Assembly: GCF_026341515.1 (NCBI RefSeq)
Contig: NZ_JAPEOK010000001.1
Span: forward strand, 7,812,001-7,876,000
DNA from: Streptomyces sp. NBC_00878
GTDB taxonomy: Bacteria > Actinomycetota > Actinomycetes > Streptomycetales > Streptomycetaceae
Direction of reading: 5' to 3'
Length of the DNA stretch: 64,000 nucleotides
In this document: positions 1 to 64,000 of the stretch, piece after piece
How the letters are laid out: the number at the start of each line of letters is the position of its first letter
Position numbering within the stretch: the stretch's first letter is position 1
Translations under genes and position numbers: made by a program
Notes under the pieces: generated by a model
Databases searched by the model: none
The model's input: only the letters and a program-made list of their open reading frames with translations
Told to the model about the DNA's origin: nothing

Positions 1-120
1 GGCTCCCGTGCGACCGCCTCTCTGACCCACCCGTGCCCCGCGCCTCACGCCTCCGGCTGGGGCGCCGACGCTCCGCCACCGCACCCCCACCACACACACC
101 ACTTGAAAGGCCGTGCCGCG

Positions 121-930
121 ATGCCCCATGTCCTCGTCGTGGGTGAGTCCTGGTTCACCCACTCCGTCCACCAGAAGGGGTTCGACTCCTTCTTCACCTC
201 CGAGTACGTCGAGGGCGCCCAGGTCTTCCTCGGCGCGCTGCGCGACCGCGGCCACACGGTGACGTACGTACCGGCGCACGAGATAGCGAGCAGGCTGCCC
301 GCCACGGTCGAGGGCCTGGAGTCCTACGACGTCGTCGTGATCAGTGACGTCGGCGCCAACAGCTTCCAGCTCACGCCGGAGACCTTCGTCCGCTCGGTCC
401 CCGTACCGGACCGGACGGAAGTGTTGCGGGCCTACGTCGAGCGTGGCGGGGGCCTGCTGATGGTGGGCGGCTACCTGACCTTCACCGGCATCGACGCCAA
501 GGCCCGTTGGGGGCGCACCCCGCTGGCGAGCGCGCTGCCGGTCGCTCTGCACGACCGGGACGACCGCGTGGAACTGCCCGCCGGGGCCGCGCCACGGGTC
601 GTCGCCCGGCACGAGGTGGTCGACGGGCTGCACGGGACCTGGCCGGATCTGCTCGGGCTCAACGAAGTGGCGGTACGGGACGGGGCGGAGCTGCTCGTCG
701 AGTGCGCGGGCCATCCGCTGCTGGCGGTCGGCGGTTACGGCGCGGGAAGGTCGGCGGCCTTCACGTCCGATCTGGCGCCGCACTGGGCCCCGCCCGCGTT
801 TCTGGACTGGAAGGGCTATCCCGAGCTGTGGGACCGGCTGGTCCGCTGGCTGGCCCGGACCCCGGTGGGGGAACTGGCCCAGGCCCCGGTGGGGGAGCCC
901 GCCCAGGCCCCGGTGGGGGAGGACGTCTGA
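121..930 (+). CDS. glutamine amidotransferase-like (ThuA/GATase1-like) protein
   Basis: A predicted cytosolic protein of 269 residues that begins MPHVLVVGESWF and carries the GATase1-like core (GGGLLMVGGYLTF near residues 110-122, a GRSAAFTSDLAPHW block near the end). It resembles the uncharacterised glutamine amidotransferase-like family often found beside carbohydrate or nucleoside catabolic genes; no catalytic triad is claimed. I chose ATG 121 because a GAAAGG ribosome-binding site lies 10 nt upstream; an in-frame TTG at 103 has no such site. The C terminus is a short degenerate repeat (APVGE-x-AQ twice) from a duplicated 24-nt segment. The stop overlaps the next start (TGATG), so it is translationally coupled to the nucleoside phosphorylase and heads the salvage operon. 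The reaction is unknown. Confidence 0.75.
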   Translation: MPHVLVVGESWFTHSVHQKGFDSFFTSEYVEGAQVFLGALRDRGHTVTYVPAHEIASRLPATVEGLESYDVVVISDVGANSFQLTPETFVRSVPVPDRTEVLRAYVERGGGLLMVGGYLTFTGIDAKARWGRTPLASALPVALHDRDDRVELPAGAAPRVVARHEVVDGLHGTWPDLLGLNEVAVRDGAELLVECAGHPLLAVGGYGAGRSAAFTSDLAPHWAPPAFLDWKGYPELWDRLVRWLARTPVGELAQAPVGEPAQAPVGEDV

Positions 931-1679
931 TGGGCACCCCGCACATCTCCGCCGCCCCCGGTGACTTCGCCCAGGGCGTGCTGATGCCGGGCGACCCGCG
1001 CCGTGCGCGCCGGATCGCCGAAACGGTTCTCGAGGACGCCCGGCTGGTCACCGACGTGCGCGGCATCGAGGGATACACCGGAACGTACCGAGGCGTGCCC
1101 CTGTCCGTCCTGGCCTCCGGCATGGGGATGCCGTCGGTCACGATCTACGCCACCGAGCTCTTCCGCTTCTACGGCGTGCGCAGCATCGTGCGGGTGGGAA
1201 CCGCGGGCGGCATACCCGCCTCGGTGGGTCTGCGCGACGTCGTCGTGGCCACCGCCGCCCACACCGACTCCGCGATGAGCGGCCGCCGTATCGACGGGGT
1301 GCAGCTGAGCCACGCCGCCGCCTTCGGCCTGGCCACGGCCGCCGCACAGGCCGCCGGGACCGGGACCGGGGACGTGACCGGAGGGGGCGGCGCCGGACCG
1401 CGCGTACACGTAGGGCCCGTGTTCACCAGCGACCACTTCTACCTGGAGCGTCCCGCACTGTTCGAGCGGCTGGAGGCGCACGGCACCCTGGCCGTGGAGA
1501 TGGAGGCCGCGGGCCTGTACGCGACCGCCGCCGCCGAGGGCGGTCACGCGCTCGCCGTCCTGACCGTCAGCGATCACGTGCGCCGCGCGGAGGCGCTCAC
1601 CGCGGCCGAGCGCGAGACGGACTTCGACCGGGCCGCCACCATCGCCGCCACCGCGCTGCTCGCGGAAACAATTTACTAA
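930..1679 (+). CDS. deoD: purine nucleoside phosphorylase, DeoD type
   Basis: Predicted phosphorolysis of purine (possibly also uridine-type) nucleosides to base plus ribose-1-phosphate. The 249-residue product has the PNP/UDP family landmarks: VLMPGDPRRA near the N terminus (phosphate site), RVGTAGGIP (residues about 87-95), and VEMEAAGLYA (about 188-197, nucleoside binding), followed by a SDH motif near residue 215. Length is close to the usual 235-250. A short Gly/Thr-rich insertion (TGTGDVTGGGGAG) precedes the SDHFY segment. The ATG overlaps the upstream TGA. It sits just ahead of a nucleoside-type ABC importer, which fits import followed by phosphorolysis. DeoD versus a uridine phosphorylase specificity cannot be settled by eye. 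Confidence 0.85.
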   Translation: MGTPHISAAPGDFAQGVLMPGDPRRARRIAETVLEDARLVTDVRGIEGYTGTYRGVPLSVLASGMGMPSVTIYATELFRFYGVRSIVRVGTAGGIPASVGLRDVVVATAAHTDSAMSGRRIDGVQLSHAAAFGLATAAAQAAGTGTGDVTGGGGAGPRVHVGPVFTSDHFYLERPALFERLEAHGTLAVEMEAAGLYATAAAEGGHALAVLTVSDHVRRAEALTAAERETDFDRAATIAATALLAETIY

Positions 1680-1695
1680 CACACGACCCCATAGC

Positions 1696-1707
1696 CAAAA
1701 CGTTTTG
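1696..1707. promoter_or_regulatory. 12-bp palindrome, LacI/GalR-type operator candidate
   Basis: CAAAACGTTTTG is a perfect 12-bp palindrome with the central CG typical of LacI-family operators. It lies in an AT-rich pocket 62 bp upstream of the BMP-family binding-protein gene, which makes it a candidate operator for the importer genes. No LacI regulator is encoded nearby in the window. Confidence 0.5.
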
Positions 1708-1768
1708 CATTGCATAGCTTTCGGCCAACACCAGAGAACGGCCCCGTCAGAGAAAGAGAATCCAGACG

Positions 1769-2863
1769 ATGAACAAGATCAGAATTCTGGGGGCCGTCGC
1801 GGCGTTCTCCCTCGCACTCGCCGGATGCGGTGCCTCGACCGCCTCGGACTCCGATCAGTCCGGGAAATCCGGGAAGCTGAGAATCAAGTTCGTCATCAAC
1901 GGAAACCTCGGCGACCGGTCCTTCTTCGACTCGGCGTACGCGGGCCTGGAGAGGACCGAGAAGGACCTCGGCTACAGCCTGAAGGTCGTCGAGCTGGGCG
2001 GCGACCGCACCAAGTGGGCGTCCGGCTTCGAGGACGCCGCCGCCGGTGACGACTACGACGTGCTCGCCGCCGGCACTGTCGACGCCGTCGGCCTCATCTC
2101 CACCATCGCCCCGGAGTACCCGGACAAGAAGTTCTGGCTTTTCGACGGATCCGTCGACTACACGGGAAAGACCGGCTGTTCCAACAAGTGCGAGAATGTT
2201 TACTCCGTCACCTTCAAGCAGAACGAGGCCGCCTATCTGGCGGGATTCCTCGCCGACAAACTCGTCGCCGCCAAGGCCCTTCCGGGCAGCACCGGCAAGG
2301 GGAAGGTGGGCGTGATCGGCGGAGTGAAGATACCGGTCATCGAGGACTTCGTCATCGGCTTCAAGGCAGGCTTCGAGGCGGCGGGCGGTAAACCGTCCTC
2401 CGGTGTCCTCGTGCAGTACGTCGGCGGCGACAACCCGTTCGGCGACCCGGCCAAGGGCAAGCAGATCGCCTCGGCGATGTACGGCCAGGGAGCCGAACTG
2501 GTGTGGCCCGTCGCCGGATCCTCCGGCCTCGGCGCCTTCGAGTCGGCCGTCGCCGCCAAGCGGTACGCCTTCGGGGTCGACTCCGACCAGTACAAGACGC
2601 TGACCGATCCCGGCCAGCGGCAGACCGTCGTCACCTCGATCCTCAAGAACGCGGGCAACGCCCTCTACCTGGCGGCCGAGGCGAACAAGTCCGGCACGCT
2701 CGCCTACGGCAAGGCCGCCGCCGTGGGCCTGGCCGAGGACGGCGTCGGCTACGTGGACAACGCCAACTTCGCCAAGCTCGTCCCCGCCGCCGTGCGCGCC
2801 GAACTCAAGGAGCAGGTCGCGAAGGTCAAGTCCGGTGCCGTCAAGGTCCCTTCGGCCTTCTGA
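1769..2863 (+). CDS. BMP/PnrA-family nucleoside-binding lipoprotein
   Basis: Solute-binding component of the ABC importer that follows. The 364-residue protein starts with a lipoprotein signal peptide with lipobox LAGC (cysteine about residue 20), then KIKFVINGNLGDRSFFDSA, the N-terminal signature of the Bmp domain; FDG and GGDNPFGDP segments also match. BMP/PnrA proteins of known function bind purine nucleosides, which agrees with the adjacent phosphorylase. ATG 1769 immediately precedes the signal peptide. The upstream gap holds a palindromic operator candidate; the gap to the ATPase is 17 nt with a GAGGAA site. Confidence 0.88.
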   Translation: MNKIRILGAVAAFSLALAGCGASTASDSDQSGKSGKLRIKFVINGNLGDRSFFDSAYAGLERTEKDLGYSLKVVELGGDRTKWASGFEDAAAGDDYDVLAAGTVDAVGLISTIAPEYPDKKFWLFDGSVDYTGKTGCSNKCENVYSVTFKQNEAAYLAGFLADKLVAAKALPGSTGKGKVGVIGGVKIPVIEDFVIGFKAGFEAAGGKPSSGVLVQYVGGDNPFGDPAKGKQIASAMYGQGAELVWPVAGSSGLGAFESAVAAKRYAFGVDSDQYKTLTDPGQRQTVVTSILKNAGNALYLAAEANKSGTLAYGKAAAVGLAEDGVGYVDNANFAKLVPAAVRAELKEQVAKVKSGAVKVPSAF

Positions 2864-2880
2864 CCTGACGAGGAACACTG

Positions 2881-4497
2881 GTGGAAACCACTGAGGAAAC
2901 CCACGAGACCATCGACACGGCCCCGCTCGCACTGGAGGCCGTGGGCCTCGGCAAGACCTATCCCAACGGCACCCGCGCCGTCAGCGACGTCGACCTGTCG
3001 GTGCCCGGCGGCGAGATCAGGGCGATCGTCGGCCAGAACGGCGCCGGCAAGTCCACCCTGATGAAGCTGCTGTACGGCCTTGAGCAGCCGTCGGCCGGGC
3101 ACATCCGCGTCCACGGCGAGCGGGTCAGGCTCTCCGGGCCGCAGGACGCCATCGCCCTGGGCGTCGGCATGGTCCACCAGAACCTCATGCTGGTCCCGTC
3201 GTTCACCATCGCCGAGAACGTCGTCCTCGGCGTCGAGCCGAGCCGGACGGGTCGGGCGGGCCGGGCAAGCCGGACGGGCCGGTTCAACGGCTGGGCGGGC
3301 CGCGTCGACCGGACGGCCGCGGTCGAACGTACCGCCGCGCTGGCCGCGGCGGCGGGCCTCGCCGTCGACCCGGAGGCCAGGGTCGACGCGGTGTCCGTGG
3401 GGATGCGCCAGCGGGCCGAGATCCTCAAGGTCCTGCACCGCGGCGCCCGCATCCTGATCCTCGACGAGCCCACCGCCGTACTCACCCCCCAGGAGACCAC
3501 CGACCTCTTCACGGCGGTCCGCGGACTCCGCGACTCGGGCATGACCGTGCTGTTCATCTCGCACAAGCTCAAGGAAGTACGGGAGATCAGCGACCAGGTC
3601 ACGGTCATGCGCGCCGGCTCGGTGATCGGCACCGTACGCACCGAGGAGGCGACGCCCGCGCACCTGGCGTCCATGATGGTCGGCCGGGAGATGTCCCTCG
3701 ACGTGCCGAAGCCCCCGGCGCGCCCCGGGGCGAACGTCCTACGGGTTCGCGGGCTCTCGGGCCCGGCCGTGCACGGCGTCTCGCTCGACATCGCGGCCGG
3801 TGAGATCGTCGGCCTCGCGGGAGTCGAGGGCAACGGCCAGACCGAACTCGTCGAACTCCTCGCCGGACTGCGCCGCCCCACCGCCGGAACCGTCACCGTG
3901 GACGACGCCGACGTCACCCGCCTCGACGCGGCGGGCCACCGCAGGGCCGGCATCGCCCACGTACCCGAGGACCGGCTGACCAACGGGGCGGCCCTGGACC
4001 GCTCCCTCGCCGACAACCTGATCGTCGACCGCCACGACCGGCCCCCCGTCGCCCGCCACGGCATTCTGCGCACCCGGCACGTACGAGAACTCGCCGAGGA
4101 CCTCATCAGCCGGTACGCGATCCGAGCCCCGCACCCCGACATGGCGGCCGGGGCCCTGTCCGGCGGCAACCTCCAGAAGGTCGTCGTCGCCCGCGAACTG
4201 TCCGCCCGGCCACGCCTGTTGCTCGCCGCGCAGCTGACCCGGGGCGTCGACATCGGCGCCATGCACTTCATGTACGAGCGGCTCGTCGAGGCCCGGGACG
4301 CGGGCGCGGCGGTGCTGCTGGTCTCCGCCGACCTCGGTGAACTGCTCGCGCTCTCCGACCGGTTGCTGGTGATCAAGGACGGCCGTCTCGTCGCCCGCTT
4401 CGACGACCCGGCCGAACTCACCGAGGAGGCCACCGGTTTGTACATGCTCGGTGTCGAACGGCATCCGGACGAGCGGATCACGGCAGGTGTCCGATGA
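2881..4497 (+). CDS. ABC transporter ATP-binding protein, nucleoside/sugar type, two NBDs
   Basis: Cytoplasmic ATPase of 538 residues with two fused nucleotide-binding domains, as in the YufO/RbsA/MglA class. The first has Walker A GQNGAGKST (about residues 52-60), a signature segment SVGMRQRAEILK and Walker B LILDEPTAVLTP. The second has a degenerate Walker A (GVEGNGQTE), an LSGGNLQK signature and a degenerate Walker B ending in AAQLTRGVDIGA, which is normal for this family. A Gly/Arg/Ala-rich insert (about residues 118-145) lengthens the first domain. GTG 2881 is the first codon after the GAGGAA site. The stop overlaps the first permease gene (ATGA). Confidence 0.9.
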   Translation: METTEETHETIDTAPLALEAVGLGKTYPNGTRAVSDVDLSVPGGEIRAIVGQNGAGKSTLMKLLYGLEQPSAGHIRVHGERVRLSGPQDAIALGVGMVHQNLMLVPSFTIAENVVLGVEPSRTGRAGRASRTGRFNGWAGRVDRTAAVERTAALAAAAGLAVDPEARVDAVSVGMRQRAEILKVLHRGARILILDEPTAVLTPQETTDLFTAVRGLRDSGMTVLFISHKLKEVREISDQVTVMRAGSVIGTVRTEEATPAHLASMMVGREMSLDVPKPPARPGANVLRVRGLSGPAVHGVSLDIAAGEIVGLAGVEGNGQTELVELLAGLRRPTAGTVTVDDADVTRLDAAGHRRAGIAHVPEDRLTNGAALDRSLADNLIVDRHDRPPVARHGILRTRHVRELAEDLISRYAIRAPHPDMAAGALSGGNLQKVVVARELSARPRLLLAAQLTRGVDIGAMHFMYERLVEARDAGAAVLLVSADLGELLALSDRLLVIKDGRLVARFDDPAELTEEATGLYMLGVERHPDERITAGVR

Positions 4498-5678
4498 CCT
4501 CGACCCTGGAACCGGCCGCGGAACAGCAGGAGTTGCCCGAGACGCGGGACCGCCGGGAGTTCCTGGCCACCCGACGCCGTACGGTGGCCGTCGAGTTGAC
4601 GATGACGGTACTGACCGTCGCCGTCGCCGTCCTCATCGCCTTCCTGGTGGTCCTGGCCACCGGCAAGGACGCGGGCGGCGCGCTGAACGCCCTGCTCACC
4701 GGCCCGCTGGAGCGCACGCCCCGGATCGGCCGCTGGCTCGCCGACGCCACCACGCTGGCGCTGCTCGGCCTGTCCGTCGCGATCCCCTTCCGGGCGAGGC
4801 AGATCAGCCTCGGCGCTGAGGGCCAGGTGTACGTCGGCGCCCTCGCGAGCGCCCTGGTGGCGATCAACCTCCACCTGCCGCCCTTCGCCGCCGTACTGGT
4901 CCCGCTCGGCGCCGCCGCCCTCGCCGGGGGCGCGCTGGGCGCGGTACCGGGGGTGATGAAGGCCCGCCTCGGCGCCAACGAGATCGTCGCCACGCTGATG
5001 CTGAACGCCGTCGTCGTACGGGTCTTCGACTATCTCCTCACCGACCATCTCAAGGCTCCGGGCAGCACCGCCGTACAGTCCGCCCCGGTGCGCCCCGACT
5101 CGGCGCTGCCCCGCCTCTCCGACTTCTTCGGCGTCCCGCTGGACCGGGCGAACATCGGACTCTTCGGCATGCTCGTGGTGGCGGCGGCCGTGTGGTTCCT
5201 GCTCACCAGGACACCGCTCGGCTACCGCATCCGGATCACCGGCTCCAACCCGGACTTCGCCCGGTACGGCGGCCTCGACGTACCCCGCACCATCGAGTGG
5301 AGCTTCGTCATCGGCGGCGCGCTGGCCGGTCTGGCCGGGGCCCACCTCGTGCTGGGGATCTACGGCGGACTCCAGCCCGACATGGCGGGCGGCCTGGCCT
5401 TCGAGGGCATCGTCGTCGCCCTGCTGGGCCGCAACAACCCGGTCGGGGTGGTCGCCGCCGCGCTCCTCTACTCGTATCTGCGGGTCGGCGGCGACGTGAT
5501 GGAGCAGCAGACCGACGTCGGCTCCGAGGCCGTGACCATCATCCAGGCGGTCATCGTGCTGCTCGTGACCGCCCGGGCGCTGCCCGAACTCGTCAAGCGG
5601 TACCTGGGTCGTGTCCGCAAAGTCCCGCCTGCCCGGCGACGCCTGGCACGCACTCTCGCCCGAAGGGAGGCCCGCTGA
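4494..5678 (+). CDS. ABC transporter permease, nucleoside type (YufP-like)
   Basis: Integral membrane permease of 394 residues of the BPD_transp_2 family, with an N-terminal cytoplasmic stretch of about 30 residues, then 8-10 hydrophobic segments. The GAEGQVYVGALASALVA and GANEIVATLMLNAV blocks are family hallmarks, and the C terminus is basic. ATG overlaps the ATPase stop and its own TGA overlaps the second permease start, so the transport genes are tightly coupled. Substrate is inferred from neighbours to be a nucleoside. Confidence 0.9.
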   Translation: MTSTLEPAAEQQELPETRDRREFLATRRRTVAVELTMTVLTVAVAVLIAFLVVLATGKDAGGALNALLTGPLERTPRIGRWLADATTLALLGLSVAIPFRARQISLGAEGQVYVGALASALVAINLHLPPFAAVLVPLGAAALAGGALGAVPGVMKARLGANEIVATLMLNAVVVRVFDYLLTDHLKAPGSTAVQSAPVRPDSALPRLSDFFGVPLDRANIGLFGMLVVAAAVWFLLTRTPLGYRIRITGSNPDFARYGGLDVPRTIEWSFVIGGALAGLAGAHLVLGIYGGLQPDMAGGLAFEGIVVALLGRNNPVGVVAAALLYSYLRVGGDVMEQQTDVGSEAVTIIQAVIVLLVTARALPELVKRYLGRVRKVPPARRRLARTLARREAR

Positions 5679-6640
5679 TGGGCCCCGTCCTCGACGTCGT
5701 GCTCAGCACCGGATTCCTCGCGGCGATCCTCGGGGTGTCCACGCCGTACGTCCTCGCCGCCCTCGGCGGGCTGCTGGCCGAGCGGGCCGGGGTGCCCAAC
5801 ATCGCCCTGGAGGGCTCGATGCTGAGCGCCGCCTGCACGGGCGCGCTGGTCGCCGGATACAGCGGCTCGGTATGGGCCGGCGCCGTCTGCGGGATCGGCG
5901 CCGGCGCCCTGCTCGCGCTGCTGCTCGGCGTGCTGCACCTGTACCTCGGGGCGGACGCCATCATCGCGGGCATCGGCCTCAACCTCCTCGCGGCGGGCGC
6001 GACCGCGTACACCGTGTACGCGCTTCTCGGCGACAAGGGCGGCACCAGCCGGATGCACAGCGGCGCGCTGCCCTCGGTCCGCCTGCCGTTCGTCGAGGAC
6101 GTGCCGGGCCTGGGCGCGGTGCTCAGCGGACAGAACGTGCTGACCTGGGCCGCCCTCGCGGCCACCCCGGTGATCGCCTGGCTGCTGTACCGGGCCCGGT
6201 TCGGTTTCCATCTGCGGGCGGTGGGGGAGCACCCCGAGGCGGCCCGCTCGGTCGGCATCCACGTCCACCGCGTCCAGTTCCGCGCCCTCGCACTCAGCGG
6301 CGCGCTGGCCGGGGCGGCCGGAGTCTTCCTGAGCATGGGCGCTGTTTCCTTCTTCGTCACCGGCATGACCGCGGGACGCGGTTACATCGCCCTGGCCGCC
6401 GTCTTCCTCGGCGCCCTGCGCCCATGGGGCGTGTTCCTCGCCGCCCTCGGCTTCGGCACCGCCGAGGCCCTCGCCGTCCAGCTCGGCAACCTCGACATCC
6501 CCTCCCAACTGGTCTCCGCGATCCCGTACGTCTGCACCCTGCTGGCCCTGGCGTTCTTCGCCTGGCGCCGCCGCCGCGCCTCACACGCCGCTGCCGTTCC
6601 CGCCTCCCTCCCCGGCCTGCACACCCTGGAGTCTCCATGA
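5678..6640 (+). CDS. ABC transporter permease, nucleoside type (YufQ-like)
   Basis: Second permease of the importer, 320 residues, almost entirely hydrophobic helices, with LAALGGLLAERAGVPNIALEG (the family N-terminal block), LGADAIIAGIGLNLLAAGAT and ALSGALAGAAGVFLSMG. ATG 5678 follows a strong GAAGGGAGG site and overlaps the stop of the first permease. A longer frame upstream overlaps that gene and is a shadow. Its own stop overlaps the next start (ATGA). Confidence 0.9.
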   Translation: MGPVLDVVLSTGFLAAILGVSTPYVLAALGGLLAERAGVPNIALEGSMLSAACTGALVAGYSGSVWAGAVCGIGAGALLALLLGVLHLYLGADAIIAGIGLNLLAAGATAYTVYALLGDKGGTSRMHSGALPSVRLPFVEDVPGLGAVLSGQNVLTWAALAATPVIAWLLYRARFGFHLRAVGEHPEAARSVGIHVHRVQFRALALSGALAGAAGVFLSMGAVSFFVTGMTAGRGYIALAAVFLGALRPWGVFLAALGFGTAEALAVQLGNLDIPSQLVSAIPYVCTLLALAFFAWRRRRASHAAAVPASLPGLHTLESP

Positions 6641-7836
6641 GCATCCGCGCCGCCCGCGCCCGGATCACCGCCGCCGCAGTCGTCCTTGCCGCGCTCCCCG
6701 CCCTGGCCGGCACCCCGGCCGCCGCCGACGACAGAGGCGCCCTGGACAGGGGCGTACGGCTGGACTTCCTCGGGGAGCGGGAACTGCCCAACGCCCTGGC
6801 CTTCCAGGGCACCACCGTCGGCGGCCTGTCGGCCATCAGCTACGACGCGAAGACCGGCACCTACTACGTGATCAGCGACGACCGGTCGGCGACCGGCCCG
6901 GCCCGCTTCTACACCGCCCGCGTCGACTTCGCCCGCGGCGGCGCCCTCAAGGGCGTCACGCTCACCGGCACCCACCCGTTGCTCCGCCCGGACGGCACCG
7001 CCTTCCCGCCCACCTCGACCGCCACCTCTACTGTCGCGCCCGACCCGGAGGGCATCGCCGTCGACCCGCGGGGCGGCGGCCTCGTCTGGACGAGTGAGGG
7101 CGAGCGCATCGTGCCGGCCGACGGACCGGCCCTGCTCGGCGACCCCTGGATCCGCCGCGCCACCACGACCGGCGCCTACACCGGACAGCTCCCGCTGCCC
7201 CCTCAACTGCGCATGAACTCCCAGGAGTTCGGGCCCCGCAAGAACCAGACCCTCGAAGGACTCACCTTCACCCTGGACGGACGGCGGATCGTCACCGCCA
7301 TGGAGGACCCCCTCTACCAGGACGGCGACGTCCCCACCCCCGAGCACGGCGCCCTCACCCGCATCACCGTCCACGACTCCCGCACCGGACGGCCGCTGGC
7401 CCAGTACGCCTACCCCCTCCAGCCGCTGTTCGCCACGCCCCCGGCGGGCAGCACGGACACCAACGGCGTCAGCGACCTCGTCGCCCTCGGCAACGACCGC
7501 TTCCTGGTCCTGGAGCGCGCCTCGATCTTCAGCGACAACAACTGGAAGGCCCGCATCTACCTGGTCGATCTCCGGGGCGCCACCGACGTGCTGGGCCGCG
7601 ACTCCCTCACGTCTCTCACCGGAGCGTCGGCGGCACGGCCCGTCAAGCCGGTCCGCAAGACGCTCGTGACCGACCTGTCCGACGTCCCCGGACTGACCCG
7701 GATCGACAACATCGAGGGCATCACCCTCGGCCCCCGCCTCCCCGACGGCCGCCGCACCGTCGTCCTGGTCTCCGACGACAACTTCGCCGCCCGCGAGGTG
7801 ACCCAGTTCATCGCTTTCGCGGCTCAGGGCATCTGA
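6637..7836 (+). CDS. secreted esterase-like protein of the phytase family
   Basis: The 399-residue product has a signal peptide (basic SIRAARARI, hydrophobic core, likely cleavage after TPAAA) and a beta-propeller-like body with GGLSAISYD, YYVISDDRS, DPEGIAVD, NQTLEGLTF and DNIEGITLGP. These match the 'esterase-like activity of phytase' domain. It is predicted to act outside the cell, perhaps releasing phosphate or phosphoester-linked substrates. It overlaps the permease stop by 4 nt and is the last gene of the operon, which suggests extracellular processing of nucleotide-like compounds before uptake; that link is inference. Confidence 0.8.
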   Translation: MSIRAARARITAAAVVLAALPALAGTPAAADDRGALDRGVRLDFLGERELPNALAFQGTTVGGLSAISYDAKTGTYYVISDDRSATGPARFYTARVDFARGGALKGVTLTGTHPLLRPDGTAFPPTSTATSTVAPDPEGIAVDPRGGGLVWTSEGERIVPADGPALLGDPWIRRATTTGAYTGQLPLPPQLRMNSQEFGPRKNQTLEGLTFTLDGRRIVTAMEDPLYQDGDVPTPEHGALTRITVHDSRTGRPLAQYAYPLQPLFATPPAGSTDTNGVSDLVALGNDRFLVLERASIFSDNNWKARIYLVDLRGATDVLGRDSLTSLTGASAARPVKPVRKTLVTDLSDVPGLTRIDNIEGITLGPRLPDGRRTVVLVSDDNFAAREVTQFIAFAAQGI

Positions 7837-7872
7837 GGGCGCGACGGGTGCAGGGGGGCGGAGACGGCGAGT

Positions 7873-8529
7873 TCACGCAGGCCGTACCAGCCCCATGTCG
7901 TACGCGAAGATCACCGCCTGTACCCGGTCCCGCGCCCCGATCTTGGCGAGGATGCGGCTGACGTGCGACTTGACCGTGGACTCGGCCAGGGACAGACGGT
8001 CGGCGATCTCGGCGTTGGACCAGCCGGTGGCCATGGCCGTGAGGACTTCGCGTTCGCGGGCGGTGAGGGCGGCGAGTTGGCGTTGCTGGGCGGGGGTCTG
8101 GCCAGGGAGGTGGGAGGAGAAGGCGTCGATGAGTTTGCGGGTGAGGCCGGGGGCGATCACCGCGTCGCCGGAGGCCACCGCCCGGATGCCCGCCGTCAGT
8201 TCGTCGGGCAGGGCGTCCTTCAGCAGGAAGCCGCTGGCTCCCGCGCGCAGGGCCGCGTACGCGTACTCGTCCAGGTCGAAGGTCGTGAGGACCAGGACTC
8301 TGGACCGGCCGCCGGACTCGACGATGCGGCGGGTGGCCTCGATGCCGTCCATGCCGGGCATGCGGACGTCCATCAGGACGACGTCGGGGCGCAGTTCGGC
8401 GGTCATGCGGACCGCTTCGGCGCCGTGGGTGGCCTCGCCGACCACGCTCAGGTCGGGGTGCTGCTCCATGAGCATGCTGAAGCCGAGGCGTTGCAGGGCC
8501 TGGTCGTCGACGATCAGGACAGTCGTCAT
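7873..8529 (-). CDS. two-component response regulator, NarL/LuxR type
   Basis: DNA-binding regulator of 218 residues. The receiver domain (residues about 1-120) has the acidic pair VDDQ, the phosphoacceptor region VLMDVRMPGMDG (Asp about 54), LTTF and FLLKDA. The LuxR-type helix-turn-helix (about 150-210) has LTAREREVLTAMATGWSNAEIADRLSLAESTVKSHV. Its ATG overlaps the histidine kinase stop (ATGA), so the kinase and regulator form one operon. Converges with the phytase-like esterase gene 36 nt away. Confidence 0.93.
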   Translation of the reverse strand: MTTVLIVDDQALQRLGFSMLMEQHPDLSVVGEATHGAEAVRMTAELRPDVVLMDVRMPGMDGIEATRRIVESGGRSRVLVLTTFDLDEYAYAALRAGASGFLLKDALPDELTAGIRAVASGDAVIAPGLTRKLIDAFSSHLPGQTPAQQRQLAALTAREREVLTAMATGWSNAEIADRLSLAESTVKSHVSRILAKIGARDRVQAVIFAYDMGLVRPA

Positions 8530-9929
8530 GCGGGACGCTTCTCCGTGGGTGCCGTGGGTGCCGTGGGTGCGGTAGGTGCGCTGGGTGCGGTGGTTGTGGT
8601 CAGGAAGTGGGCTTCGACCGTCCAGCCGCCTCGGTCGTTCGGGCCCGCGGTGACGCTTCCCCCGTACAGCGCGGCCCGCTCGCGCATGCCGACCAGGCCG
8701 CGGCCGTCGTCGGGCGGGCCGGTGGGATGCGGAGTGCGCGGCGGGCCGGTGTCCTCGACGGTGGCGTGTACGGCCGTGTCGTCGGTCGTGAGGGATACGT
8801 GTACCCCTGTCGTGGCCGCCGCGTGCTTGAGGGTGTTGGTCAGGGACTCCTGGACGACGCGGTAGACGGCGAGTTGGAGGCCGGGGGCGAGATCGGTGAG
8901 GGCGCCTTCGGTGTGCAGGGTGACGGTGGGGCCGGCGCCGCGGACCCGTTCCAGGAGGGGGCCGAGGTCGGCGAGGCCCGGCTGCGGGGCGAGCGGGCTG
9001 CCCTCCGCGGTGTCGCGTTCTTCGCCGATCACGGCGAGGAGGCGGCGCAGTTCGGCCAGGGCGCCGCGTCCGCTGTCGGCGATGATGCGCAGGGTCTCGG
9101 CGCCCCGCTTCGGTTTCGTCTCGGTGAGCCCGGCGGCGCCGCCCGCGAGACCGACGATCACGGCGAGGGTGTGGCCGAGGATGTCGTGCATCTCCCGGGC
9201 GACCCGGGCGCGTTCGGCGGCGGCGGCGAGGCGGGCCCGCTGGTCGCGCTCCACCTCCAGACGGACGGCGCGCTCGTGCAGGGCCCTGATGTACGCGTTC
9301 ACGACCCGGCCGACCAGGCCCGCCGCGGCGACCGCCGCGACCAGCGCCGACTGCACGATCGCCAGCACCGGGGCCTGCAGGACCTGCTCGCTCGGCTGCT
9401 CGGCGGCGCGGACGACGACCGCCACGGTCGTCTGCCCGATGGCGATCGCCAGACAGACCGCCAGTTGGGCGGGCCTGACGCTGCGGCCCACATTGAGCAG
9501 GGCCACGATCCGTGCGGCCTCCGAGCCCGTATCGGCGTCCAGGGTGAGGGACACCGCGGAGACGACGGAGGTGAGGGCGAAGATCAGTACGGGCCGTTGC
9601 TCCCGCCACAGCAGCGGGACACAGAAGGCGACGATCAGCGCCAGCACCGCCGGTACGGCGGGGCCGACGCCGTCCGCCGCGTCCCGCACGGCCGGGATGC
9701 CGAGAGCGGCGCAGATGAGCGGCACCGTCCACCGCCGGAAAGCGGGGTGCGCCAGATCCGCCTGCCTCGTCCGGATGAGCCACTGCATGACCGCGACGTC
9801 CGAACTCCGGCTCGTCCCGCCCAGCAGGGTCTCGGGCGTGACGGAAGGAGCCGACGAGCCGGGGGCCGACGCCCCGGGAACCGATGGCCCAGAAGCCGTC
9901 GCGGCGGGTTCAGCGGTCGGTGCGGTCAC
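8526..9929 (-). CDS. sensor histidine kinase, HisKA_3 type
   Basis: Membrane sensor kinase of 467 residues, partner of the adjacent NarL-type regulator. After a Ser/Ala/Pro-rich N terminus there are about five hydrophobic segments (residues 60-210), then a coiled-coil-like linker and the dimerisation/phosphoacceptor box AREMHDILGHTLAV (His about 246), then an ATPase domain with NTLKHA (N box) and DDGRGLVGMRERA (G box). GTG 9929 gives the full frame; an internal ATG at 9788 (MQWLIRT) is an alternative that would drop the low-complexity leader. The signal sensed is unknown. The Pro/Thr-rich tail is encoded by a repeated GGTGCCGTG-like run near 8550. Confidence 0.9.
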   Translation of the reverse strand: MTAPTAEPAATASGPSVPGASAPGSSAPSVTPETLLGGTSRSSDVAVMQWLIRTRQADLAHPAFRRWTVPLICAALGIPAVRDAADGVGPAVPAVLALIVAFCVPLLWREQRPVLIFALTSVVSAVSLTLDADTGSEAARIVALLNVGRSVRPAQLAVCLAIAIGQTTVAVVVRAAEQPSEQVLQAPVLAIVQSALVAAVAAAGLVGRVVNAYIRALHERAVRLEVERDQRARLAAAAERARVAREMHDILGHTLAVIVGLAGGAAGLTETKPKRGAETLRIIADSGRGALAELRRLLAVIGEERDTAEGSPLAPQPGLADLGPLLERVRGAGPTVTLHTEGALTDLAPGLQLAVYRVVQESLTNTLKHAAATTGVHVSLTTDDTAVHATVEDTGPPRTPHPTGPPDDGRGLVGMRERAALYGGSVTAGPNDRGGWTVEAHFLTTTTAPSAPTAPTAPTAPTEKRPA

Positions 9930-9954
9930 GTCCTGCGGCCTCTCGGTACGGGGG

Positions 9955-9993
9955 CCGCCCGCCGGTCCCGGGGGGAACGGGACCGGCGGGCGG
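9955..9993. terminator. strong GC hairpin between MMPL and kinase genes
   Basis: Two perfect 16-nt arms (9955-9970 and 9978-9993, beginning CCGCCCGCCGG) around a 7-nt loop. It lies between the MMPL gene end and the kinase start, both read on the minus strand, so it is best explained as the terminator of the MMPL transcript. No T tract follows, as is common in Streptomyces. Confidence 0.65.
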
Positions 9994-10078
9994 GGCCAGG
10001 TGGGCAGGGCCGGCGTGGGTCGTACGCCCTGCTGGGGATCGTACGGCCGACTGCCGGGCCCTCGCCGGAGGGAGCGGC

Positions 10079-10170
10079 CGAGCCGTCGCCGGTGGGACAG
10101 CTCAGCCCGTGCCGGTTGGCCGGTCGGGACGGCTCGGCCCTCGCCGATGCGGACTGCTCAGCCCTTGCCG
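10079..10170 (-). repeat. degenerate short repeats at the 3' end of the MMPL gene
   Basis: Four related units of about 22-32 nt share AGCCC-x-TGCCGGT-x-GG followed by GGCTC or GCTCA. The innermost unit contains the MMPL stop codon and codes for its last residues (PVPTGKG). It looks like a partially decayed local duplication downstream of the gene. Confidence 0.5.
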
Positions 10171-12386
10171 GTCGGAACGGGCTCGGGGACCTCCTCGCCC
10201 TCGGTCTCCTCGGTGTCCTTCTCCAGCAGGTGCCGGAGCTTCTCGCCCTCGACGTCCACGTTGGGCAGCAGCCGGTCCAGTCGGCGCGGCAGCGCCCACG
10301 CGCGGCGGCCGAGCAGGGCCATGACCGCGGGGACGATGGTCATCCGGACGACGAAGGCGTCGAAGAGCACGGCGGCGGCGAGCCCCAGGCCGATCGACTT
10401 GACCAGCACGGTGTCGCTGAGGAGGAACCCGGCGAACACGGAGATCATGATGACCGCGGCGGCCGTGACGACGCGCGCCCCGTGCCGGAAACCGGCGATC
10501 ACCGCTTCCCGCGGCTCGGCCCCGTGGACGTACTCCTCCCGCATCCGGGTGACGAGGAAGACCTGGTAGTCCATGGCGAGGCCGAACACCACGCCGACCA
10601 TGAAGATCGGCAGCACGCTCACGATCGGCCCGGTCTGGTCGATGCCGAAGACGTCCGCGAGCCAGCCCCACTGGAAGACGGCGACGACGACGCCGAGCGT
10701 GGCGAGGACGCTGAGCAGGAAGCCGGCGGCGGCCTTGAGCGGGACGAGGATCGAGCGGAACACCAGCATCAGCAGGACCAGCGCGAGACCGACGACCACA
10801 CAGAGATACGGCAGCAGGGCGTCGTTGAGCTTGCCGGAGACATCGATGTTGAGGGCGGTGGTGCCGGTGACCATGAGCTCGGCGCCGGTGTCCTCGTGCA
10901 GAGCGGCGGCGCCCCGGTCGCGGATCCCGGAGACGAGGTCGACCGTGTCCTGGCTGGTGGGGGAGGAGCCGGGGACGGCACGGATCAGGGCCACGTCACC
11001 GGTCTTGTTGAAGGTCGCGGGGCTGACGGAGGTGATGTCGGGCAGGTCGCCGAGCAGGGTGACCGCGTCCTGGGCGGCGGCCTTGGGGTCGGCGCTGGCG
11101 CGGGCGTCGACGACCACGGTCAGCGGGCCGTTGTAGCCGGGCCCGAAGCCGTCGGTGATGGTGTCGTAGGCGGTGCGCTGGGTGCTGCCGGGGGTGGCCG
11201 TCGCGTCGCCGGGCATGCCGAGTTGCAGCGACAGGGCCGGGACGGCGAGCAGGAGCAGGCCGGCCACCGAGACGCCGAGGACCTTCACCGGGTTGCGCAG
11301 CACGAACCGCGACCAGCGCACGCCCATCGGCTCGTGCTCTTCGCGCTCGATCGCCCGCATACGGCGGGTCTTGAGCTTCCCGGTCGTGATCCGCGTACCG
11401 GCGAAACCGAGCATCGCGGGCAGCAGGGTGAGGGCGATGACCACGGCGACGACGACCGCGAACGCGGCGCCGAGACCGATGTCGGAGAGGACCTTGATGC
11501 CGATGACGCTGAGCCCGGCCAGTGCGATGACCACGGTCAGCCCGGCGAACACCACCGCCGATCCGGCGGTGCCCAGAGCGCGCCCGGCGGCCTCCTCCGG
11601 CGCATGGCCCTCCCGCAGCTCGCCGCGGTAGCGCGAGACGATGAACAGGGCGTAGTCGATGGCCACGGCGAGGCCGAGCATCAGCGCCAGGGTGCTGGTA
11701 CTGGAGCTGAGATCGATGAACGCGCCGGCGACGCTGATCCCGCAGATCGCCGCGACGACACCGAAGAGCGCGGTGAGCAGCGGCAGCCCGGCCGCGACCA
11801 GCGAGCCGAAGGTGATGACCATCACCAGGGCGGCGATCACGATGCCGATCAGCTCGGTCGCGCTCTGGTGTGCCTCCTCGGTGACGGCCGTCCCGCCCAT
11901 GCTGACCGCGAGACCGGCCCGCTCGCCCTGCTCGGCGACGTGCTTCAGGTCGTCGCGGGCGGCGTCGGTGACGTCGGCCTGGGCGACCTCGTAGGTCACC
12001 TGGGCGTAGGCGACGGAGCCGTCCTTGCTGACCGTGCCGCCCGTGTAGGGGTCGGCGACGCCCGCCACCTGGGACGCCGCCTTCAGGTCGGCGACCAGCG
12101 ACTCGACCTCGGCCTTGTGCGCCGCGGACGTCAGCTTCTGCCCGTCGGGCGCCTCGAACACCACGCGGGCGGTGGCCCCGTCGGCCGATGCCTGCGGGAA
12201 CTCCTTCTCCAGGAGGTCCAGCGCCTTCTGGGACTGGGTCCCGGGGATGGCGAAGGCGTCCGACGTACTGGAGGACACACTGCCGGCGCCGATGCCGACG
12301 ACGGCCAGGACCGCGATCCACAGCATCAGGACGAGCCGTCGTCGCCTGAACGAGAACCGGCCCAGCCGGTAGAGAAAGGTGGCCAC
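10158..12386 (-). CDS. MMPL/RND-family membrane transporter
   Basis: Integral membrane exporter of 742 residues with the duplicated RND topology: a first helix (LMLWIAVLAVVGIG), a large extracytoplasmic loop, five more helices, then the same pattern again. MMPL motifs are visible (ALMLGLAVAIDYALFIVSRYR and GVVFGLAMDYQVFLVTRMREE, each with conserved Asp-Tyr in helix 4 or 10 needed for proton coupling). Substrate may be a lipid or drug. GTG 12386 has a GGGGG site about 6 nt upstream and gives the usual N terminus (ATFLYRLGRFSFRRR); ATG 12410 is an alternative. A TetR gene lies upstream in the same direction and may control it. Confidence 0.9.
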   Translation of the reverse strand: MATFLYRLGRFSFRRRRLVLMLWIAVLAVVGIGAGSVSSSTSDAFAIPGTQSQKALDLLEKEFPQASADGATARVVFEAPDGQKLTSAAHKAEVESLVADLKAASQVAGVADPYTGGTVSKDGSVAYAQVTYEVAQADVTDAARDDLKHVAEQGERAGLAVSMGGTAVTEEAHQSATELIGIVIAALVMVITFGSLVAAGLPLLTALFGVVAAICGISVAGAFIDLSSSTSTLALMLGLAVAIDYALFIVSRYRGELREGHAPEEAAGRALGTAGSAVVFAGLTVVIALAGLSVIGIKVLSDIGLGAAFAVVVAVVIALTLLPAMLGFAGTRITTGKLKTRRMRAIEREEHEPMGVRWSRFVLRNPVKVLGVSVAGLLLLAVPALSLQLGMPGDATATPGSTQRTAYDTITDGFGPGYNGPLTVVVDARASADPKAAAQDAVTLLGDLPDITSVSPATFNKTGDVALIRAVPGSSPTSQDTVDLVSGIRDRGAAALHEDTGAELMVTGTTALNIDVSGKLNDALLPYLCVVVGLALVLLMLVFRSILVPLKAAAGFLLSVLATLGVVVAVFQWGWLADVFGIDQTGPIVSVLPIFMVGVVFGLAMDYQVFLVTRMREEYVHGAEPREAVIAGFRHGARVVTAAAVIMISVFAGFLLSDTVLVKSIGLGLAAAVLFDAFVVRMTIVPAVMALLGRRAWALPRRLDRLLPNVDVEGEKLRHLLEKDTEETEGEEVPEPVPTGKG

Positions 12387-12500
12387 GGAATACCCCCAGC
12401 GGAGAAGCATCGGTACGAGAGAAAGAGGGCCTGCTCGACCCGTGTCCCACGCTAGGAAGGGTTTCCCGGCCGCCCACGGCACCCGAGATGCGAAAACGGC

Positions 12501-12532
12501 GGGCGGAGTAGTACCGGGGTACTACTCCGCCC
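12501..12532. promoter_or_regulatory. 32-nt perfect palindrome between TetR and MMPL genes
   Basis: Two perfect 15-nt arms (GGGCGGAGTAGTACC and its complement) around a 2-nt centre, 114 bp upstream of the MMPL start and 32 bp after the TetR stop. It could be the TetR operator controlling the exporter or the terminator of the TetR gene. The lack of a loop and the location in a promoter-length gap favour an operator, but both remain open. Confidence 0.6.
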
Positions 12533-12563
12533 TCATCCCGAGGAGCTCGCAGCTCGGCGCATG

Positions 12564-12600
12564 GCTAGGCCCTGTCGTTTGGATCATCTCGGCGTCGCGG
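12564..12600. mobile_element. solitary IS/MITE-like end, CTAG plus GGCCCTGTC... terminus
   Basis: CTAGGCCCTGTCGTTTGGAT at 12565 followed by CATCTCGGCGTCGCGG closely resembles the inner end of the MITE at 61302 (CTAGGGCCCTTCTGATGGAT, then GGCGTCGCGG). It encodes the last residues of the TetR protein (DDPNDRA). No matching opposite end was seen, so it is probably a one-ended remnant. Confidence 0.5.
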
Positions 12601-13290
12601 GCCCTGGCCGGCGGCCAGGGACCCCGGCGGCTCGGTCTCCCAGCCGGCCACCGCCGCGACCCCGATGAGCAGGGGCCACAGGGCGGTGCCCAACTCCTCG
12701 GGGGTGCCGGGGCAGTCGTGGCGCAGCCAGTCGACGACGCTGCCGAGCACGGCGCCCGCCACGAACGCGGCGGCCGGATCGTGCGGGGTGCCGGTGGCCA
12801 CCGGTTCGTCGGCGAGGGGGGCGGGCGGCACGGCTCTGTCCGTGGGGACGGTTCCCTCGGCCGGACCCGTGTCGTGGGTCGGGACTCGGAGTATGCGGGC
12901 GGTCGTCGTCATGCGTTGGAGCAGGTGGTTGATGACCCGCGCGCTGCCGTCGTCGCCGAGCAGGGCCCGGTAGAGGGCGGCGTGTTCGGCGACATGGGCG
13001 AAGAGGTCCGGCAGCGGGTTGTCCGGGGGGGCGCCGTCGGGGCCGGCCGGTGGGACGGCAGCGGGGCTCGCCGCCACCAGGGCGTCGAAGATCGTCGTGC
13101 ACGCGGCGGCGGCCAGGTCGTGCACGTCGGTGTAGTGCTCGTAGAACGTGGACCGGTTCACGCCCGCGCGTTTGGTGATGTCGGAGACCGAGATCTGGCT
13201 GAGGTCACGCTCGGCGATGAGCTCGCGCAGGGCGGTCTCCAGAGCGGCGCGGGAACGACGGGTGCGGGGGTCCATGGGGCGCGCGGGCAT
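12565..13290 (-). CDS. TetR-family transcriptional regulator
   Basis: DNA-binding repressor of 241 residues. The N-terminal helix-turn-helix (residues about 10-58) reads RSRAALETALRELIAERDLSQISVSDITKRAGVNRSTFYEHY when taken in pieces, and the rest is a helical ligand domain with a Pro/Gly/Asp-rich spacer. It is divergent from the hydrolase-SDR pair, with a 26-bp palindrome between them, and upstream of the MMPL gene in the same direction, so it probably regulates one or both. Its C terminus (RRRDDPNDRA) is encoded by an IS/MITE-like end, so the native end may have been replaced. Confidence 0.9.
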   Translation of the reverse strand: MPARPMDPRTRRSRAALETALRELIAERDLSQISVSDITKRAGVNRSTFYEHYTDVHDLAAAACTTIFDALVAASPAAVPPAGPDGAPPDNPLPDLFAHVAEHAALYRALLGDDGSARVINHLLQRMTTTARILRVPTHDTGPAEGTVPTDRAVPPAPLADEPVATGTPHDPAAAFVAGAVLGSVVDWLRHDCPGTPEELGTALWPLLIGVAAVAGWETEPPGSLAAGQGPRRRDDPNDRA

Positions 13291-13311
13291 AGGGTGAGCC
13301 TATCCTTTCCC

Positions 13312-13337
13312 TCACTTGTCGGATAACCGTCAGGTGA
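13312..13337. promoter_or_regulatory. 26-bp imperfect palindrome, TetR operator candidate
   Basis: The core TGTCGGATAACCGTCA is 12/16 symmetric and is extended by TCACT / GGTGA arms, giving a 26-bp dyad. It sits midway in the 86-bp gap between the divergent TetR (start 13290) and hydrolase (start 13377) genes, the classic place for an autoregulatory TetR operator. Confidence 0.6.
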
Positions 13338-13376
13338 TGGATAGTGGCCGCGTCGCCCCACCGAACGGAGCCGTCC

Positions 13377-14360
13377 ATGTCCTTCCTCGCCCGGCCCGCG
13401 ACGGCCGCCCTGGCTGCCAGGGCGTTGCAGCGTGTCACCGCCCTGGCGGACCGCCGTATCGCGTCCTCCCTGCTCAGCCGCTATCCGGAGTACCCGCGGA
13501 ACACCCGCGAGCTGACCGTCCCGACCTCGGTCGGCCCGGCCCGCGTCGTGGTCTACCTGCCGGACGGCGCGGTCGGTACGACGCACGCGGCCGGTACGGC
13601 TCCACCGGTGCACGTCAACTTCCACGGTGGCGGCTATGTCCTGCCGACCATCGAGCTCGACGACCCCCTGTGCCGTTTCCTCGCGGCGGAGGCGGGCGTG
13701 GCCGTGGTCAACGTCGACTACGTGGTCGCTCCGCAGCATCCGTTCCCCGCCCCGCCCGTCCAGGCGTACGAGATCGTCCGGTGGGTCGCCGGGCACGGCG
13801 CGGAGCACGGCTGGGACGGCGGCCGGCTCACCGTGGGCGGTCAGAGCGCCGGCGGCGGCCTCGCGGCGGCGGTGGCCCGCCAGGCCCTGGAGGGGAAGAG
13901 GAGCGGCGGCGCACCTTCCATCGCGCTCCAGGTCCTCCACTACCCGCCCCTCGACCTCGTGACCGACGCCCGCGACAAGCGCGCCGCCATCGCCAAGCCG
14001 ATGCTGCGCCCCTGGATGGCGGACGTCTTCGACTCCTCGTACGTACCGGATCCGCGTCGGCGCACCGACCCCCTGGTCTCGCCCGCCCATCCGTCGGACA
14101 CCGCCGACCTCACGGGCATCGCCCCGGCCTTCGTCGTCACCGCCGAGTACGACCTCCTGCGGGCGGAGGGCGTCCGTTACGCCGAGCGGCTGCGCGGGGC
14201 CGGGGCGCTGCTCGACCACTACGACGTCCCCGGAGCCGATCACGGCTACGACCAGAAGGACGCCGAAACGGCCAGGGACGTGTACGCCCTGATCGCCGCC
14301 CACATACGCCGGGCCACGACCCCCGAGCCCGGGAACACCCCCAGGGAGAACCAGTCATGA
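13377..14360 (+). CDS. alpha/beta hydrolase, HSL (lipase/esterase) family
   Basis: Carboxylesterase-type hydrolase of 327 residues. It has the oxyanion-hole motif HGGGYV (about residues 82-87), the nucleophile elbow GGQSAGGG (Ser about 160), an Asp in the TAEYDLLR segment and the His in ADHGYDQ near the C terminus, in the right order for an HSL-type triad. ATG 13377 has a GGAG site 6 nt upstream; the earlier in-frame ATG lacks one. Its stop overlaps the SDR start (ATGA), and the divergent TetR gene with an intervening palindrome suggests regulated degradation of an ester. Confidence 0.88.
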   Translation: MSFLARPATAALAARALQRVTALADRRIASSLLSRYPEYPRNTRELTVPTSVGPARVVVYLPDGAVGTTHAAGTAPPVHVNFHGGGYVLPTIELDDPLCRFLAAEAGVAVVNVDYVVAPQHPFPAPPVQAYEIVRWVAGHGAEHGWDGGRLTVGGQSAGGGLAAAVARQALEGKRSGGAPSIALQVLHYPPLDLVTDARDKRAAIAKPMLRPWMADVFDSSYVPDPRRRTDPLVSPAHPSDTADLTGIAPAFVVTAEYDLLRAEGVRYAERLRGAGALLDHYDVPGADHGYDQKDAETARDVYALIAAHIRRATTPEPGNTPRENQS

Positions 14361-15124
14361 GCACGAGCACAGGCCTGTCGGGCACCTCGGTCGTCGTCAC
14401 GGGTGCGGGCTCCGGCATCGGCAGGGCCGCGGCCCTGCGCTTCGCGGCGGAGGGCGCCCGTGTCGTCCTCGCCGACATCAACGCCGACGGCACCAAGGAG
14501 ACCGCCGAGGCGATCGCCGAGGCGGGCGGCACCGCGGTCACCGTGGTCGGGGACCTCGGCGAGCAGCGGATCGTCGACCAGGTCGTCGCCACCGCGGTGG
14601 ACACCTTCGGCGGCATCGACGTCCTGGTCAACAACGCCGGGGTGATGGACAGGATGTCCGCCGCGGTGGACACCGCCGACGACGAGTGGGACCGCGTCCT
14701 GCACGTCAACCTCACCGCGCCGTTCCTGCTCACCCGGGCCGCGCTGCCGCACCTCCTCGCGAACGGCAAGGGCGCGATCGTGTTCACCGCGTCCGAGGCG
14801 TCCCTGCGCGGCAGCGCCGCCGGTACCGCGTACACCGTCTCGAAGCACGGCGTCGCCGGTCTGACCAAGTCGCTCGCCGTGATGTACCGGGACAAGGGCG
14901 TACGGACCAACGCCATCGCCCCGGGCGGCACGGTGACGGGCATCCAGGTCCAGGCGGACCGGGAAGCGCACGGTCCGTCCGTGCTCATGGGCTACCGGGG
15001 CAATCTCGGCCGTGCGGCGAGCGCCGACGAGCAGGCGGCGGCCATCGTCTTCCTCGCCTCCGACGCCGCCAGCAACATCAACGGCGTCATCCTGCCTGTC
15101 GACAACGGCTGGTCCGCCGTCTGA
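14357..15124 (+). CDS. short-chain dehydrogenase/reductase (SDR)
   Basis: NAD(P)-dependent oxidoreductase of 255 residues with the classical SDR motifs: TGAGSGIG cofactor loop (about residues 15-22), DIN at the end of beta-2, NNAGV, catalytic Ser in FTASEAS, and YTVSK (Tyr-x3-Lys). The C-terminal VDNGWSAV is typical of classical SDRs. The start overlaps the hydrolase stop, so the two act as a couple: ester cleavage and oxidation of the released alcohol is a reasonable inference. Confidence 0.9.
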   Translation: MSTSTGLSGTSVVVTGAGSGIGRAAALRFAAEGARVVLADINADGTKETAEAIAEAGGTAVTVVGDLGEQRIVDQVVATAVDTFGGIDVLVNNAGVMDRMSAAVDTADDEWDRVLHVNLTAPFLLTRAALPHLLANGKGAIVFTASEASLRGSAAGTAYTVSKHGVAGLTKSLAVMYRDKGVRTNAIAPGGTVTGIQVQADREAHGPSVLMGYRGNLGRAASADEQAAAIVFLASDAASNINGVILPVDNGWSAV

Positions 15125-15127
15125 CGG

Positions 15128-15799
15128 TCAGCCGAGTGGGTTCTCCCTGTTCCGCAGGGTCTCCAGGGCGGTCGCGTACAAACGGGACTTGATGGTGCCG
15201 AGGGTCGGGCCCGCCTTGCCCACCTGGGTCCGGGCGAGTTCCACGGCGGTGCCGCGTACGGCGTCCTCGGGCACCGCGCGGTCGACGATGGCGGCGGCGA
15301 GCGCGTCGCCGCCCCCGTAGCGGCGGGCCGTGGTCATGGCCTCGTGCGCGGTCTGCGGGGTCAGCCGGGACTGGATCAGCGCGGACATGCCCGGCGCGAA
15401 CGGGATGTTGATGTCAGCCTCGGGCAGGCACCAGTAGCCGCGGTCGGCGCGCATCACCCGGAAGTCGTGGGCCAGCGAGAACATCGCGCCGGCCGCGAAG
15501 GTGTGCCCCTGGAGGGCGGCCACCGTGATCACGGGCAGGGACAGCATCCGCGCGAACAGCCCCTGGACGCTGATGACGTAGTCCTGGTCCTGGTCGGGGT
15601 GCGCGAACAGCCAGTCCAGGTCGAGGCCGTTGGAGTAGAACTTGCCCGTGGCCGCGGTCACCAGGGCCCGCGGTCCCTCCGCCTTCTCCACCTCGTCCAG
15701 CGCGGAGTTGACCGAGGTGAGCCAGTCGGGGTGGAAGCGGTTCTCGCCGTCTCCGAGATCGAGAACGAAGACGTCGTCCTGGCGGTCGAGCATGGGCAT
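15128..15799 (-). CDS. enoyl-CoA hydratase/isomerase family protein
   Basis: Crotonase-fold protein of 223 residues, a little short for the family. It has ALQGHTFAAGAMFSLAHDFRVM (oxyanion-hole region), but the two catalytic Glu residues of true hydratases are not obvious, so an isomerase-like or other CoA activity is possible. I chose ATG 15799 because AAAGGAG ends 5 nt upstream; the in-frame GTG at 15805 overlaps that site, and ATG 15793 is an alternative. A 16-bp dyad (GTTACC-N4-GGTAAC) sits 27 bp upstream. It converges with the SDR gene, 3 nt away. Confidence 0.85.
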   Translation of the reverse strand: MPMLDRQDDVFVLDLGDGENRFHPDWLTSVNSALDEVEKAEGPRALVTAATGKFYSNGLDLDWLFAHPDQDQDYVISVQGLFARMLSLPVITVAALQGHTFAAGAMFSLAHDFRVMRADRGYWCLPEADINIPFAPGMSALIQSRLTPQTAHEAMTTARRYGGGDALAAAIVDRAVPEDAVRGTAVELARTQVGKAGPTLGTIKSRLYATALETLRNRENPLG

Positions 15800-15825
15800 G
15801 GTCACTCCTTTGTGAGGCCACCTGG

Positions 15826-15841
15826 GTTACCTATCGGTAAC
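15826..15841. promoter_or_regulatory. GTTACC-N4-GGTAAC dyad, operator candidate
   Basis: GTTACCTATCGGTAAC is a 16-bp dyad with perfect 6-bp arms lying 27 bp upstream of the enoyl-CoA hydratase-like start. TTACC/GGTAA dyads are commonly bound by TetR-family regulators of fatty-acid and acyl-CoA genes. The cognate regulator is not identified. Confidence 0.5.
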
Positions 15842-15852
15842 TTATGCCTTTG

Positions 15853-15905
15853 GTGGGGGAACTCGCAATGGTCGGTTTCGTACGTGGGGGAACTCGCGAC
15901 GGTCG
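15853..15905. repeat. two direct copies of a 22-nt segment
   Basis: GTGGGGGAACTCGC followed by AATGGTCG at 15853 and by GACGGTCG at 15884 form two near-identical 22-nt copies, 31 nt apart, between the enoyl-CoA hydratase and esterase promoters. They may be regulator sites or a small local duplication. Confidence 0.5.
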
Positions 15906-15945
15906 ACCGGTCATTTCGTAGTGGCCGGTTTCGGTCTCCACCTTG

Positions 15946-15959
15946 TGGGAGCGCTTCCA
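15946..15959. promoter_or_regulatory. CebR-like operator (TGGGAGCGCTTCCA)
   Basis: TGGGAGCGCTTCCA differs by one base from the published Streptomyces CebR box TGGGAGCGCTCCCA, which represses cellulose-utilisation genes until cello-oligosaccharides bind CebR. It lies 120 bp upstream of an esterase that carries a C-terminal CBM2-like module, which strongly suggests control by cellobiose-type inducers. Evidence is the motif plus the function of the gene. Confidence 0.65.
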
Positions 15960-16079
15960 CGACAGTCATGGCCATGCCATCCCATGCCGTGCGGCCGGCC
16001 CCGTCGCACGGTGTCGCTCCACCACGCCATCACTCCATCGCGCGCCATTCCCGTGCGTCGCGATCCGGAAGGGACGGAC

Positions 16080-17432
16080 ATGTCCGCCACTGGCAGCATC
16101 AACACCGTGAGGAGACCGTCGCGTTCGGGGCTCGCAGTGCTTCTCGGGGCGCTCGCGTCCCTGCTCGCGACCCTGTTCCTCGGAGCGCCCGGGGCCGAGG
16201 CCCGCGCGGCCGCGCCCACCGCGGCTCCGACCGTGACTCCGACCGTGGCTCCCGCCGCCGCGCTCACCGAGGTCACCGACTTCGGCACCAACCCCAGCAA
16301 CCTGCGGATGTACCTCTACGTACCGGACAGCGTCACGGCGAAGCCCGCGATCGTGGTGGCCGTCCACTACTGCACGGGATCCGGCCCGGCGATGTACTCC
16401 GGCACGGAGTACGCCTCGCTCGCCGACCGCTACGGGTTCATCGTCGTCTACCCGTCGGTCACCCGCGCCAGCAAGTGCTTCGACGTGTCCTCGCCGCAGG
16501 CGCTGAAGCGGGGCGGCGGCAGCGACCCGGTCGGCATCAGGTCGATGGTCGACTGGGTGACGCGCACCTACTCCGCCGACCCGAGCCGGATCTTCGCCAC
16601 CGGCATCTCCTCCGGCGCGATGATGACGAACGTCCTGCTGGGCGACTACCCCGACGTGTTCGCGGCGGGCGCGGCCTTCTCGGGCGTACCGTTCGGCTGC
16701 TTCGCCACCACCGACGGCTCCGAGTGGAACAGCGCGTGCTCCGGCGGCACCGTGATCCGCACCCCGCAGGAGTGGGGCAACCTCGTCCGCGCCGCCTACC
16801 CGGGCTATACCGGCCCCCGGCCGCGTATGCAGCTGTGGCACGGCACCGAGGACGACGTCCTGCGCTACCCCAACTTCGGGGAGGAGGCCAAGCAGTGGAC
16901 CAATGTGCTGGGCGTCGGCCAGACCCCGGCCGCCACGGACTCGCCCCAGACCGGCTGGACCCGTACCCGGTACGGCGCCACCGGTGACCGGGCTCCCGTC
17001 GAGGCCATCAGCCTCCAGGGCATCGGCCACAACCTGTACGCGTACGGCATGGCGGCCCGGGTGCTCACGTTCTTCGGCCTGGACAGCTCGGGTCCCGCGC
17101 CTCAACCCCCGCCGGGCGCCTGCGCGGTGACCGCCACGACCACCGCGTGGAGTACGGGCCTGACCGGCTCCGTGACCATCACCAACACCGGCACCGTCCG
17201 CATCGAGGGCTGGCGGCTGGGCTTCACCCTGCCGTCCGGGCAGACCATCACCAACGGCTGGGGCGCCACGTACGCCCCGGCGAGCGGCGCGGTGACCGCC
17301 ACCAACGCCGCGTACAACGGCACGATCGCGCCGAACGCGAGCGTCGGCATCGGCTATCAGGCGAATCACGGCGGCAACGGCGCGGCTCCGGCCGCGTTCA
17401 CGCTCAACGGAACGGTGTGCACGGTCAATTGA
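16080..17432 (+). CDS. secreted PHB-depolymerase-type esterase with C-terminal CBM2-like domain
   Basis: A 450-residue secreted carbohydrate-active esterase of the LpqC/PHB depolymerase (CE1-like) fold. The signal peptide (residues about 1-43, ending GAEARA) precedes a Pro/Ala/Thr spacer and the catalytic domain with GISSGA (nucleophile Ser about 182), LWHGTEDD and GIGHN (His). The C-terminal part (about residues 350-450, after a QPPP linker) is a CBM2-type module with repeated aromatic/Asn-rich beta-strand motifs (CAVTATTTAWSTG, GWRLGFTLP, GWGATYAP). Probable substrate is an acetylated or feruloylated xylan. A CebR-like box upstream fits cellulose-type induction. ATG 16080 has a GGAAGGGA site. 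Confidence 0.85.
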   Translation: MSATGSINTVRRPSRSGLAVLLGALASLLATLFLGAPGAEARAAAPTAAPTVTPTVAPAAALTEVTDFGTNPSNLRMYLYVPDSVTAKPAIVVAVHYCTGSGPAMYSGTEYASLADRYGFIVVYPSVTRASKCFDVSSPQALKRGGGSDPVGIRSMVDWVTRTYSADPSRIFATGISSGAMMTNVLLGDYPDVFAAGAAFSGVPFGCFATTDGSEWNSACSGGTVIRTPQEWGNLVRAAYPGYTGPRPRMQLWHGTEDDVLRYPNFGEEAKQWTNVLGVGQTPAATDSPQTGWTRTRYGATGDRAPVEAISLQGIGHNLYAYGMAARVLTFFGLDSSGPAPQPPPGACAVTATTTAWSTGLTGSVTITNTGTVRIEGWRLGFTLPSGQTITNGWGATYAPASGAVTATNAAYNGTIAPNASVGIGYQANHGGNGAAPAAFTLNGTVCTVN

Positions 17433-17551
17433 CGACCCGTCGGTGAGTCATGACGGTCCGTCTGCGATTCATGACGGTCCGTCATGCCTGTCATGTCGCC
17501 GGACCCAGGTGGCCGGACCCGGGTGGCCGGAGACGCGTCTTCGGCCACCCG
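17433..17551. other. convergent gap with small direct repeats
   Basis: This 119-nt stretch between the convergent esterase and MarR genes holds two copies of TCATGACGGTCCGTC and two copies of a GTGGCCGGACCC-like segment. No gene or clear terminator was seen; the repeats may form the ends of the transcripts. Confidence 0.4.
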
Positions 17552-18115
17552 CTACTCCGGCTTCTCGGTGCCGTGCCCCTCGGTGTCCAGGGCCGGGGTC
17601 ACCGGCAGCAGGTCGAGCAACTGCGAGTACCGATGGGCGCAGGCCGTCTGTGCGATGGCCTGTGAGACGGCGTCGGCCAGGGGGCGCGAGGACTCGCTGA
17701 GCAGGCGGCGGGCCTTGTCCGTGAGCTTCACCTCGATGCCGCGCCGGTCGCCGCACGTCGAGTGCTTGCTGATCAGCCCCGCGTGCTGCAAGCAGGCGAC
17801 CTGATAGGTCAGCCGCGTCTTCGGGCGGCCCAGCAGTTCCGCGATCCGGGTCATCCGCAGGCTGGAGCCGGGCTGTTCGGCCAGCAGGCACAGCACCAGG
17901 AACTCGTCGTGCGAGATCCCCATGGCGTCCTTGACGCGTGAGCGCAACGACTGCTCGATCGCCCCGGCCGCGGCCAGCAGACGCATCCAGGCCCGCAGCT
18001 CGGCCGGCAGCAGCCCGTCGGCGCCGGTCGGCGGGCCGGTATCGCCCGCTGGCAGCCCGGCGTCGCTCGTCGGCTCGCGTTCGGGCTGGTCGGCGGAGGC
18101 GGGGGAGTCGGCCAT
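17552..18115 (-). CDS. MarR-family transcriptional regulator
   Basis: DNA-binding regulator of 187 residues with a winged-helix core: MGISHDEFLVLCLLAEQPGSSLRM and RIAELLGRPKTRLTYQVACLQHAGLISKHSTCGDRRGIEVKLTDKAR, taken as segments between residues 60 and 150. It has an Ala/Asp/Pro-rich N terminus of about 30 residues. ATG 18115 is preferred over GTG 18124. It is divergent from the YceI gene and the intergenic region has several repeats of the same dyad half site (TTGGAT), so it probably represses YceI and itself. Confidence 0.88.
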   Translation of the reverse strand: MADSPASADQPEREPTSDAGLPAGDTGPPTGADGLLPAELRAWMRLLAAAGAIEQSLRSRVKDAMGISHDEFLVLCLLAEQPGSSLRMTRIAELLGRPKTRLTYQVACLQHAGLISKHSTCGDRRGIEVKLTDKARRLLSESSRPLADAVSQAIAQTACAHRYSQLLDLLPVTPALDTEGHGTEKPE

Positions 18116-18144
18116 AGTCCGCACAGTCTACCTGTTGTTCAATT

Positions 18145-18197
18145 TTGGATATTCGGTTAGCGTGGGGTCATCCAAATTTGGATTACTGCATTTGGAT
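18145..18197. promoter_or_regulatory. cluster of TTGGAT half sites, MarR operator candidate
   Basis: A perfect 14-bp dyad ATCCAAATTTGGAT (18170-18183) is flanked by further TTGGAT half sites at 18145-18150 and 18192-18197. All lie between the MarR and YceI genes in an AT-rich pocket. Palindromic ATCCAA/TTGGAT sites are typical of MarR-family operators. Confidence 0.65.
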
Positions 18198-18234
18198 GAC
18201 TGAGTCCACTGCTCGAAACGTCTGGAGAACTCCC

Positions 18235-18747
18235 ATGACCGTCGCCGTAGAGACCGGCCTGTGGCAGCTCGACCCCGCCCGCACCACCGTCGCCATCAAG
18301 CACAAGACGATGTGGGGCATGGTCACCGTGAAGGGTGCCTTCGGTGGCGTCACGGGCGAGGGCGAGGTCCAGCCCGACGGCACCGCCCGCGGCACCATCA
18401 CCCTGGACGCCGCCTCCCTGGACACCAAGAACGCCAAGCGCGACGAGCACCTGCGCGGCAGCGACTTCTTCGACGCCGAGCGGCACCCCTCCCTCGTCTT
18501 CGCCGTCCGCGACGCCGTGGTCCGCCAGGACGACACCGTCGAGATCTCCGGCCAACTGACCGCCCGCGGCATCAGCCGCCCGCAGTCCGTCACGGCCCGG
18601 GTCACCGGAGCGAGCGCCGACGCGGTCACGCTCACCGCCGAGTTCACCGTGGACCGGGAGCAGTTCGGCATGACCTGGAACCAGCTGGGCATGATGCGCG
18701 ACCTGACCACGGTCACGGCGACGCTCGGCTTCACGCGTACGTCATGA
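18235..18747 (+). CDS. YceI family protein
   Basis: A 170-residue lipocalin-like beta-barrel protein of the YceI family, which binds isoprenoid-type lipids. Family landmarks are WQLDPARTTVAIKHKTMWG near the N terminus and VKGAFGGVTGEGEV, followed by LDAASLDTKNAKRDEHLRG and DFFDAERHP. No signal peptide is visible, so it is probably cytoplasmic. ATG 18235 has a GGAGAA site 7 nt upstream; the frame can be extended upstream but into the operator region. Divergent MarR control is inferred from the TTGGAT dyads. Confidence 0.88.
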   Translation: MTVAVETGLWQLDPARTTVAIKHKTMWGMVTVKGAFGGVTGEGEVQPDGTARGTITLDAASLDTKNAKRDEHLRGSDFFDAERHPSLVFAVRDAVVRQDDTVEISGQLTARGISRPQSVTARVTGASADAVTLTAEFTVDREQFGMTWNQLGMMRDLTTVTATLGFTRTS

Positions 18748-18984
18748 AGCCTGGTAGGAGCCTCAACGGCTGACCGGGGGCGAGAGGCAGGTCTGACAGG
18801 CGCTGGCCGACGTGCGGATCAGGCTGCCGCCGGACGCGCTAGACGTGCAGTTGCAGCGCGACGCCGGTCGGTTCACGTCGAGTACCGGGTGATGGCGATG
18901 TTCTACGAGGCATTGAGGCCCCGGGGCGCACAACGCGGATGTGCGAGGCTGCCGGTCATCCGGGAACCTCGCTGTCCCGTTGGC
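18748..18984. other. unassigned edge of the accessory island
   Basis: About 240 nt of ordinary-GC sequence after the YceI gene with no convincing open frame in either direction. It leads straight into the DUF6879-like remnant, so it is probably decayed or intergenic DNA. Confidence 0.4.
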
Positions 18985-19075
18985 GAACTGCACGCGCTCC
19001 GCTGTCCACTTGGAGATGCGCGACAGCTACGCCGTCGACTATGAAGAGGGGCCCTTCGCTGAGAAGGCTTCTGCT
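18985..19075 (+). pseudogene. N-terminal DUF6879-like remnant
   Basis: A short run on the plus strand translates as TRSAVHLEMRDSYAVDYEEG, resembling the N terminus of DUF6879 proteins (a common Streptomyces small-protein family of unknown function). The frame stops after about 25 codons and the rest of the gene is absent here; a matching C-terminal part with the same orientation lies at 22893-23057. The assignment rests on a short stretch recognised from memory. Confidence 0.4.
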
Positions 19076-19160
19076 TTCCGGACGTGATCGTGTGGTTCGA
19101 GGTTGGTGGGCGTGAACTCCGCCTGTAGGTGGGAGGGATGGGGCGGTTCGTCTGCTCGTC

Positions 19161-19650
19161 TTGTCCGTGGAGGTGGCTGTGCCGTCGGTGCTCGGAATGC
19201 TGGAGGCCCGGGAGAAGAAGGTCCGGGAGAAGAAGGTCTGTGAGGAGGTGGCCCGGCTGCGGGAGGAGGCCGAGCGGGTGGGGGGCCGCGCTCGTGGCGG
19301 CGGTAGGCGCCCTGGTGAGGCTGGCCGGCGCCCGGGAGACGGTGGCCGAGGTGCTGGGTGAACAGGCAGGTCAGGGCGGCGAGCTGACCTCTGGTGCGGT
19401 AGCGGGCTCGGCCGTTCCGCAGCGGGGTGGGAATGCCGTCGTTGAGGTGCTCGTGCCCGAATACCAGCAGATCCTGCGGGTCCTCGCTGTGCCGGAGGCG
19501 GCCGGTGGGATGCGGGTGAAGCAGATCCTGGCCGGGCCGGGGTGGGAGGCGACAGCGACCCGGGTCGAGGAAGTGCGCTCGCGGGTCAAGCGGCTGGCTG
19601 CCCGCGGGTGGGTCACCGAGGTGCGGCCGAACGTGTTCGAGACAGTCCAC
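19161..19650 (+). pseudogene. helix-rich hypothetical protein (IS-associated family), frameshifted
   Basis: Two frames together make one protein. Residues PSVLGMLEAREKKVREKKV start in one frame; after a run of six G at 19280-19285 the other frame continues with ARETVAEVLGEQ, LVPEYQQILRVLAVPEAAGG, ARRVEEV-type and SRVKRLAARGWVTEV helices. This resembles a helix-turn-helix hypothetical protein often seen next to Streptomyces transposases. The 3' end is cut off near 19640, where IS5 sequence starts in reverse. Function is unknown; it is not expected to be functional here. Confidence 0.55.
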
Positions 19651-19848
19651 CACCACATGCCGCTTGCATGCACCCGCCTGAACGGCGGGAAGTCCGCAGG
19701 CAGGCTGCCCCACTTCACCCCGTTGTCCACGACGTAGCGGACCGCATCCAACATCACGCGATGGCAGTACCCCTCCGCCCGCCTGGCCCTGGAGCCAGGC
19801 CGGAACCGGCAGCAACGGCCGGATGACCTGCCACTGCGACGCGCTCAT
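19634..19848 (-). pseudogene. IS5-type transposase, N-terminal remnant (left copy)
   Basis: The minus strand reads MSASQWQVIRPLLPVPAWLQ, then, after a frameshift, RVMLDAVRYVVDNGVKWGSL and PADFPPFRRVHA, the N terminus of an IS5-family DDE transposase. About 60 codons remain; the DDE region is deleted and the sequence jumps to a short KRHVVVD fragment before ending against the IS-associated gene. It carries the same frameshift (GCCAGGCGGGCGGAGG) as the right copy. Confidence 0.75.
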
Positions 19849-20121
19849 ATCGGAGCCGTAGCACGAGGTCCGGTCCGTCCGGTCCGCGGCGTTTCCGAAC
19901 CGGTGCGCGAGACAATCGCACGGCGACACGCGGGAGTTGGACGCGACCGCCGTGGTCACGCAAGACTGCGGCAACAGGGTCTCCTGGGTGTTCGAGTGGC
20001 TTCGCAACCCCGAGCTACCGAGGGGGCCCTGTCTTCATGCGCCGACGCCGCAGCGATCACCCGATCCAGCACCAGTTCGACTGACCACACCCATCGACCG
20101 GCATGCGGAAACCTTCTCAGA
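19666..20121 (-). repeat. left inverted IS5-related segment
   Basis: Two blocks of this segment, 20069-20121 (53 nt) and 19666-19824 (159 nt), are nearly identical on the opposite strand to 22250-22302 and 22303-22461. The 244 nt between them here, which contain the transposase start codon, are missing from the right copy. The segment abuts the end of the epoxide hydrolase gene; its stop codon is the TGA of TCTGAGAAGG. Confidence 0.75.
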
Positions 20122-21067
20122 CGGTGGCATCCTGCTGTTCCAGCCATTTGGAAATCAGCTGGTTTGTTTCCTCAGGCATTTCCTCCTGGATCCAGTGCCC
20201 GCAGTCCAGGCCGACAACTTCCACGTTGGGCACGAACTCTGTCAGGGTTTCGGACCTCGGGACCGCGAGGTCCCGGTCGCCGTAGATCATGAGGGCGGGC
20301 TGCTGGATGATCGGGTCCACGTCCGCCAGCTGGTGCCAGTTGCGGTCGAGGTTCCGGTACCAGTTGATGCCGCCCGTGAATCCCGACGTTTCGAACCCGG
20401 AGATGTAGACGGCCAGGTCGCTGTCGCTCATGACAGGCTCACCGAGCGGTGCTTCCGCCAGGGCGAGGTTGATAAACGCCATGCCCGGCTCAGGGGGCGC
20501 CGGGGGAACGTTCTTCCGGTAGAGGTTGCGGAGAAACTGGCTTGTGTTCGCATCGAACACGGCGTCTGCAACGCCCGGCTGTCGATTGAAGTGGACGAAG
20601 TAGAAGTCGTCGCCGAGGAACTGTTCCATGACCTCGATCCACGGCGTTTCACCGCGCACCTGGTAAGGCAAGGACAGGTTGATCACCTTGTTCACACGGT
20701 TGGGGTGCAGCAGGGTCAGTCCCCAGACGACGAACGCACCCCAGTCATGGCCGACGAAGGTGGCGTCTTCGTATCCGTAGTGGTCGAGGAGCGCGACGAG
20801 GTCGCCCGACAGGTGCTCGATGTCGTAGTCGGTCACTTCGGCCGGGCGGGATGAGTTGCCGTAACCCCGCTGGTTCGGTGCGATGACGTGGTAGCCGGCT
20901 TCGGCGAGGACGGGCATCAGATGACGCCAGGAGTACGCGTGCTCAGGCCAGCCGTGGCAGAGCACGATGGGCTTTCCCTTGTTTTCTCGTCCTGCTTCGA
21001 AGACTTCGAGTTCCACGCCGTTGACCGGAACAATGCTGGGCTTGGGGAAATCGCTAGAATTGTTCAT
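20117..21067 (-). CDS. epoxide hydrolase/haloalkane dehalogenase-like alpha/beta hydrolase
   Basis: Cytosolic alpha/beta hydrolase of 316 residues with HGWPEHAYSW (oxyanion region), the nucleophile Asp in FVGHDWGAFVVWG (Asp about 107), YGDRDLAVP (third Asp) and GHWIQEEMPEE (His). Two cap-region Tyr candidates are present, so an epoxide hydrolase is more likely than a dehalogenase. The sequence is visibly less G/C-rich, with more A/T in third positions than its neighbours, and lies between IS remnants, so it looks acquired. Start ATG 21067 has an AAGGAA site. It lacks visible partner genes. Confidence 0.85.
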   Translation of the reverse strand: MNNSSDFPKPSIVPVNGVELEVFEAGRENKGKPIVLCHGWPEHAYSWRHLMPVLAEAGYHVIAPNQRGYGNSSRPAEVTDYDIEHLSGDLVALLDHYGYEDATFVGHDWGAFVVWGLTLLHPNRVNKVINLSLPYQVRGETPWIEVMEQFLGDDFYFVHFNRQPGVADAVFDANTSQFLRNLYRKNVPPAPPEPGMAFINLALAEAPLGEPVMSDSDLAVYISGFETSGFTGGINWYRNLDRNWHQLADVDPIIQQPALMIYGDRDLAVPRSETLTEFVPNVEVVGLDCGHWIQEEMPEETNQLISKWLEQQDATV

Positions 21068-21117
21068 TGTGTTTCCTTATTGCCTTTCGGGGTGATTGGG
21101 CTTAGGTGAAGTTCCCG

Positions 21118-21148
21118 AAGAGTTCGGGCTGTTGAATCACGAACTCTT
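21118..21148. promoter_or_regulatory. 9-bp inverted repeat upstream of the epoxide hydrolase
   Basis: AAGAGTTCG (21118-21126) and CGAACTCTT (21140-21148) are perfect 9-bp arms separated by 13 nt, about 50 bp upstream of the epoxide hydrolase start in a low-GC stretch. A regulator operator is the simplest reading; a terminator for the YdeI-like gene is possible. Confidence 0.45.
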
Positions 21149-21307
21149 TGCGCGGGGGACCCTGTGCGGAATGAAAGTCTGACGCTGAGATCGCCGAGAC
21201 GCGAGACGACGGTTGCGCTTGTGCTTCGTGACAGCGCCTTCTTGGGGCTCCCTATAAGCCTCCGCGGGCCTTGATGCCCTTGATCTGCGCGTTGACCAAG
21301 CGGTTGA

Positions 21308-21910
21308 TCATGATGGCCGCTCGGACCTTGCCATCGACGCCACCATCCGCTCTAAGCGGGCCAGCCGCGTCTTCTCGGTACGGGCGGTGACCAGACCGAG
21401 GTACAGGGCGAACTGGTCGGACTTGCCGAGCGTGTCGTAGAACACCCGCGCTGCAGGGTTCGCGTCGAGGGCTTCGATGAGATCCGGTGGTGCGGTGGCG
21501 TTCTTCTGTGAGGCGTATGCCGTCTCCCAGCGGCCGTCCGCCCGCGCCGCCTCGACCTCGGCCAGGCCGCGGGGGCGCATCCGGCCTGCCGCGATCAGGG
21601 CCTCGGCCTTGTCGACGTTCACCTGCGACCAGGCGGAGCGGGGGCGGCGGGGTGTCGTGCGCTGCAGAAAGTACGAGTCGTCGAAGCCTCGCCGCTGACC
21701 GTCGATCCAGCCAAAGCAGAGCACCGTGTCGACCATCTCTTCCCAGGTGAGCGACGAGATGCCGGTATGCTTCTTGGCGATCTTCACCCAGAGCGCGGCC
21801 TTCTCCCCGTGATGCTCTTCGAGCCACGCCTCCAGCTCGGCCGGGCTCGCGGGGACAAGGATCTCGACGCCGTCCTCGTGTTTCTGCATAAACCGCAGAC
21901 TAGAGTCCAT
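21308..21910 (-). CDS. YdeI/OmdA-like protein with C-terminal frameshift
   Basis: A 200-residue protein of the YdeI/OmdA (bacteriocin-protection-type) family. It contains VPASPAELEAWLEEHHGEKAALWVK, ISSLTWEEMVDTVLCFGWIDGQRRG and AGRMRPRGLAEVEAA, read as separate motifs. The reading frame ends with SERPS, but another frame continues as DGKVRAAIMINRL and AQIKGIKARGGL to 21252, and this looks like the true C terminus. A net one-base indel near 21340-21360 therefore seems to have truncated the protein. Base composition is intermediate. ATG 21889 is an alternative start. Confidence 0.7.
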   Translation of the reverse strand: MDSSLRFMQKHEDGVEILVPASPAELEAWLEEHHGEKAALWVKIAKKHTGISSLTWEEMVDTVLCFGWIDGQRRGFDDSYFLQRTTPRRPRSAWSQVNVDKAEALIAAGRMRPRGLAEVEAARADGRWETAYASQKNATAPPDLIEALDANPAARVFYDTLGKSDQFALYLGLVTARTEKTRLARLERMVASMARSERPS

Positions 21911-22198
21911 ATAGGACAGATGGTGACCTACTTAAGCGACCCGCTCAGGCGACCTGACCGGTCACTACTTGGCGAGCTTCGCCCCTGCTTGCCACAGGTC
22001 ACCCGTCGAGTTGATGAACTGCTTGAGCTGGCTTGGGATGTTGCCGTAGCCGTTCGGCGAACCGACCGCAGGGTCTAGCCAAGGCGGCTACCGACACAGA
22101 TGTGCTTGGGGCGATTCGACTCCCACAAGGGGCCTTCGGGACCCCGCCCTGGAGTATCGGTGGATTGGTGACCATCGGGCGGTAGTGCCACTCCCGTG
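21911..22198. other. unassigned stretch between YdeI-like gene and palindrome
   Basis: About 290 nt with short open frames only (one plus-strand frame ends in LAWDVAVAVRRTDRRV). I recognise no gene. It is probably remnant island DNA between the YdeI-like gene and the IS5 copy. Confidence 0.4.
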
Positions 22199-22236
22199 GC
22201 GGGGTGGGTGTCCACCGCGGTGGACACCCACCCCGC
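22199..22236. repeat. 38-bp perfect palindrome
   Basis: GCGGGGTGGGTGTCCACCGC and the complementary half form a loop-free, 38-bp perfect palindrome centred on CCGCGG. It lies immediately upstream of the right IS5-related copy. It could be a strong terminator or the target of a site-specific DNA-binding or nicking enzyme, or two IS ends fused head to head. Confidence 0.7.
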
Positions 22237-22249
22237 TGCCGCTCCTGTC

Positions 22250-22461
22250 TCTGAGAAGGCTTCCGCATGCCGGTCGATGGGTGTGGTCAGTCGAACTGGT
22301 GCATCCGGCCGTTGCTGCCGGTTCCGGCCTGGCTCCAGGGCCAGGCGGGCGGAGGGGTACTGCCATCGCGTGATGTTGGATGCGGTCCGCTATGTCGTGG
22401 ACAACGAGGTGAAGTGGGTCAGCCCGCCTGCGGACTTCCCGCCGTTCAGGCGGGTGCATGC
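22250..22461 (+). repeat. right inverted IS5-related segment
   Basis: This 212-nt segment is the fused counterpart of two blocks of the left copy (20069-20121 and 19666-19824, reversed), with the 244-nt middle section missing and a direct junction at 22302/22303. A handful of mismatches separate the copies (for example GAGAAGGC versus GAGAAGGT). The right copy therefore arose by deletion after duplication, or by recombination between two copies. Confidence 0.7.
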
Positions 22462-22906
22462 CTTCGCCCGCCGCCGGCAGGCCACCGGCCTGCCGGCCGA
22501 GTCCCATGACCGGCTACGTGACCGCGTACGCCTCAGGGAGGGCCGTTCGGTGGATCCGACGGCTGCGATCGGGGACTCGCAGTCGGTACGGGCCGCGGCG
22601 AACATCCCGCGCGCGACGTCGGGCTGGGACGGCGGCAAGCGGGTGGGCGGGCGCAAGCGGCATGTGGTGGTGGACCGTCTCGGCCTGGTCCTGACGGTGC
22701 TGGTGAGTGCGGCGAGCGTGCAGGATCGCGACGCCGGCGTCGGGCTGCCGGCGCGGCTGCGCGAGCAGTATTTCTCGATCCGTCTCGTCTGGGTGGACCG
22801 CGGCCATGCCGGCCGCCTGGTCGACTTCGCCCGCTCAGAGCTCCAGCTCACCCTCGACATCGTCCGCCGCACCGACGACACCACCGGGTCCGTGGTGCTG
22901 CCGCGA
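22303..22906 (+). pseudogene. IS5-type transposase, truncated (right copy)
   Basis: Fragments of an IS5-family transposase: RRAEGYCHRVMLDAVRYVVDN after the shared frameshift, then, with a gap, AAIGDSQSVRAA (first catalytic Asp region), GKRVGGRKRHVVVDRLGL, and LVWVDRGHAGRLVDF (second Asp region), LTLDIVRRTDDTTG. It ends at VVLPRR, where the sequence changes to DUF6879-like codons. The C-terminal third with the catalytic Glu is absent, and the start codon region is deleted, so it is inactive. Confidence 0.75.
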
Positions 22907-23057
22907 CGCAGGGCGCCCGACATCGCCCTGCCCGGCAACAACTTCTGGCTGTTCGACGAGCAGTGGGTCACTGGAACCACTTCAGCTGTGCACGGAGGCC
23001 TTCGAGGCAGTATGGACGCGCGTGGTTCCGCACCACCGGTACGAGATCCGCTAGCAG
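22893..23057 (+). pseudogene. C-terminal DUF6879-like remnant
   Basis: After the transposase VVLPRR the plus strand continues APDIALPGNNFWLFDEQWV and, in another frame, LCTEAFEAVWTRVVPHHRYE. Both match the end of DUF6879 proteins (GNDFWLFDG and AVW-x-PH-x-Y). The same family's N-terminal part, in the same orientation, lies at 18985. One explanation is that the island inserted into, or recombined across, a DUF6879 gene at the shared LPRR codons. Recognition is from memory. Confidence 0.55.
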
Positions 23058-23115
23058 AGAAGCACGGACGGACCGCAGAGGCGGATCACCCAGGTGACGA
23101 TTGCGACTTGGGTGA

Positions 23116-25818
23116 TCACAGGCATGGTGGTGGTGTCGCCGGTCGGCGCAGGCTATACCCCCAGATGGGTTCGATGGTTGCGTCGTGGAGTTGGGCGATG
23201 TCGGACCAGCCGCGTTGTTCCACGGGGGCCAAGAGGTCCTCGATGGTGCAGGACCAGGCTGTGCACAGGGCGTTAAGAAACAGTCCGCTCGGATCGCCGG
23301 AGAGGCGCCACCACAGTTTTTGCCAGGTGAGGGAGGTGTCGTGGCGGGCAGATTCGAAGGCGTCATCGCGACTGAGGGCGGTGGGGAAGAGCGCGAGAAG
23401 TTTGGCGTCGGCGGCGTAGTTGCAAATGAGGACCCAGTCGTCGGAGAGCTGGATATCGCGTCCGGACAGGTAGTCAAAAACCCGCGGGGGGCGGGCTCTC
23501 CAGACCAGGGGAGGACCTGCCTGGACGAGGAACACTTGTGTGCGTTGTGCGGCCCACTGGCTGATGCCGCCAGGCCGCAGGAGTCCTTCGGCGGTCATGG
23601 CGAAGGCGACGTCGTCGGGGATGGTGCCGAAGGCGCGGTGTTGGGTGTAGGCGAGTTCCAACTGGATCGGGTCGGTGAAGTTGCCGGTGGTGCGCAGCCG
23701 CTGCTCCTGCTGCCTGATCCATTGGCGCAGTTGCTCCTGATTGGCGACGGGCTGTGCTTGGTCCCGCGAGGCGCGGCTGGGCTGCCCGGTGAGGTAGCCG
23801 GCGAAGCCGACTGATTCATCAGCCAGGAGACCGTTGACTGTGACGATGCCCTGGTAGTTGAGCTGGCTCCAGTAGAGAAGGTCTGCCCCCAGAGCGGCCA
23901 GACCGATGCGCTGTTGCTGTTCGTCGAGGAGTTCGCTGGCCCTCTCGACGAACGCCTCTCTGAGCCGCAGGCGTTGCTTCTCCTGGCTGACGCGCCAGCT
24001 GTCGACCAGACTGGGGTAGAGGCGGTCGAAGACCGCTTCGGGTGATCCGGTGGCCAGTGTGAACGGCTCCACGGTTTCGGCGTCGGCCGCGCCCGGCTCC
24101 CAGACCCGGATGGGCACACCGTTTTCCAGGACCAGCCTGCGTACGAGCTGGGTGAGGCGGTCGTCGTTGGTGCGTCGCAGGATCCCCTCGGTCTCGTACG
24201 GGTCCTCTTGCAGCCGGATACGCACCAGGGTGCCGGCCCCGGTCCGGACGGAGGCAGGTATAGCCGCAAGTAGGGGGCGTCGTGCTGATCCATCGAAGGT
24301 GAGACGGCGGGCGTCAGCCATGGAGGCGTCGAAGCGGCGGGTGGTCAGCTCCACGTGGTGGCCGAGCATGAAAACGGAGAAGAACCCGATCCCGAACCGA
24401 CCCTTGGGCTTGAAACCGCCGCTGGCCAGGCCGGGCAGGCGGCTACGGACGCGCGGGGAACTCCATCCGCTGCTGCCGAAGTCCAGCAGGCCGTGGACGA
24501 TGGTTTCCTCGTCCATTCCGGCTCCGTTGTCGCGGACCTCGAGATACCAGGCTCCTTGAGACGAGACCAGACGCACCTCGATTTGGGCGTTCGTGAAATC
24601 GGGGTCGACCACCTGGCGGGCGAGCACAGCGTCCTGCGCGTTCTGGATCAGTTCCCGGACCGCTACTTCCGGCGCTTTGCCGTAAAGTTGTTCGCCGCCC
24701 AGTGTTTCGACGAGGGCGGGGATGTTGGAGACCTTCACCGCGGCGTCGAGGGGACGCCAGCCGGCCACCGGGAAGAGTTCGGCGAAACGCTCGGGGGAGT
24801 CCACTCCTGCCACGGCGCGAGCGGCCAGCCGCCCGCGGCCGAGATCGTGGAGAAGCGCGTCGACCTTCTTCAACTCCCCGTCCACCTGGCGCAGATAGTC
24901 CAGGGCCAGCCACCACGCCGACGCGGCGTGCGGGGCGAAAGGCCGCAGCGAGGTGTAGGTGACCCGGTCGCCCCGCAGGTGGGGGCGGCTGACGTGTTCC
25001 TGGAACTGCCAGTGCTCGTGCGATAGGCCCTTGGGGCTGCGCAAGGAGAACAAGAACGTGGGCGCCCGCCGACTGTCGACCTGGGTGGCGTCGGCCAGCC
25101 GTAGCACGCAGGCCAGCTTCAGCGGTTCGATGAGCCACTCCACCGGCTGCCAGGTCAGCGAGCCCTTCGCCTGCCGGAACTGCGAGCTGAGCGTGTCAAC
25201 CGGCCACCAGTGGCTTGCCGCCAGATCACCGATGAGCGGGCCGTAGGACTCGCGCAACTGCAGGTCCTGGATGAGGAGGATTTCATTGCCGACGCTGGAC
25301 CGCCACGGCTGGTCCACCAGGTGCCGTGCTTGTTCTGCGTGCGCCTCTCGGATAGCGATCGCCCGGCATTCCTCAGCTATCTCCGCCGGAGGCGTATTGA
25401 GCTCCGTCGAGTCTGGCCAGCATCCATGTTTGCGGAAGTAGGTCACCGAAACCAGGTCGTGCCAGCGCTCTTCGCCCAGCGCATCAGGAAGGCTCACCGT
25501 GTAGGCGGCCGCTCCCATGGCCGCGTCATGCAGAACGAACGCGCACCCCAGCACATACGCCTCCGCGGGTGTGAGCGTGAGCTGCTCACCACAGATGATG
25601 TCCGCTGTCTCCCACAGCGCATCGACATGAGTGATGTCATGGACGGTGAAGCTGGGCATACTGCGTGCGTTCTCCGCCAAGAGCGGGGCAGCGTTCTCCC
25701 GCAAGGCCAGATAGGAGGCACGCAGGCGCTCACGCTGCGCCCGGTGATCGTCCCCGCGTGGTCGTGCAGCGAGCGTGTTCTGCCACAGAGTCGTCGCGGT
25801 GAAATCGAAGTCCGGCAC
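23116..25818 (-). CDS. HD-domain plus Hsp90-type (GHKL) ATPase protein
   Basis: A 900-residue soluble protein of unknown function with two enzymatic halves. The N-terminal HD-type half has VHDITHVDALWE (His 60, Asp 61, His 64), FVLHDAAMG (His 97, Asp 98) and LADATQVD (Asp 243), as in metal-dependent phosphohydrolases. The central half has the Bergerat ATP-binding motifs of Hsp90: ELIQNAQDAV (about 389-398), DNGAGMDEE (430-438) and GRFGIGFFSVF (473-483). The last 350 residues match nothing I know. GTG 25818 is the first possible start after the partner's stop, which is in the same frame, 9 nt upstream. Its closeness to the membrane gene and IS remnants suggests a mobile conflict system; that role is inferred. 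Confidence 0.75.
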   Translation of the reverse strand: MPDFDFTATTLWQNTLAARPRGDDHRAQRERLRASYLALRENAAPLLAENARSMPSFTVHDITHVDALWETADIICGEQLTLTPAEAYVLGCAFVLHDAAMGAAAYTVSLPDALGEERWHDLVSVTYFRKHGCWPDSTELNTPPAEIAEECRAIAIREAHAEQARHLVDQPWRSSVGNEILLIQDLQLRESYGPLIGDLAASHWWPVDTLSSQFRQAKGSLTWQPVEWLIEPLKLACVLRLADATQVDSRRAPTFLFSLRSPKGLSHEHWQFQEHVSRPHLRGDRVTYTSLRPFAPHAASAWWLALDYLRQVDGELKKVDALLHDLGRGRLAARAVAGVDSPERFAELFPVAGWRPLDAAVKVSNIPALVETLGGEQLYGKAPEVAVRELIQNAQDAVLARQVVDPDFTNAQIEVRLVSSQGAWYLEVRDNGAGMDEETIVHGLLDFGSSGWSSPRVRSRLPGLASGGFKPKGRFGIGFFSVFMLGHHVELTTRRFDASMADARRLTFDGSARRPLLAAIPASVRTGAGTLVRIRLQEDPYETEGILRRTNDDRLTQLVRRLVLENGVPIRVWEPGAADAETVEPFTLATGSPEAVFDRLYPSLVDSWRVSQEKQRLRLREAFVERASELLDEQQQRIGLAALGADLLYWSQLNYQGIVTVNGLLADESVGFAGYLTGQPSRASRDQAQPVANQEQLRQWIRQQEQRLRTTGNFTDPIQLELAYTQHRAFGTIPDDVAFAMTAEGLLRPGGISQWAAQRTQVFLVQAGPPLVWRARPPRVFDYLSGRDIQLSDDWVLICNYAADAKLLALFPTALSRDDAFESARHDTSLTWQKLWWRLSGDPSGLFLNALCTAWSCTIEDLLAPVEQRGWSDIAQLHDATIEPIWGYSLRRPATPPPCL

Positions 25819-25827
25819 CTGGAAGCG

Positions 25828-26322
25828 TCACCTCATCGCCGGGAGTAAGAAGAGCATGGCAAGTAGCCACATCACCAGGACCGAGGTGACGATGAACGCC
25901 AGCACATACGTCTCGTACCAGCGCAGAAGATTGCGCGTACGCGGGCGTTTGCGGAAATCGGGGGCGACCATCTCGTCCGTGAGGTCACATTCCTCGTTGC
26001 GGTAGTCCAGCCACGCTAGAGCCCCAACCACGATCAACGTGGCCGTGAACGCAGCGACCACAGTGGTGAGGACCAGCAACCCGATCACCCCGCCCCGCGC
26101 AGTCGCGGGATCCACCCCCCACTCGCGGTACCCCACAAAGAGAGCGAGGACTGCAGCTACCAGTGACGTCGCGAGTGTCTGGTAGATGGTCAGGAAGCGG
26201 TGGAGGTTTTCGTTGACCGCGTGGATCTGCTGTAGCAGGTACCGGTAGCGCTCCAGCGCGAACTCGTCGCGCACCGAGACCTGCGCCCGGTCAGCATCCT
26301 GGGATGCCTCAGGTGCCGCCAT
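25828..26322 (-). CDS. small three-helix membrane protein, partner of the HD/GHKL protein
   Basis: A 164-residue membrane protein. Residues 18-46 (DEFALERYRYLLQQIHAVNE) form an amphipathic helix, followed by hydrophobic segments at about 48-66, 78-104 and 139-161, with a basic loop (RKRPRTRNLLRW) between the last two. Resembles small SLATT-like membrane effectors in layout but no family was recognised. ATG 26322 is chosen over ATG 26355 because a GGGGG site lies close upstream. The HD/GHKL gene starts 9 nt downstream in the same frame, so the two are likely co-transcribed; the protein may be the membrane output of that ATPase. Confidence 0.7.
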   Translation of the reverse strand: MAAPEASQDADRAQVSVRDEFALERYRYLLQQIHAVNENLHRFLTIYQTLATSLVAAVLALFVGYREWGVDPATARGGVIGLLVLTTVVAAFTATLIVVGALAWLDYRNEECDLTDEMVAPDFRKRPRTRNLLRWYETYVLAFIVTSVLVMWLLAMLFLLPAMR

Positions 26323-26831
26323 TGAACCCCCGTCCCCCCGTGCGGGTTTCAGCATAGAGCGACCAGACCGTAGTGACCATGGACCTGTTGACCGGGTGCA
26401 GCAGCTACGCGTCTGTCTTGCCCTTGATGCGATAGCTGAATGGCAGCCTGACAAGGTCAACAGCACCAGCCTTGAAGCGAGATAGCCCGCTTGTGTCAGA
26501 CCAAGCCTCATGCCGCATGGATACGGTCCTCCAGTGACAGAGCCCATGAGCGTCCGCGCTGGTGATCTGCCGTCTCCGCGCGTCGTACCGAGGCTATCTG
26601 CCCAAGCAGCGCGGGCTCAGCCCAGTGAAGGGCGCTCCGACGGCTCCCTCGTGGAGGCCTGCCGATGAACCCGATTGCCTGAGACCGGAGGTCGACCGGT
26701 GCAGTCAGTTGGAGACAGGGACAGCATCCGCGGAGACGGGATAATTCTCCGGAGCGGTCCGTGAGGATCGCGCCAGAGCCCTGTGACGGCGAAGGTTGAG
26801 CGTGTGCCGCCGAAGCGGGAAGTGGTGTTGG
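26323..26831. other. 500-nt gap upstream of the membrane protein gene
   Basis: No recognisable gene. A 38-codon minus-strand frame (26405-26518, MRHEAWSDTS... ending RIKGKTDA) has no support. Near its right end, CGGAGA at 26731 and TCTCCG at 26746 form a 6-bp hairpin that could terminate the PASTA lipoprotein transcript. The promoter for the membrane-protein cassette should also lie in this stretch. Confidence 0.4.
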
Positions 26832-27500
26832 TCAGCAGGGCTCGCCGTACTTCACCGCGGTGAGAGTGACCGGCCGGCCGTCGAGCTCGGCGCCGGCGGC
26901 GGGCTCCTGGGTACAGACCTGCCAGTTGGACTCGACGAGGACGAAGCGGTCCTGGCCGGAGGCGTCGTTGATGGTGATGCCGGCGTTGCTGTCGAGGGCC
27001 TGGCGGGCGGGCTTGACGGACTTGCCCTTGACGTCGGGCATCTTCGATCCGGCGGCCACGGGTTCCGCGCCCTCTTCCTCGGCGGGGCACGTCTCGTCGA
27101 GCTTGACGGTGGCGAAGTCGACTCTCGCGTCGGTCGGGTGCTCGCCGGCCTTCGGTGTCTGCGAGCAGACTTGCCAGTAGCGGTCGAAGGCCTGCAAACG
27201 GGCGCGGCCGAGCGCGTCGTGCGAGGTGAGGCCGTAGAAGCCTGCTTCCTGGGCCTGGTCCTGCGCCACCTGAAGCCCCTTGCCGACCAGGTTCGGCAGC
27301 GTGGCGGTCTCGGTGCTGGCGACGTCCTGGTCGTTGCTGTCGTCCTCGTCTTTGGTGTTGTCCTGGTTGGGGTCCTGGACCGCGGCGGGCTTGTCGACTC
27401 CGGTGCCGCTCGTGGTGGATCCCGTGCCGCCGCAGGCGGTCAGAGTGGCCAGCGCGGTGAGGCAGGCGGCGGTGAGAGTGATGGTTGCGCGGATACGCAT
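26832..27500 (-). CDS. PASTA-domain lipoprotein
   Basis: Secreted lipoprotein of 222 residues. The signal peptide ends with lipobox LTAC (Cys about residue 23), then an acidic, Thr/Asp-rich linker and two PASTA-like domains (PNLVGKGLQVAQDQAQEAGF, then MPDVKGKSVKPARQALDS). Each carries a cysteine pair (VCSQTP and VCTQEP) like mycobacterial and Streptomyces PASTA lipoproteins that contact peptidoglycan. ATG 27500 has a GGGGGG site 4-9 nt upstream. Role in cell-wall sensing is inferred from PASTA domains. Confidence 0.85.
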   Translation of the reverse strand: MRIRATITLTAACLTALATLTACGGTGSTTSGTGVDKPAAVQDPNQDNTKDEDDSNDQDVASTETATLPNLVGKGLQVAQDQAQEAGFYGLTSHDALGRARLQAFDRYWQVCSQTPKAGEHPTDARVDFATVKLDETCPAEEEGAEPVAAGSKMPDVKGKSVKPARQALDSNAGITINDASGQDRFVLVESNWQVCTQEPAAGAELDGRPVTLTAVKYGEPC

Positions 27501-27773
27501 GTGTCCCCCCAAGGGCTGTGCGTGGTGAGGGGTCAGCTTGTGTGATCCACGGCGTTTGTGAGGGTGATGTGGCGTTTTCGTGGCAGAGATTCACTCGTGA
27601 GTGGTCTGTTGTCAGGTCGCTGCGCGCCCGACAGGCTCACTCTGCGCCTCGGCTGCCGACTGCGGGCTTCCGTGGGAATCGGTGCCCGGCGGGGCGAAGT
27701 GCGGCTCTCCGGCTCGTGGGCGTGACCAGCTATCGACGGCCCGCACGCACCGAACGGCCTCCCAGCCGAGCGC

Positions 27774-28115
27774 TCAGGGCTGAGGCGGTTCCCCCGGACC
27801 CAGCGAGCGGTGCGTCACCCCTGCCAGGTGTGCGGTGAAGACCTCGCGCGCCTCCGGTGTCAGGGTGCGGAGGGCCACCGCCGCCGTGATGATCACGTCG
27901 CACAGTTCCGACCGGACGTCGTCCCAGGTGTGTGACGTGCCTTTGCGCGGGTTCTGGCCGGTGGCGCCGATCACCGCCTGGGCGACCTCGCCGACCTCCT
28001 CCGAGAGCTTCAACATCCGCAGGAGCAGGGCCTCTTGGGGCGGACGTTCCGGCTGGGAGGCGGCCAGCCAGTCCTGGAGGCGGTCGATGGACTTCCAGAG
28101 GTCGTCGTCGCTCAT
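27774..28115 (-). CDS. MazG-like nucleotide pyrophosphohydrolase
   Basis: A 113-residue protein of the MazG-like family that cleaves NTPs or similar nucleotides to the monophosphate. It shows the LSEEVGEVAQAVIG and DDVRSELCDVIITAAVAL helices, with the E-E-x2-E and E-x2-D metal-binding patterns. Its length is typical of the single-domain group in actinomycetes. It lies just downstream of the DoxX gene (13-nt gap) in the same orientation. Confidence 0.8.
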   Translation of the reverse strand: MSDDDLWKSIDRLQDWLAASQPERPPQEALLLRMLKLSEEVGEVAQAVIGATGQNPRKGTSHTWDDVRSELCDVIITAAVALRTLTPEAREVFTAHLAGVTHRSLGPGEPPQP

Positions 28116-28128
28116 GACGGTCAGACTG

Positions 28129-28716
28129 TCACGAGCCCGGTCGCACCAGCGTGGGTCCCTGCGACAAGCTCTCCTCGTCGAACAACTCCCCCTGCTCGCC
28201 CTCCTTTTCGCTCCGCAGTCGCTTGCCGCGGAGCCCCACCACGGCCAGCGCCGCGGCCGACGTGCACGCGAGGGCGACCGGCACCATCCAGCCGCGGTCG
28301 ACCGCGTGGCCGAGGGCGTGGTCCAGGGAGAGCCGGCCGGGGCCTGCGACGGCGAGGCCCGCCGCCGCGAGGCCCAGGGACGCGGTGTGTTCGTAGCCGC
28401 CGGACTCGTTGAAGAAGCCGTTCGGGGCGTGCACCGCCGACGCGCCCGCCATCGCCCCGGCCGCCGCCGCGCCGGCCGCCGGGGTCGCGAGGCCCAGCGC
28501 GAGGAGCGTGCCGCCGCCCGCCTCCGCCAGGCCCGCCGCGGTCGCGCTGGCCCTGCCGGGCGCGTACCCCACGGACTCCATGAACCGGCCCGTCCCGGAG
28601 AGCCCGCCCCCGCCGAACCAGCCGAAGAGCTTCTGCGTCCCGTGCGCCGCGAGGACTCCACCCGTACCGAGGCGGAGCAGCAGCAGTCCCAGGTCACGTC
28701 GGTCGAAAGAGGTCAC
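28129..28716 (-). CDS. DoxX family membrane protein
   Basis: A 195-residue membrane protein of the DoxX family with four hydrophobic segments. LGLLLLRLGTGGVLAAHGTQKLFGWFGG at the N terminus is the family signature. The C terminus is a charged tail (residues about 165-195). GTG 28716 leaves 11 nt from GAGGAG; GTG 28728 would overlap that site, so the former is preferred. DoxX proteins are linked to quinone redox reactions; the role here is not clear. Confidence 0.8.
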   Translation of the reverse strand: MTSFDRRDLGLLLLRLGTGGVLAAHGTQKLFGWFGGGGLSGTGRFMESVGYAPGRASATAAGLAEAGGGTLLALGLATPAAGAAAAGAMAGASAVHAPNGFFNESGGYEHTASLGLAAAGLAVAGPGRLSLDHALGHAVDRGWMVPVALACTSAAALAVVGLRGKRLRSEKEGEQGELFDEESLSQGPTLVRPGS

Positions 28717-28758
28717 GGTTGTCGTCACTCCTCGGATGTCCCGGCCGGTGTCCCGGTC

Positions 28759-28786
28759 GGCCGTTCTCACGCGAACGGCCCCTTTT
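28759..28786 (+). terminator. 8-bp GC hairpin followed by T-run (divergent gap)
   Basis: GGCCGTTC and GAACGGCC (28759-28766 and 28773-28780) form an 8-bp stem with a 6-nt loop, followed by CCTTTTG. This is the shape of a plus-strand intrinsic terminator, but it sits in the gap between two divergent genes, so it may instead be an operator-like dyad. Confidence 0.4.
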
Positions 28787-28892
28787 GTCTCGTACGCCGC
28801 CTGCCCACCGTCGCACCGAACCGGCACCCGGGTCCTGGTCCGCACCGCCGTTCGGGTGGCGGGGGCGGTCGGGCGGTGTGAGTCCGGCGGAC

Positions 28893-29219
28893 ATGACGAT
28901 TCAGGTGGCCAAGCTCAACAACCCGGCCGTCCGGGACTTTGTCAGCGCCGTGAACGCCCATGACCGGGACGCCTTCCGGGCCGTCCTCGCACCCGGCGCG
29001 ACCATGTCCGACGACGGCTCGGACCGTGACCTCGACGACTGGACCGAGCGGGAGATCTTCGACTCCCACGGCCATATGGAGGTCGACAACGAGTCGGACG
29101 GCGGCCTCGCCCTCCTCGCCCGCTACAGCAATGATGCCTGGGGCGAGATGAGGACGCGGTGGAGCTTCACCGTCGACGACGGCGGCAGGATCTCCCGCTT
29201 CGAGACCGGCCAGGCGTAA
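28893..29219 (+). CDS. SnoaL/NTF2-like protein
   Basis: A small cytosolic protein of 108 residues with an NTF2-like pattern: FVSAVNAHDRDAFRAVLAPGATMSDDG near the N terminus, then GHMEVDNESDG and a final beta strand with RFETGQA. SnoaL-like folds are often polyketide cyclases, isomerases or stress proteins; the substrate is unknown. ATG 28893 lies 164 nt downstream of the divergent DoxX start. No clear ribosome-binding site was seen, so a slightly different start is possible. Confidence 0.7.
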   Translation: MTIQVAKLNNPAVRDFVSAVNAHDRDAFRAVLAPGATMSDDGSDRDLDDWTEREIFDSHGHMEVDNESDGGLALLARYSNDAWGEMRTRWSFTVDDGGRISRFETGQA

Positions 29220-29322
29220 CGACGGTCGCGATTCCGCCGTCGCGGTCCTGCCCCCAAGTCCTGCCTCCGCAAGTCCTGTCCCCGCACTCTTGTCCTCGTG
29301 TGCACTCCAACTCCTAGCGTTC

Positions 29323-30342
29323 ATGGGCATGGAGAGCAGCGGAAGCACACGGAGCGGCGGCCGGCGCAGGACTCTGGGGCGCAGTGGTATCGAGGTGAGC
29401 GCCCTCGGGTTCGGGTGCTGGGCCATCGGCGGCGAGTGGGCGAGGCCCGACGGACAGCCCCTCGGCTGGGGCAAGGTCGACGACGACGAGTCCGTACGGG
29501 CCGTCCGCCGCGCCCTCGACCTCGGCGTCACCTTCTTCGACACGGCCGACGCGTACGGCACCGGACACAGTGAGCGTGTCCTCGCGCGGGCGCTCGGCAA
29601 GCGGCGCACCGACGTCGTCGTCGCGACCAAGTGGGGCAACGTCATCGACGAGGAGCGGCGGCTCGCCGTGGGCCAAGACGACTCCCCGGAGTACGCCCGG
29701 CGCGCGCTGACCGCCTCACTGCGGCGGCTGGACACCGACTACATCGACCTGTATCAACTCCACATCTCCGATGCCGATCCGGAGCGCGCCGCCCAACTCC
29801 GGGACGTTTGCGAGGAGTTCGTCCGTGAGGGACTCGTCCGCGCGTACGCGTGGAGCACCGACGACCCGGAGCGGGCCGCGGTCTTCGCCGAGGGTGAGCA
29901 CTGCGCGGCCGTGCAGCATCGCCTCAACGTCCTCCAGGATGCGCCCGAAATGCTCGCGCTCTGCGCGCAGTTGGGCCTCGCGAGCATCAACCGCAGTCCG
30001 CTGGCGATGGGGTTGCTGACCGGCAGGCGTGGGCCCGGCCAGTCCCTCGAAGCGGGCGACATCCGCAGTCGGCCGCCGGCCTGGCTCCCGGGTTTCGGCG
30101 ACGGCGGCGGCGCCGACCCCGAGTGGCTCGCGCGCGTCGACGCTCTCCGGTCCGTCCTCACCAGCGACGGCCGTACGCTCGCCCAGGGCGCCCTCGCCTG
30201 GCTGTGGGCCCGCAGCCCGCACACCGTGCCCATCCCCGGCTTCCGCTCGGTCGCCCAGGCCGAGGAGAACGCGGGCGCACTCGCCCAAGGCCCGCTCAGC
30301 GCAGGGCAGTTGACCGAGATCGACGGAGTGCTGGGGCGATGA
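29323..30342 (+). CDS. aldo/keto reductase
   Basis: NADPH-dependent aldo/keto reductase of 339 residues. Family landmarks are GFGCWAIGGEW, FFDTADAYGTGHSERVLARAL (catalytic Asp and Tyr), VVVATKWGN (Lys), DTDYIDLYQLHISD and the NADP-binding PIPGFRSVAQAEEN near the end. ATG 29323 or 29329 both fit and no strong ribosome-binding site is seen. The last coding bases are tandemly duplicated (30318-30363), leaving an identical protein end. Confidence 0.88.
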   Translation: MGMESSGSTRSGGRRRTLGRSGIEVSALGFGCWAIGGEWARPDGQPLGWGKVDDDESVRAVRRALDLGVTFFDTADAYGTGHSERVLARALGKRRTDVVVATKWGNVIDEERRLAVGQDDSPEYARRALTASLRRLDTDYIDLYQLHISDADPERAAQLRDVCEEFVREGLVRAYAWSTDDPERAAVFAEGEHCAAVQHRLNVLQDAPEMLALCAQLGLASINRSPLAMGLLTGRRGPGQSLEAGDIRSRPPAWLPGFGDGGGADPEWLARVDALRSVLTSDGRTLAQGALAWLWARSPHTVPIPGFRSVAQAEENAGALAQGPLSAGQLTEIDGVLGR

Positions 30343-30363
30343 TCGACGGAGTGCTGGGGCGAT
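30318..30363 (+). repeat. 23-bp tandem duplication at the end of the aldo/keto reductase gene
   Basis: GATCGACGGAGTGCTGGGGC plus GAT is present twice in direct order (30318-30340, 30341-30363). The gene's stop codon (TGA) spans the junction, and the second copy would end in TAG, so the protein end is unchanged. Looks like a recent slip duplication. Confidence 0.85.
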
Positions 30364-30742
30364 AGGCGTCCGGATTGTGGGCAGCCGTTCCGTGGCCCCG
30401 GGCCACAATCCCGCGGTCCCACGCGGGATCCCCTCCCGCCCGTACGCCCGGAACGGCTGCCGCCTCCCCCTGGATATGGCACGGAAGACGTGTGCTCCAC
30501 ATGTGAAGTTCTGGTGGAGGAGTGTTGAGCATAGGCCTGTAACCGGCAGGTATGGTCCGGAGTGAAGCCCTCCGTTTGTGCAGGTTGGTCCGAGCTCTTC
30601 AGTGGCGCGGGGCTGTGCCCATATGCGGCTCCTCCCTCACTCTCGGCTTCTCCCCCACTCTCGGCTGCGCTCGAGCGGGGGACCCCCATCGTGGATGCGA
30701 CCAGCCCCACCCAACCCGCACTTTTCGTACAGCCGGCGGAAG
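30364..30742. other. convergent gap with nested inverted repeats and a dispersed repeat
   Basis: Between the aldo/keto reductase and SDR genes. It contains a large inverted repeat with 13-bp arms (GGCAGCCGTTCCG at 30380-30392 and its complement at 30449-30461), inside which GTGGCC/GGCCAC (30392-30406) and ATCCCGCG/CGCGGGAT (30408-30429) form two smaller hairpins. A further segment at 30602-30634 (GCGCGGGGCTGTGCCC..ATGCGGCTC) resembles the dispersed repeat described at 49441. No gene is seen. Confidence 0.55.
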
Positions 30743-31561
30743 CTACCCCCGACCCACATAAGGCATAGCCGTAGCAAGCACCGTCGCGAACTGCACATTC
30801 GCCTCCAACGGCAACTCCGCCATGTGCCGCACCGTACGAGCCACGTCCGCCACGTCCATCACCGGCTCGGGCGCCACCTCCCCGTTCGCCTGCAGCGCCC
30901 CCGTCTGCATCCGCTCCGTCATGTCCGTCGCCGCGTTGCCGATGTCGATCTGCCCGCAGGCGATCCGGTACGGCCGCCCGTCCAGCGACAGCGACTTCGT
31001 GAGACCGGTCAGCGCGTGCTTGGTCGCCGTGTACGCGGCCGACTGCGGACGGGGTGTGTGCGCCGAGATCGAGCCGTTGTTGATGATCCGGCCGCCCTGC
31101 GGATCCTGGTCCTTCATCTGCCGGTACGCCGCCTGCGCGCACAGGAACGCCCCGTCGAGGTTCGTGCCGACCACGTGACGCCAGGCCTCGTACGGCAGTT
31201 CCTCGAAGGGCACACCGCCCGGACCGAACGTGCCCGCGTTGTTGAAGAGGAGGTCGAGCCGCCCGAAGCGGTCCCGTACGGCGGCGAAGAGCGCGGCCAC
31301 GTCGTCGGGCCGCGAGACATCCGTACGCACGCACAGGGACGTGCCGTCTTTCGCGGGCGGCTCGGTGAGAAGCGCCGTCTCCGCCGGTCCAGCCTCGGCC
31401 AGTGCCGCCTCCGCCAGCGTCGCCGTCTCCTCCAGGCGCTCCGCGCGGCGGCCCGCGAGCGCCACCGACCAGCCCGTGCGCACCAGCTCCACGGCCACCG
31501 CCCGGCCGATGCCCGAGCCCGCTCCCGTCACGATCGCGATCTTCGTTCCCATGGATTTCAT
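30743..31561 (-). CDS. short-chain dehydrogenase/reductase (SDR)
   Basis: A 272-residue SDR with [20 protein letters not shown] (cofactor loop), [20 protein letters not shown], the Ser of NGSISAHTP and [10 protein letters not shown] (Tyr-x3-Lys). An insertion of about 25 Ala/Glu-rich residues follows the cofactor region ([20 protein letters not shown]). ATG 31561 is the likely start, with ATG 31552 as an alternative; no strong ribosome-binding site separates them. Substrate is unknown. The PhoD gene is divergent. Confidence 0.85.
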
Positions 31562-31606
31562 GGCCCCGCAGCGTACGTGAGGACAGGCGATCTTCCGCCA
31601 TACGGA

Positions 31607-31628
31607 TCTCATCTGACCGACATCTGAC
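31607..31628 (+). promoter_or_regulatory. candidate PHO box upstream of PhoD
   Basis: TCTCATCTGAC and CGACATCTGAC are two 11-nt direct repeat units sharing CATCTGAC, 77 nt upstream of the phoD-like start. Streptomyces PhoP boxes are pairs of 11-nt direct repeats related to GTTCACC-N4; the first unit matches loosely. Phosphate control is plausible for a PhoD phosphatase. Confidence 0.45.
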
Positions 31629-31704
31629 TGGTGTGTACGTGACAGTCCGGCGTCGAATCTGATCACTCCAATACCTAGGACAACAACAGTCAGGGGAGGG
31701 CCAG

Positions 31705-33351
31705 ATGACACTCTCAGGCCACCAGCATCAGTCGCACCACGCCCCCGAACTCCGCGCCGCCGCCCGTCACATCGGACGCCGCCGCTTCCTCACCGTCACG
31801 GGCGCGGCCGCCGCGCTCGCCTTCGCCACCAACCTGCCGACCGCGGGTGTGGCGGGCGCCGCCGAACTCGACGCGGCGAAGATCACCGACAACCCCTTCA
31901 CGCTCGGAGTCGCCTCCGGTGACCCGCTGCCCACCTCCGTGCTGCTGTGGACCCGGCTCGCGCCCACCCCGTACCAGGCCGACTCCGGTCTGCCGCCCCA
32001 ACGCGTCATCGTGCGCTGGGAGTTGGCCCGCGACGAACGCTTCAGACACATCGTCAGACGCGGCGCGGCCGTCGCCCACCCCGAGTTCCACCACTCCGTA
32101 CACGTCGAGGTCGGCCACCTCGACTCCGACCGGGTCTTCTACTACCGCTTCCGCGTGGGCAGTTGGGTCAGCGAGACCGCCCGTACCCGCACCGCGCCCT
32201 CGTCCCGCTCGGGCGTCTCCGAACTGACGCTGGCCGTGGTCTCCTGCCAGGCGTACCACGACGGGTACTTCACCCCGTTCGGCCATCTCGCCGAGGACGA
32301 CGTCGACGTGGTCTTCCACGTCGGTGACTACCTGTACGAGTACGCGGTCAACTCCGTGGGCGGCGTCCGCAATTACACCGACCGCGTGCTGCCCGACATC
32401 TTCAACCGGGAGACGATCACGCTGGAGGACTACCGGCTGCGGTACGCCCTCTACAAGACCGACCCCGACCTACAGGCCGTGCACGCCGTGCACCCCTTCG
32501 TCGTCACCTGGGACGACCACGAGACCGAGAACAACTACGCGGACGGCATCCCCGAGAACGACGTACCGCCGGAGGAGTTCCTGCTGCGCCGCGCCGCCGC
32601 GTACCGCTCGTACTGGGAGAACCTGCCGCTGCGCCACCCGCAGCGGCCCGAGGGCCCCGACATGCGGCTCTACCGCCGTCTGAACTGGGGTCGGCTCGCG
32701 CAGTTCGACATCCTCGACACCCGGCAGTACCGCACCGACCAGGCGAACGGTGACGGCTGGAAGACGCCCACCCCCGAGTCGGACGCCGAGTCGCAGACCC
32801 TGCCGGGGCTCGCCCAGGAGCGGTGGCTGACCGACGGCTGGAAACAGTCGAACGCGCTGTGGAACGTCGTACCGCAGCAGGTCGTCTTCGCCCGCCGCAA
32901 CCACGCCACCGCCGGCAACACCACCCTCAGCATGGATGCCTGGGACGGCTACCCCGCCTCCCGCAGGCGTCTCCTCGCGGGGGCCGAGGCGGCCGGTGTG
33001 GAGAACCTGATGGTGCTCACCGGTGACGTCCACGTGTCCTACGCCTTCGACATCAAGCAGGACTTCGCCGACCCGGGGTCGCGGACGCTGGGTACGGAGA
33101 TCGTCGCCACGTCGGTCACCAGTGGGCAGAACGGGGCCGCCCGGCCCGCCAACTGGGCGGGTTATCTTGCCGCCAACCCGCACATGAAGCACTACAACGG
33201 GCATCGGGGGTATTCGACGGTTCGTCTCGGGCGGGAACTTGCTCGGGTGGACTTCAAGACGGTGGCCGCCGTGACGACGCCGGGGGCTGCGATCACGACC
33301 GCCGCGTCCTTTGTCACCGAGGTGGGGGATCAGGGGTTGAAACCTGCGTAG
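31705..33351 (+). CDS. phoD: alkaline phosphatase D (PhoD family)
   Basis: Secreted phosphodiesterase/phosphatase of 548 residues exported by the Tat pathway: signal [17 protein letters not shown] with the RR-x-FLT motif, cleavage after AGA. Metal-binding blocks in order are [37 protein letters not shown] (the DDHE-x-N-N pattern) and [14 protein letters not shown] near residue 435. Usual length for the family is 500-570. ATG 31705 has a GGGGAGGG site. A PHO-like box upstream suggests phosphate-starvation control. Confidence 0.9.
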
Positions 33352-33396
33352 CGCTCGCGGCGGGAGGGGTGGGGGACTGCGGGTGGTTCGTTGGCC

Positions 33397-33467
33397 GCGG
33401 GCCGTCCGTGGCTGGGCGCGCCCCGCGGCGGAGCCGCAAATGGCACTGCCCCGCGCCCCTGAAGCCG
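33397..33467. repeat. dispersed Streptomyces repeat, variant
   Basis: GTCCGTGGCTGGGCGCGCCC then GGCACTGCCCCGCGCCCCTG is a variant of the element at 41376 and 55552. It fills the convergent gap between the PhoD and Gfo/Idh/MocA genes, a typical position for it. Confidence 0.6.
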
Positions 33468-33483
33468 ATAGCCGGGGCGTGCC

Positions 33484-34488
33484 TCAGTCGGTCACCTCGC
33501 CCGGATACGTGACGCCGACGCGGTTCCGTACCGCGTCGAGCGTTCGCATGACGGCCAGGGTGCCGTCCAGGGGGACCAAGGGGGACTCGGTCTCGCCCGC
33601 GCGGAGGCAGCGCATGACCTCGATCGCCTCGTGCTTGAGGCCGGCGCGGGTTCCGTCGGTCGCGCTCGCGGTGAACTCCTGCGGGTCGCGGCCGTCGCGG
33701 TGCAGTATGAAGCGGTCGGCGTGAAAGAAGCCGGACGGGATGTCGATGCGGCCCTCGGAACCGGTGACGGAGGCGGAGGTCGACGTGCCGCCGACGAGAG
33801 AGCAGTGCAACGAAGCGAGAGCACCGCTCTCCCACGAGAGCAGCATTCCCGTCTGGAGATCGACGCTCTCGTCGGAGAGCACCGCTCTCGCCAGCACCTC
33901 CGAAGGCTCCCCGAGCAGCAGGTGCGCGAACGACACCGGGTAGACGCCCAGGTCCAGCAGCGCACCGCCGCCCTGCGCCGGATCGCGCAGCCGGTGGGTG
34001 GGCGGGAAGGGCCCCGAAAGACCGAAGTCGGCCTGGACCGTGCGGACCTCACCGATCGCCCCCTCGTCGACCAGGGCCTTCAGACGCCGGATCAGCGGGT
34101 TGCAGTACATCCACATGGCCTCCATCAGGAAGCTCCCGCGCTCCTTCGCGAGGCCGACCAACTCCTCCGCCTCGCGCGCGTTCAGCGTGAACGCCTTCTC
34201 GCACAGCACGTTCCGCCCCGCATCGAGACAGAGCCCGGCCGCCGCCCGGTGCGCCGAGTGCGGAGTCGCGACGTACACCACATCCACGTCCTCGTCCGTC
34301 GCGAGGGCCTCCCAGTCGCCGTACGCCCGGGATATCCCGAACCGCTCCGCGAACGCCTTCGCCGACTCCTCGGTGCGCGACGCCACCGCGACGACCTCGG
34401 CGTCCGGCAGATCGATCAGATCCGCCGTGAACGCCGCGGCGATCCCGCCGGTCGCCAGCACACCCCACCGCACGCGTTCTCCCGCCAT
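33484..34488 (-). CDS. Gfo/Idh/MocA family oxidoreductase
   Basis: NAD(P)-dependent sugar- or polyol-type dehydrogenase of 334 residues. It has the N-terminal fold VRWGVLATGGIAAAFTADL (Rossmann loop), VYVATPHSAHR, VLCEKAFTLNAREAEEL (the EKP-like motif, here EKA) and a C-terminal domain with GGALLDLGVYPVSF. ATG 34488 has a GAGGGG site. Within its coding DNA at 33800-33887 lies a 19-nt periodic motif (see findings). Confidence 0.88.
   Translation of the reverse strand: MAGERVRWGVLATGGIAAAFTADLIDLPDAEVVAVASRTEESAKAFAERFGISRAYGDWEALATDEDVDVVYVATPHSAHRAAAGLCLDAGRNVLCEKAFTLNAREAEELVGLAKERGSFLMEAMWMYCNPLIRRLKALVDEGAIGEVRTVQADFGLSGPFPPTHRLRDPAQGGGALLDLGVYPVSFAHLLLGEPSEVLARAVLSDESVDLQTGMLLSWESGALASLHCSLVGGTSTSASVTGSEGRIDIPSGFFHADRFILHRDGRDPQEFTASATDGTRAGLKHEAIEVMRCLRAGETESPLVPLDGTLAVMRTLDAVRNRVGVTYPGEVTD
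33800..33887. repeat. five GAGC-N3-GCTC-type units inside the Gfo/Idh/MocA gene
   Basis: Units start at 33800, 33819, 33838, 33858 and 33877, with spacings of 19, 19, 20 and 19. Two are perfect (GAGCACCGCTC) and the others partial (GAGCAGTGCAA, GAGCAGCATTC, GATCGACGCTC). The stretch codes for ordinary-looking residues of the oxidoreductase. The same motif and period form the intergenic array at 37150. Confidence 0.65.
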
Positions 34489-34623
34489 CCCCAACCCCTC
34501 GCTCCATGAGCACGATCACCGAGCCGGGGCCCCGAACGTGGCCGACGACTCGGACGCGATGGTCTCGACCACCTGTACGAGCTGAGAGCATAGGTGCCGT
34601 ATTCCACAAAAAGGGAGGGGCAC

Positions 34624-36018
34624 ATGTCCGAGCGTGGCCGCACCACGCGGGACCAGGACGGCCCGGAGGGGCACATACCGAGCGCGGCCGTCGCCGAGGC
34701 CGTAACCGAGACGGTCAACGAAGAGACCGCGACCGGCGCCGCCGCGACCGCCGACGCGGTGCCGCCGGTGCCGCTGCCCGTACCGCCGCCGACGGCCCGC
34801 CGTTCCGTGGGGCTCCTCGTCACCCTCGTCCTCGGCGGCCTCACCGCCGTACCGCCGCTGTCCATGGACATGTACCTCCCGGCGCTCCCGGAGGTCACCG
34901 ACGCACTGCACGCGTCCGCGGCCACCGTGCAGCTGACGCTCACCTCGTGCCTCGCCGGGATGGCGCTCGGGCAACTGGTCGTCGGCCCGATGAGCGACAA
35001 GTGGGGGCGCAGACGGCCGCTGATCGCCGGGCTGCTCGTCTACATCGTCGCCACCGCCGTGTGCGCGTTCGCGCCCACCATCGAACTCCTCGTCGCCTTC
35101 CGGCTGCTCCAGGGCCTCGCGGGCGCCGCCGGAATCGTGATCGCCCGGGCCGTCGTACGCGACCTCTACGACGGCGTCGACATGGCCCGCTTCTTCTCCA
35201 CGCTCATGCTCATCTCCGGGGTCGCGCCGATCATCGCGCCGCTCATCGGCGGACAGGTACTGCGGATCACCGACTGGCGAGGCGTCTTCTACATCCTCAC
35301 CGCCGTCGGTGTCGTACTGACCGTCGTCGTCTGGCGGATGCTGCCCGAGACGCTCGCGCCCGAGCACCGCCACAGCGGCGGCACCGTCGAAGCGCTGCGC
35401 ACCATGCGGGGACTGCTCGCCGACCGCGTCTTCACCGGCTACATGCTCACCGGCGGCTTCGCGTTCGCGGCGCTCTTCGCGTACATCTCGGCCTCGCCGT
35501 TCGTGGTCCAGGAGATCTACGGCGCCTCCCCGCAGACGTACAGCATCCTCTTCGGCGTCAACTCCATCGGCCTCGTGGCCGTCGGCCAGATCAACGGCAA
35601 ACTGCTCGTCGGCCGGGTCAGCCTCGACAAGGTCCTCTCCGTCGGCCTCGCGATCATCACCACCGCCTCGGCCGCGCTGCTGCTGATGGCGAGCGGGGTC
35701 TTCGGCGAGGTCGGCCTCGTCCCGATCGCCGTCGGCCTGTTCGTCCTCATGTCCGCGATGACCCTGTGCATGCCCAACACCAACGCGCTCGCCCTCATGC
35801 GCACCCGGCACGCCGCGGGCTCCGCCTCCGCGCTGCTCGGTACGTCCTCCTTCCTCGTCGGCGCGCTCGCCACACCCCTGGTCGGCATCGCAGGTGAGCA
35901 CACCGCGGTCCCGATGGCCGTCGTCCAACTGGCGTGTTCACTGGTGGCCGTCGGCTGCTTCGTGGGACTGTGCCGTCCCTGGCGGATACAGGCGGACGCG
36001 AAGGGAGTGGCGAGCTGA
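34624..36018 (+). CDS. MFS drug exporter, Bcr/CflA type
   Basis: A 464-residue transporter with 12 hydrophobic segments after an Ala/Pro/Glu-rich N-terminal extension of about 60 residues. VLGGLTAVPPLSMDMYLPALP, TSCLAGMALGQLVVGPMSDKWGRRRPL and ARAVVRDLYDG are Bcr/CflA-type motifs. ATG 34624 has a GGGAGGGG site. The extension, rich in Thr/Ala/Pro, is unusual for the family. It overlaps the downstream hydrolase start region by a few bases. Confidence 0.9.
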   Translation: MSERGRTTRDQDGPEGHIPSAAVAEAVTETVNEETATGAAATADAVPPVPLPVPPPTARRSVGLLVTLVLGGLTAVPPLSMDMYLPALPEVTDALHASAATVQLTLTSCLAGMALGQLVVGPMSDKWGRRRPLIAGLLVYIVATAVCAFAPTIELLVAFRLLQGLAGAAGIVIARAVVRDLYDGVDMARFFSTLMLISGVAPIIAPLIGGQVLRITDWRGVFYILTAVGVVLTVVVWRMLPETLAPEHRHSGGTVEALRTMRGLLADRVFTGYMLTGGFAFAALFAYISASPFVVQEIYGASPQTYSILFGVNSIGLVAVGQINGKLLVGRVSLDKVLSVGLAIITTASAALLLMASGVFGEVGLVPIAVGLFVLMSAMTLCMPNTNALALMRTRHAAGSASALLGTSSFLVGALATPLVGIAGEHTAVPMAVVQLACSLVAVGCFVGLCRPWRIQADAKGVAS

Positions 36019-37151
36019 GCGCACCGCGACTGCGCCCCGGCACACCGGAACGAGCCGGGCTGGACCCCGGCGAACTGGACCGTCTCGTACGGGAGTTCCG
36101 GCGGCTCACCGACGGGGACCGGCCCTGGGCCGCGGGCGCCGTACTGGTCGCCGGACGCGGACCCGTGATCGCCGTCGAGGAGGCGGTGGGGTGGGCCGTG
36201 CGGTACGCCGCCTACGACGAGGCGACCGACACGGGTGTGGAGCTGGCGCGCGAGGCCCGCGTCCCGATGACCGCGGACACCGTCTTCGACCTGGCGTCCC
36301 TCACGAAGCTCTTCACGACCGTGGCCGCGGCGCAGCAGCTGGAGCGCGGCACACTCGGCGTCGACGCGCGGGTCGGAGCGTATCTGCCGGACTTCGTCGC
36401 GGCCGTCGAGTACGGGATCACCGTGCGGCACCTGCTCACCCACACCTCCGGGCTGCGGCCCGAACTCCCGCTGTACGACTGCCGGGACAGCAGGGCGCGG
36501 CTCGCCCTGCTGCGGGCCGAGCGGCCGCTGACTCCGCCGGGCGAGGTGTACGGCTACTCGGACCTCAACATGCTGCTCCTCCAGCACGTTCTGGAACGGA
36601 TCACCCGGAGCCCGCTGGACGTCCTCGTCCGGGACGGCATCACCCGGCCGCTCGGGATGACGGCCACCGCGTTCGGACCCTGCCCGGGCGCGGCCGCGAC
36701 CGAGGACCAGCGACGGCCCTGGGCCAAGGCGGACCGGGGGATGCTGCGGGGCGAGGTCCACGACGAGAACGCCTGGGCGCTCGGCGGCGTCGCCGGTCAC
36801 GCCGGCCTCTTCTCGACGGCGGGCGATCTGGCGGTCTTCTGCCGCACGCTGCTGGCGGGCGGTTCCTACGGCACCGCCCGCATCCTCGGCCCCGACCACG
36901 TCGAACTCCTCCTCTCACCGCCCGGCCTCGGCTTCGCCCTCGACCAGCCCTGGTTCATGGGCGACCTCGCCGGCCACGGCGCCGCGGGCCACACGGGCTT
37001 CACGGGTACGTCACTGGTGCTGGACCCGTCGACGGACACGTTCCTGGTACTCCTGGCGAACACGGTCCACCCGCGCCGCAGGCCCCCGGACAACGGCCCC
37101 CGGGCGAGGGCGGGGACGTGGCTGGCGCGGGCGGTACGGGGGGTGGCGTGA
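36015..37151 (+). CDS. beta-lactamase-fold serine hydrolase
   Basis: A class C beta-lactamase/esterase-like protein of 378 residues with DLASLTKLFTT (Ser-x2-Lys), YGYSDLNM (Tyr-Ser-x equivalent) and HTGFTGTS near the C terminus. No signal peptide is obvious, so it is probably cytosolic. The start is uncertain: the frame runs through upstream GTG codons (35934, 35970), but a perfect AAGGGAG site lies 7 nt before a CTG at 36015 whose second base begins the upstream stop (CTGA), like the usual ATGA/GTGA coupling. I chose CTG 36015. Confidence 0.75.
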   Translation: MSAPRLRPGTPERAGLDPGELDRLVREFRRLTDGDRPWAAGAVLVAGRGPVIAVEEAVGWAVRYAAYDEATDTGVELAREARVPMTADTVFDLASLTKLFTTVAAAQQLERGTLGVDARVGAYLPDFVAAVEYGITVRHLLTHTSGLRPELPLYDCRDSRARLALLRAERPLTPPGEVYGYSDLNMLLLQHVLERITRSPLDVLVRDGITRPLGMTATAFGPCPGAAATEDQRRPWAKADRGMLRGEVHDENAWALGGVAGHAGLFSTAGDLAVFCRTLLAGGSYGTARILGPDHVELLLSPPGLGFALDQPWFMGDLAGHGAAGHTGFTGTSLVLDPSTDTFLVLLANTVHPRRRPPDNGPRARAGTWLARAVRGVA

Positions 37152-37415
37152 GCGGGGCGTGTCATGGTGAGCGGGGCTCTGATTTGTGAGCGGCGCTCCG
37201 GCCGGAGAGCAGTGCTCTGACATGTGAGCGGCGCTCTGGGCCGTGATCAGTGTTCTCGATGGTCGGCACCGCGCTGGTTCGTGAGCGATGTTCTGACGCG
37301 TGAGCAGCGCTCCGGGTTGTGGTCAGTGCTCTCGACAGGCGGTGCCGCGTGCATTTGTGAGCAGTGCTCCCGTGCGTGATCACTGCTCTCTTCTGTGAGC
37401 GCTGCTCACCCGGCT
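37150..37415. repeat. 14-unit 19-nt palindromic tandem array
   Basis: Fourteen units start every 19 nt from 37150 to 37397. The consensus core is GAGC-N3-GCTC, for example GAGCAGTGCTC (37207, 37359), GAGCGGCGCTC (37188, 37226), GAGCGCTGCTC (37397). Variants replace one arm base (GATC, GGTC, TTC). The units at 37264 and 37340 lost the core but kept the spacing and resemble each other (CGGCACCGCGC, CGGTGCCGCGT, 76 nt apart). The array fills the gap between the beta-lactamase-fold hydrolase and the Rsm22-like gene and reaches 30 bp from the latter's start. Confidence 0.9.
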
Positions 37416-37444
37416 CACTCCGGCGCCCCTCGTAGAATTCCCCC

Positions 37445-38515
37445 GTGACCGCCCCAGTTTCCCGACTCTCCCCAGCTGAGACCCTGCGCGTGGCCCTGGC
37501 GGGGCTGCTCGACGGGCTGCCGCCGAAAGCGGCCGCGCAGGCCGTCGAGCGGCTGATCGCGAACTATCGGGGGATCACCCCGACCGACGCCCCGATCCTG
37601 CGCGACCGCGCGGACGTGGCCGCGTACGCCGCGTACCGGATGCCCGCGACCTTCGAGGCGGTGCGGGCCGCGCTCGACGCCTTCGCGGACGTCGTGCCGG
37701 AATGGGCGCCGGGCAGTCAGGTGGACATCGGCGGCGGGACGGGCGCGGCGACCTGGGCCGTGAACGCCACCTGGCCCGAGGAGCGGCCGGTGACCGTGCT
37801 CGACTGGGCCGAACCCGCACTCGCCCTCGGCCGTGAACTCGCCTCGCGGAACCCGTTGTTGAAGTCGGCCGAGTGGCACCGCTCTCGTATCGGAGCGGCG
37901 CTCACTATCGAGAGCACTGATCTCGTCACGGTGTCGTACGTCCTCGGCGAGCTCACCGAGCAGGCCCGCTCAGCCGTCGTGGACGCCGCCGCGACCGCCG
38001 CCCAGGCCGTCGTGATCATCGAGCCCGGCACACCGGACGGATACGCCCGCGTCATCGAGGCCCGCGACCGGCTCATCGGCGCCGGCTTCCGCATCGCCGC
38101 CCCCTGCCCGCACAGCGCCGCCTGCCCGATCGTCCCCGGCGAGGACTGGTGTCACTTCTCGGCCCGGGTCAGCCGTTCCTCGCTGCACCGGCAGGTCAAG
38201 GGCGGCTCACTGGCGTACGAGGACGAGAAGTTCAGCTACGTCGCCGCCGCCCGCTTCCCAGCGACCTCCATCTCGACCTCGACTTCCGCCCCCGTCCCCG
38301 CCCCGTCCCGGGTCGTACGGCGGCCGCAGGTCCGTAAGGGGCAGGTGCTCCTCGACCTGTGCGAGGCCGAGGAGCAGTTGCGCCGCTCGACCGTGACGAA
38401 GCGCCACGGCCTCCTCTACAAAGCGGCCCGCGACGCGGACTGGGGCGACGCCTGGCCGCCGACGGCCCTCGCCGAACCCGCTGAGCCTTCCGGGCCCGCC
38501 GGGTCCTCGGACTAA
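37445..38515 (+). CDS. Rsm22-like SAM-dependent methyltransferase
   Basis: A 356-residue methyltransferase of the small-ribosomal-subunit Rsm22 family. It has the SAM site VDIGGGTGAATWAV (about residues 93-106), VLDWAEPALALG, LVTVSYVLGEL and four cysteines in APCPHSAACP and GEDWCHFSARV that fit a metal or Fe-S site of this family. A Ser/Thr/Pro stretch precedes the C-terminal KRHGLLYKAARDADWGD. GTG 37445 has little upstream signal other than the array. Coding bases 37874-37922 hold three more units of the 19-nt motif. Confidence 0.85.
   Translation: MTAPVSRLSPAETLRVALAGLLDGLPPKAAAQAVERLIANYRGITPTDAPILRDRADVAAYAAYRMPATFEAVRAALDAFADVVPEWAPGSQVDIGGGTGAATWAVNATWPEERPVTVLDWAEPALALGRELASRNPLLKSAEWHRSRIGAALTIESTDLVTVSYVLGELTEQARSAVVDAAATAAQAVVIIEPGTPDGYARVIEARDRLIGAGFRIAAPCPHSAACPIVPGEDWCHFSARVSRSSLHRQVKGGSLAYEDEKFSYVAAARFPATSISTSTSAPVPAPSRVVRRPQVRKGQVLLDLCEAEEQLRRSTVTKRHGLLYKAARDADWGDAWPPTALAEPAEPSGPAGSSD
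37874..37922. repeat. three 19-nt-spaced motif units inside the Rsm22-like gene
   Basis: Units at 37874 (TGGCACCGCTC, partial), 37893 (GAGCGGCGCTC, perfect) and 37912 (GAGCACTGATC, partial) have the same 19-nt spacing as the array upstream, but within codons for SRIGAALTIESTDLV. Confidence 0.6.
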
Positions 38516-38683
38516 GGCTTGTCCCGCCTTGGCCGCAGTGTCGCCCGGGCCGGGCACGGGGAACGGGCTGAGCTGCTGTTGCAGCTCGGAGTAGTGGCGG
38601 TGGCGGGGCTGCCGAATCTGAGGCTGCCCGGGTGGTCGGCTGAGACGCGGGTGGTCGGTCGAGAGCTGAGCGGGACCGGCCGC

Positions 38684-38759
38684 GCCCGGTGCGGCAGCAG
38701 GGCCCCGGTACGGCAGCGGAGCCCCGATACGGCAGCGGAGCCCCGATACGGCAGCAGGG
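38684..38759. repeat. four-unit 19-nt tandem repeat downstream of the Rsm22-like gene
   Basis: Four 19-nt units (about CCCCGATACGGCAGCGGAG) run from 38684 to 38759, with a few substitutions between them. The sequence is unrelated to the 37150 array but has the same period. It leads directly into a strong terminator hairpin. Confidence 0.85.
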
Positions 38760-38790
38760 CCCGGACCGCTCGTCGCGGTCCGGGCCCTGC
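38754..38790. terminator. strong bidirectional terminator hairpin
   Basis: GCAGGGCCCGGACCGC and its exact complement (16-bp arms) around a 5-nt loop, between the convergent Rsm22-like and DUF6243 genes. No T tract is needed for a GC stem of this strength. Confidence 0.8.
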
Positions 38791-38822
38791 CCCGTGCGGT
38801 GCCCCCCTGCGGCGGCGGTGCG

Positions 38823-39038
38823 TCAGCTCTGTGCGGTGTCGTCGCCCGCCTGCCCGGCACCCTCGGCTGCGCCTGCCTTCTCGCGCATCTTGCGCACCAG
38901 CTCCGCCTTCTGGTCGGCTGCACTCTGGCGGTCGAGGTTGCGGTACGGACCGTTGTTCTGCCGTTCGGCGCGGGACAGCTTCTTGCGCTGGCCGCCGCCC
39001 ATGCCCACGGGGTTGTTGATGTTCTTGCTCACGGTCAC
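38823..39038 (-). CDS. DUF6243 family small protein
   Basis: A 71-residue basic protein beginning MTVSKNINNPVGMGGGQRKK, then LSRAERQNNGPYRNLDRQ and DQKAELVRKMREKA. It resembles the DUF6243 small proteins that are widespread and of unknown function in Streptomyces. GTG 39038 has a GGGAGAA site. A second, longer paralog is encoded just upstream, so the two probably arose by duplication. Confidence 0.75.
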   Translation of the reverse strand: MTVSKNINNPVGMGGGQRKKLSRAERQNNGPYRNLDRQSAADQKAELVRKMREKAGAAEGAGQAGDDTAQS

Positions 39039-39271
39039 GGGTTCTCCCGGTAGTGAAGTGAAGTGATCTACGGATTCATCGGTGGGGGACGGGCGGCGAC
39101 GTCGAAGGACGTCAGCAGGGGCCCGTCACGCTCTCACTCGTAAATCGGCGTCTGGAAGAACATGGCAAAGACGTTACCCGGTTCCGTCGGCCCCGCACAC
39201 CAACCTTTTCGCCGCCCCGGCATCGGCCGGGCCTTCGGCGAGCGTCTGGGGTCAACTGATTCTGTCGCTGT

Positions 39272-39562
39272 TCAGGACGTCTCGCCGGTCGGGTCCTCCC
39301 GCGCGTCCCGTGCGTCGAGGGCCGTCTCTTCCCGGGTCGCGTTCTCCCGGGTCGCGTCCTCCCGGGTCGAGTCCGCCTGCGTCGCGTTCTCCCGGGCCGT
39401 ACGGCTTTCCTGGAGCTTGCGCAGCAGTTCCCGTTTCTGGGCCTGTGGGTCGAGTCCCGCGCCGACGGGCTTGCCTCGGCCGCCGCCGCGCAGCGCCTTG
39501 CGGCCCAGGTTGCTGCGGGTGCCGCCGACTCCGAGCATGTTTCCGGATCCACCTCGGCTCAC
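39272..39562 (-). CDS. DUF6243-like small protein with repetitive C terminus
   Basis: A 96-residue paralog of the gene at 38823. The N terminus MSRGGSGNMLGVGGTRSN and AQKRELLRKLQES are shared in style (LVRKM/LLRKL). The C-terminal third is a five-residue repeat (REDAT, RENAT) encoded by a 15-nt tandem repeat. GTG 39562 has a good GAGGAG site. It is divergent from a TetR gene, with palindromes in between. Function unknown. Confidence 0.65.
   Translation of the reverse strand: MSRGGSGNMLGVGGTRSNLGRKALRGGGRGKPVGAGLDPQAQKRELLRKLQESRTARENATQADSTREDATRENATREETALDARDAREDPTGETS
39331..39390 (-). repeat. 15-nt tandem repeat in the DUF6243-like gene
   Basis: Four units of about 15 nt (CCCGGGTCGCGTTCT and variants) encode the R-E-[DN]-A-T repeats of the small protein. 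The unit length is a multiple of three, so copies can be gained or lost without a frameshift. Confidence 0.75.
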
Positions 39563-39592
39563 GACAGGTCTCCTCTCGCTCTGCGACTCACC

Positions 39593-39622
39593 TTGTGTAT
39601 CGCCTTGTGTATCGCCTTGCGT
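39593..39622. repeat. 12-nt direct repeat, three copies
   Basis: CTTGTGTATCGC occurs twice in succession and a third copy has CTTGCGTA. It lies in the divergent gap between the DUF6243-like and TetR genes, next to the palindromes at 39625. Confidence 0.6.
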
Positions 39623-39624
39623 AA

Positions 39625-39680
39625 CGAGACGGTTCGTCTCGAATATGTCTCATCACTGTCCGGCGAGACGTACCGTCTTG
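39625..39680. promoter_or_regulatory. two CGAGACG-N3-CGTCTCG dyads, TetR operator candidates
   Basis: CGAGACGGTTCGTCTCG (39625-39641) is perfect and CGAGACGTACCGTCTTG (39664-39680) has one mismatch; they start 39 nt apart, upstream of the TetR start at 39702. Two equal dyads in an autoregulated TetR promoter are the likeliest explanation. Confidence 0.7.
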
Positions 39681-39701
39681 TCAACCTGATAAATTCGACG
39701 C

Positions 39702-40358
39702 ATGGCCCAAAAGTCCGCCCAGCCCCCGCAGAAGTCCGCCCCCGACTCCAGTCGCCGCAGCGAGAAGTCCCGCCGCGCGATCTACGACGCCGCCCTCGCC
39801 CTCGTGTCCGAGATCGGTTACCCCAAGACCACCATCGAGGGCATCGCCGCACGCGCGGGCGTCGGCAAGCAGACGATCTACCGGTGGTGGTCGTCGAAGG
39901 CCGACGTCCTGCTGGAGGCGTTCATCGATCTGAGCGCCCAGGCGGCGGAGGCGGCCGCCCGGCCGGAGGTCATCGGGGAGCAGGCGATGTACGAGATCCC
40001 CGATACCGGCGATCTGGAAGCCGACCTCAAGCTCGTGCTGAGGGCCACGGTCGACGAACTGCTCGACCCCAAGTTCGAGGCCCCGTCACGGGCTCTGGCC
40101 GCCGAGGGCGTCGTCAACGAAGAGGTCGGCCGGGAGTTCGTCGGCAAACTCCTCGAACCCCAGCTCCAGTTGTACGTGAAGCGCCTGCGGTCCGCCCAGG
40201 AACAGGGCGCTGTGCGCGCCGACATCGACCCGCGCATCGCCCTGGAACTCTTCGTCTCGCCGCTCGCCCAGCGCTGGCTCCAGTACACGGGCCCCATCAC
40301 GTACGAGTACACGGACAAGCTCGTCGAGTACGCCCTCCACGGCCTCGCCCCGCGCTGA
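39702..40358 (+). CDS. TetR-family transcriptional regulator
   Basis: A 218-residue repressor with the helix-turn-helix RAIYDAALALVSEIGYPKTT and IAARAGVGKQTIYRWWSSKA (residues about 22-66) and a TetR_C-type ligand domain (ALAAEGVVNEEVGREFVGKL and FVSPLAQRWLQYTGPI). It is divergent from the DUF6243-like gene, and two matching dyads lie in its promoter, so it probably represses itself and that neighbour. Ligand unknown. Confidence 0.9.
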   Translation: MAQKSAQPPQKSAPDSSRRSEKSRRAIYDAALALVSEIGYPKTTIEGIAARAGVGKQTIYRWWSSKADVLLEAFIDLSAQAAEAAARPEVIGEQAMYEIPDTGDLEADLKLVLRATVDELLDPKFEAPSRALAAEGVVNEEVGREFVGKLLEPQLQLYVKRLRSAQEQGAVRADIDPRIALELFVSPLAQRWLQYTGPITYEYTDKLVEYALHGLAPR

Positions 40359-40587
40359 CCCGTCGCCCGCCGATCCCCCACCCGCCCGTGACAGTTGTCG
40401 GCGCAGTCCGTGTGACCATGTCGACACCGGGGGTGGGCAAATCGCCTCAAAGCATGCAATGGCACTCGATCGATGGCCCGGTCGGGCATCGTCCCACCTA
40501 CCCCGGATGTGGGCTCCGGCCCCCCAGAGCGCAGGATGGTGGGACCATAGGGCATGCTGACCGCACGATAGCGAGGCGAGGGGATCG

Positions 40588-41325
40588 ATGAGCGCAGAGA
40601 TGGGCCGCCACTCGGGCGGGCAGGGCAGGATCTCCCAGTGGCTGCGCGGTCGCAGACGTCCCTCGGCGGCCGACGCCGCGGACGAGGCCACGGGCCGTGA
40701 GGAACTGCTGCTTGCCGCCGCCGGAGCCGGGCTGCCGCTCGCGCCCGCCGCCCACCCCTCCGCGTACCGATGTTCCTGTGACCGTGTCGGGTGTCCCACC
40801 CCCGCGCGGCACCCCGTGTCCTTCGCCTGGCAGACGCAGTCCACCACCGACCGGGCACAGATCGAGCGGTGGGCCCGGCATCAGCCGCTGGCCAACTTCA
40901 TCACCGCGACCGGCATGGTGCATGACGTGCTGGACGTTCCGTTGGAGGCCGGGCAGGAGGCGCTGGAGCGGTTGCTCGCCCTCGGGGTCGAGGTCGGGCC
41001 CGTCGCGGTGTCCGGGGGTGACCGGATGCTCTTCTTCACCGCCACTCGCGGTACGCCCGAGGACGAGGACGAGTGGTGGCCCTGCGAGTTGGACTGTCAT
41101 CCCGAGACGATGGACGAGCATCCCGGGCTGCGGTGGCACTGCCGTGGGTCGTATGTGCTGGTGCCTCCGGCGCGGTTGCCGGGGGAGTTGGCGGTGGAGT
41201 GGGTGCGGGGGCCGGAGCATGGGCTGCCGGATCCTTTGTCGTTGCTTGAGGTGCTTACCGATGAGTGTGCTCGGTATGCGGGGGAAGAGCGGGACCATGT
41301 TGCGGCGTGGCCCCTTCGGGGCTGA
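40588..41325 (+). CDS. bifunctional DNA primase/polymerase N-terminal-domain protein
   Basis: A 245-residue protein with a prim-pol-like fold as found in Streptomyces: AGLPLAPAAHPSAYRCSCDRVGC with a pair of cysteines, TARHPV-like, then ITATGMVHDVLDVPLEAG. A catalytic D-x-D is not clear by eye (the nearest is DVLDV), so activity is uncertain and it may be a degenerate paralog. ATG 40588 follows GAGGGGAT. The 229-nt gap upstream holds an imperfect dyad (GTCCCACC and GGTGGGAC). Confidence 0.7.
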   Translation: MSAEMGRHSGGQGRISQWLRGRRRPSAADAADEATGREELLLAAAGAGLPLAPAAHPSAYRCSCDRVGCPTPARHPVSFAWQTQSTTDRAQIERWARHQPLANFITATGMVHDVLDVPLEAGQEALERLLALGVEVGPVAVSGGDRMLFFTATRGTPEDEDEWWPCELDCHPETMDEHPGLRWHCRGSYVLVPPARLPGELAVEWVRGPEHGLPDPLSLLEVLTDECARYAGEERDHVAAWPLRG

Positions 41326-41375
41326 CGTCCCCCGTACCGCCCGGGGCTGACGCCCCGACCCGCCCTCGCTGATTG

Positions 41376-41430
41376 CTTTGTCCGCAGGCTGTCTGTGGCT
41401 GGTCGCGCAGTTCCCCGCGCCCCTAAAAGC
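41376..41430. repeat. dispersed Streptomyces repeat (GCGCAGTTCCCCGCGCCCCT)
   Basis: GTGGCTGGTCGCGCAGTTCC followed by CCGCGCCCCTAAAAGCG lies in the convergent gap between the prim-pol and lipoprotein genes. The same motif appears at 53474 and in both arms at 55567. Confidence 0.8.
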
Positions 41431-41457
41431 GTCCCCTTCGGGCCGCCCCTGCTCGGT

Positions 41458-42474
41458 CTACTCGCCCTTCGCCGCCGTCAAGCCCTGGATTCTGCCCAGG
41501 AATTCCACCTGTTGGTTTGTCGCGGTCCTCGGAGGGTCCAGTACTGCCTGGTTGGAGATGGATTCCAGGGTGAGGGACTGGTTCGGGTCGCCTGTCATCA
41601 GGGCTTTGACGTCGGCGTTGGTGACGTTGATGGGGACGCCCTGGGCCGCTGTCTGCTTCTGGAAGTGGCGGGTGGTGAAGAAGACCAGGGCGCCGCCGTC
41701 GGTGGTGCGCAGGCCCACCGGGGCGTAGTCGCCCGAGGTCACGGGCTCGTCGATGTACTGCTGGGCGAGGCCCGGACGGCTCGCGTTCTTCGTGCGGTCG
41801 GCGCGCCACTTCGTGGTGTGCGTGCCCGCAGCGAAAGTGACGCCGCCGTCCTTGAGGTAGGTCGCGTAGTCCTGGGGGAGGTTCCTGGGCGCGACCGCCA
41901 GGTCCGCCGCGGTCGCCCTGACCGGCTCCGCCCAGCCGTCCTTGTCCTTCTTGAAGTCCGGTACCTCGTCGGCGGCGACGATCGTCAGATACGAGACCTG
42001 CCACACGTCGTTCGCATCGCCCCGGGTGAACACCAGCAGCCAACGGTCCTCGCCACGGCCCTTGTTGGCCTTCGACTCGGTGACGAACCAGCGCGGCCAG
42101 CCCGCCTTCGCCGGGATCGTGAACTCGGTGTCGGTCAGCTTCAGCGGTACGTAGCTCGGGTTGCCGCCCGGCTGGTTCGTACTGCCGGCCTTCAGCTTCG
42201 CGCCGTCGATGTCACCGAGCGCGCCGGTGACCCGGTCGGCGTCCAGGGAAGGGTTGTTGGCGCCGTTGGCCTCGTTGTAGGCGGCGGTGAAGTCCTCCAG
42301 CGCACGGGCGGCCTCGGGCTTCGTGGCCCCGGGGAGGACCTCCCGTTCCCCGTGCACCACCACGCACCCGCTCGCCGTCACCGACAGCACGGTCACCGAC
42401 GCCGCCGTCAGCGCGCTCCGGCCGAGCCTGCGAGGCCTACGAGGGCCGTGATCCCTGCTCATCGGTACCGTCAC
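41458..42474 (-). CDS. hypothetical lipoprotein
   Basis: A lipoprotein of about 338 residues with a basic N terminus (RDHGPRRPRRLGRS), a hydrophobic signal core and lipobox TASGC. The rest, rich in Asp/Thr/Asn, has no recognised domain, but segments like AYNEANGANNPSLDADRVTG and WPRWFVTESK suggest a conserved actinomycete hypothetical protein. GTG 42474 has GGAAGGGGAAG just before it; ATG 42462 (MSRDHG) is the alternative. Function unknown. Confidence 0.75.
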   Translation of the reverse strand: MTVPMSRDHGPRRPRRLGRSALTAASVTVLSVTASGCVVVHGEREVLPGATKPEAARALEDFTAAYNEANGANNPSLDADRVTGALGDIDGAKLKAGSTNQPGGNPSYVPLKLTDTEFTIPAKAGWPRWFVTESKANKGRGEDRWLLVFTRGDANDVWQVSYLTIVAADEVPDFKKDKDGWAEPVRATAADLAVAPRNLPQDYATYLKDGGVTFAAGTHTTKWRADRTKNASRPGLAQQYIDEPVTSGDYAPVGLRTTDGGALVFFTTRHFQKQTAAQGVPINVTNADVKALMTGDPNQSLTLESISNQAVLDPPRTATNQQVEFLGRIQGLTAAKGE

Positions 42475-42586
42475 CTTCCCCTTCCCGGAGGGGAACCCTA
42501 CCGGGGCCGGCAAGCACGCGGACGGCGGGATCACGTACCGCGCCCGCACTGTGATCTATCGCGCCCCGCGATGCCCCAATCATCCC

Positions 42587-42634
42587 CCCAACGTCCGTCT
42601 CAGGCCTCTTCCCAACGTCCGTCTCAGACCTCTT
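42587..42634. repeat. 24-nt tandem duplication at the end of the efeU gene
   Basis: CCCAACGTCCGTCTCAG-x-CC plus TCTT is present twice (42587-42610 and 42611-42634), 23 of 24 bases alike. The efeU stop codon lies in the second unit. The first copy is outside the gene, so the duplication did not alter the protein. Confidence 0.8.
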
Positions 42635-43472
42635 CGCGCACCGGTGCCGCCGCCTTCGCCCTGTCCTTGTGCGGCCGCGAAGGCGCCAGGAAGAAGGCGA
42701 GGGTCGGTACCAAGTACAGGGACCACACGACGACTTGGAGAACCGTCGGATCCGGCTGGAAGTTGAAGATGCCCTTGAGAAGCGTGCCGTACCAGCTGTC
42801 CGGCGGGATCGTCTCGCTGATGTCGAAGGCCTTGTTCGTCAGACCCGGCAGGAAGTCCGCCTCCTGGAGGTCGTGGAAGCCGTACGCGAGGACACCCGCG
42901 GCCACGACGACCAGCATGACGCCGGTCCAGGTGAAGAACTTCGCGAGGTTGATGCGCAGGGCGCCCCGGTAGAAGAGGTGGCCGAGCACGACCGCGGTCG
43001 CGATGCCCAGCAGGACGCCGATCAGCGGGCCTTCGGTGCCGTCGCTGGACGCGCGTACGGACGTCCAGACGAACAGGGACGTCTCCAGGCCCTCGCGTCC
43101 CACGGCCAGGAACGCGGTCGCGACCAGCGCGCCCGTGCCCATCCGCAGCGCCGCGTCGAGCTTGCCGTGCAGGTCGGCCTTCAGGTGGCGGGCCGTACGC
43201 CGCATCCAGAAGACCATCCATGTGACCAGGCCGACCGCGATGATCGACAACGAGCCGCCGAGCGCCTCCTGCGCCTCGAACGTCAGCTCCTGGGAGCCGA
43301 ATTCGAGCGCGCAGCCGAAGCCGAGGGAGAGTCCCACCGCGACGCCGATGCCGATCCAGATCGGCTTCAGGGCGTCCCGCCGTTCCGTCTTCACCAGGTA
43401 CGCGATGAGGATGCAGACGACGAGGCTGGCTTCCAGGCCCTCGCGCAGGCCGATCAGATAGTTCGCGAACAC
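42624..43472 (-). CDS. efeU: iron permease, FTR1/EfeU family
   Basis: Inner-membrane iron permease of 282 residues with seven hydrophobic segments. Two REGLE motifs (REGLEA about residues 10-15 and REGLET about 125-130) are the essential iron-binding pairs of FTR1-type permeases. GTG 43472 lies 3 nt after the efeB stop, so it is the third gene of the efeOBU operon. Fe(III) or ferrous iron import with EfeO and EfeB is the known role of the family. Confidence 0.92.
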   Translation of the reverse strand: MFANYLIGLREGLEASLVVCILIAYLVKTERRDALKPIWIGIGVAVGLSLGFGCALEFGSQELTFEAQEALGGSLSIIAVGLVTWMVFWMRRTARHLKADLHGKLDAALRMGTGALVATAFLAVGREGLETSLFVWTSVRASSDGTEGPLIGVLLGIATAVVLGHLFYRGALRINLAKFFTWTGVMLVVVAAGVLAYGFHDLQEADFLPGLTNKAFDISETIPPDSWYGTLLKGIFNFQPDPTVLQVVVWSLYLVPTLAFFLAPSRPHKDRAKAAAPVREEV

Positions 43473-43475
43473 GGC

Positions 43476-44900
43476 CTACGCCTCCTTGGAGTTCGCGGAG
43501 CTCTTCGGGTCCTTCGAGTCCTTCGGGTCTTTGAGGCCCTTGGAATCCTTCGAGTCCGTCGAGAACAGCGCCCGGCCCCACCAGTCGTCCTTGTCGCGGA
43601 CGCCCGGCGGGACCGCGAAGACCGCCGAACCCACGTGCTGGATGTACTCGTTGAGCGCGTCGGCCGCCAGGCTCCGCTGTACCGGGATGAAGCCCTTGCG
43701 CACGTCCCGCTGGTACGCGAGGAAGAACAGCCCCGCGTCCAGGCGGCCGAGCCCGTCCGTGCCGTCCGTGAAGGAGTAGCCGCGGCGCAGGAGCGTGGCC
43801 CCGGCGTTGGTGTCGGGGTGCGCGAGCCGTACGTGCGCGTCGGGCTTCATCGCCTTGAGGAACGGCTTGTCCCGCTCCTTCGCCTTCCCGACCGGAGCAC
43901 CCTCGCCCTTGTCACGGCCGAAGATGTCCTCCTGCTCCTGGAGGGAAGTGCGGTCCCAGGTCTCGATGTTCATGCGGATGCGCCGGGCCACGAGGTACGA
44001 GCCGCCGACCATCCACGCCGGGCCGTCCTTCTCCTCGACCCACACGAACTTCTTCAGCCGGTCCGTCTCCGTACCCGCGATGTTGCGGGTGCCGTCCTTG
44101 AAGCCCATGAGATTGCGAGGGGTCTGGGCCTCCGGAGTCGTCGACGACGTCTTGCCGAAGCCCAGTTGGGACCAGCGGATGACGACCTTGCCGAAGCCGA
44201 TGCGAGCGAGGTTGCGGATCGCGTGCACCGCGACCTGCGGGTCGTCCGCGCACGCCTGGACGCACAGATCGCCGCCGCTGCGGTTCCGGTCGAGGTTGTC
44301 GCCCGCGAACTTCGGCAGCTCCACGAGAGCTTCCGGCCGTTCGTCGGCGAGGTCGAACTTCCCGAACAGCGACGGCCCGAAGCCGATCGTCAGGGTCAGC
44401 CGCGACGGCTTGAGGCCCAGGGCCTCCCCGGTGTCGTCCGGCGGCGCCTCCGCCAGACCCCCGTAGGCGCCCTCGCCGACCGCGCGCCCGCCAGCCATCC
44501 GCCGCGCGGCCTCCGTCCAGTCCTTCAGCAGCTGGACGAACGCTGCCCGGTCCGTCGTCTTCACGTCGAACGCGGCGAAGTGCAGCCGGTCCTGCACCGG
44601 GGTGGCGATGCCCGCCTGGTTCGTGCCGTGGAAGGCGACCGCGGCGCCCGCAGCGGCGGCGGTCGGCTCCGCGTCGTCGCCGCTACGGGCCATCGCCACC
44701 GCACCGCCGGCCGCGGCGGCCCCGAGCGCGAGCCCGGCACCGCCCCAGCCGATCAGTGAACGCCGGGACGGGGTACGGGAGTCGGCGTCCCGCGTCCCGC
44801 CGCCGGGCTCCGCGGCTTCCGCCGTGCCCGTTGTCGTATCCGTCGTATCCGTCGTATCCGTCGTGTTCGTCGTGTTCGTGGTGTTCGTGGTGTCCGTCAT
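43476..44900 (-). CDS. efeB: Dyp-type peroxidase/deferrochelatase EfeB
   Basis: Tat-exported heme peroxidase of 474 residues. An N-terminal Thr/Asp/Asn run (repeated NTT, DTT; from a 9-nt repeat) precedes the Tat motif SRRSLIGWGGAGLA. The peroxidase body has GFKDGTRNI (the GxxDG motif), a heme-ligand region with AHPDTNAG and a C-terminal FLAYQRDVRKGF. EfeB works with EfeO and EfeU in iron uptake and has been reported to recover iron from heme. ATG 44900. Iron-box control is from upstream of efeO. Confidence 0.92.
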   Translation of the reverse strand: MTDTTNTTNTTNTTDTTDTTDTTTGTAEAAEPGGGTRDADSRTPSRRSLIGWGGAGLALGAAAAGGAVAMARSGDDAEPTAAAAGAAVAFHGTNQAGIATPVQDRLHFAAFDVKTTDRAAFVQLLKDWTEAARRMAGGRAVGEGAYGGLAEAPPDDTGEALGLKPSRLTLTIGFGPSLFGKFDLADERPEALVELPKFAGDNLDRNRSGGDLCVQACADDPQVAVHAIRNLARIGFGKVVIRWSQLGFGKTSSTTPEAQTPRNLMGFKDGTRNIAGTETDRLKKFVWVEEKDGPAWMVGGSYLVARRIRMNIETWDRTSLQEQEDIFGRDKGEGAPVGKAKERDKPFLKAMKPDAHVRLAHPDTNAGATLLRRGYSFTDGTDGLGRLDAGLFFLAYQRDVRKGFIPVQRSLAADALNEYIQHVGSAVFAVPPGVRDKDDWWGRALFSTDSKDSKGLKDPKDSKDPKSSANSKEA

Positions 44901-44928
44901 GGTGCCAGGGCCCCTCTTACGTCACGTC

Positions 44929-46083
44929 CTACTTCACGACGGCGGCGGCGAGCTTGGACAGCGGCTCCGCGAGCGCGTTCACCGCGTCGGAGAGCTCCTT
45001 GCGATCGGCCTTGCCGACCTTGTCGTACGAGGTGAACTCGTAGGAGCTCGTGTCCTCGCGGTACTTGTCGAGCAGCGTGTTCAGCGCCGCGAACTGCGTG
45101 TCGAGTTCCTTGGTCAGCGCCGCGTCGTTCTCGGAGGCGACCGACTTCAGCAGTTCGTACGACTTCTCGGCGCCCTCGACGTTCGCCTTGAAGTCGACGA
45201 GGTCGGTGTGCGAGTAGCGCTCCTCCTCGCCGGTGACCTTGCCGGTGGCGACCTCGTCGAGGAGTTCCTTGGCGCCGTTGGCCATCGAGGTCGGGGTGAT
45301 CTCGGCCTTGCCGACCCGCTTCTGCCAGTCGGTCAGGTCGGTGATCAGCTGGTCGGCGAGTTCCGTGTCGCGGGCGGTGAGCTTCTTGTCCTTCCAGAGC
45401 GAGCGCTCCAGGCGGTGCCAGCCGGTCCAGTCCTTCTCCAGGTCCTGGCCCTCCTCCAGACCGTCCTCGCGCAGGTCGACCTTCGGGTCGATGTCACCGA
45501 AGGACTCGGCGACCGGCTCGGTCCGCTCCCAGCCGATGCGCGAGTCGGCGTACGTCTTCTTCGCGGCCTCGATGTCGCCGTCCTTGACCGCCTGCGCGAA
45601 GACCTTCGCCTTGGGCACGGTCTCGTCGGCCTGCTCCTGCGCGTACTCGCGGTAGGCGGCGACGGCCGAGTCCAGGCGCGGGTCGCGCTTGGCGACCTTG
45701 CCGGTGCCGGTGGCGGTGACGTCCTGGCGTATGCCCTTGCCCTTCATGCCCGGCTTGCAGGCGATCCGGTATTCACCCGCCTTCACCTCGGCGGTGACCT
45801 TCTGGCTGGTGCCGGGGCCGATGTTCTCGCGCTCGGTGACGATCCGGTCGTCCGGGAAGAGGAGGTAGACCTCGGTGACCTTGGAGCCCTTGTTCTCGAC
45901 GTCGATCTGGATGTGCCCGGAGGGGAACTCCGTCTTCGACACCTCGCACTTGGAGTCCGTGGCGGTCACCTTGACGACGTGGTCGTCGCCCGCGGCGTCG
46001 CTCTTCTCGGTGCAGCCCGTGACAGCGGCCAGCGCCGCCGCGGTCGCGGCGGCGGTGACGGCGGAGAGTCGGACGGCTCGCAT
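44929..46083 (-). CDS. efeO: iron uptake lipoprotein EfeO
   Basis: Secreted lipoprotein of 384 residues with lipobox VTGC, an N-terminal cupredoxin-like domain (VTEVYLLFPDDRIVTERENIGP, GEYRIACKPGMKG) and a C-terminal M75-type peptidase-like domain (YREYAQEQADETVPKAK, WTGWHRLERSLW, the HxxE motif). This is the periplasmic-side binding partner of EfeU/EfeB. ATG 46083. An iron box lies 68 nt upstream, so it is the first, Fe-regulated gene of the efeOBU operon. Confidence 0.92.
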   Translation of the reverse strand: MRAVRLSAVTAAATAAALAAVTGCTEKSDAAGDDHVVKVTATDSKCEVSKTEFPSGHIQIDVENKGSKVTEVYLLFPDDRIVTERENIGPGTSQKVTAEVKAGEYRIACKPGMKGKGIRQDVTATGTGKVAKRDPRLDSAVAAYREYAQEQADETVPKAKVFAQAVKDGDIEAAKKTYADSRIGWERTEPVAESFGDIDPKVDLREDGLEEGQDLEKDWTGWHRLERSLWKDKKLTARDTELADQLITDLTDWQKRVGKAEITPTSMANGAKELLDEVATGKVTGEEERYSHTDLVDFKANVEGAEKSYELLKSVASENDAALTKELDTQFAALNTLLDKYREDTSSYEFTSYDKVGKADRKELSDAVNALAEPLSKLAAAVVK

Positions 46084-46150
46084 ACAGGCTCCAAGAGGTT
46101 CACAGGAGAGACATGGGGGAGGCACAGGTCCTCGGTGAGGCTGCCCTAAC

Positions 46151-46169
46151 TTATCTGAGGCTTACCTGA
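46151..46169. promoter_or_regulatory. iron box (DmdR/IdeR site) upstream of efeO
   Basis: TTATCTGAGGCTTACCTGA matches the DmdR1/IdeR consensus TTAGGTTAGGCTCACCTAA at 14 of 19 positions. It is placed 68 bp upstream of efeO. Iron-loaded DmdR would repress the operon. Confidence 0.65.
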
Positions 46170-46271
46170 CTGAAAGCCGCCCGTCCAGTGATTCAGCTCT
46201 CATTGGCGACGTAAGGGCACGGCCGGATCACGGTGGCTCAATCCATCCCCCACGAAACGGTCAAAGATCGG

Positions 46272-47165
46272 TCAAGAACCCCTCACGGGAGCCACCAGGA
46301 CCTCGCCGGTGCGCGGATGCGGGAACACCTCGACCGGCTGCTGGTAGACGTCCGAAAGTAGTCGGTCGGTGAAGACTTCGGCCGGCCGGCCGTCGGCCAC
46401 CGCACGCCCGGCGCGCAGGATCACCACCCGGTGCGCGTAGGCCGCCGCGAGTCCCAGATCGTGCAACACCACGACCACCGCGTCCCCGGCGTGCGCCCTT
46501 GCGCGGCAGACCCGGAGCACCAGTTCCTGATGGTGCAGGTCCAGGGCGGCGGTCGGTTCGTCGAGCAGCACCAGCCGGGTGCGCTGGGCGAGCACCCGGG
46601 CGAGCGCCACCCGGGCCCGCTCACCGCCGCTGAGCGCCGAGAAGGACCGGCCCGCGAAGTCGGTGACCTCGGTCGCCGCCATGGCCGCGGCCACCGCCGA
46701 GTCGTCCTCATCCTCCTCGGGCCGTCCGGCCCAGGGTGCCCGGCCCATCCGTACGACCTCCTCGACCGCGAACGGGAAGGAGAGCGCGGCGGACTGGGGG
46801 AGTACCGCCCGGCGCAGGGCCAGTTCCCGCGCCGACCAGTCGGACGCCGGGCGACCGTGGACGCGTACGACTCCTGCGGCGGCCGGGAGATCGGCGGCGA
46901 GCGCGCCCAACAGGGTGGACTTTCCCGCCCCGTTGGGCCCGACGAGGGCCAGCACCTCGCCCGCGCGGGCCACGACGTCCACGCCGGACAGCACCTCGCG
47001 CGCGCCGAGCCGGACGTGCAGGGCCTCGGCCTCGGCGAGTACGTCGCCGGGCTGTACGGGGCCGGGAGGCGCGGGCCTCGTACCGGGCGGCCTGAGCCAC
47101 CCCACGCCCAACCTCATACCCACCCCAGTACCCACCCTCATACCCAACCCAGTACCCACCCTCAT
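46272..47165 (-). CDS. hmuV: heme ABC transporter ATP-binding protein HmuV
   Basis: Cytoplasmic ATPase of 297 residues: Walker A GPNGAGKST, the Q-loop PQSAALSF, signature LSGGERARV and Walker B LVLLDEPTAALD, ending in a heme-importer-like DVYQQPVEVFPHP. Pro/Gly- and RVGTG-rich N terminus (residues about 1-40) derives from a 24-nt tandem repeat that encodes MRVGTG-x-G twice. ATG 47165 overlaps the permease stop (ATGA). Works with HmuU and HmuT. Confidence 0.88.
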   Translation of the reverse strand: MRVGTGLGMRVGTGVGMRLGVGWLRPPGTRPAPPGPVQPGDVLAEAEALHVRLGAREVLSGVDVVARAGEVLALVGPNGAGKSTLLGALAADLPAAAGVVRVHGRPASDWSARELALRRAVLPQSAALSFPFAVEEVVRMGRAPWAGRPEEDEDDSAVAAAMAATEVTDFAGRSFSALSGGERARVALARVLAQRTRLVLLDEPTAALDLHHQELVLRVCRARAHAGDAVVVVLHDLGLAAAYAHRVVILRAGRAVADGRPAEVFTDRLLSDVYQQPVEVFPHPRTGEVLVAPVRGS

Positions 47166-47172
47166 GCCCAAC
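47113..47172 (-). repeat. 24-nt tandem repeat at the start of hmuV
   Basis: CTCATACCCAMCCCAGTACC plus CACC (M is A or C) occurs at 47113 and 47137, and a third partial copy starts at 47161. Read on the minus strand it codes for the MRVGTG-x-G repeats at the HmuV N terminus. It also provides three in-frame ATG codons, so the real start is less certain. Confidence 0.8.
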
Positions 47173-48370
47173 CCCCCTGCCTGCGACGGGTCCTGCGCAG
47201 CAGCCAGAAGAAGAACGGGCTGCCGAAGAGCGCGGTGAGCACCCCGAGCGGCAGCTCGGCGGGCTCCACGACGGTGCGGGCCGCGAGGTCGCCCGCGAGC
47301 AGGACCGCCGCACCGCCCAGCGCGCTGCCGGGAATGAGGAAACGATGGCCGGGGCCCGCCGCCATACGCAGCAGATGCGGGACCACGAGCCCCACGAAGC
47401 CGATGACGCCGGACACGCTCACGGCCGCGGCCGTCAGCAGCGCGACGACCAGGACCAGGACGATCCGCAGCCGCTCGACGTCCACGCCCAGATGCCGGGC
47501 AGGCCGCTCACCCAGGGACAACAGGTCCAACTTCCGTGCGTAGAAGGGCGCCACGGCCAGACCGGCCACCGCGCACGGCAGCACCGCGAGCACCTTCGGC
47601 CAGGTGGCCTGCGAGAGCGAGCCGAGCTGCCAGAAGGTGATCTGGTTCACCGCGGCGGTGTCCGCGAGGAAGATGAACAGACCGATCAGCGCGCCCGCGA
47701 AGGCGTTCACCGCGATACCGGTGAGGATCAGCGTCACGACCTCCGTACGGCCGCCCGAGCGGGACATCGAGTACACCAGCAGGGCCGTGCCGAGGCCTGC
47801 CACGAAGGCGAAGGCGGGGAGGGTCCAGTTCCCCAGGAAGTTCAGACCGAGCGAGATCGCGGCGACCGCGCCGACCGCCGCGCCCAACGAGACGCCGATG
47901 ACGCTCGGTTCGGCGAGCGGATTGCCGAACACGCCCTGCATCAGCGCGCCCGCGCAGCCCAGCGAGGCGCCGACCAGCAGCGCGAGCACGATGCGCGGGA
48001 AGCGGACGTTCCAGAGCACGGACTCGGGGACGCGGGCGAGTTCGGTGCCGCCGAGTCCGGCGCGGTGAGCGAAGGACGACAGGACGTCACCGGGGGAGAT
48101 CTCGTACGCGCCGAGCCCGGCGGAGGCCAGGGTGAGCAGGCCGAGGAGAACGGCCAGGCCGACGGTGAGCAGCCAGGGGGTGCCGCGACGGGGTCTGGCG
48201 GGGAGTTCGCCGGCGACCGCCGTCGCCCCGGTTTCGGCTACCGCCTCCCCGGTCCCGGCCGCCGTCTCGCCGGTCCCGGCTTCCGCCTCCCTGGTCCCGG
48301 CTTCCGCCTCTCCGTTCCCGGCCGCCGTGGCGTGGTCCTCGGGTGCGGCGCCCTTGTCGGTCACGGTCAC
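47162..48370 (-). CDS. hmuU: heme ABC transporter permease HmuU (FecCD family)
   Basis: A 402-residue FecCD-type permease with about nine membrane segments. LWNVRFPRIVLALLVGASLG, GNPLAEPSVIGVSLGAAVGA and VGLVVPHLLRMAAGPGHRFL are the family motifs. The first 60 residues are a Glu/Ala/Gly/Thr-rich repeat (EAGTGE-like). GTG 48370 overlaps the hmuT stop (GTGA). Confidence 0.9.
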   Translation of the reverse strand: MTVTDKGAAPEDHATAAGNGEAEAGTREAEAGTGETAAGTGEAVAETGATAVAGELPARPRRGTPWLLTVGLAVLLGLLTLASAGLGAYEISPGDVLSSFAHRAGLGGTELARVPESVLWNVRFPRIVLALLVGASLGCAGALMQGVFGNPLAEPSVIGVSLGAAVGAVAAISLGLNFLGNWTLPAFAFVAGLGTALLVYSMSRSGGRTEVVTLILTGIAVNAFAGALIGLFIFLADTAAVNQITFWQLGSLSQATWPKVLAVLPCAVAGLAVAPFYARKLDLLSLGERPARHLGVDVERLRIVLVLVVALLTAAAVSVSGVIGFVGLVVPHLLRMAAGPGHRFLIPGSALGGAAVLLAGDLAARTVVEPAELPLGVLTALFGSPFFFWLLRRTRRRQGGWA

Positions 48371-49377
48371 TTGGCATCCTCGTACAACTGGTTGACCAGG
48401 GACTTCAGTACCTGGTCCGTGCGGGGCCCGTAGTTGAGGAGGACGCCGTCCTCGATCGAGACGACCCGGCGCTCCATTCCGGCGGGGGTCTGGGCGACAC
48501 CGGGGATCTCGACGAGACCGTCCACGCCGCCGACGGATTCGAGGCCCTTGGACATGACGAGGATCGCGTCCGGAGCGGCCTGGGCGAGGGCCTCCGTGGT
48601 GATCGTGGTGAAGTCCTTCTCCAGGCCCGACTCGGCGCCGGCGTCGACGGCTCCCGCCGCTTCGAGCAGCGAGGTGGCTCCGGAGCCCTTGCCGCCGATC
48701 AGATAGACCGAGGCAGTGCCACGGAGGTAGAGGAAGGCGACGCGCGGCTTGTCGGTCTGCTTAGGAACGTCCGCGCGCACGGCGGCGAGCCGCTCCTCGG
48801 AGCGCCGGGTGAGTTCCTTCCCGGCGGCCGGTACGCCGAGGGCGCGGGCCACCGCCTCGATGCGCGGGCCCACGTCGTCGAGGCCCTTCGCCGGGTCGAC
48901 CACGAGGACGGGGACGCCCGCGTCACGGATCTGGCCCATCGCCTCGTCGGGCCCGGTGGTGGTCTCGGCGAGAACGAGGTCGGGCTTGAGCGACAGGACG
49001 CTCTCCGCGGAGACGTCGTGGTTGCGGGTGACCACCGGCAGCTTTTCCGCCTGCGCGAAGGTGGCGGTGATGTCACGGGCGACGACCCGGTCGCCGAGCC
49101 CGAGCGTGAAGACGATCTCGCTGAGGCTCCCGGAGAGCGGCACGATCCGCCGGGCGGCGCTGACGGTGACGTCCCGGCCGTCGGACGAGCGCACGGTGAC
49201 CGGGAGTTGGGGGGTCGGGGCGTCCGCCAGAGGCTCGACGCGGTCGGCGGCGGTCGTGCTCCTGCCGCCCGGCTCCTTCTCGGCCGAGCCGCCGTCGTCG
49301 GAGGCGCAGCCAGTGGTCACCGTGAGTGCGAGCACCGCCAGCAGTGCACCTGCCACTCGTGTACGCATGCGTCGCAC
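48367..49377 (-). CDS. hmuT: heme-binding lipoprotein HmuT
   Basis: Solute-binding lipoprotein of 336 residues with lipobox VTTGC, then RIVPLSGSLSEIVFTLGLGDRVV and DVSAESVLSLKPDLVLAETTTGP, typical of the PeriBP/HmuT family. GTG 49377 (MRRMRTRVAG) follows AAAGGG; ATG 49368 is an alternative. It is the first gene of the hmuTUV operon, behind the iron box at 49578. The leader contains a strong hairpin and a dispersed repeat. Confidence 0.9.
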   Translation of the reverse strand: MRRMRTRVAGALLAVLALTVTTGCASDDGGSAEKEPGGRSTTAADRVEPLADAPTPQLPVTVRSSDGRDVTVSAARRIVPLSGSLSEIVFTLGLGDRVVARDITATFAQAEKLPVVTRNHDVSAESVLSLKPDLVLAETTTGPDEAMGQIRDAGVPVLVVDPAKGLDDVGPRIEAVARALGVPAAGKELTRRSEERLAAVRADVPKQTDKPRVAFLYLRGTASVYLIGGKGSGATSLLEAAGAVDAGAESGLEKDFTTITTEALAQAAPDAILVMSKGLESVGGVDGLVEIPGVAQTPAGMERRVVSIEDGVLLNYGPRTDQVLKSLVNQLYEDAK

Positions 49378-49419
49378 GGTCGCGTAATCCCTTTCGGTCG
49401 GATCGGTCTGCGGTTCCTC

Positions 49420-49445
49420 GGTGGGACGGGGTGCCCCGTCCCACC
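49420..49445 (-). promoter_or_regulatory. 12-bp hairpin in the hmuT leader
   Basis: GGTGGGACGGGG and CCCCGTCCCACC (12-bp arms, 2-nt loop) lie 43 bp upstream of hmuT, between its start and the iron box. A terminator inside the 5' leader could attenuate transcription, or it may simply belong to the inserted dispersed repeat that begins at 49441. Confidence 0.5.
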
Positions 49446-49525
49446 AGGGGCGCGGGGCTGTATCGATATGCGGCTCCGCCGCAGGGCGCGACCGGCCCCC
49501 ACGGTCCGCAGCCAACAAACGACCC
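49441..49525. repeat. dispersed Streptomyces repeat in the hmuT leader
   Basis: AGGGGCGCGGGGCTGTATCG, then ATGCGGCTCCGCCGCAGGG and ACCGGCCCCCACGGTCCGC, match the element seen between convergent genes at 53474 and 55552, but here it occupies a 5' leader. Confidence 0.65.
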
Positions 49526-49577
49526 GCAGTCCCCCTCTTCTGTCTCATCCGACGCTTCCCGCATCGACAGACATAGC

Positions 49578-49596
49578 TTAGGTTAGCCTTACCTTT
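49578..49596. promoter_or_regulatory. iron box between hmuT and the first HtaA gene
   Basis: TTAGGTTAGCCTTACCTTT matches the DmdR/IdeR consensus at 15 of 19 positions. It lies in the divergent gap and can serve both hmuTUV (minus strand) and the HtaA genes (plus strand). Confidence 0.8.
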
Positions 49597-49650
49597 CTCG
49601 CCAGAACCGCCCCGGATCCGGCCAGATCCCGCCCGTCCCGGAGGACCCGA

Positions 49651-51114
49651 ATGCCCTCGCGCCCGCCCCTACGCACCTACGTGACCCTGCTCTGCGCAGC
49701 AGTACTCGTGGCACTGCTCCCGGCCGGTCAGGCCCAGGCGGCCAGCCGAACCGTGCAGGGCGGCCGCCTGGACTGGGGCATCAAATCCTCCTTCCAGAGC
49801 TACGTCACCGGCCCGATAGCGAACGGCAGTTTCTCCCTCACCGGCGGCGCCGCCACGGTCGGCGGCAGCCAGTTCCGCTTCCACTCGGCGACCGGGACGT
49901 ACGACGGAACGTCGGGCGCCTTCAACGCGGGCTTCTCCGGCGGTGTCCACTTCCGCGGACACAAGACGGACGACGGCTCCTACCAGCTCGACCTCACGAT
50001 CAGCCGCCCCACCGTCCGCCTCGCCGGCAACGGCGGCACCCTCTACGTCGACATCGTCAGCAAGGCCAAGGACACCGGGACGGTCACGACGTCCTCGCAG
50101 GTGCCCTTCGCCTCCCTCTCCCTGGGCGGCGTCAACATGAAGGGCGGCGGCAACGCGGTCCAGTTGAACAACCTGCCCGCCACCCTGACCGCCCAGGGCG
50201 CCAAGTCCTTCGCCGGGTACTACACGGCGGGCACCGCCCTCGACCCGGTCAGCCTCTCGGCGGACGTCAAGGCCGCGGCTGCCGCCGAACCGTCGCGCAC
50301 GCCGTCCCCCTCCCCGTCCAAGTCCAAGGCGAAGAAGGAGACTTCCGGCCGGATCGAGGACGGCGCCGTCGACTGGGGCGTGCGCCGGACCTTCCGCGAG
50401 TACGTCACCGGGGCCATCGCCAAGGGCGAGTGGAAGCTCACCGACGGTGCCGAGGACGGCGGGGCGCTCTTCCGCTTCCCGAAGGGCTCGGGCACGTACG
50501 ACGAGAAGAAGCGGACCCTCGACGCGGCCTTCGCCGGAGCCGTCCGCTTCACCGGCGAGCAGGGCCTCGACCTCACCCTCGGCGCACTCCGGGCCAAGGT
50601 CACGGACGACGGCAAGGGGACGCTCTACGCGGACGTCACCAGCGCGGGCGGTACGGGCGGCACGGCCAAGGCCAACGGCACGGCCAAGGCCAACCGCACG
50701 GCCAAGAAGGTCCCCCTGGTCACCTTCACGGCCAAGGATTTCAAGCCCAAGGACGGCCTCGCCCAGCTGATCGAGGCACCCACGAAGCTCACGGCCGACG
50801 GCGCCAAGGCCTTCGGCGGCATGTACAAGGCGGGCACGGAGATGGACCCGGTCTCCCTCGCCGTCGCCCTGACCGACAGGGCCGAACTGCCCGCCCTGCC
50901 CGACCTGGGCAGCGCGGAGTCGGCCACTCCGGAAGCCGCGGCCGCCGAACCGAAGACGGCCGAGCCCAGGACCGAGGCCACCGCGAGCGATTCGGACGTC
51001 CCCGTTCTGCCGATCGGCCTCGCGGCAGCCGCCCTGATCGCGGTGGCCGCCGCCTTCGTGATCATCCGCAGGCGTCAGGCGCAACCGGCCGCCCACGCCC
51101 CCGAAGAGAACTGA
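49651..51114 (+). CDS. HtaA-domain heme-binding protein, membrane-anchored
   Basis: A 487-residue cell-surface protein: signal peptide (ends AQAA), HtaA domain 1 (RLDWGIKSSFQSYVTGPIANG, about residues 38-200), a Ser/Pro/Lys linker, HtaA domain 2 (AVDWGVRRTFREYVTGAIAKG, about 235-410), and one C-terminal transmembrane helix (PIGLAAAALIAVAAAFVIIR) with a basic tail. HtaA domains bind heme. No sorting motif is visible. Start ATG 49651. Adjacent to hmuTUV, under the same iron box. Confidence 0.88.
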   Translation: MPSRPPLRTYVTLLCAAVLVALLPAGQAQAASRTVQGGRLDWGIKSSFQSYVTGPIANGSFSLTGGAATVGGSQFRFHSATGTYDGTSGAFNAGFSGGVHFRGHKTDDGSYQLDLTISRPTVRLAGNGGTLYVDIVSKAKDTGTVTTSSQVPFASLSLGGVNMKGGGNAVQLNNLPATLTAQGAKSFAGYYTAGTALDPVSLSADVKAAAAAEPSRTPSPSPSKSKAKKETSGRIEDGAVDWGVRRTFREYVTGAIAKGEWKLTDGAEDGGALFRFPKGSGTYDEKKRTLDAAFAGAVRFTGEQGLDLTLGALRAKVTDDGKGTLYADVTSAGGTGGTAKANGTAKANRTAKKVPLVTFTAKDFKPKDGLAQLIEAPTKLTADGAKAFGGMYKAGTEMDPVSLAVALTDRAELPALPDLGSAESATPEAAAAEPKTAEPRTEATASDSDVPVLPIGLAAAALIAVAAAFVIIRRRQAQPAAHAPEEN

Positions 51115-51189
51115 ACTTCCCAGCGCGGTCCGCCAGTTGAGCGGACTCCCACACGACTTCCACACACTGAACCAAGGAGACCCACGACC

Positions 51190-52695
51190 ATGGCCGCCAA
51201 CCGCCGCCGCCCCATGACTCCAGGGCGTGTCGCCCTCGCCGCAGCCTGTGCGACCGCCGTCACGCTCGGCGCCACCGCGCTCGCCGCGACGTCCGCGTCC
51301 GCCGCCGAAGTACCGCTCAAGGGCTACGAGTTCACCTGGGGCATCAAGCAGTCGTACCGCACGTACGTGACCGGGATGGCGGCCGGCAGCTTCACGCCCG
51401 AGGGCGGCGCCACGCAGGCCAAGGACAACGGCGCGTTCACCTTTGTCAACGGCACCGGGACCTATGACTCCGAGGCCCACACCGTGGCGCTCGGCTTCGA
51501 GGGCAGCCTGAAGATCGTCTCCAAGCTGCACGGCTTCGAACTCGCCCTGTCCGACGTGAAGTTCGACAGCAAGGCCGCGAGAGTCACCGCCGACGTCACG
51601 AGGAGCGGTACGACCCAGCAGGACGTGCCGCTCGCCGAGGTCACCGTCACCCGCACGATGACGGACATGGAGACCAAGCTGACGAAGGAGGCGGGTGACG
51701 TCTTCGGCAGCGCCAGCTACACGGGCGCGGCCGGCGACCCCCTGACGGTGGTGGAGAAGAAGACCGAGTCGCCGTCCCCGTCGCCCTCGGGTTCGACGAC
51801 CCCGTCGCCCACCCCTTCCACGACACCGTCCACCACGCCCTCGGGCACCCCGTCCACCACCCCGTCACAGACCACGAGCCCGACGCCCTCGGGCACCGAG
51901 GCCCCCGCCAAGGGCGACATCGCCGACGGCACCCTCGGCTGGGGCGTCAAGCAGTCCTTCCGTACGTACGTGGTGGACGGTGTGGCCAAGGGCAGGATCA
52001 CCGTCTCCGGCGGCGCGGCGCAGGCATCCGGCAACGGGATCTTCACCTTCCCCGACGCCACCGGGACGTACGACACGGACGCCGACACCCTCAAGGCCGC
52101 CTTCAAGGGCTCGGTCAACTTCAAGGGCCATGAGACGAACGGCACTTACGGCCTCGACCTCACCCTCAGCGACCTCAAGGCGGAGGTCGACGGCGGCTCC
52201 GGCAAGCTGACCGCCGACGTCGAGAGCCTCGGCAAGAAGTCCGCCGACGTGACCCTCGCCGAGCTCAAGCCCAAGTCCGCCGACCTGACGGCCAAGAACG
52301 ACGTCATCACCCTCGACGACGTCACCACCACCCTCACCAAGGCGGGCGCGGAGGCCTTCGGCGGCTTCTACCAGGCCGGCGCCGAACTCGACCCGGTCGA
52401 CCTCTCGGTGGCCGTGTCCGAGGACGCCGAACTCCCGGACCCGGACCCGACGTCGTCCAACGGCACGACGGGCGGCACGACGGGCGGCACGACCGGCGGA
52501 ACCACCGGTGGGACCACCGGCGGCGCGGGCACGACCGGCTCCACCACGGGCGGTGTGACGGGCGGCCTCGCCTCCACCGGCTCCGACGTCCCCGTCGGCG
52601 CCCTGGGCGCGGCGGCCGCGGCGACGGTCGCCGCGGGCGCGGGCGTGGTGTTCGCGGTACGCCGCCGCCGCACGACGGACGCGCCCCAGGCCTGA
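51190..52695 (+). CDS. HtaA-domain heme-binding protein with LAxTG sorting signal
   Basis: A 501-residue paralog with signal peptide (ends SASA), two HtaA domains (YEFTWGIKQSYRTYVTGMAAG and LGWGVKQSFRTYVVDGVAKG), a Ser/Thr/Pro linker (repeated TPSTTPS) and a Gly/Thr/Ser-rich region (GGTTGG) before LASTGSDVPVGALG, a hydrophobic stretch and RRRR. L-A-S-T-G fits the LAxTG sortase motif of Streptomyces, so the protein is probably linked to the cell wall. It complements the membrane-bound paralog upstream. ATG 51190 has an AAGGAG site 5-6 nt away. Confidence 0.88.
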   Translation: MAANRRRPMTPGRVALAAACATAVTLGATALAATSASAAEVPLKGYEFTWGIKQSYRTYVTGMAAGSFTPEGGATQAKDNGAFTFVNGTGTYDSEAHTVALGFEGSLKIVSKLHGFELALSDVKFDSKAARVTADVTRSGTTQQDVPLAEVTVTRTMTDMETKLTKEAGDVFGSASYTGAAGDPLTVVEKKTESPSPSPSGSTTPSPTPSTTPSTTPSGTPSTTPSQTTSPTPSGTEAPAKGDIADGTLGWGVKQSFRTYVVDGVAKGRITVSGGAAQASGNGIFTFPDATGTYDTDADTLKAAFKGSVNFKGHETNGTYGLDLTLSDLKAEVDGGSGKLTADVESLGKKSADVTLAELKPKSADLTAKNDVITLDDVTTTLTKAGAEAFGGFYQAGAELDPVDLSVAVSEDAELPDPDPTSSNGTTGGTTGGTTGGTTGGTTGGAGTTGSTTGGVTGGLASTGSDVPVGALGAAAAATVAAGAGVVFAVRRRRTTDAPQA

Positions 52696-52709
52696 CCGGC
52701 CCCCGACAC

Positions 52710-52750
52710 ATCCGGCCGCCGCCCCCACCATCAGGGGCCGGCGGCCGGAT
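52710..52750. terminator. GC hairpin after the HtaA genes
   Basis: ATCCGGCCGCCG and CGGCGGCCGGAT (12-bp arms) flank a C-rich/G-rich loop. It lies 15 bp after the second HtaA stop and is the terminator of that operon. Confidence 0.75.
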
Positions 52751-52786
52751 GCGTACGCACCCCTCCCGTGGTGCTTGAATGCCCGT

Positions 52787-53431
52787 GTGACTGATTTCGA
52801 CGTGCTGCGAGTCTTCTGCGGACCGCGCGGTGAGTACGGCAACGATCTCGGGGTCGTACGGGACGGTTCCGTACTGCCGGAGCGGGACGAACGGCAGGCG
52901 TTCGCGGCCAAACTCGGTTTCAGCGAGACGGTGTTCGTGGACGACCCCGAGCGCGGCGTCATCGACATCTACACGCCCAGCGTGCGGCTGCCCTTCGCCG
53001 GATACCCCTGCGTCGGCGCGGCCTGGCTGCTGGACGTGCCCGAACTCGTCACGCCCGCGGGCGTGGTGGGCACCCGCCTCGACGGCGAGTTCAGCTGGAT
53101 CGAGGCCCGCCCGGAGTGGCCGGAGCCGCGCACACTCCGCCGCTACGACACGGCGGCCGAGGTCGACGCGCTGGAGGTGCCCCCGCCCGGGGAGTGGCTC
53201 TACGCCTGGGCCTGGGAGGACGAGGCGGCCGGCCGCATCCGCGCCCGAGGCTTCCCCGGCCGCGGCGACGGCATAGACGAGGACGAGGCCACAGGCGCCG
53301 CCGCCCTCCAACTCACAGCACAACTGGGCCGTGCCCTGAACATCGTCCAGGGCACGGGTTCACAAATCCTCACGGCCCCCCAGCCGGAGGGCTGGGTAGA
53401 GGTGGGCGGCAGGGTGTTCTTGGAACGCTGA
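52787..53431 (+). CDS. PhzF family isomerase-like protein
   Basis: A 214-residue PhzF-type protein, shorter than the usual 260-300. FSETVFVDD, RLPFAGYPCVGAAWLL (the PFAGHPT-like motif, here PFAGYPC) and DEATGAAALQLTAQLG are the family motifs. The typical N-terminal catalytic E in 'FSETVF' is present. Start: GTG 52787 (VTDFDVLRVF); TTG 52775 is a longer alternative and no good ribosome-binding site is visible. Substrate unknown; whether it is related to the heme genes is not known. Confidence 0.75.
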   Translation: MTDFDVLRVFCGPRGEYGNDLGVVRDGSVLPERDERQAFAAKLGFSETVFVDDPERGVIDIYTPSVRLPFAGYPCVGAAWLLDVPELVTPAGVVGTRLDGEFSWIEARPEWPEPRTLRRYDTAAEVDALEVPPPGEWLYAWAWEDEAAGRIRARGFPGRGDGIDEDEATGAAALQLTAQLGRALNIVQGTGSQILTAPQPEGWVEVGGRVFLER

Positions 53432-53473
53432 GAGGCTGGGTTTTTCGGAGGGGCTGAGCGCCAGCTTTTTGTC

Positions 53474-53535
53474 TTTAGGGGCGCGGGGAACTGCGCGACA
53501 AGCCCCCACCGGCCCGCACCCGACAAACAACCAAC
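53474..53535. repeat. dispersed Streptomyces repeat
   Basis: AGGGGCGCGGGGAACTGCGC, then GACAAGCCCCCACCGGCCCG, in the convergent gap between the PhzF and heme oxygenase genes. Same element as at 41376 and 55552. Confidence 0.8.
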
Positions 53536-53547
53536 CCAGCGGAGCGC

Positions 53548-54207
53548 TCACGCACTCAGGCGGAACTCCTCACTCAAAGCAACAAAGACTGCGATGTTGA
53601 GCGCGAACGCCCGCTTGCACTCAGCAATGATCCGCTGCTTCTCCAGATCATCGGCAAGCACACCGTCAAGCACCTCGCGATAACTCCGCTTGAACGCCGC
53701 GGGGTTGCCGATGTCCTCGAAGACATAGAACCGCACCCCGTCACCCTTGCGCGTGAAGCCCCACGTCTTCTCCGCCTTGCTCCGGACGACCTGTCCGCCG
53801 GAGAGGTCGCCGAGGTAGCGGGTGTAGTGATGCGCGACGTACCCACCGGGCCACGTCCGCGCGCACTCCGTGATCCGCGCCGTGTACTCCTCCGTGGCGG
53901 GCAGCGCGGTGACGTCCTCGCGCCATCCCGGGCCCCGCAGATGCGCGAGGTCCTGCTCCAGAGCGGCCACGCGCATCAGCTCGGGGCGGAGGAACGGTTC
54001 TGCCACCGGGTCGCCGGTCAGCTCTCGCGCGCCTTCCTCAAGAGCCCGGTAGACGAACCACAGCTGCTCGGTGTAGCGCGTGTACGCGTCCACGCCGAGC
54101 CTGCCGCCCAGCAACTCGCTCATGAACGTCGAGTCGTGCGCCTCCGCGTGCTGCTCGTGCGACGCGGCGCGTATGAGTGTCGAGAACGGTGTACTCGACG
54201 AGTTCAT
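53548..54207 (-). CDS. hmuO: heme oxygenase (biliverdin-producing)
   Basis: A 219-residue heme oxygenase that opens imported heme to release iron. Landmarks are a proximal His at SHEQHAEAHDSTFMS (His about 20, by alignment with HmuO), FVYRALEEGAREL, YTRYLGDLSGGQVV (the distal Gly-rich motif) and GVRFYVFEDIGNP. ATG 54207. An iron box 46 nt upstream puts it in the DmdR regulon with the heme importer. Confidence 0.92.
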   Translation of the reverse strand: MNSSSTPFSTLIRAASHEQHAEAHDSTFMSELLGGRLGVDAYTRYTEQLWFVYRALEEGARELTGDPVAEPFLRPELMRVAALEQDLAHLRGPGWREDVTALPATEEYTARITECARTWPGGYVAHHYTRYLGDLSGGQVVRSKAEKTWGFTRKGDGVRFYVFEDIGNPAAFKRSYREVLDGVLADDLEKQRIIAECKRAFALNIAVFVALSEEFRLSA

Positions 54208-54252
54208 GGAGACCTCCGGGGCCGAAGGGGGACGAGAGCCGGGCCCATCTTG

Positions 54253-54271
54253 TATGGTTAGGCTTACCTAA
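54253..54271. promoter_or_regulatory. iron box upstream of heme oxygenase
   Basis: TATGGTTAGGCTTACCTAA matches the consensus TTAGGTTAGGCTCACCTAA at 16 of 19 positions, the best of the three in this window. It sits 46 bp upstream of hmuO. Confidence 0.85.
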
Positions 54272-54337
54272 GTCAACAGGTTTCCCGACGCCCTGTCGGT
54301 AAAATCGTACCCCGGATCCCGGCTCATCCACAGAGAA

Positions 54338-54367
54338 AAGCCGCCCCTCTGTCCGAGTGGGCGGCTT
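54338..54367 (-). terminator. intrinsic terminator of the methionine aminopeptidase gene
   Basis: AAGCCGCCC and GGGCGGCTT form a 9-bp stem 18 nt after the stop, and on the minus strand it is followed by TTTTC. This is a classic rho-independent terminator. Confidence 0.85.
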
Positions 54368-54384
54368 GGCATGGAAAAGGGCGG

Positions 54385-55242
54385 TTACGGCAGCGTCAGC
54401 ACCTCGGCGCCACTGTCCGTGACGACCAGCGTGTGCTCGAACTGGGCGGTCCGCTTGCGGTCCTTCGTCACGACGGTCCACCCGTCGTCCCACATGTCGT
54501 ACTCGTGCGTACCCAGCGTCAGCATCGGCTCGATCGTGAACGTCATCCCCGGCTGGATCACGGTCGTCGCGTGCGGGCTGTCGTAGTGCGGGATGATCAG
54601 CCCCGAGTGGAACGACGAGTTGATGCCGTGCCCGGTGAAGTCCCGTACGACCCCGTACCCGAACCGTTTCGCGTACGACTCGATGACCCGCCCGATGATG
54701 TTGATCTGCCGGCCGGGCTTGACGGCCTTGATGGCACGGTCGAGGGACTCGCGGGTCCGCTCGACGAGCAGCCGCGACTCCTCGTCCACGTCGCCGACGA
54801 GATACGTGGCGTTGTTGTCGCCGTGCACGCCCCCGATGTACGCCGTCACGTCGAGGTTGATGATGTCGCCGTCCCGCAGGACCGTGGAGTCCGGGATGCC
54901 GTGACAGATGACCTCGTTCACGGAGGTGCACAGGGACTTCGGGAAGGCGCGATAGCCGAGCGTGGACGGGTAGGCGCCGTGGTCGCACATGTAGTCGTGG
55001 GCGACGCGGTCCAGTTCGTCCGTGGTGACACCGGGCGCGATGAGCTTCGCGGCCTCCGCCATCGCCCGCGCGGCGATCCGGCCCGCGACCCGCATCGCCT
55101 CGACGGTCTCCGGGGTCTGGACCTCCGGTCCGGTGTACGGCGTGGGGGCGGGCTTGCCCACGTACTCGGGACGCCTGATGTTTCCCGGCACGGGACGGGT
55201 GGGAGAAAGCTCCCCTGGTACGAGCAGCGACTGGCCAGACAT
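54385..55242 (-). CDS. map: methionine aminopeptidase type I
   Basis: Removes the initiator methionine. The 285-residue protein has an N-terminal extension ([20 protein letters not shown]) and the pita-bread fold: [35 protein letters not shown] (two metal Asp), GHGINSSFH (metal His) and FTIEPMLT (metal Glu). Length is typical for type Ia-b. ATG 55242. It has its own terminator. Confidence 0.93.
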
Positions 55243-55302
55243 GCCAGCGAGTCTAACCAGCGGGTGTGGGGGACGATGTCACTGGCGAAAGGAGCCTCAG
55301 CC

Positions 55303-55533
55303 ATGGCCCTGTTCAAGAAGCGGACCGCCGGGAAGCCGGGCGAGTGGTACTACTGCCTGGAGCACAAGAAGGTCGAAGAGGGCCCCGACTGCCCGGGCAA
55401 GGACCGCTTCGGCCCGTACGCGACCCGCGGCGAGGCGGAGCATGCGATGGAGATCGCTCGAGAGCGGAACCTCGAATGGGAGAACGACCCCCGCTGGCAT
55501 GACTCCGCTGCGCGGGGCTCCGAAGACGACTAG
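55303..55533 (+). CDS. small conserved hypothetical protein
   Basis: A 76-residue charged protein (MALFKKRTAGKPGEWYYCLE, then KVEEGPDCPGKDRFGPYATR, GEAEHAMEIARERN) with two cysteines. It matches no domain I know, but its composition and strong GAAAGGAG site support a real gene. It is divergent from map. The helical segment near the end (AEHAMEIARERNLEW) recalls SPOR-like or helical small proteins without clear assignment. Confidence 0.65.
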   Translation: MALFKKRTAGKPGEWYYCLEHKKVEEGPDCPGKDRFGPYATRGEAEHAMEIARERNLEWENDPRWHDSAARGSEDD

Positions 55534-55566
55534 TCGCCGGTTGTGACCTGCGGGCCCGTCGTGGCT

Positions 55567-55650
55567 GGTCGCGCAGTTCCCCGCGCCCCTAAAAGATGAA
55601 AGGCATGGGGCGCAGCCCCGCCTTTCAGGGGCGCGGGGAACTGCGCGACC
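55567..55650. terminator. paired dispersed repeats forming a bidirectional hairpin
   Basis: Two copies in inverted order: GGTCGCGCAGTTCCCCGCGC plus CCCT at 55567-55590 and its exact complement at 55627-55650 (24-bp arms), with an inner hairpin (GAAAGGC ... GCCTTTC). It lies between convergent genes, so it is a likely bidirectional terminator made from the dispersed repeat. Confidence 0.8.
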
Positions 55651-55674
55651 AACCCCCACCGGCCCGCACACGCT

Positions 55675-57027
55675 TCACGCACCGGCAGTCGCCCCTTCCC
55701 GCGTCTTCTTCAACCGCACCGCATGCTCATTCGTCCGCACGTCGTACGTCATGAGCTTCGGAAGGCACAACGCAAGCGCCCCCACCGCGCCCACGCACAG
55801 CACACCCCCGGCCCACACAGACCCCCGCACACTCATCCACGCGGCCATCCCGCCGGCCCGTACCTGTCCCAGCTGCGGCCCCACCGAGTACGACAGCAGC
55901 TCGATGCCCGCCAGCCGCCCCCGCAGCTCGTCCGGGATCGTCTGGTTCCACATCGCCGCGCGGAAGATCCCGCTGACCATGTCGAAACACCCGCCCAGCG
56001 TCAGGAACAGCAGCACCAGCCACACGTCGTGAACGGCACCCGCGGCCACCATCGCCAGCCCCCAGAACGCCGCCGCCAGCACCACCATCCGCCCGTGCCG
56101 GTGCACCCGGGAGGTCCACCCGCTCGTCAGGCTCACCAGCAGCGACCCGGCGGGCAGGGCCGCGTACATCAGGCCGAGCGACCACTCCGCGTCCAGCTCG
56201 TCCGCCAGGAAGGGCAGCACGGCCAGCGGAAACGCGAAGAACATGGCGGCCAGGTCGATCGCGTACGTACCCAGCAGTTCCTTGCGGCTCCACGCGTACT
56301 GCGCCCCCTCCAGGATCGACCGCAACGACGGCTTCGCGGCCTCATGGGCGGCGGGAGAGGCCGCGAGGCCCACCGCGAGCACGACCGACACCACGAAGGT
56401 CGCGAGGTCCGCCGCATAGGCCCAGCCGAGCCCGGCGTACGCCACGACGAGCCCGGCCACCGCCGGACCCGCGACGCCGCCGACCGTCCACCGCAACGAG
56501 TTGAGCGCGGCTGCCGCGGGCAGGTGCTCGTGCCGGACGATGCGCGGCGTGAGCGCGTCCAGGGCGGGTCGCTGTACCGCGACGAGCGCGGAGGAGAGCG
56601 CGGCGACGGCGTACAACGGCCACACCAGCGGCTCCGGCAGCAACGCGTTGACCAGGAGCACGGCGCTCAGCAGCCCCTGCCCCACCTCCGTCCAGACGAT
56701 CAGCTTCCGCTTGTCCAGGGCATCGGCGAGCGCCCCGCCGTACAGCCCGAACACGATCAGCGGGACGAGTTCCACCGCGCCGATCGCGCCGACGGCCACC
56801 GCGGAACCGGTCAGCTCCTTCATCTGCACCGGCAGCGCGACGAAGGTCAGGAAGCTGCCGAAGTTGGTGACGAGCCCGGCCACCCACAGCCGCCGGAAGT
56901 CGGCGGAGGTCCGCCACGGCGCCAGATCGGGCAGCAGCGCGCGCAGGCGCGAGGCAGCCGGGCCGGATGCACCGTCGGGGGCGGCATCGGGGGCAGGGGT
57001 GGAGGTGTCGCGATCGGGTTCCGTCAC
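55675..57027 (-). CDS. MFS transporter, enterobactin-exporter-like
   Basis: A 450-residue major facilitator with about 12 hydrophobic segments after a short N-terminal extension. FRRLWVAGLVTNFGSFLTFVALPVQM and GLYGGALADALDKRKL are typical of the MFS_3/EntS-like group. GTG 57027. The Asp/Ser/Ala-rich first 40 residues are probably cytosolic. Substrate unknown; no siderophore biosynthesis genes were seen nearby. Confidence 0.88.
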   Translation of the reverse strand: MTEPDRDTSTPAPDAAPDGASGPAASRLRALLPDLAPWRTSADFRRLWVAGLVTNFGSFLTFVALPVQMKELTGSAVAVGAIGAVELVPLIVFGLYGGALADALDKRKLIVWTEVGQGLLSAVLLVNALLPEPLVWPLYAVAALSSALVAVQRPALDALTPRIVRHEHLPAAAALNSLRWTVGGVAGPAVAGLVVAYAGLGWAYAADLATFVVSVVLAVGLAASPAAHEAAKPSLRSILEGAQYAWSRKELLGTYAIDLAAMFFAFPLAVLPFLADELDAEWSLGLMYAALPAGSLLVSLTSGWTSRVHRHGRMVVLAAAFWGLAMVAAGAVHDVWLVLLFLTLGGCFDMVSGIFRAAMWNQTIPDELRGRLAGIELLSYSVGPQLGQVRAGGMAAWMSVRGSVWAGGVLCVGAVGALALCLPKLMTYDVRTNEHAVRLKKTREGATAGA

Positions 57028-57100
57028 GAGGGGCCATGGTCCGGCGCGGCCCCCGACGAGGACAAACGCTTTTTCGACCGCCGAGAACCTTCAGGCCACC

Positions 57101-57230
57101 GGCGCGTACGTGACCGGCGCACTGCTGGCACGTACGACACCGGCGCACGACCGGCGCGTACGTGACCGGCGCACGACCGGCGCGTACCTCACCGGCGCAC
57201 GACCGTGCGTGCCTCACCAGCGCGTCGGCG
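57101..57230. repeat. 26-nt tandem repeat, four to five copies
   Basis: Units start at 57101, 57127, 57153 and 57179, each about GGCGCGTACGTGACCGGCGC plus ACGACC, with a degenerate fifth at 57205. The repeat fills most of the gap between two minus-strand genes, and the fifth unit overlaps the stop of the gene at 57214. Confidence 0.8.
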
Positions 57231-57828
57231 GCGGTGACGTCAACTGGTCCGCCAGCCACGACAGCCGGTCCCGGAACCGCCGCCTTCCCCGGGGCGCGGG
57301 CAGCGAGTTCTCCCCGGCCGCCGCGCTGACCAGGTGCTGCACGGTGTCGAGATCGAGTTCGAGGGCGAGGTCCGGTGCCGACGGCACAGCGAGCGCCTCG
57401 TGCGCCATCGCGTGCAGCTCGCGGTCGCCGGAGTCCAGCGCGAGGACCGTCGCCCCGGCCCGGCGTGCGTCGTGGACCCGTTCGAGGAGCAGGGCGCCGG
57501 GTGAGTCCGGGGCCACTACGAGGAGCGTCTCGCCCCGCCTGGCCGCCTCGATCCGGCCGAGTCCGACGGCCAGTTGGGCCGGGTCCCCGGGCCGCGCCCC
57601 GTGCCGTACGAGCGTCGGGGTCAGTTCCGGCGTGCCCGACCAGGCGGCCTCGTCCACCAGATGCGCGGCCAGGTGCCACGGCTCGTACTCCGCCGTCCCC
57701 ACCAGCAGCAGCCCGCCCCCGTGCGGCAGTACGGAGGACCGCAGCGCTCCCGCGAACCTCCGGGTGGCAGCCGGCCACTCGGTCCCGGCGAGCACTTCGC
57801 GCAACAGGGCGACGCGCACAGCATCCAT
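57214..57828 (-). CDS. conserved hypothetical protein, SIS-like pattern
   Basis: A 204-residue protein starting MDAVRVALLREVLAGTEWPA. LLLVGTAEYEPWHLAAHLVDEA and LLVVAPDSPGALLLERVHDARR alternate strands and helices as in a SIS or Rossmann-like sugar-isomerase domain, but no catalytic motif is visible and the assignment is weak. It is a common, unannotated type in Streptomyces. C terminus overlaps the 26-nt repeat. Function unknown. Confidence 0.6.
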   Translation of the reverse strand: MDAVRVALLREVLAGTEWPAATRRFAGALRSSVLPHGGGLLLVGTAEYEPWHLAAHLVDEAAWSGTPELTPTLVRHGARPGDPAQLAVGLGRIEAARRGETLLVVAPDSPGALLLERVHDARRAGATVLALDSGDRELHAMAHEALAVPSAPDLALELDLDTVQHLVSAAAGENSLPAPRGRRRFRDRLSWLADQLTSPPPTRW

Positions 57829-57930
57829 GCGCCCGCATCCTGCCGTAACCGGCCACTCGACAGGCGGAGTTCACCATGAATTCGCCCAAGGTGGGAAGAG
57901 TGTCCGTCCCCGTCGTGAAGAGAGGGCTCC

Positions 57931-59022
57931 ATGACCACTGCTGAGGCATCAGTGCCGTTCCGGGCGGGAAAGGAGGGCTACGCGAGCTTCCGTATCCCGG
58001 CCGTCGTCGCCACCGGCGGGGGTACCGGCAGCGGCACCCTGCTGGCCTTCTGCGAGGGCCGGGTCGGCTCCCGAGACGACTTCGGGAACATCGACATCGT
58101 GCTGAAGCGCTCCACGGACGGCGGTCTGACCTGGGGCCCGCTCCTGGTCGCCGCCAAGAACGGCGACGCGCTCTCCGGAAACCCGGCCCCGGTCGTCCTC
58201 GACACCGGCCGCGTCCTGCTCGTCCACGTCCGCAACGCCGCCCTCGCCACCGAGGACAGCATCCGCCGCGGCAAGGTGGCCGCCGTCGACGGACGCCGCG
58301 TCTGGGTCCAGCACAGCGACGACGAGGGCCTCACCTGGTCGAGCCCGAAGGAGATCACGAAGCAGACGAAGAAGGACACCTGGCGGTGGTACGCCACCAC
58401 CCCGGGCCACGCTCTCCAACTGAGCACCGGCCGGGTCGTCGTCCCCGCCAACCACTCCCTCCCGCCGGCCGGCAAGGACACCGGCACCGAGGGCAAGTAC
58501 AACGGCGGGCACTGTCTGCTGAGCGACGACCGCGGCGAGACCTGGCGCATCGGGTACGTCGATGACAACACCGACAACTACATCAACGTGAACGAGAGCA
58601 CCGCCACCGAACTCCCCGACGGCCGCGTCTACTTCAACACCCGCACCGACTCCACCGCCCCCGGCACCCGCGCCGACGCGTACTCGAAGGACGGCGGCCA
58701 GACCCTGGTCAAGCCCTTCCGGCCGCAGGCCGGCCTCACCGGACCCGTCGTCGAGGGCAGCGTGCTCCAGCTCCGCGACCCGGACGTCCTGCTGTACTCG
58801 GGCCCCGCCGACCCGGGCTTCCGGGCCGTGATGACGATCCGCGCCAGCACCGACGACGGCCTCACCTGGCGGTCGGCGCACACCGTGGACGGGCTGCCCG
58901 CCGGGTACTCCGATCTCGTCCGCGTCGACGCCGACACCGTCGGACTCCTCTACGAGACGGGCGACTTCGGCGCGTACGAGACGATCACCTTCCGCAGGGT
59001 GCCCGTGACGGGGCTCACCTGA
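57931..59022 (+). CDS. exo-alpha-sialidase
   Basis: A 363-residue six-bladed propeller sialidase. It has the FRIPAVV (F/YRIP) motif and four Asp boxes (STDGGLTWG, SDDEGLTWS, SDDRGETWR, STDDGLTWR). No signal peptide is visible at ATG 57931, so secretion is unproven; an upstream start would conflict with the divergent gene. Cleaves terminal sialic acids from glycans. It has no accompanying transport genes in the window. Confidence 0.88.
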   Translation: MTTAEASVPFRAGKEGYASFRIPAVVATGGGTGSGTLLAFCEGRVGSRDDFGNIDIVLKRSTDGGLTWGPLLVAAKNGDALSGNPAPVVLDTGRVLLVHVRNAALATEDSIRRGKVAAVDGRRVWVQHSDDEGLTWSSPKEITKQTKKDTWRWYATTPGHALQLSTGRVVVPANHSLPPAGKDTGTEGKYNGGHCLLSDDRGETWRIGYVDDNTDNYINVNESTATELPDGRVYFNTRTDSTAPGTRADAYSKDGGQTLVKPFRPQAGLTGPVVEGSVLQLRDPDVLLYSGPADPGFRAVMTIRASTDDGLTWRSAHTVDGLPAGYSDLVRVDADTVGLLYETGDFGAYETITFRRVPVTGLT

Positions 59023-59059
59023 GCGCGGCGGGCGGGAAGCACGCACGTAAAGTCGGCCC

Positions 59060-59785
59060 ATGACCTCTACCGACAGTGCACAGACCCCTGCCGAGACTCC
59101 CGCGAAAGCCCCCGCGAAGGACCCCTGGGACCTTCCCGACGTGTCCGGGCTCGTCGTCGGCGTACTCGGCGGCACCGGTCCGCAGGGCAAGGGCCTCGCC
59201 TACCGGCTGGCGCGGGCCGGCCAGAAGGTGATCATCGGATCGCGGGCCGCGGAGCGCGCACAGGCCGCCGCCGACGAACTCGGCCACGGAGTCGAGGGCG
59301 CCGACAACGCCGAGACCGCGCGCCGCAGCGACATCGTGATCGTCGCCGTGCCGTGGGACGGACACGGCAAGACGCTGGAGTCGCTGCGCGAGGAACTGGC
59401 CGGCAAGCTCGTCGTCGACTGCGTCAACCCGCTCGGCTTCGACAAGAAGGGCGCGTACGCGCTGAAGCCCGAGGAGGGCAGCGCCGCCGAGCAGGCCGCC
59501 GCCCTGCTGCCGGACTCGCGCGTCACGGCCGCCTTCCACCACCTCTCCGCGGTCCTCCTCCAGGACCCGGAGATCGCGGAGATCGACACCGACGTGATGG
59601 TCCTCGGCGAGGAGCGCGCGGACGTCGAGATCGTCCAGGCGCTGGCCGGCCGCGTCCCCGGCATGCGCGGCATCTTCTCCGGGCGCCTGCGCAACGCCCA
59701 CCAGGTCGAGTCACTGGTGGCGAACCTGATCTCGGTGAACCGGCGGTACAAGGCCCACGCGGGTCTGCGTGTGACCGACGTATAG
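59060..59785 (+). CDS. npdG: NADPH-dependent F420 reductase
   Basis: A 241-residue coenzyme F420:NADP oxidoreductase-type protein. A 27-residue Pro/Ala/Lys extension precedes the Rossmann motif VGVLGGTGPQGKGLAYRLA, followed by VIIGSRAAERAQAAADEL, DIVIVAVPWDGH and VVDCVNPLGFDKKGAYAL. Transfers hydride between F420 and NADP, supplying reduced F420 to oxidoreductases. Stands alone with a long downstream GC-rich gap. Confidence 0.88.
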   Translation: MTSTDSAQTPAETPAKAPAKDPWDLPDVSGLVVGVLGGTGPQGKGLAYRLARAGQKVIIGSRAAERAQAAADELGHGVEGADNAETARRSDIVIVAVPWDGHGKTLESLREELAGKLVVDCVNPLGFDKKGAYALKPEEGSAAEQAAALLPDSRVTAAFHHLSAVLLQDPEIAEIDTDVMVLGEERADVEIVQALAGRVPGMRGIFSGRLRNAHQVESLVANLISVNRRYKAHAGLRVTDV

Positions 59786-59998
59786 GCGTGCGGCGGGCCG
59801 GGTGTGCGGCGGGCACCGGACGGAGTGCGGCGCGTGCGGGCCGGGTGTGCTGCGCGTGCGGGACGGAGTGTGGTGCGTGCGGGCGGGGCGCGGACGTGGG
59901 GGACACTGGACGAAGCAGTGTCCCCCCGACGGGACCGGCCGCGACGGCAGCAACGCCGGCTATGACAGCAACGCCAGGACCGACAAGGAGCCGCACCC
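59786..59998. other. GC-rich gap with imperfect repeats
   Basis: A 213-nt stretch with degenerate direct repeats of GTGCGGCGGGC / GTGCGGGCCGGG / GTGCGGGACGGAGTG-type units. No gene is visible; it may contain the promoter of the following small membrane gene. Confidence 0.4.
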
Positions 59999-60187
59999 AT
60001 GTCCCGACTCGCCCTCTACGCCCTCGTCGTCTGCCTGCTGGCCACCGCCGCGGCCGTCGTCTCCTTCGTCCAGGGCAGCTGGCTGGGGGTCGTGTGGGTG
60101 CTGCTCGCGGGTCTTTCGTCCAACATGACCTGGTACTACCTGCGCCGGGACCGGGCGCGCCGCCGGACGCCGTCCGTCACGGGCTGA
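59999..60187 (+). CDS. small two-helix membrane protein
   Basis: A 62-residue protein with two hydrophobic segments (LALYALVVCLLATAAAVVSFV and LGVVWVLLAGLSSNMTWYYL) and a basic C terminus (RRDRARRRTPSV). Its 3' end overlaps the end of the M50 protease gene by 11 nt on the other strand. Unknown function; weak ribosome-binding site. Confidence 0.55.
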   Translation: MSRLALYALVVCLLATAAAVVSFVQGSWLGVVWVLLAGLSSNMTWYYLRRDRARRRTPSVTG

Positions 60188-60977
60188 CCGAGCAGAACTC
60201 GTTGGTGTCCGTCCAGAAGCGGTAGAGGTTCTGCCCGCAGTCCGTCCGGAACTCGTCGATGTCCAGGCTGCGCAGGAGCGCGTCGATCACGTCGAAGAAC
60301 ACACCGTTCACCGCCGGGATCCACAGGATGGCGATCACCAGGAGCAGCCCGAAGGGCGCGAGGGGCTCCACCTGGCGGCGGATCTTGTACGACAGCCAGG
60401 GCTCGATCATGCCGTAGCCGTCCAGGCCCGGCACCGGCAGGAAGTTCAGCAGCGCGGCCGTGACCTGGAGCAGCGCGAGGAACGCGAGCGCGAACTGGAA
60501 GTCCGCCGGTACGCCGTCCAGCGCGTCCAGCCAGAACGGGGCCGTGCAGACCACCGCGAACAGCACGTTCGTCAGCGGGCCCGCCGCCGAGATCAGGCTG
60601 TGCTTCCAGCGGCCCTGGATCCGGCTCCGCTCGATCCAGACCGCGCCGCCCGGCAGACCGATACCGCCCATCATCACGAAGATGACGGGCAGCACGATGC
60701 TCAGCAGCGCGTGGGTGTATTTGAGAGGGTTGAGGGTCAAATACCCTTTCGCGCCGATCGAGATGTCGCCGCTGTGCAGGGCCGTGCGCGCGTGCGCGTA
60801 CTCGTGCAGACAGAGTGAGACGATCCAGGCCGCCGTCACGAACAGGAAGACGGCGATACCGGGCTGCTCGGCGAAGCCTGTCCAGGTGGCCCATCCGGTC
60901 ACCGCGGTGACGGCCACGATCCCGAGGAAGACGGGGCTGATCCGCCGGTCGCTGTGCCGGGTGGTGGCGGTGGTCAT
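60177..60977 (-). CDS. site-2-protease-like M50 metalloprotease
   Basis: An integral membrane metalloprotease of 266 residues with about six hydrophobic segments. The zinc motif HEYAHA (about residues 58-63) and the second NFLPVPGLDGYGM (about 188-200, with the Asp) are as in the compact site-2 protease family. Probable role is intramembrane cleavage of regulators or lipoproteins. ATG 60977 is the likely start. Converges with the small membrane gene. Confidence 0.88.
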   Translation of the reverse strand: MTTATTRHSDRRISPVFLGIVAVTAVTGWATWTGFAEQPGIAVFLFVTAAWIVSLCLHEYAHARTALHSGDISIGAKGYLTLNPLKYTHALLSIVLPVIFVMMGGIGLPGGAVWIERSRIQGRWKHSLISAAGPLTNVLFAVVCTAPFWLDALDGVPADFQFALAFLALLQVTAALLNFLPVPGLDGYGMIEPWLSYKIRRQVEPLAPFGLLLVIAILWIPAVNGVFFDVIDALLRSLDIDEFRTDCGQNLYRFWTDTNEFCSVSP

Positions 60978-61180
60978 GGGGTCGGGCTCCCTGGGGTTCG
61001 CTCAGCGGGGTTCATGCTGTTGGGCGTGCCCGACCGTACCGGGCGTATGCGGAAAACGTCTCGCGATCGGCTGTGAGTTCCGGAGAGGGTGGACCCATGA
61101 GGTCGTGGCAAGTGATTTTCGAAGGCCGGCGGACGGAGCACGGAGACGGGCACGGAGACGGAGACGGGCACGGGCACGGG

Positions 61181-61214
61181 GACGGGGGCGGGGGCGGGGG
61201 CGGGGGCGGGGACG
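61181..61214 (+). repeat. (GGGGGC)n run, possible G-quadruplex
   Basis: A run of four to five GGGGGC units between 61181 and 61214 after several GGCACGG/GAGACGG units. Four G tracts with one-base loops make a G-quadruplex plausible on the plus strand; its position 340 bp upstream of the SARP gene is notable but regulatory effect is unproven. Confidence 0.6.
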
Positions 61215-61301
61215 AGCCGCACGCCGTCGACGGCCGCCCCGAGCGGTTCGGCGCGCATGAACGCCCGACTCCGGCCGCGGCACCCCGTCCCCCGGTCCCG
61301 A

Positions 61302-61469
61302 CTAGGGCCCTTCTGATGGATCTCCGCGGCGTCGCGGCGTCTGGCACGCACGCTCGCCGCGTTGCCGAAACGCCCACGTGGCTCCGCCACGAGGGCGCTC
61401 CGGCGCCTTGCGATCGCACGCACCAGACGCCGCTCCTTCCTCCACGGAGATCCATCAGAAGGGCCCTAG
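61302..61469. mobile_element. 160-bp MITE with CTAG target duplication
   Basis: Perfect terminal inverted repeats: GGCCCTTCTGATGGATCTCC plus G at 61306-61326 and the exact complement at 61445-61465, with CTAG direct repeats on both sides (61302-61305 and 61466-61469). The flanks outside CTAG (CCGGTCCCGA and TCGGGACCGG) are themselves complementary, so the element landed in the centre of a 24-bp palindrome. Total inverted arms are therefore 35 bp. It encodes no transposase. Confidence 0.85.
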
Positions 61470-61554
61470 TCGGGACCGGCGTCCTCGGCGTGCCCGAGAT
61501 ACCGGGCGCCACTCCGCCGGAACCCCGCGACCCGTGCTGAGACCACCGGAGACA

Positions 61555-64000
61555 ATGGACCCCGTGCGCTACCGCATACTCGGCACCACCCAGGCACTCC
61601 ACCGCGACGGCACCGCCGTCCCGGTCGGCGGGGCACGGCTGCGTGCCCTGCTGACCGTGCTCGCCCTGCGGCCGGGGCGGACCGTGCCCGCGGCCGTCCT
61701 CGTCGACGAGGTATGGGGCGCCGGCCCGCCCGCCGACGCCGCGGGCGCTCTGCAGGCCCTGGTGGGCCGGCTCCGCAGGGCCCTCGGCGCGGACGCGATC
61801 GGCTCCGCGGAAGGCGGCTACCGGCTGTGCGCGGCGGTCGACGACATCGACCTGTACCGCTTCGAGCGGCTCGCGGGGGAGGGCACCCGCGCACTCGCCG
61901 ACGGCGACCCCGGCAAGGCCGCCGTCGTCCTCGACGACGCCCTCGCGCTCTGGCGCGGGCCCGCCCTCGCCGACCTCCCGGACCGCACCGCCGAGTCGTC
62001 CCGCTGGGAGACCCGCCGCCTCGACGCCCGCCGCGCCCGCCTCACCGCGGCCCTCGCCCTCGGCAGGGCCGAACAGTCCCTGCCCGACCTCACCGCCCTC
62101 TGCGACGCCCACCCCCTCGACGAGCCCCTCCAACTCCTGCGCCTGCGCGCCCTGCGCGACGCGGGCCGCACCGCGGAGGCACTGGCGGGCTACGAGTCCC
62201 TGCGACAACTCCTGGCCGACCGCCTCGGCACCGACCCGGGACCCGAACTGCGGTCGCTGCACGGGGAGTTGCTGCGCGGGGAGGCCAGGGGAACCGGGGA
62301 GGCCGGTGACCGCGGGCACCACGGCCATCGCGGACACAACGGCCACTGGCAGACGCCGTACGGCCACACGCCCGGGCCCACCTCCTTGTCCGGGCCCACC
62401 TCCTCGTCCGGGCCCGTTCCCTCGTCCGGGCCCGTTCCCACGCCCGGGCCCGCTCCCGCGTCCGGTAGTCGCGACCGTGCCGCGCCCCTCGGGAACCTCC
62501 GCGCCCGGCTCACCTCCTTCGTCGGCCGGGACACCGACCTGGAGACCATCCGCGGGGACCTCGCGGCCGCCCGGCTCGTCACCCTGCTCGGGCCCGGCGG
62601 GGCGGGCAAGACCCGGCTGTCGCAGGAGGCGGGCGAGAGCGTCGCCGCGGCCCTGCCCGACGGGGTGTGGCTGGCCGAGCTCGCGCCCGTCGACGACCCC
62701 GAAGCCGTGCCCGAGGCCGTGCTCACCGCCGTCGGCGCGCGCGAGACCGTGCTGTACGGCGCCGGCGCCGAGGCCATCCGGGCAGCGGGCAGCGACCGGC
62801 ACGACGACCCCGTGGACCGGCTCGCCGAGCACTGCGGCAAGCGCCGCATGCTGCTCGTCCTCGACAACTGCGAGCACGTCGTCGACGCCGCCGCCCGCCT
62901 CGTCGAGCAGCTTCTCGCACGCTGCCCCGGACTGACGGTGCTCGCCACGAGCCGTGAACCCCTCGGCGTACCGGGGGAGTTGCTCCGGCCCGTGGAGCCG
63001 CTGCCCGAGCCGAGCGCGCTGCGGCTGCTCGCCGACCGCGGGGCCGCCGCCCGGCCCGGGTTCCGGGTCGAGGACGACCCCGCGGCGTGCGCCGAGATCT
63101 GCCGCCGGCTCGACGGGCTGCCGCTGGCCATCGAGCTGGCCGCCGCCCGGCTGCGGATGTTGACACCGCGTCAGATCGCCGACCGGCTCGACGACCGCTT
63201 CCGGCTGCTCACCTCCGGCAGTCGTACCCTCCTGCCCCGCCAGCAGACCCTGCGGGCGGTCGTCGACTGGTCCTGGGACCTCCTCGACGAGGACGAACGG
63301 GAGGTCCTGAGCCGGCTGTCGGTGTTCGCCGGCGGCTGCGACCTCGCGGCGGCCGAGGCGGTGTGCGGCCCGGTCGCGCTGGAGGCGCTGGGCTCGCTCG
63401 TCGACAAGTCCCTGGTGGTGGCGGCCCCTTCGGGCGCCGGCGGCATGCGCTACCGGCTCCTCGAAACCGTCGCCGAGTACGCGGGCGCCCGCCTCGACGA
63501 GGCAGGCCGACGGCGTGCCACCGAGCGCGCGCATCTGACGTACTACCGCGAACTCGCCCGTACCACCGACCCGTTGCTGCGCGGCCCCGGCCAACTCGCC
63601 GCCATCGAGCTGCTGGAGCGCGAGTACGAGAACCTGCGCACCGCCCTGCGGCACGCCCTCGCCGAGCGAGACGAACAGGAAGCCCTCAGCCTCGCCCTGT
63701 CGCTGGTCGGGTACTGGCAGATGAGGGACGTGCGCATCGAGGCGCGCAACTGGTGTGCCGAGGTCATGGCCCTGGGCCCCGACCCCTTCACCGCCCCTCT
63801 GCGCCGCGCCGCCCCGGTCCGGGAGCGCTGCACAGACGTCCCGCCCCCGCTGACCGGCGAACTCCTGGCCGAGGCCCGGCGCGGCGTCCACCTCGCCCAT
63901 CTCGCCTGCATGGACACCGAGTTGGAGGCCTGGGAGTCACCGCGGGCCAAGGAGAAACTGCGCCTGATCGGTGAGGTCTACGAGCCCGGCTTGCCGCAGA
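61555..64000 (+). CDS. SARP/AfsR-type regulator with NB-ARC ATPase (partial, right edge)
   Basis: The first 815 codons of a large transcriptional regulator. An OmpR-like winged helix (VPVGGARLRALLTVLALRPG, VLVDEVWG) and the BTAD domain (DIDLYRFERLAGEGTRALAD, GRTAEALAGYESLRQLLADR) occupy residues about 1-250. A Pro/Gly/Ser linker from an 18-nt tandem repeat follows, then an NB-ARC-type ATPase with P-loop GPGGAGKTR (about 342) and LLVLDNCEHV (Walker B), TSREPLGVPG and GLPLAIELAAARL, and a helical repeat region up to the window edge. Such regulators control antibiotic or other pathway genes. ATG 61555 has a CCGGAG site. Confidence 0.9.
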   Translation, partial: MDPVRYRILGTTQALHRDGTAVPVGGARLRALLTVLALRPGRTVPAAVLVDEVWGAGPPADAAGALQALVGRLRRALGADAIGSAEGGYRLCAAVDDIDLYRFERLAGEGTRALADGDPGKAAVVLDDALALWRGPALADLPDRTAESSRWETRRLDARRARLTAALALGRAEQSLPDLTALCDAHPLDEPLQLLRLRALRDAGRTAEALAGYESLRQLLADRLGTDPGPELRSLHGELLRGEARGTGEAGDRGHHGHRGHNGHWQTPYGHTPGPTSLSGPTSSSGPVPSSGPVPTPGPAPASGSRDRAAPLGNLRARLTSFVGRDTDLETIRGDLAAARLVTLLGPGGAGKTRLSQEAGESVAAALPDGVWLAELAPVDDPEAVPEAVLTAVGARETVLYGAGAEAIRAAGSDRHDDPVDRLAEHCGKRRMLLVLDNCEHVVDAAARLVEQLLARCPGLTVLATSREPLGVPGELLRPVEPLPEPSALRLLADRGAAARPGFRVEDDPAACAEICRRLDGLPLAIELAAARLRMLTPRQIADRLDDRFRLLTSGSRTLLPRQQTLRAVVDWSWDLLDEDEREVLSRLSVFAGGCDLAAAEAVCGPVALEALGSLVDKSLVVAAPSGAGGMRYRLLETVAEYAGARLDEAGRRRATERAHLTYYRELARTTDPLLRGPGQLAAIELLEREYENLRTALRHALAERDEQEALSLALSLVGYWQMRDVRIEARNWCAEVMALGPDPFTAPLRRAAPVRERCTDVPPPLTGELLAEARRGVHLAHLACMDTELEAWESPRAKEKLRLIGEVYEPGLPQ
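62371..62466 (+). repeat. 18-nt tandem repeat in the SARP linker
   Basis: Five degenerate units (TCCGGGCCCACCTCCTTG and variants) code for SGPTSS, SGPVPS, SGPVPT and PGPAPA-like hexapeptides between the BTAD and ATPase domains. In-frame copy-number changes would only alter linker length. Confidence 0.75.

Follow-up and report, generated by a model that had tools for sequence, protein, structure and literature searches.

The window, i.e. the whole stretch of DNA analysed (64,000 nucleotides, C1:7812001-7876000), belongs to the 11.1-Mb genome of Streptomyces sp. NBC_00878. It harbors a tandem array between the genes for a beta-lactamase-fold serine hydrolase and an rsm22-like methyltransferase (Table 1). 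Each unit comprises a 15-bp dyad, GAGAGCRSYGCTCTC, and a 4-bp linker, and the unit starts follow 37150 + 19n. GAGC-N3-GCTC is intact in seven of the 14 units (37169, 37188, 37207, 37226, 37302, 37359 and 37397). Five further units (37245, 37283, 37321, 37378 and 37150) have one or two core changes, with both changes of unit 37150 confined to the right arm. The dyad is lost in units 37264 (three changes) and 37340 (five changes), which remain in register. In an eight-unit period scan of the window, the period of 19 reached 58/64 versus at most 37/64 anywhere for other periods of 15-29. The initial annotation, made from the letters and the open reading frames, had described 14 units at an exact 19-nt period, a core kept to varying degree in 12 of them and two units without core at the same spacing, all of which was borne out. 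With a matrix derived from promoters elsewhere, a single phase holds ten array sites above 9 bits; 2000 dinucleotide shuffles of 37000-37500 gave a maximum of one site per phase. Across the units, the arms are kept, and centre and linkers are variable.

Table 1. Array, related site clusters and genes. Positions refer to the window unless prefixed by C1, G or L.
Feature	Position	Strand	Remarks
Gfo/Idh/MocA oxidoreductase gene	33484..34494	-	carries intragenic cluster
Intragenic Gfo/Idh cluster	33798..33889		cores 33800 (weak), 33819, 33858, 33877; taken as real (33800-33887)
Bcr/CflA-type MFS transporter gene	34594..36018	+	control; between clusters; no phased pair inside
Beta-lactamase-fold serine hydrolase gene (PF00144)	35934..37151	+	control; ends at first array unit
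Tandem 19-bp array, 14 units	37150..37415	none	from sequence, period scan and matrix; taken as real
Array sites >9 bits	37169, 37188, 37207, 37226, 37245, 37302, 37321, 37359, 37378, 37397		
TAGAAT, putative -10 of leaderless rsm22 promoter	37433..37438	+	6 nt before GTG start
rsm22-like methyltransferase gene (PF09243)	37445..38515	+	
Phased pair inside rsm22 coding sequence	37891..37924		cores 37893, 37912; taken as real (37893-37922)
Cluster, XdhC-type gene	C1:2157624		outside window; taken as real
Cluster, NIT-domain sensor kinase gene	C1:3465567		outside window; taken as real
Cluster at regulator gene	C1:9867110-9867230		outside window; taken as real
TetR/AcrR-family regulator gene, TetR_C_33	G000:C1:9867255-9867995		about 2.0 Mb from array
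Long-array loci in other genomes	L157-L159, L161-L163, L166-L168		genomes G021, G047, G050

A tandem-repeat finder reported periods of 38 and 76 bp for the array. A 76-bp block duplication was unsupported: units four positions apart had a centre and linker identity of 0.47 versus 0.42 in column shuffles, and 209 of 2000 shuffles were equally high. Another 19-nt direct repeat, CGGCAGCAGAGCCCCGATA, is located 3' of rsm22 (38692-38762; 3.7 copies, about 90% alike). Its period equals that of the array, and it has no dyad.

The last array core (37397-37407) ends 25 bp 5' of a TAGAAT hexamer, which, judged from its sequence and position, may represent the -10 element of a leaderless rsm22 promoter. 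Among 25 of the 78 relatives, 19 have TAGAAT near the rsm22 start. A consensus promoter scan of 37050-37500 yielded no promoter-like site. The gap upstream of rsm22 was inspected in 78 relatives, with two of the 80 left out for want of upstream sequence. At least two sites above 9 bits were found in one relative (L063, seven sites), at least one in four. A looser count gave four sites in L065, and L046 carries a comparable array 5' of a different gene. The initial annotation had proposed these orthologous gaps as one of several places to look. A long array is rare there in relatives; phased clusters are present elsewhere.

Candidate regulator and its promoter sites

The TetR_C_33 regulator gene is divergent from a gene for a deazaflavin-dependent (F420-type) reductase, and phased sites lie between the two. 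The protein matches TetR_N with 48.3 bits (cut-off 24) and TetR_C_33 with 90.7 bits (cut-off 26.8). A match was obtained in 133 of 150 genomes, the own genome included, at E <=1e-30, a threshold which also admits paralogs. A fold search with the predicted model identified TetR-family proteins as closest solved structures. The model has a mean pLDDT of 86, and its last helix ends at residue 224. Past residue 230 the pLDDT is below 50, so the predicted structure is silent on the role of the tail.

The matrix was built from 133 sites in 30 regulator promoters, the first set of orthologues taken, one of which is from the window's own genome. All 30 promoters contain at least two sites with at most one mismatch, and 29 a site pair spaced 19 or 38 bp. 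The regulator's own promoter carries the array-type dyad across orthologues (30/30). The matrix revealed a 15-bp dyad whose R-S-Y centre was not imposed by the choice of training sites. Nine window matches exceed 13 bits, and each belongs to the array, the Gfo/Idh cluster or the rsm22 pair; outside these three clusters the top score is 12.4 bits. Single matches of 10-12.5 bits outside the clusters are located at 39058, 42450, 51106 and 63823.

Distances between strong sites were determined for two sets of regulator loci, both picked by the regulator protein only and not for 19-bp pairs. The first set gave 19 (52 times), 53 (22), 38 (21), 57 (12) and 56 (10), with the rest at 7 or fewer; the second gave 19 (54 times), 38 (15), 53 (14) and 57 (12), with the rest at 6 or fewer. 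No array was found near the genes of 15 more distant regulator paralogs from 11 genomes. At these loci two matches (18 and 12 bits) are about 1 kb off, and all others are below 10 bits.

A TetR_C_11 gene at 39702 was considered as local source of the array binder and rejected: no site above 5 bits occurs in the 300 bp upstream, and its own upstream palindrome differs from the array motif. The region 39591-39681 contains three 12-nt repeats and two ACGAGACGGTTCGTCTCG-type dyads (39624-39641 and 39664-39681), by their sequence probably the gene's own operators.

Site rows inside genes

Two further phased clusters, inside the Gfo/Idh and rsm22 genes, share the array motif and were absent from the initial annotation. 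In 80 relatives' loci, collected through rsm22 similarity alone, these sites occupy homologous codons. The constraint was assayed by shuffling synonymous codons within each gene (n=200), scoring the best pair anywhere in the gene. None of the 200 shuffles reached the observed pair in 27 of the 59 Gfo/Idh orthologs and 38 of the 80 rsm22 orthologs, versus 1 of 66 for the MFS transporter, 0 of 67 for the hydrolase and 0 of 62 for TetR_C_11. The hydrolase gene of the window has no strong phased pair inside. In many relatives, the choice among synonymous codons maintains the intragenic Gfo/Idh and rsm22 sites. Altogether, four genes have site rows at homologous codons, a pattern shared by many relatives and missing from others. 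The maintenance of small site rows inside unrelated genes of many related species suggests a shared function.

Distribution in the genome and the genus

Phased pairs with up to two mismatches number 32 per strand in the whole genome versus 14 for the reversed control, so some of these places are due to chance; clusters were taken as real by their scores or their relatives (Table 1). A single-site profile, with which 150 of 5950 first-look candidates were scored, returned 31 matches (best E 0.04) and about eight loci at E <=2, including the new C1:9461203 and C1:3169014, and further scattered single sites are therefore possible. A dnaA search placed its best match at 5.38 Mb, with site loci on either side.

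Exact phased pairs were detected in 53 of 150 genomes (reversed control 0/150) and, in a search of 119 genomes, in 37 of the 104 from the genus and in none of the 15 from other genera in the order (reversed control 1/119); both counts, 53/150 and 37/119, contain false matches, since by eye some exact pairs form long hairpins, GAGCGCCGCTC-loop-GAGCGGCGCTC (G006, G039, G071, G210, G252, G294), probably terminators and not operator pairs. Arrays of 8-15 sites are present in three other Streptomyces genomes. Some of their neighbours are Hen1 RNA-repair, HAD-hydrolase, cytochrome bd, metallo-beta-lactamase-fold and peptidase M1 genes. Turnover of the long arrays seems likely; the short intragenic rows persist in many lineages and have disappeared from others. 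The initial annotation had reserved the reading as a local slip-replication oddity for an array without counterparts; other 19-nt phased clusters exist in both genome and genus. A literature search, mostly at the level of titles and abstract openings and with few subscription journals, found no report on the motif or such arrays. The initial annotation knew of no Streptomyces box (LexA, DasR, BldD, CebR, Zur, DmdR) matching the motif.

Co-variation of sites and regulator variants

A site was counted as present at a score above 20 in Gfo/Idh and above 15 in rsm22, cut-offs set after the scores had been seen. Among 59 genomes, 24 have both sites, 2 and 1 a single one, and 32 neither. The site scores show a rank correlation of 0.77. 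Both traits changed 13 times each on a protein tree of MFS transporter and hydrolase (58 rows). With kinship considered, five of seven well-supported independent pairs were concordant and none discordant (p 0.06). Sites in the XdhC gene, 5.7 Mb away, were found in 13 of 15 site-rich versus 3 of 15 site-poor genomes (p 7e-5), where 3 of the 30 best XdhC matches (74-78% identity) may be paralogs. For the NIT-kinase sites, 4.4 Mb away, the association is weaker (11/15 versus 6/15, p 0.003). At both genes a site was counted when at most 3 of 300 shuffles were as good. The co-variation of such distant sites implies a trans-acting factor, as cis effects offer no easy explanation. Site number in the regulator promoter and the two intragenic scores are correlated (rank correlations 0.66 and 0.62, 30 genomes).

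The mere presence of the regulator does not predict the intragenic sites: sites in both Gfo/Idh and rsm22 occur in 21 of 40 genomes that have it and in 3 of 9 that lack it (p 0.46). Eight genomes with sites yielded no ortholog (L065, L089, L121, G022, G026, G032, G050, G079), among them assemblies with a completeness of 82% (G050) and 78% (G079). L050 and L055, the two closest relatives on the MFS-hydrolase tree, both have no regulator ortholog at 1e-40. In L055 both Gfo/Idh and rsm22 carry weak sites; in L050 the rsm22 pair is gone and a strong Gfo/Idh pair remains.

The sequence of the regulator is a better guide than its presence. The Gfo/Idh site state requires three changes on the regulator tree (30 rows; at least four in 200 label shuffles) and seven on a tree of four local genes (30 rows; at least five in shuffles, mean 8.6). 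A C-terminal VGLV[YFLV] tail, chosen after inspection of the first set, is present in that set in 17 of the 20 regulators classed as site-rich and in none of the 11 classed as site-poor. In a second set of 26 genomes, from which three overlapping the first had been removed, it occurred in 13 of 17 genomes with exact pairs versus 0 of 9 without (p 0.0005). Considering kinship, three pairs were concordant and none discordant (p 0.25). Residues near 154, associated in the first set, were dropped, as the second was not significant (p 0.19). Judged from sequences, the link between the sites and the TetR_C_33 regulator is strong but not closed, and this regulator is the likely binder of the array.

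Proposed function and alternatives

The array is probably a tandem operator of the TetR/AcrR-family TetR_C_33 regulator, occupied by side-by-side dimers at the rsm22 promoter. Each dimer would cover one 15-bp dyad. The 19-bp step would set adjacent dimers side by side with a turn of about 290 degrees per step, a fixed placement which would make cooperative binding as a filament possible. This filament would abut the -35 region of the putative leaderless promoter and keep RNA polymerase off. The rsm22 pair and the Gfo/Idh cluster may provide an extra roadblock or bridging contacts, and the regulator would control itself via an array of like kind. Of the roles listed in the initial annotation, a DNA-binding-site array and a cooperative oligomeric regulator are supported by the phasing of the dyads, the conservation of their arms and a candidate protein with array-type sites in its own promoter.

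An unlikely alternative is a positional marker: the regulator would label few chromosomal places, similar to RefZ or SlmA, and act on division or chromosome layout via filaments. The genome indeed has few phased clusters, flanking dnaA on both sides, and sites at homologous codons of unrelated genes recur in many relatives; RefZ is a TetR-family protein with five motifs at positions conserved across a genus (PMC6657595). However, the regulator gene has a metabolic neighbour and promoter sites of the classical kind, the long arrays are intergenic and located at differing genes in differing genomes, the SlmA model reaches 19.2 bits against a cut-off of 120, and RefZ comes only 27th in the search of solved folds (E 1e-3). 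It is rather unlikely as well that the regulator forms a genus-wide TetR-type filament system reading phased arrays which codon choice maintains at fixed places within unrelated genes, with a RefZ-like role in chromosome layout or sporulation septation of Streptomyces and a C-terminal tail tuning filament growth and hence the site-rich or site-poor state. Binding of the array by another protein of shared motif, not an ortholog of TetR_C_33, is quite unlikely. It would account for the eight genomes with sites and no ortholog found and for the failure of ortholog presence to predict sites, but site state and exact pairs track the variants of the TetR_C_33 regulator, paralogs from such genomes have no motif upstream, and the local TetR_C_11 gene has another palindrome.

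That the long arrays are a titration sink, soaking up the regulator to set a threshold for other targets without control of rsm22, is doubtful. Their differing places between genomes agree with it, as does the correlation of promoter site number with intragenic scores, yet a sink needs neither conserved intragenic places nor a promoter location. A neutral tandem repeat from slippage is very improbable: although long arrays are rare in the rsm22 gap and periods of 38 and 76 bp were reported, the arms are conserved with variable centre and linkers, the R-S-Y centre is common to promoters elsewhere, and intragenic sites are held by codon choice. The initial annotation had also considered a mobile repeat, of which there is no sign, as centre and linkers vary from unit to unit, and a processed RNA. 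The array has a low folding energy (z -3.8), which successive dyads produce on their own, and genes of either strand harbor the intragenic clusters. An Rfam search gave no match over the array at E <=1; its one match lies outside, at 37827-37872, below threshold (22.6 bits, cut-off 37), and the processed RNA was rejected.

Comparison with known systems

TetR-type operators are usually pictured as one or two dimer sites per promoter. The tandem operator proposed for the TetR_C_33 regulator differs in having up to 14 sites in exact register. In addition, short rows are held by codon choice in four unrelated genes and change together with the variants of one regulator. It offers a natural case for the evolution of cooperative arrays, and the role of intragenic sites in actinobacteria becomes testable with one protein and one deletion. 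EthR is reportedly an octamer, with TetR-family molecules stacked cooperatively on one long operator of about 55 bp. Cooperative TetR-family stacking on one operator is predicted here too. To our knowledge, no genus-wide intragenic sites are known for EthR.

By sequence, the nearest solved structures to the regulator are Rv1816 of M. tuberculosis (PDB 5d1r, E 5e-38) and SCO4313 (2oi8, E 2e-32), and the fold search with the predicted model gave these two as nearest, too (E 3e-12 and E 4e-9, respectively). Among the papers listed for Rv1816, none points to an operator array, and a search for SCO4313 found no paper. Functionally, RefZ and SlmA come nearest, though the regulator is not assigned to either system. 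The curated SlmA model did not match the regulator above its cut-off. SlmA of E. coli has 24-52 scattered sites and binds as a dimer of dimers, with further dimers perhaps beside the site (PMC4726725). The regulator shares the TetR family with SlmA; unlike SlmA, it is associated with few phased clusters. RefZ of Bacillus is likewise of the TetR family and has few near-palindromic sites (RBM motifs) on both chromosome arms at genus-conserved positions (PMC6657595), a distribution which the present one may resemble. RefZ and the regulator fall into different sequence groups, and the latter is associated with tandem arrays and with promoter sites next to a metabolic gene. QacR, CgmR, Ms6564 and CprB are TetR-family proteins binding as dimer of dimers, cooperatively in QacR and CprB; dimer-of-dimers operators span 22-32 bp and single-dimer operators 15-17 bp (PMC4150764). 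With these four the regulator shares the TetR-family fold and, as predicted, more than one dimer per DNA stretch. In contrast to their operators, the dyads here have the single-dimer length of 15 bp, are repeated up to 14 times at 19 bp and are accompanied by intragenic sites.
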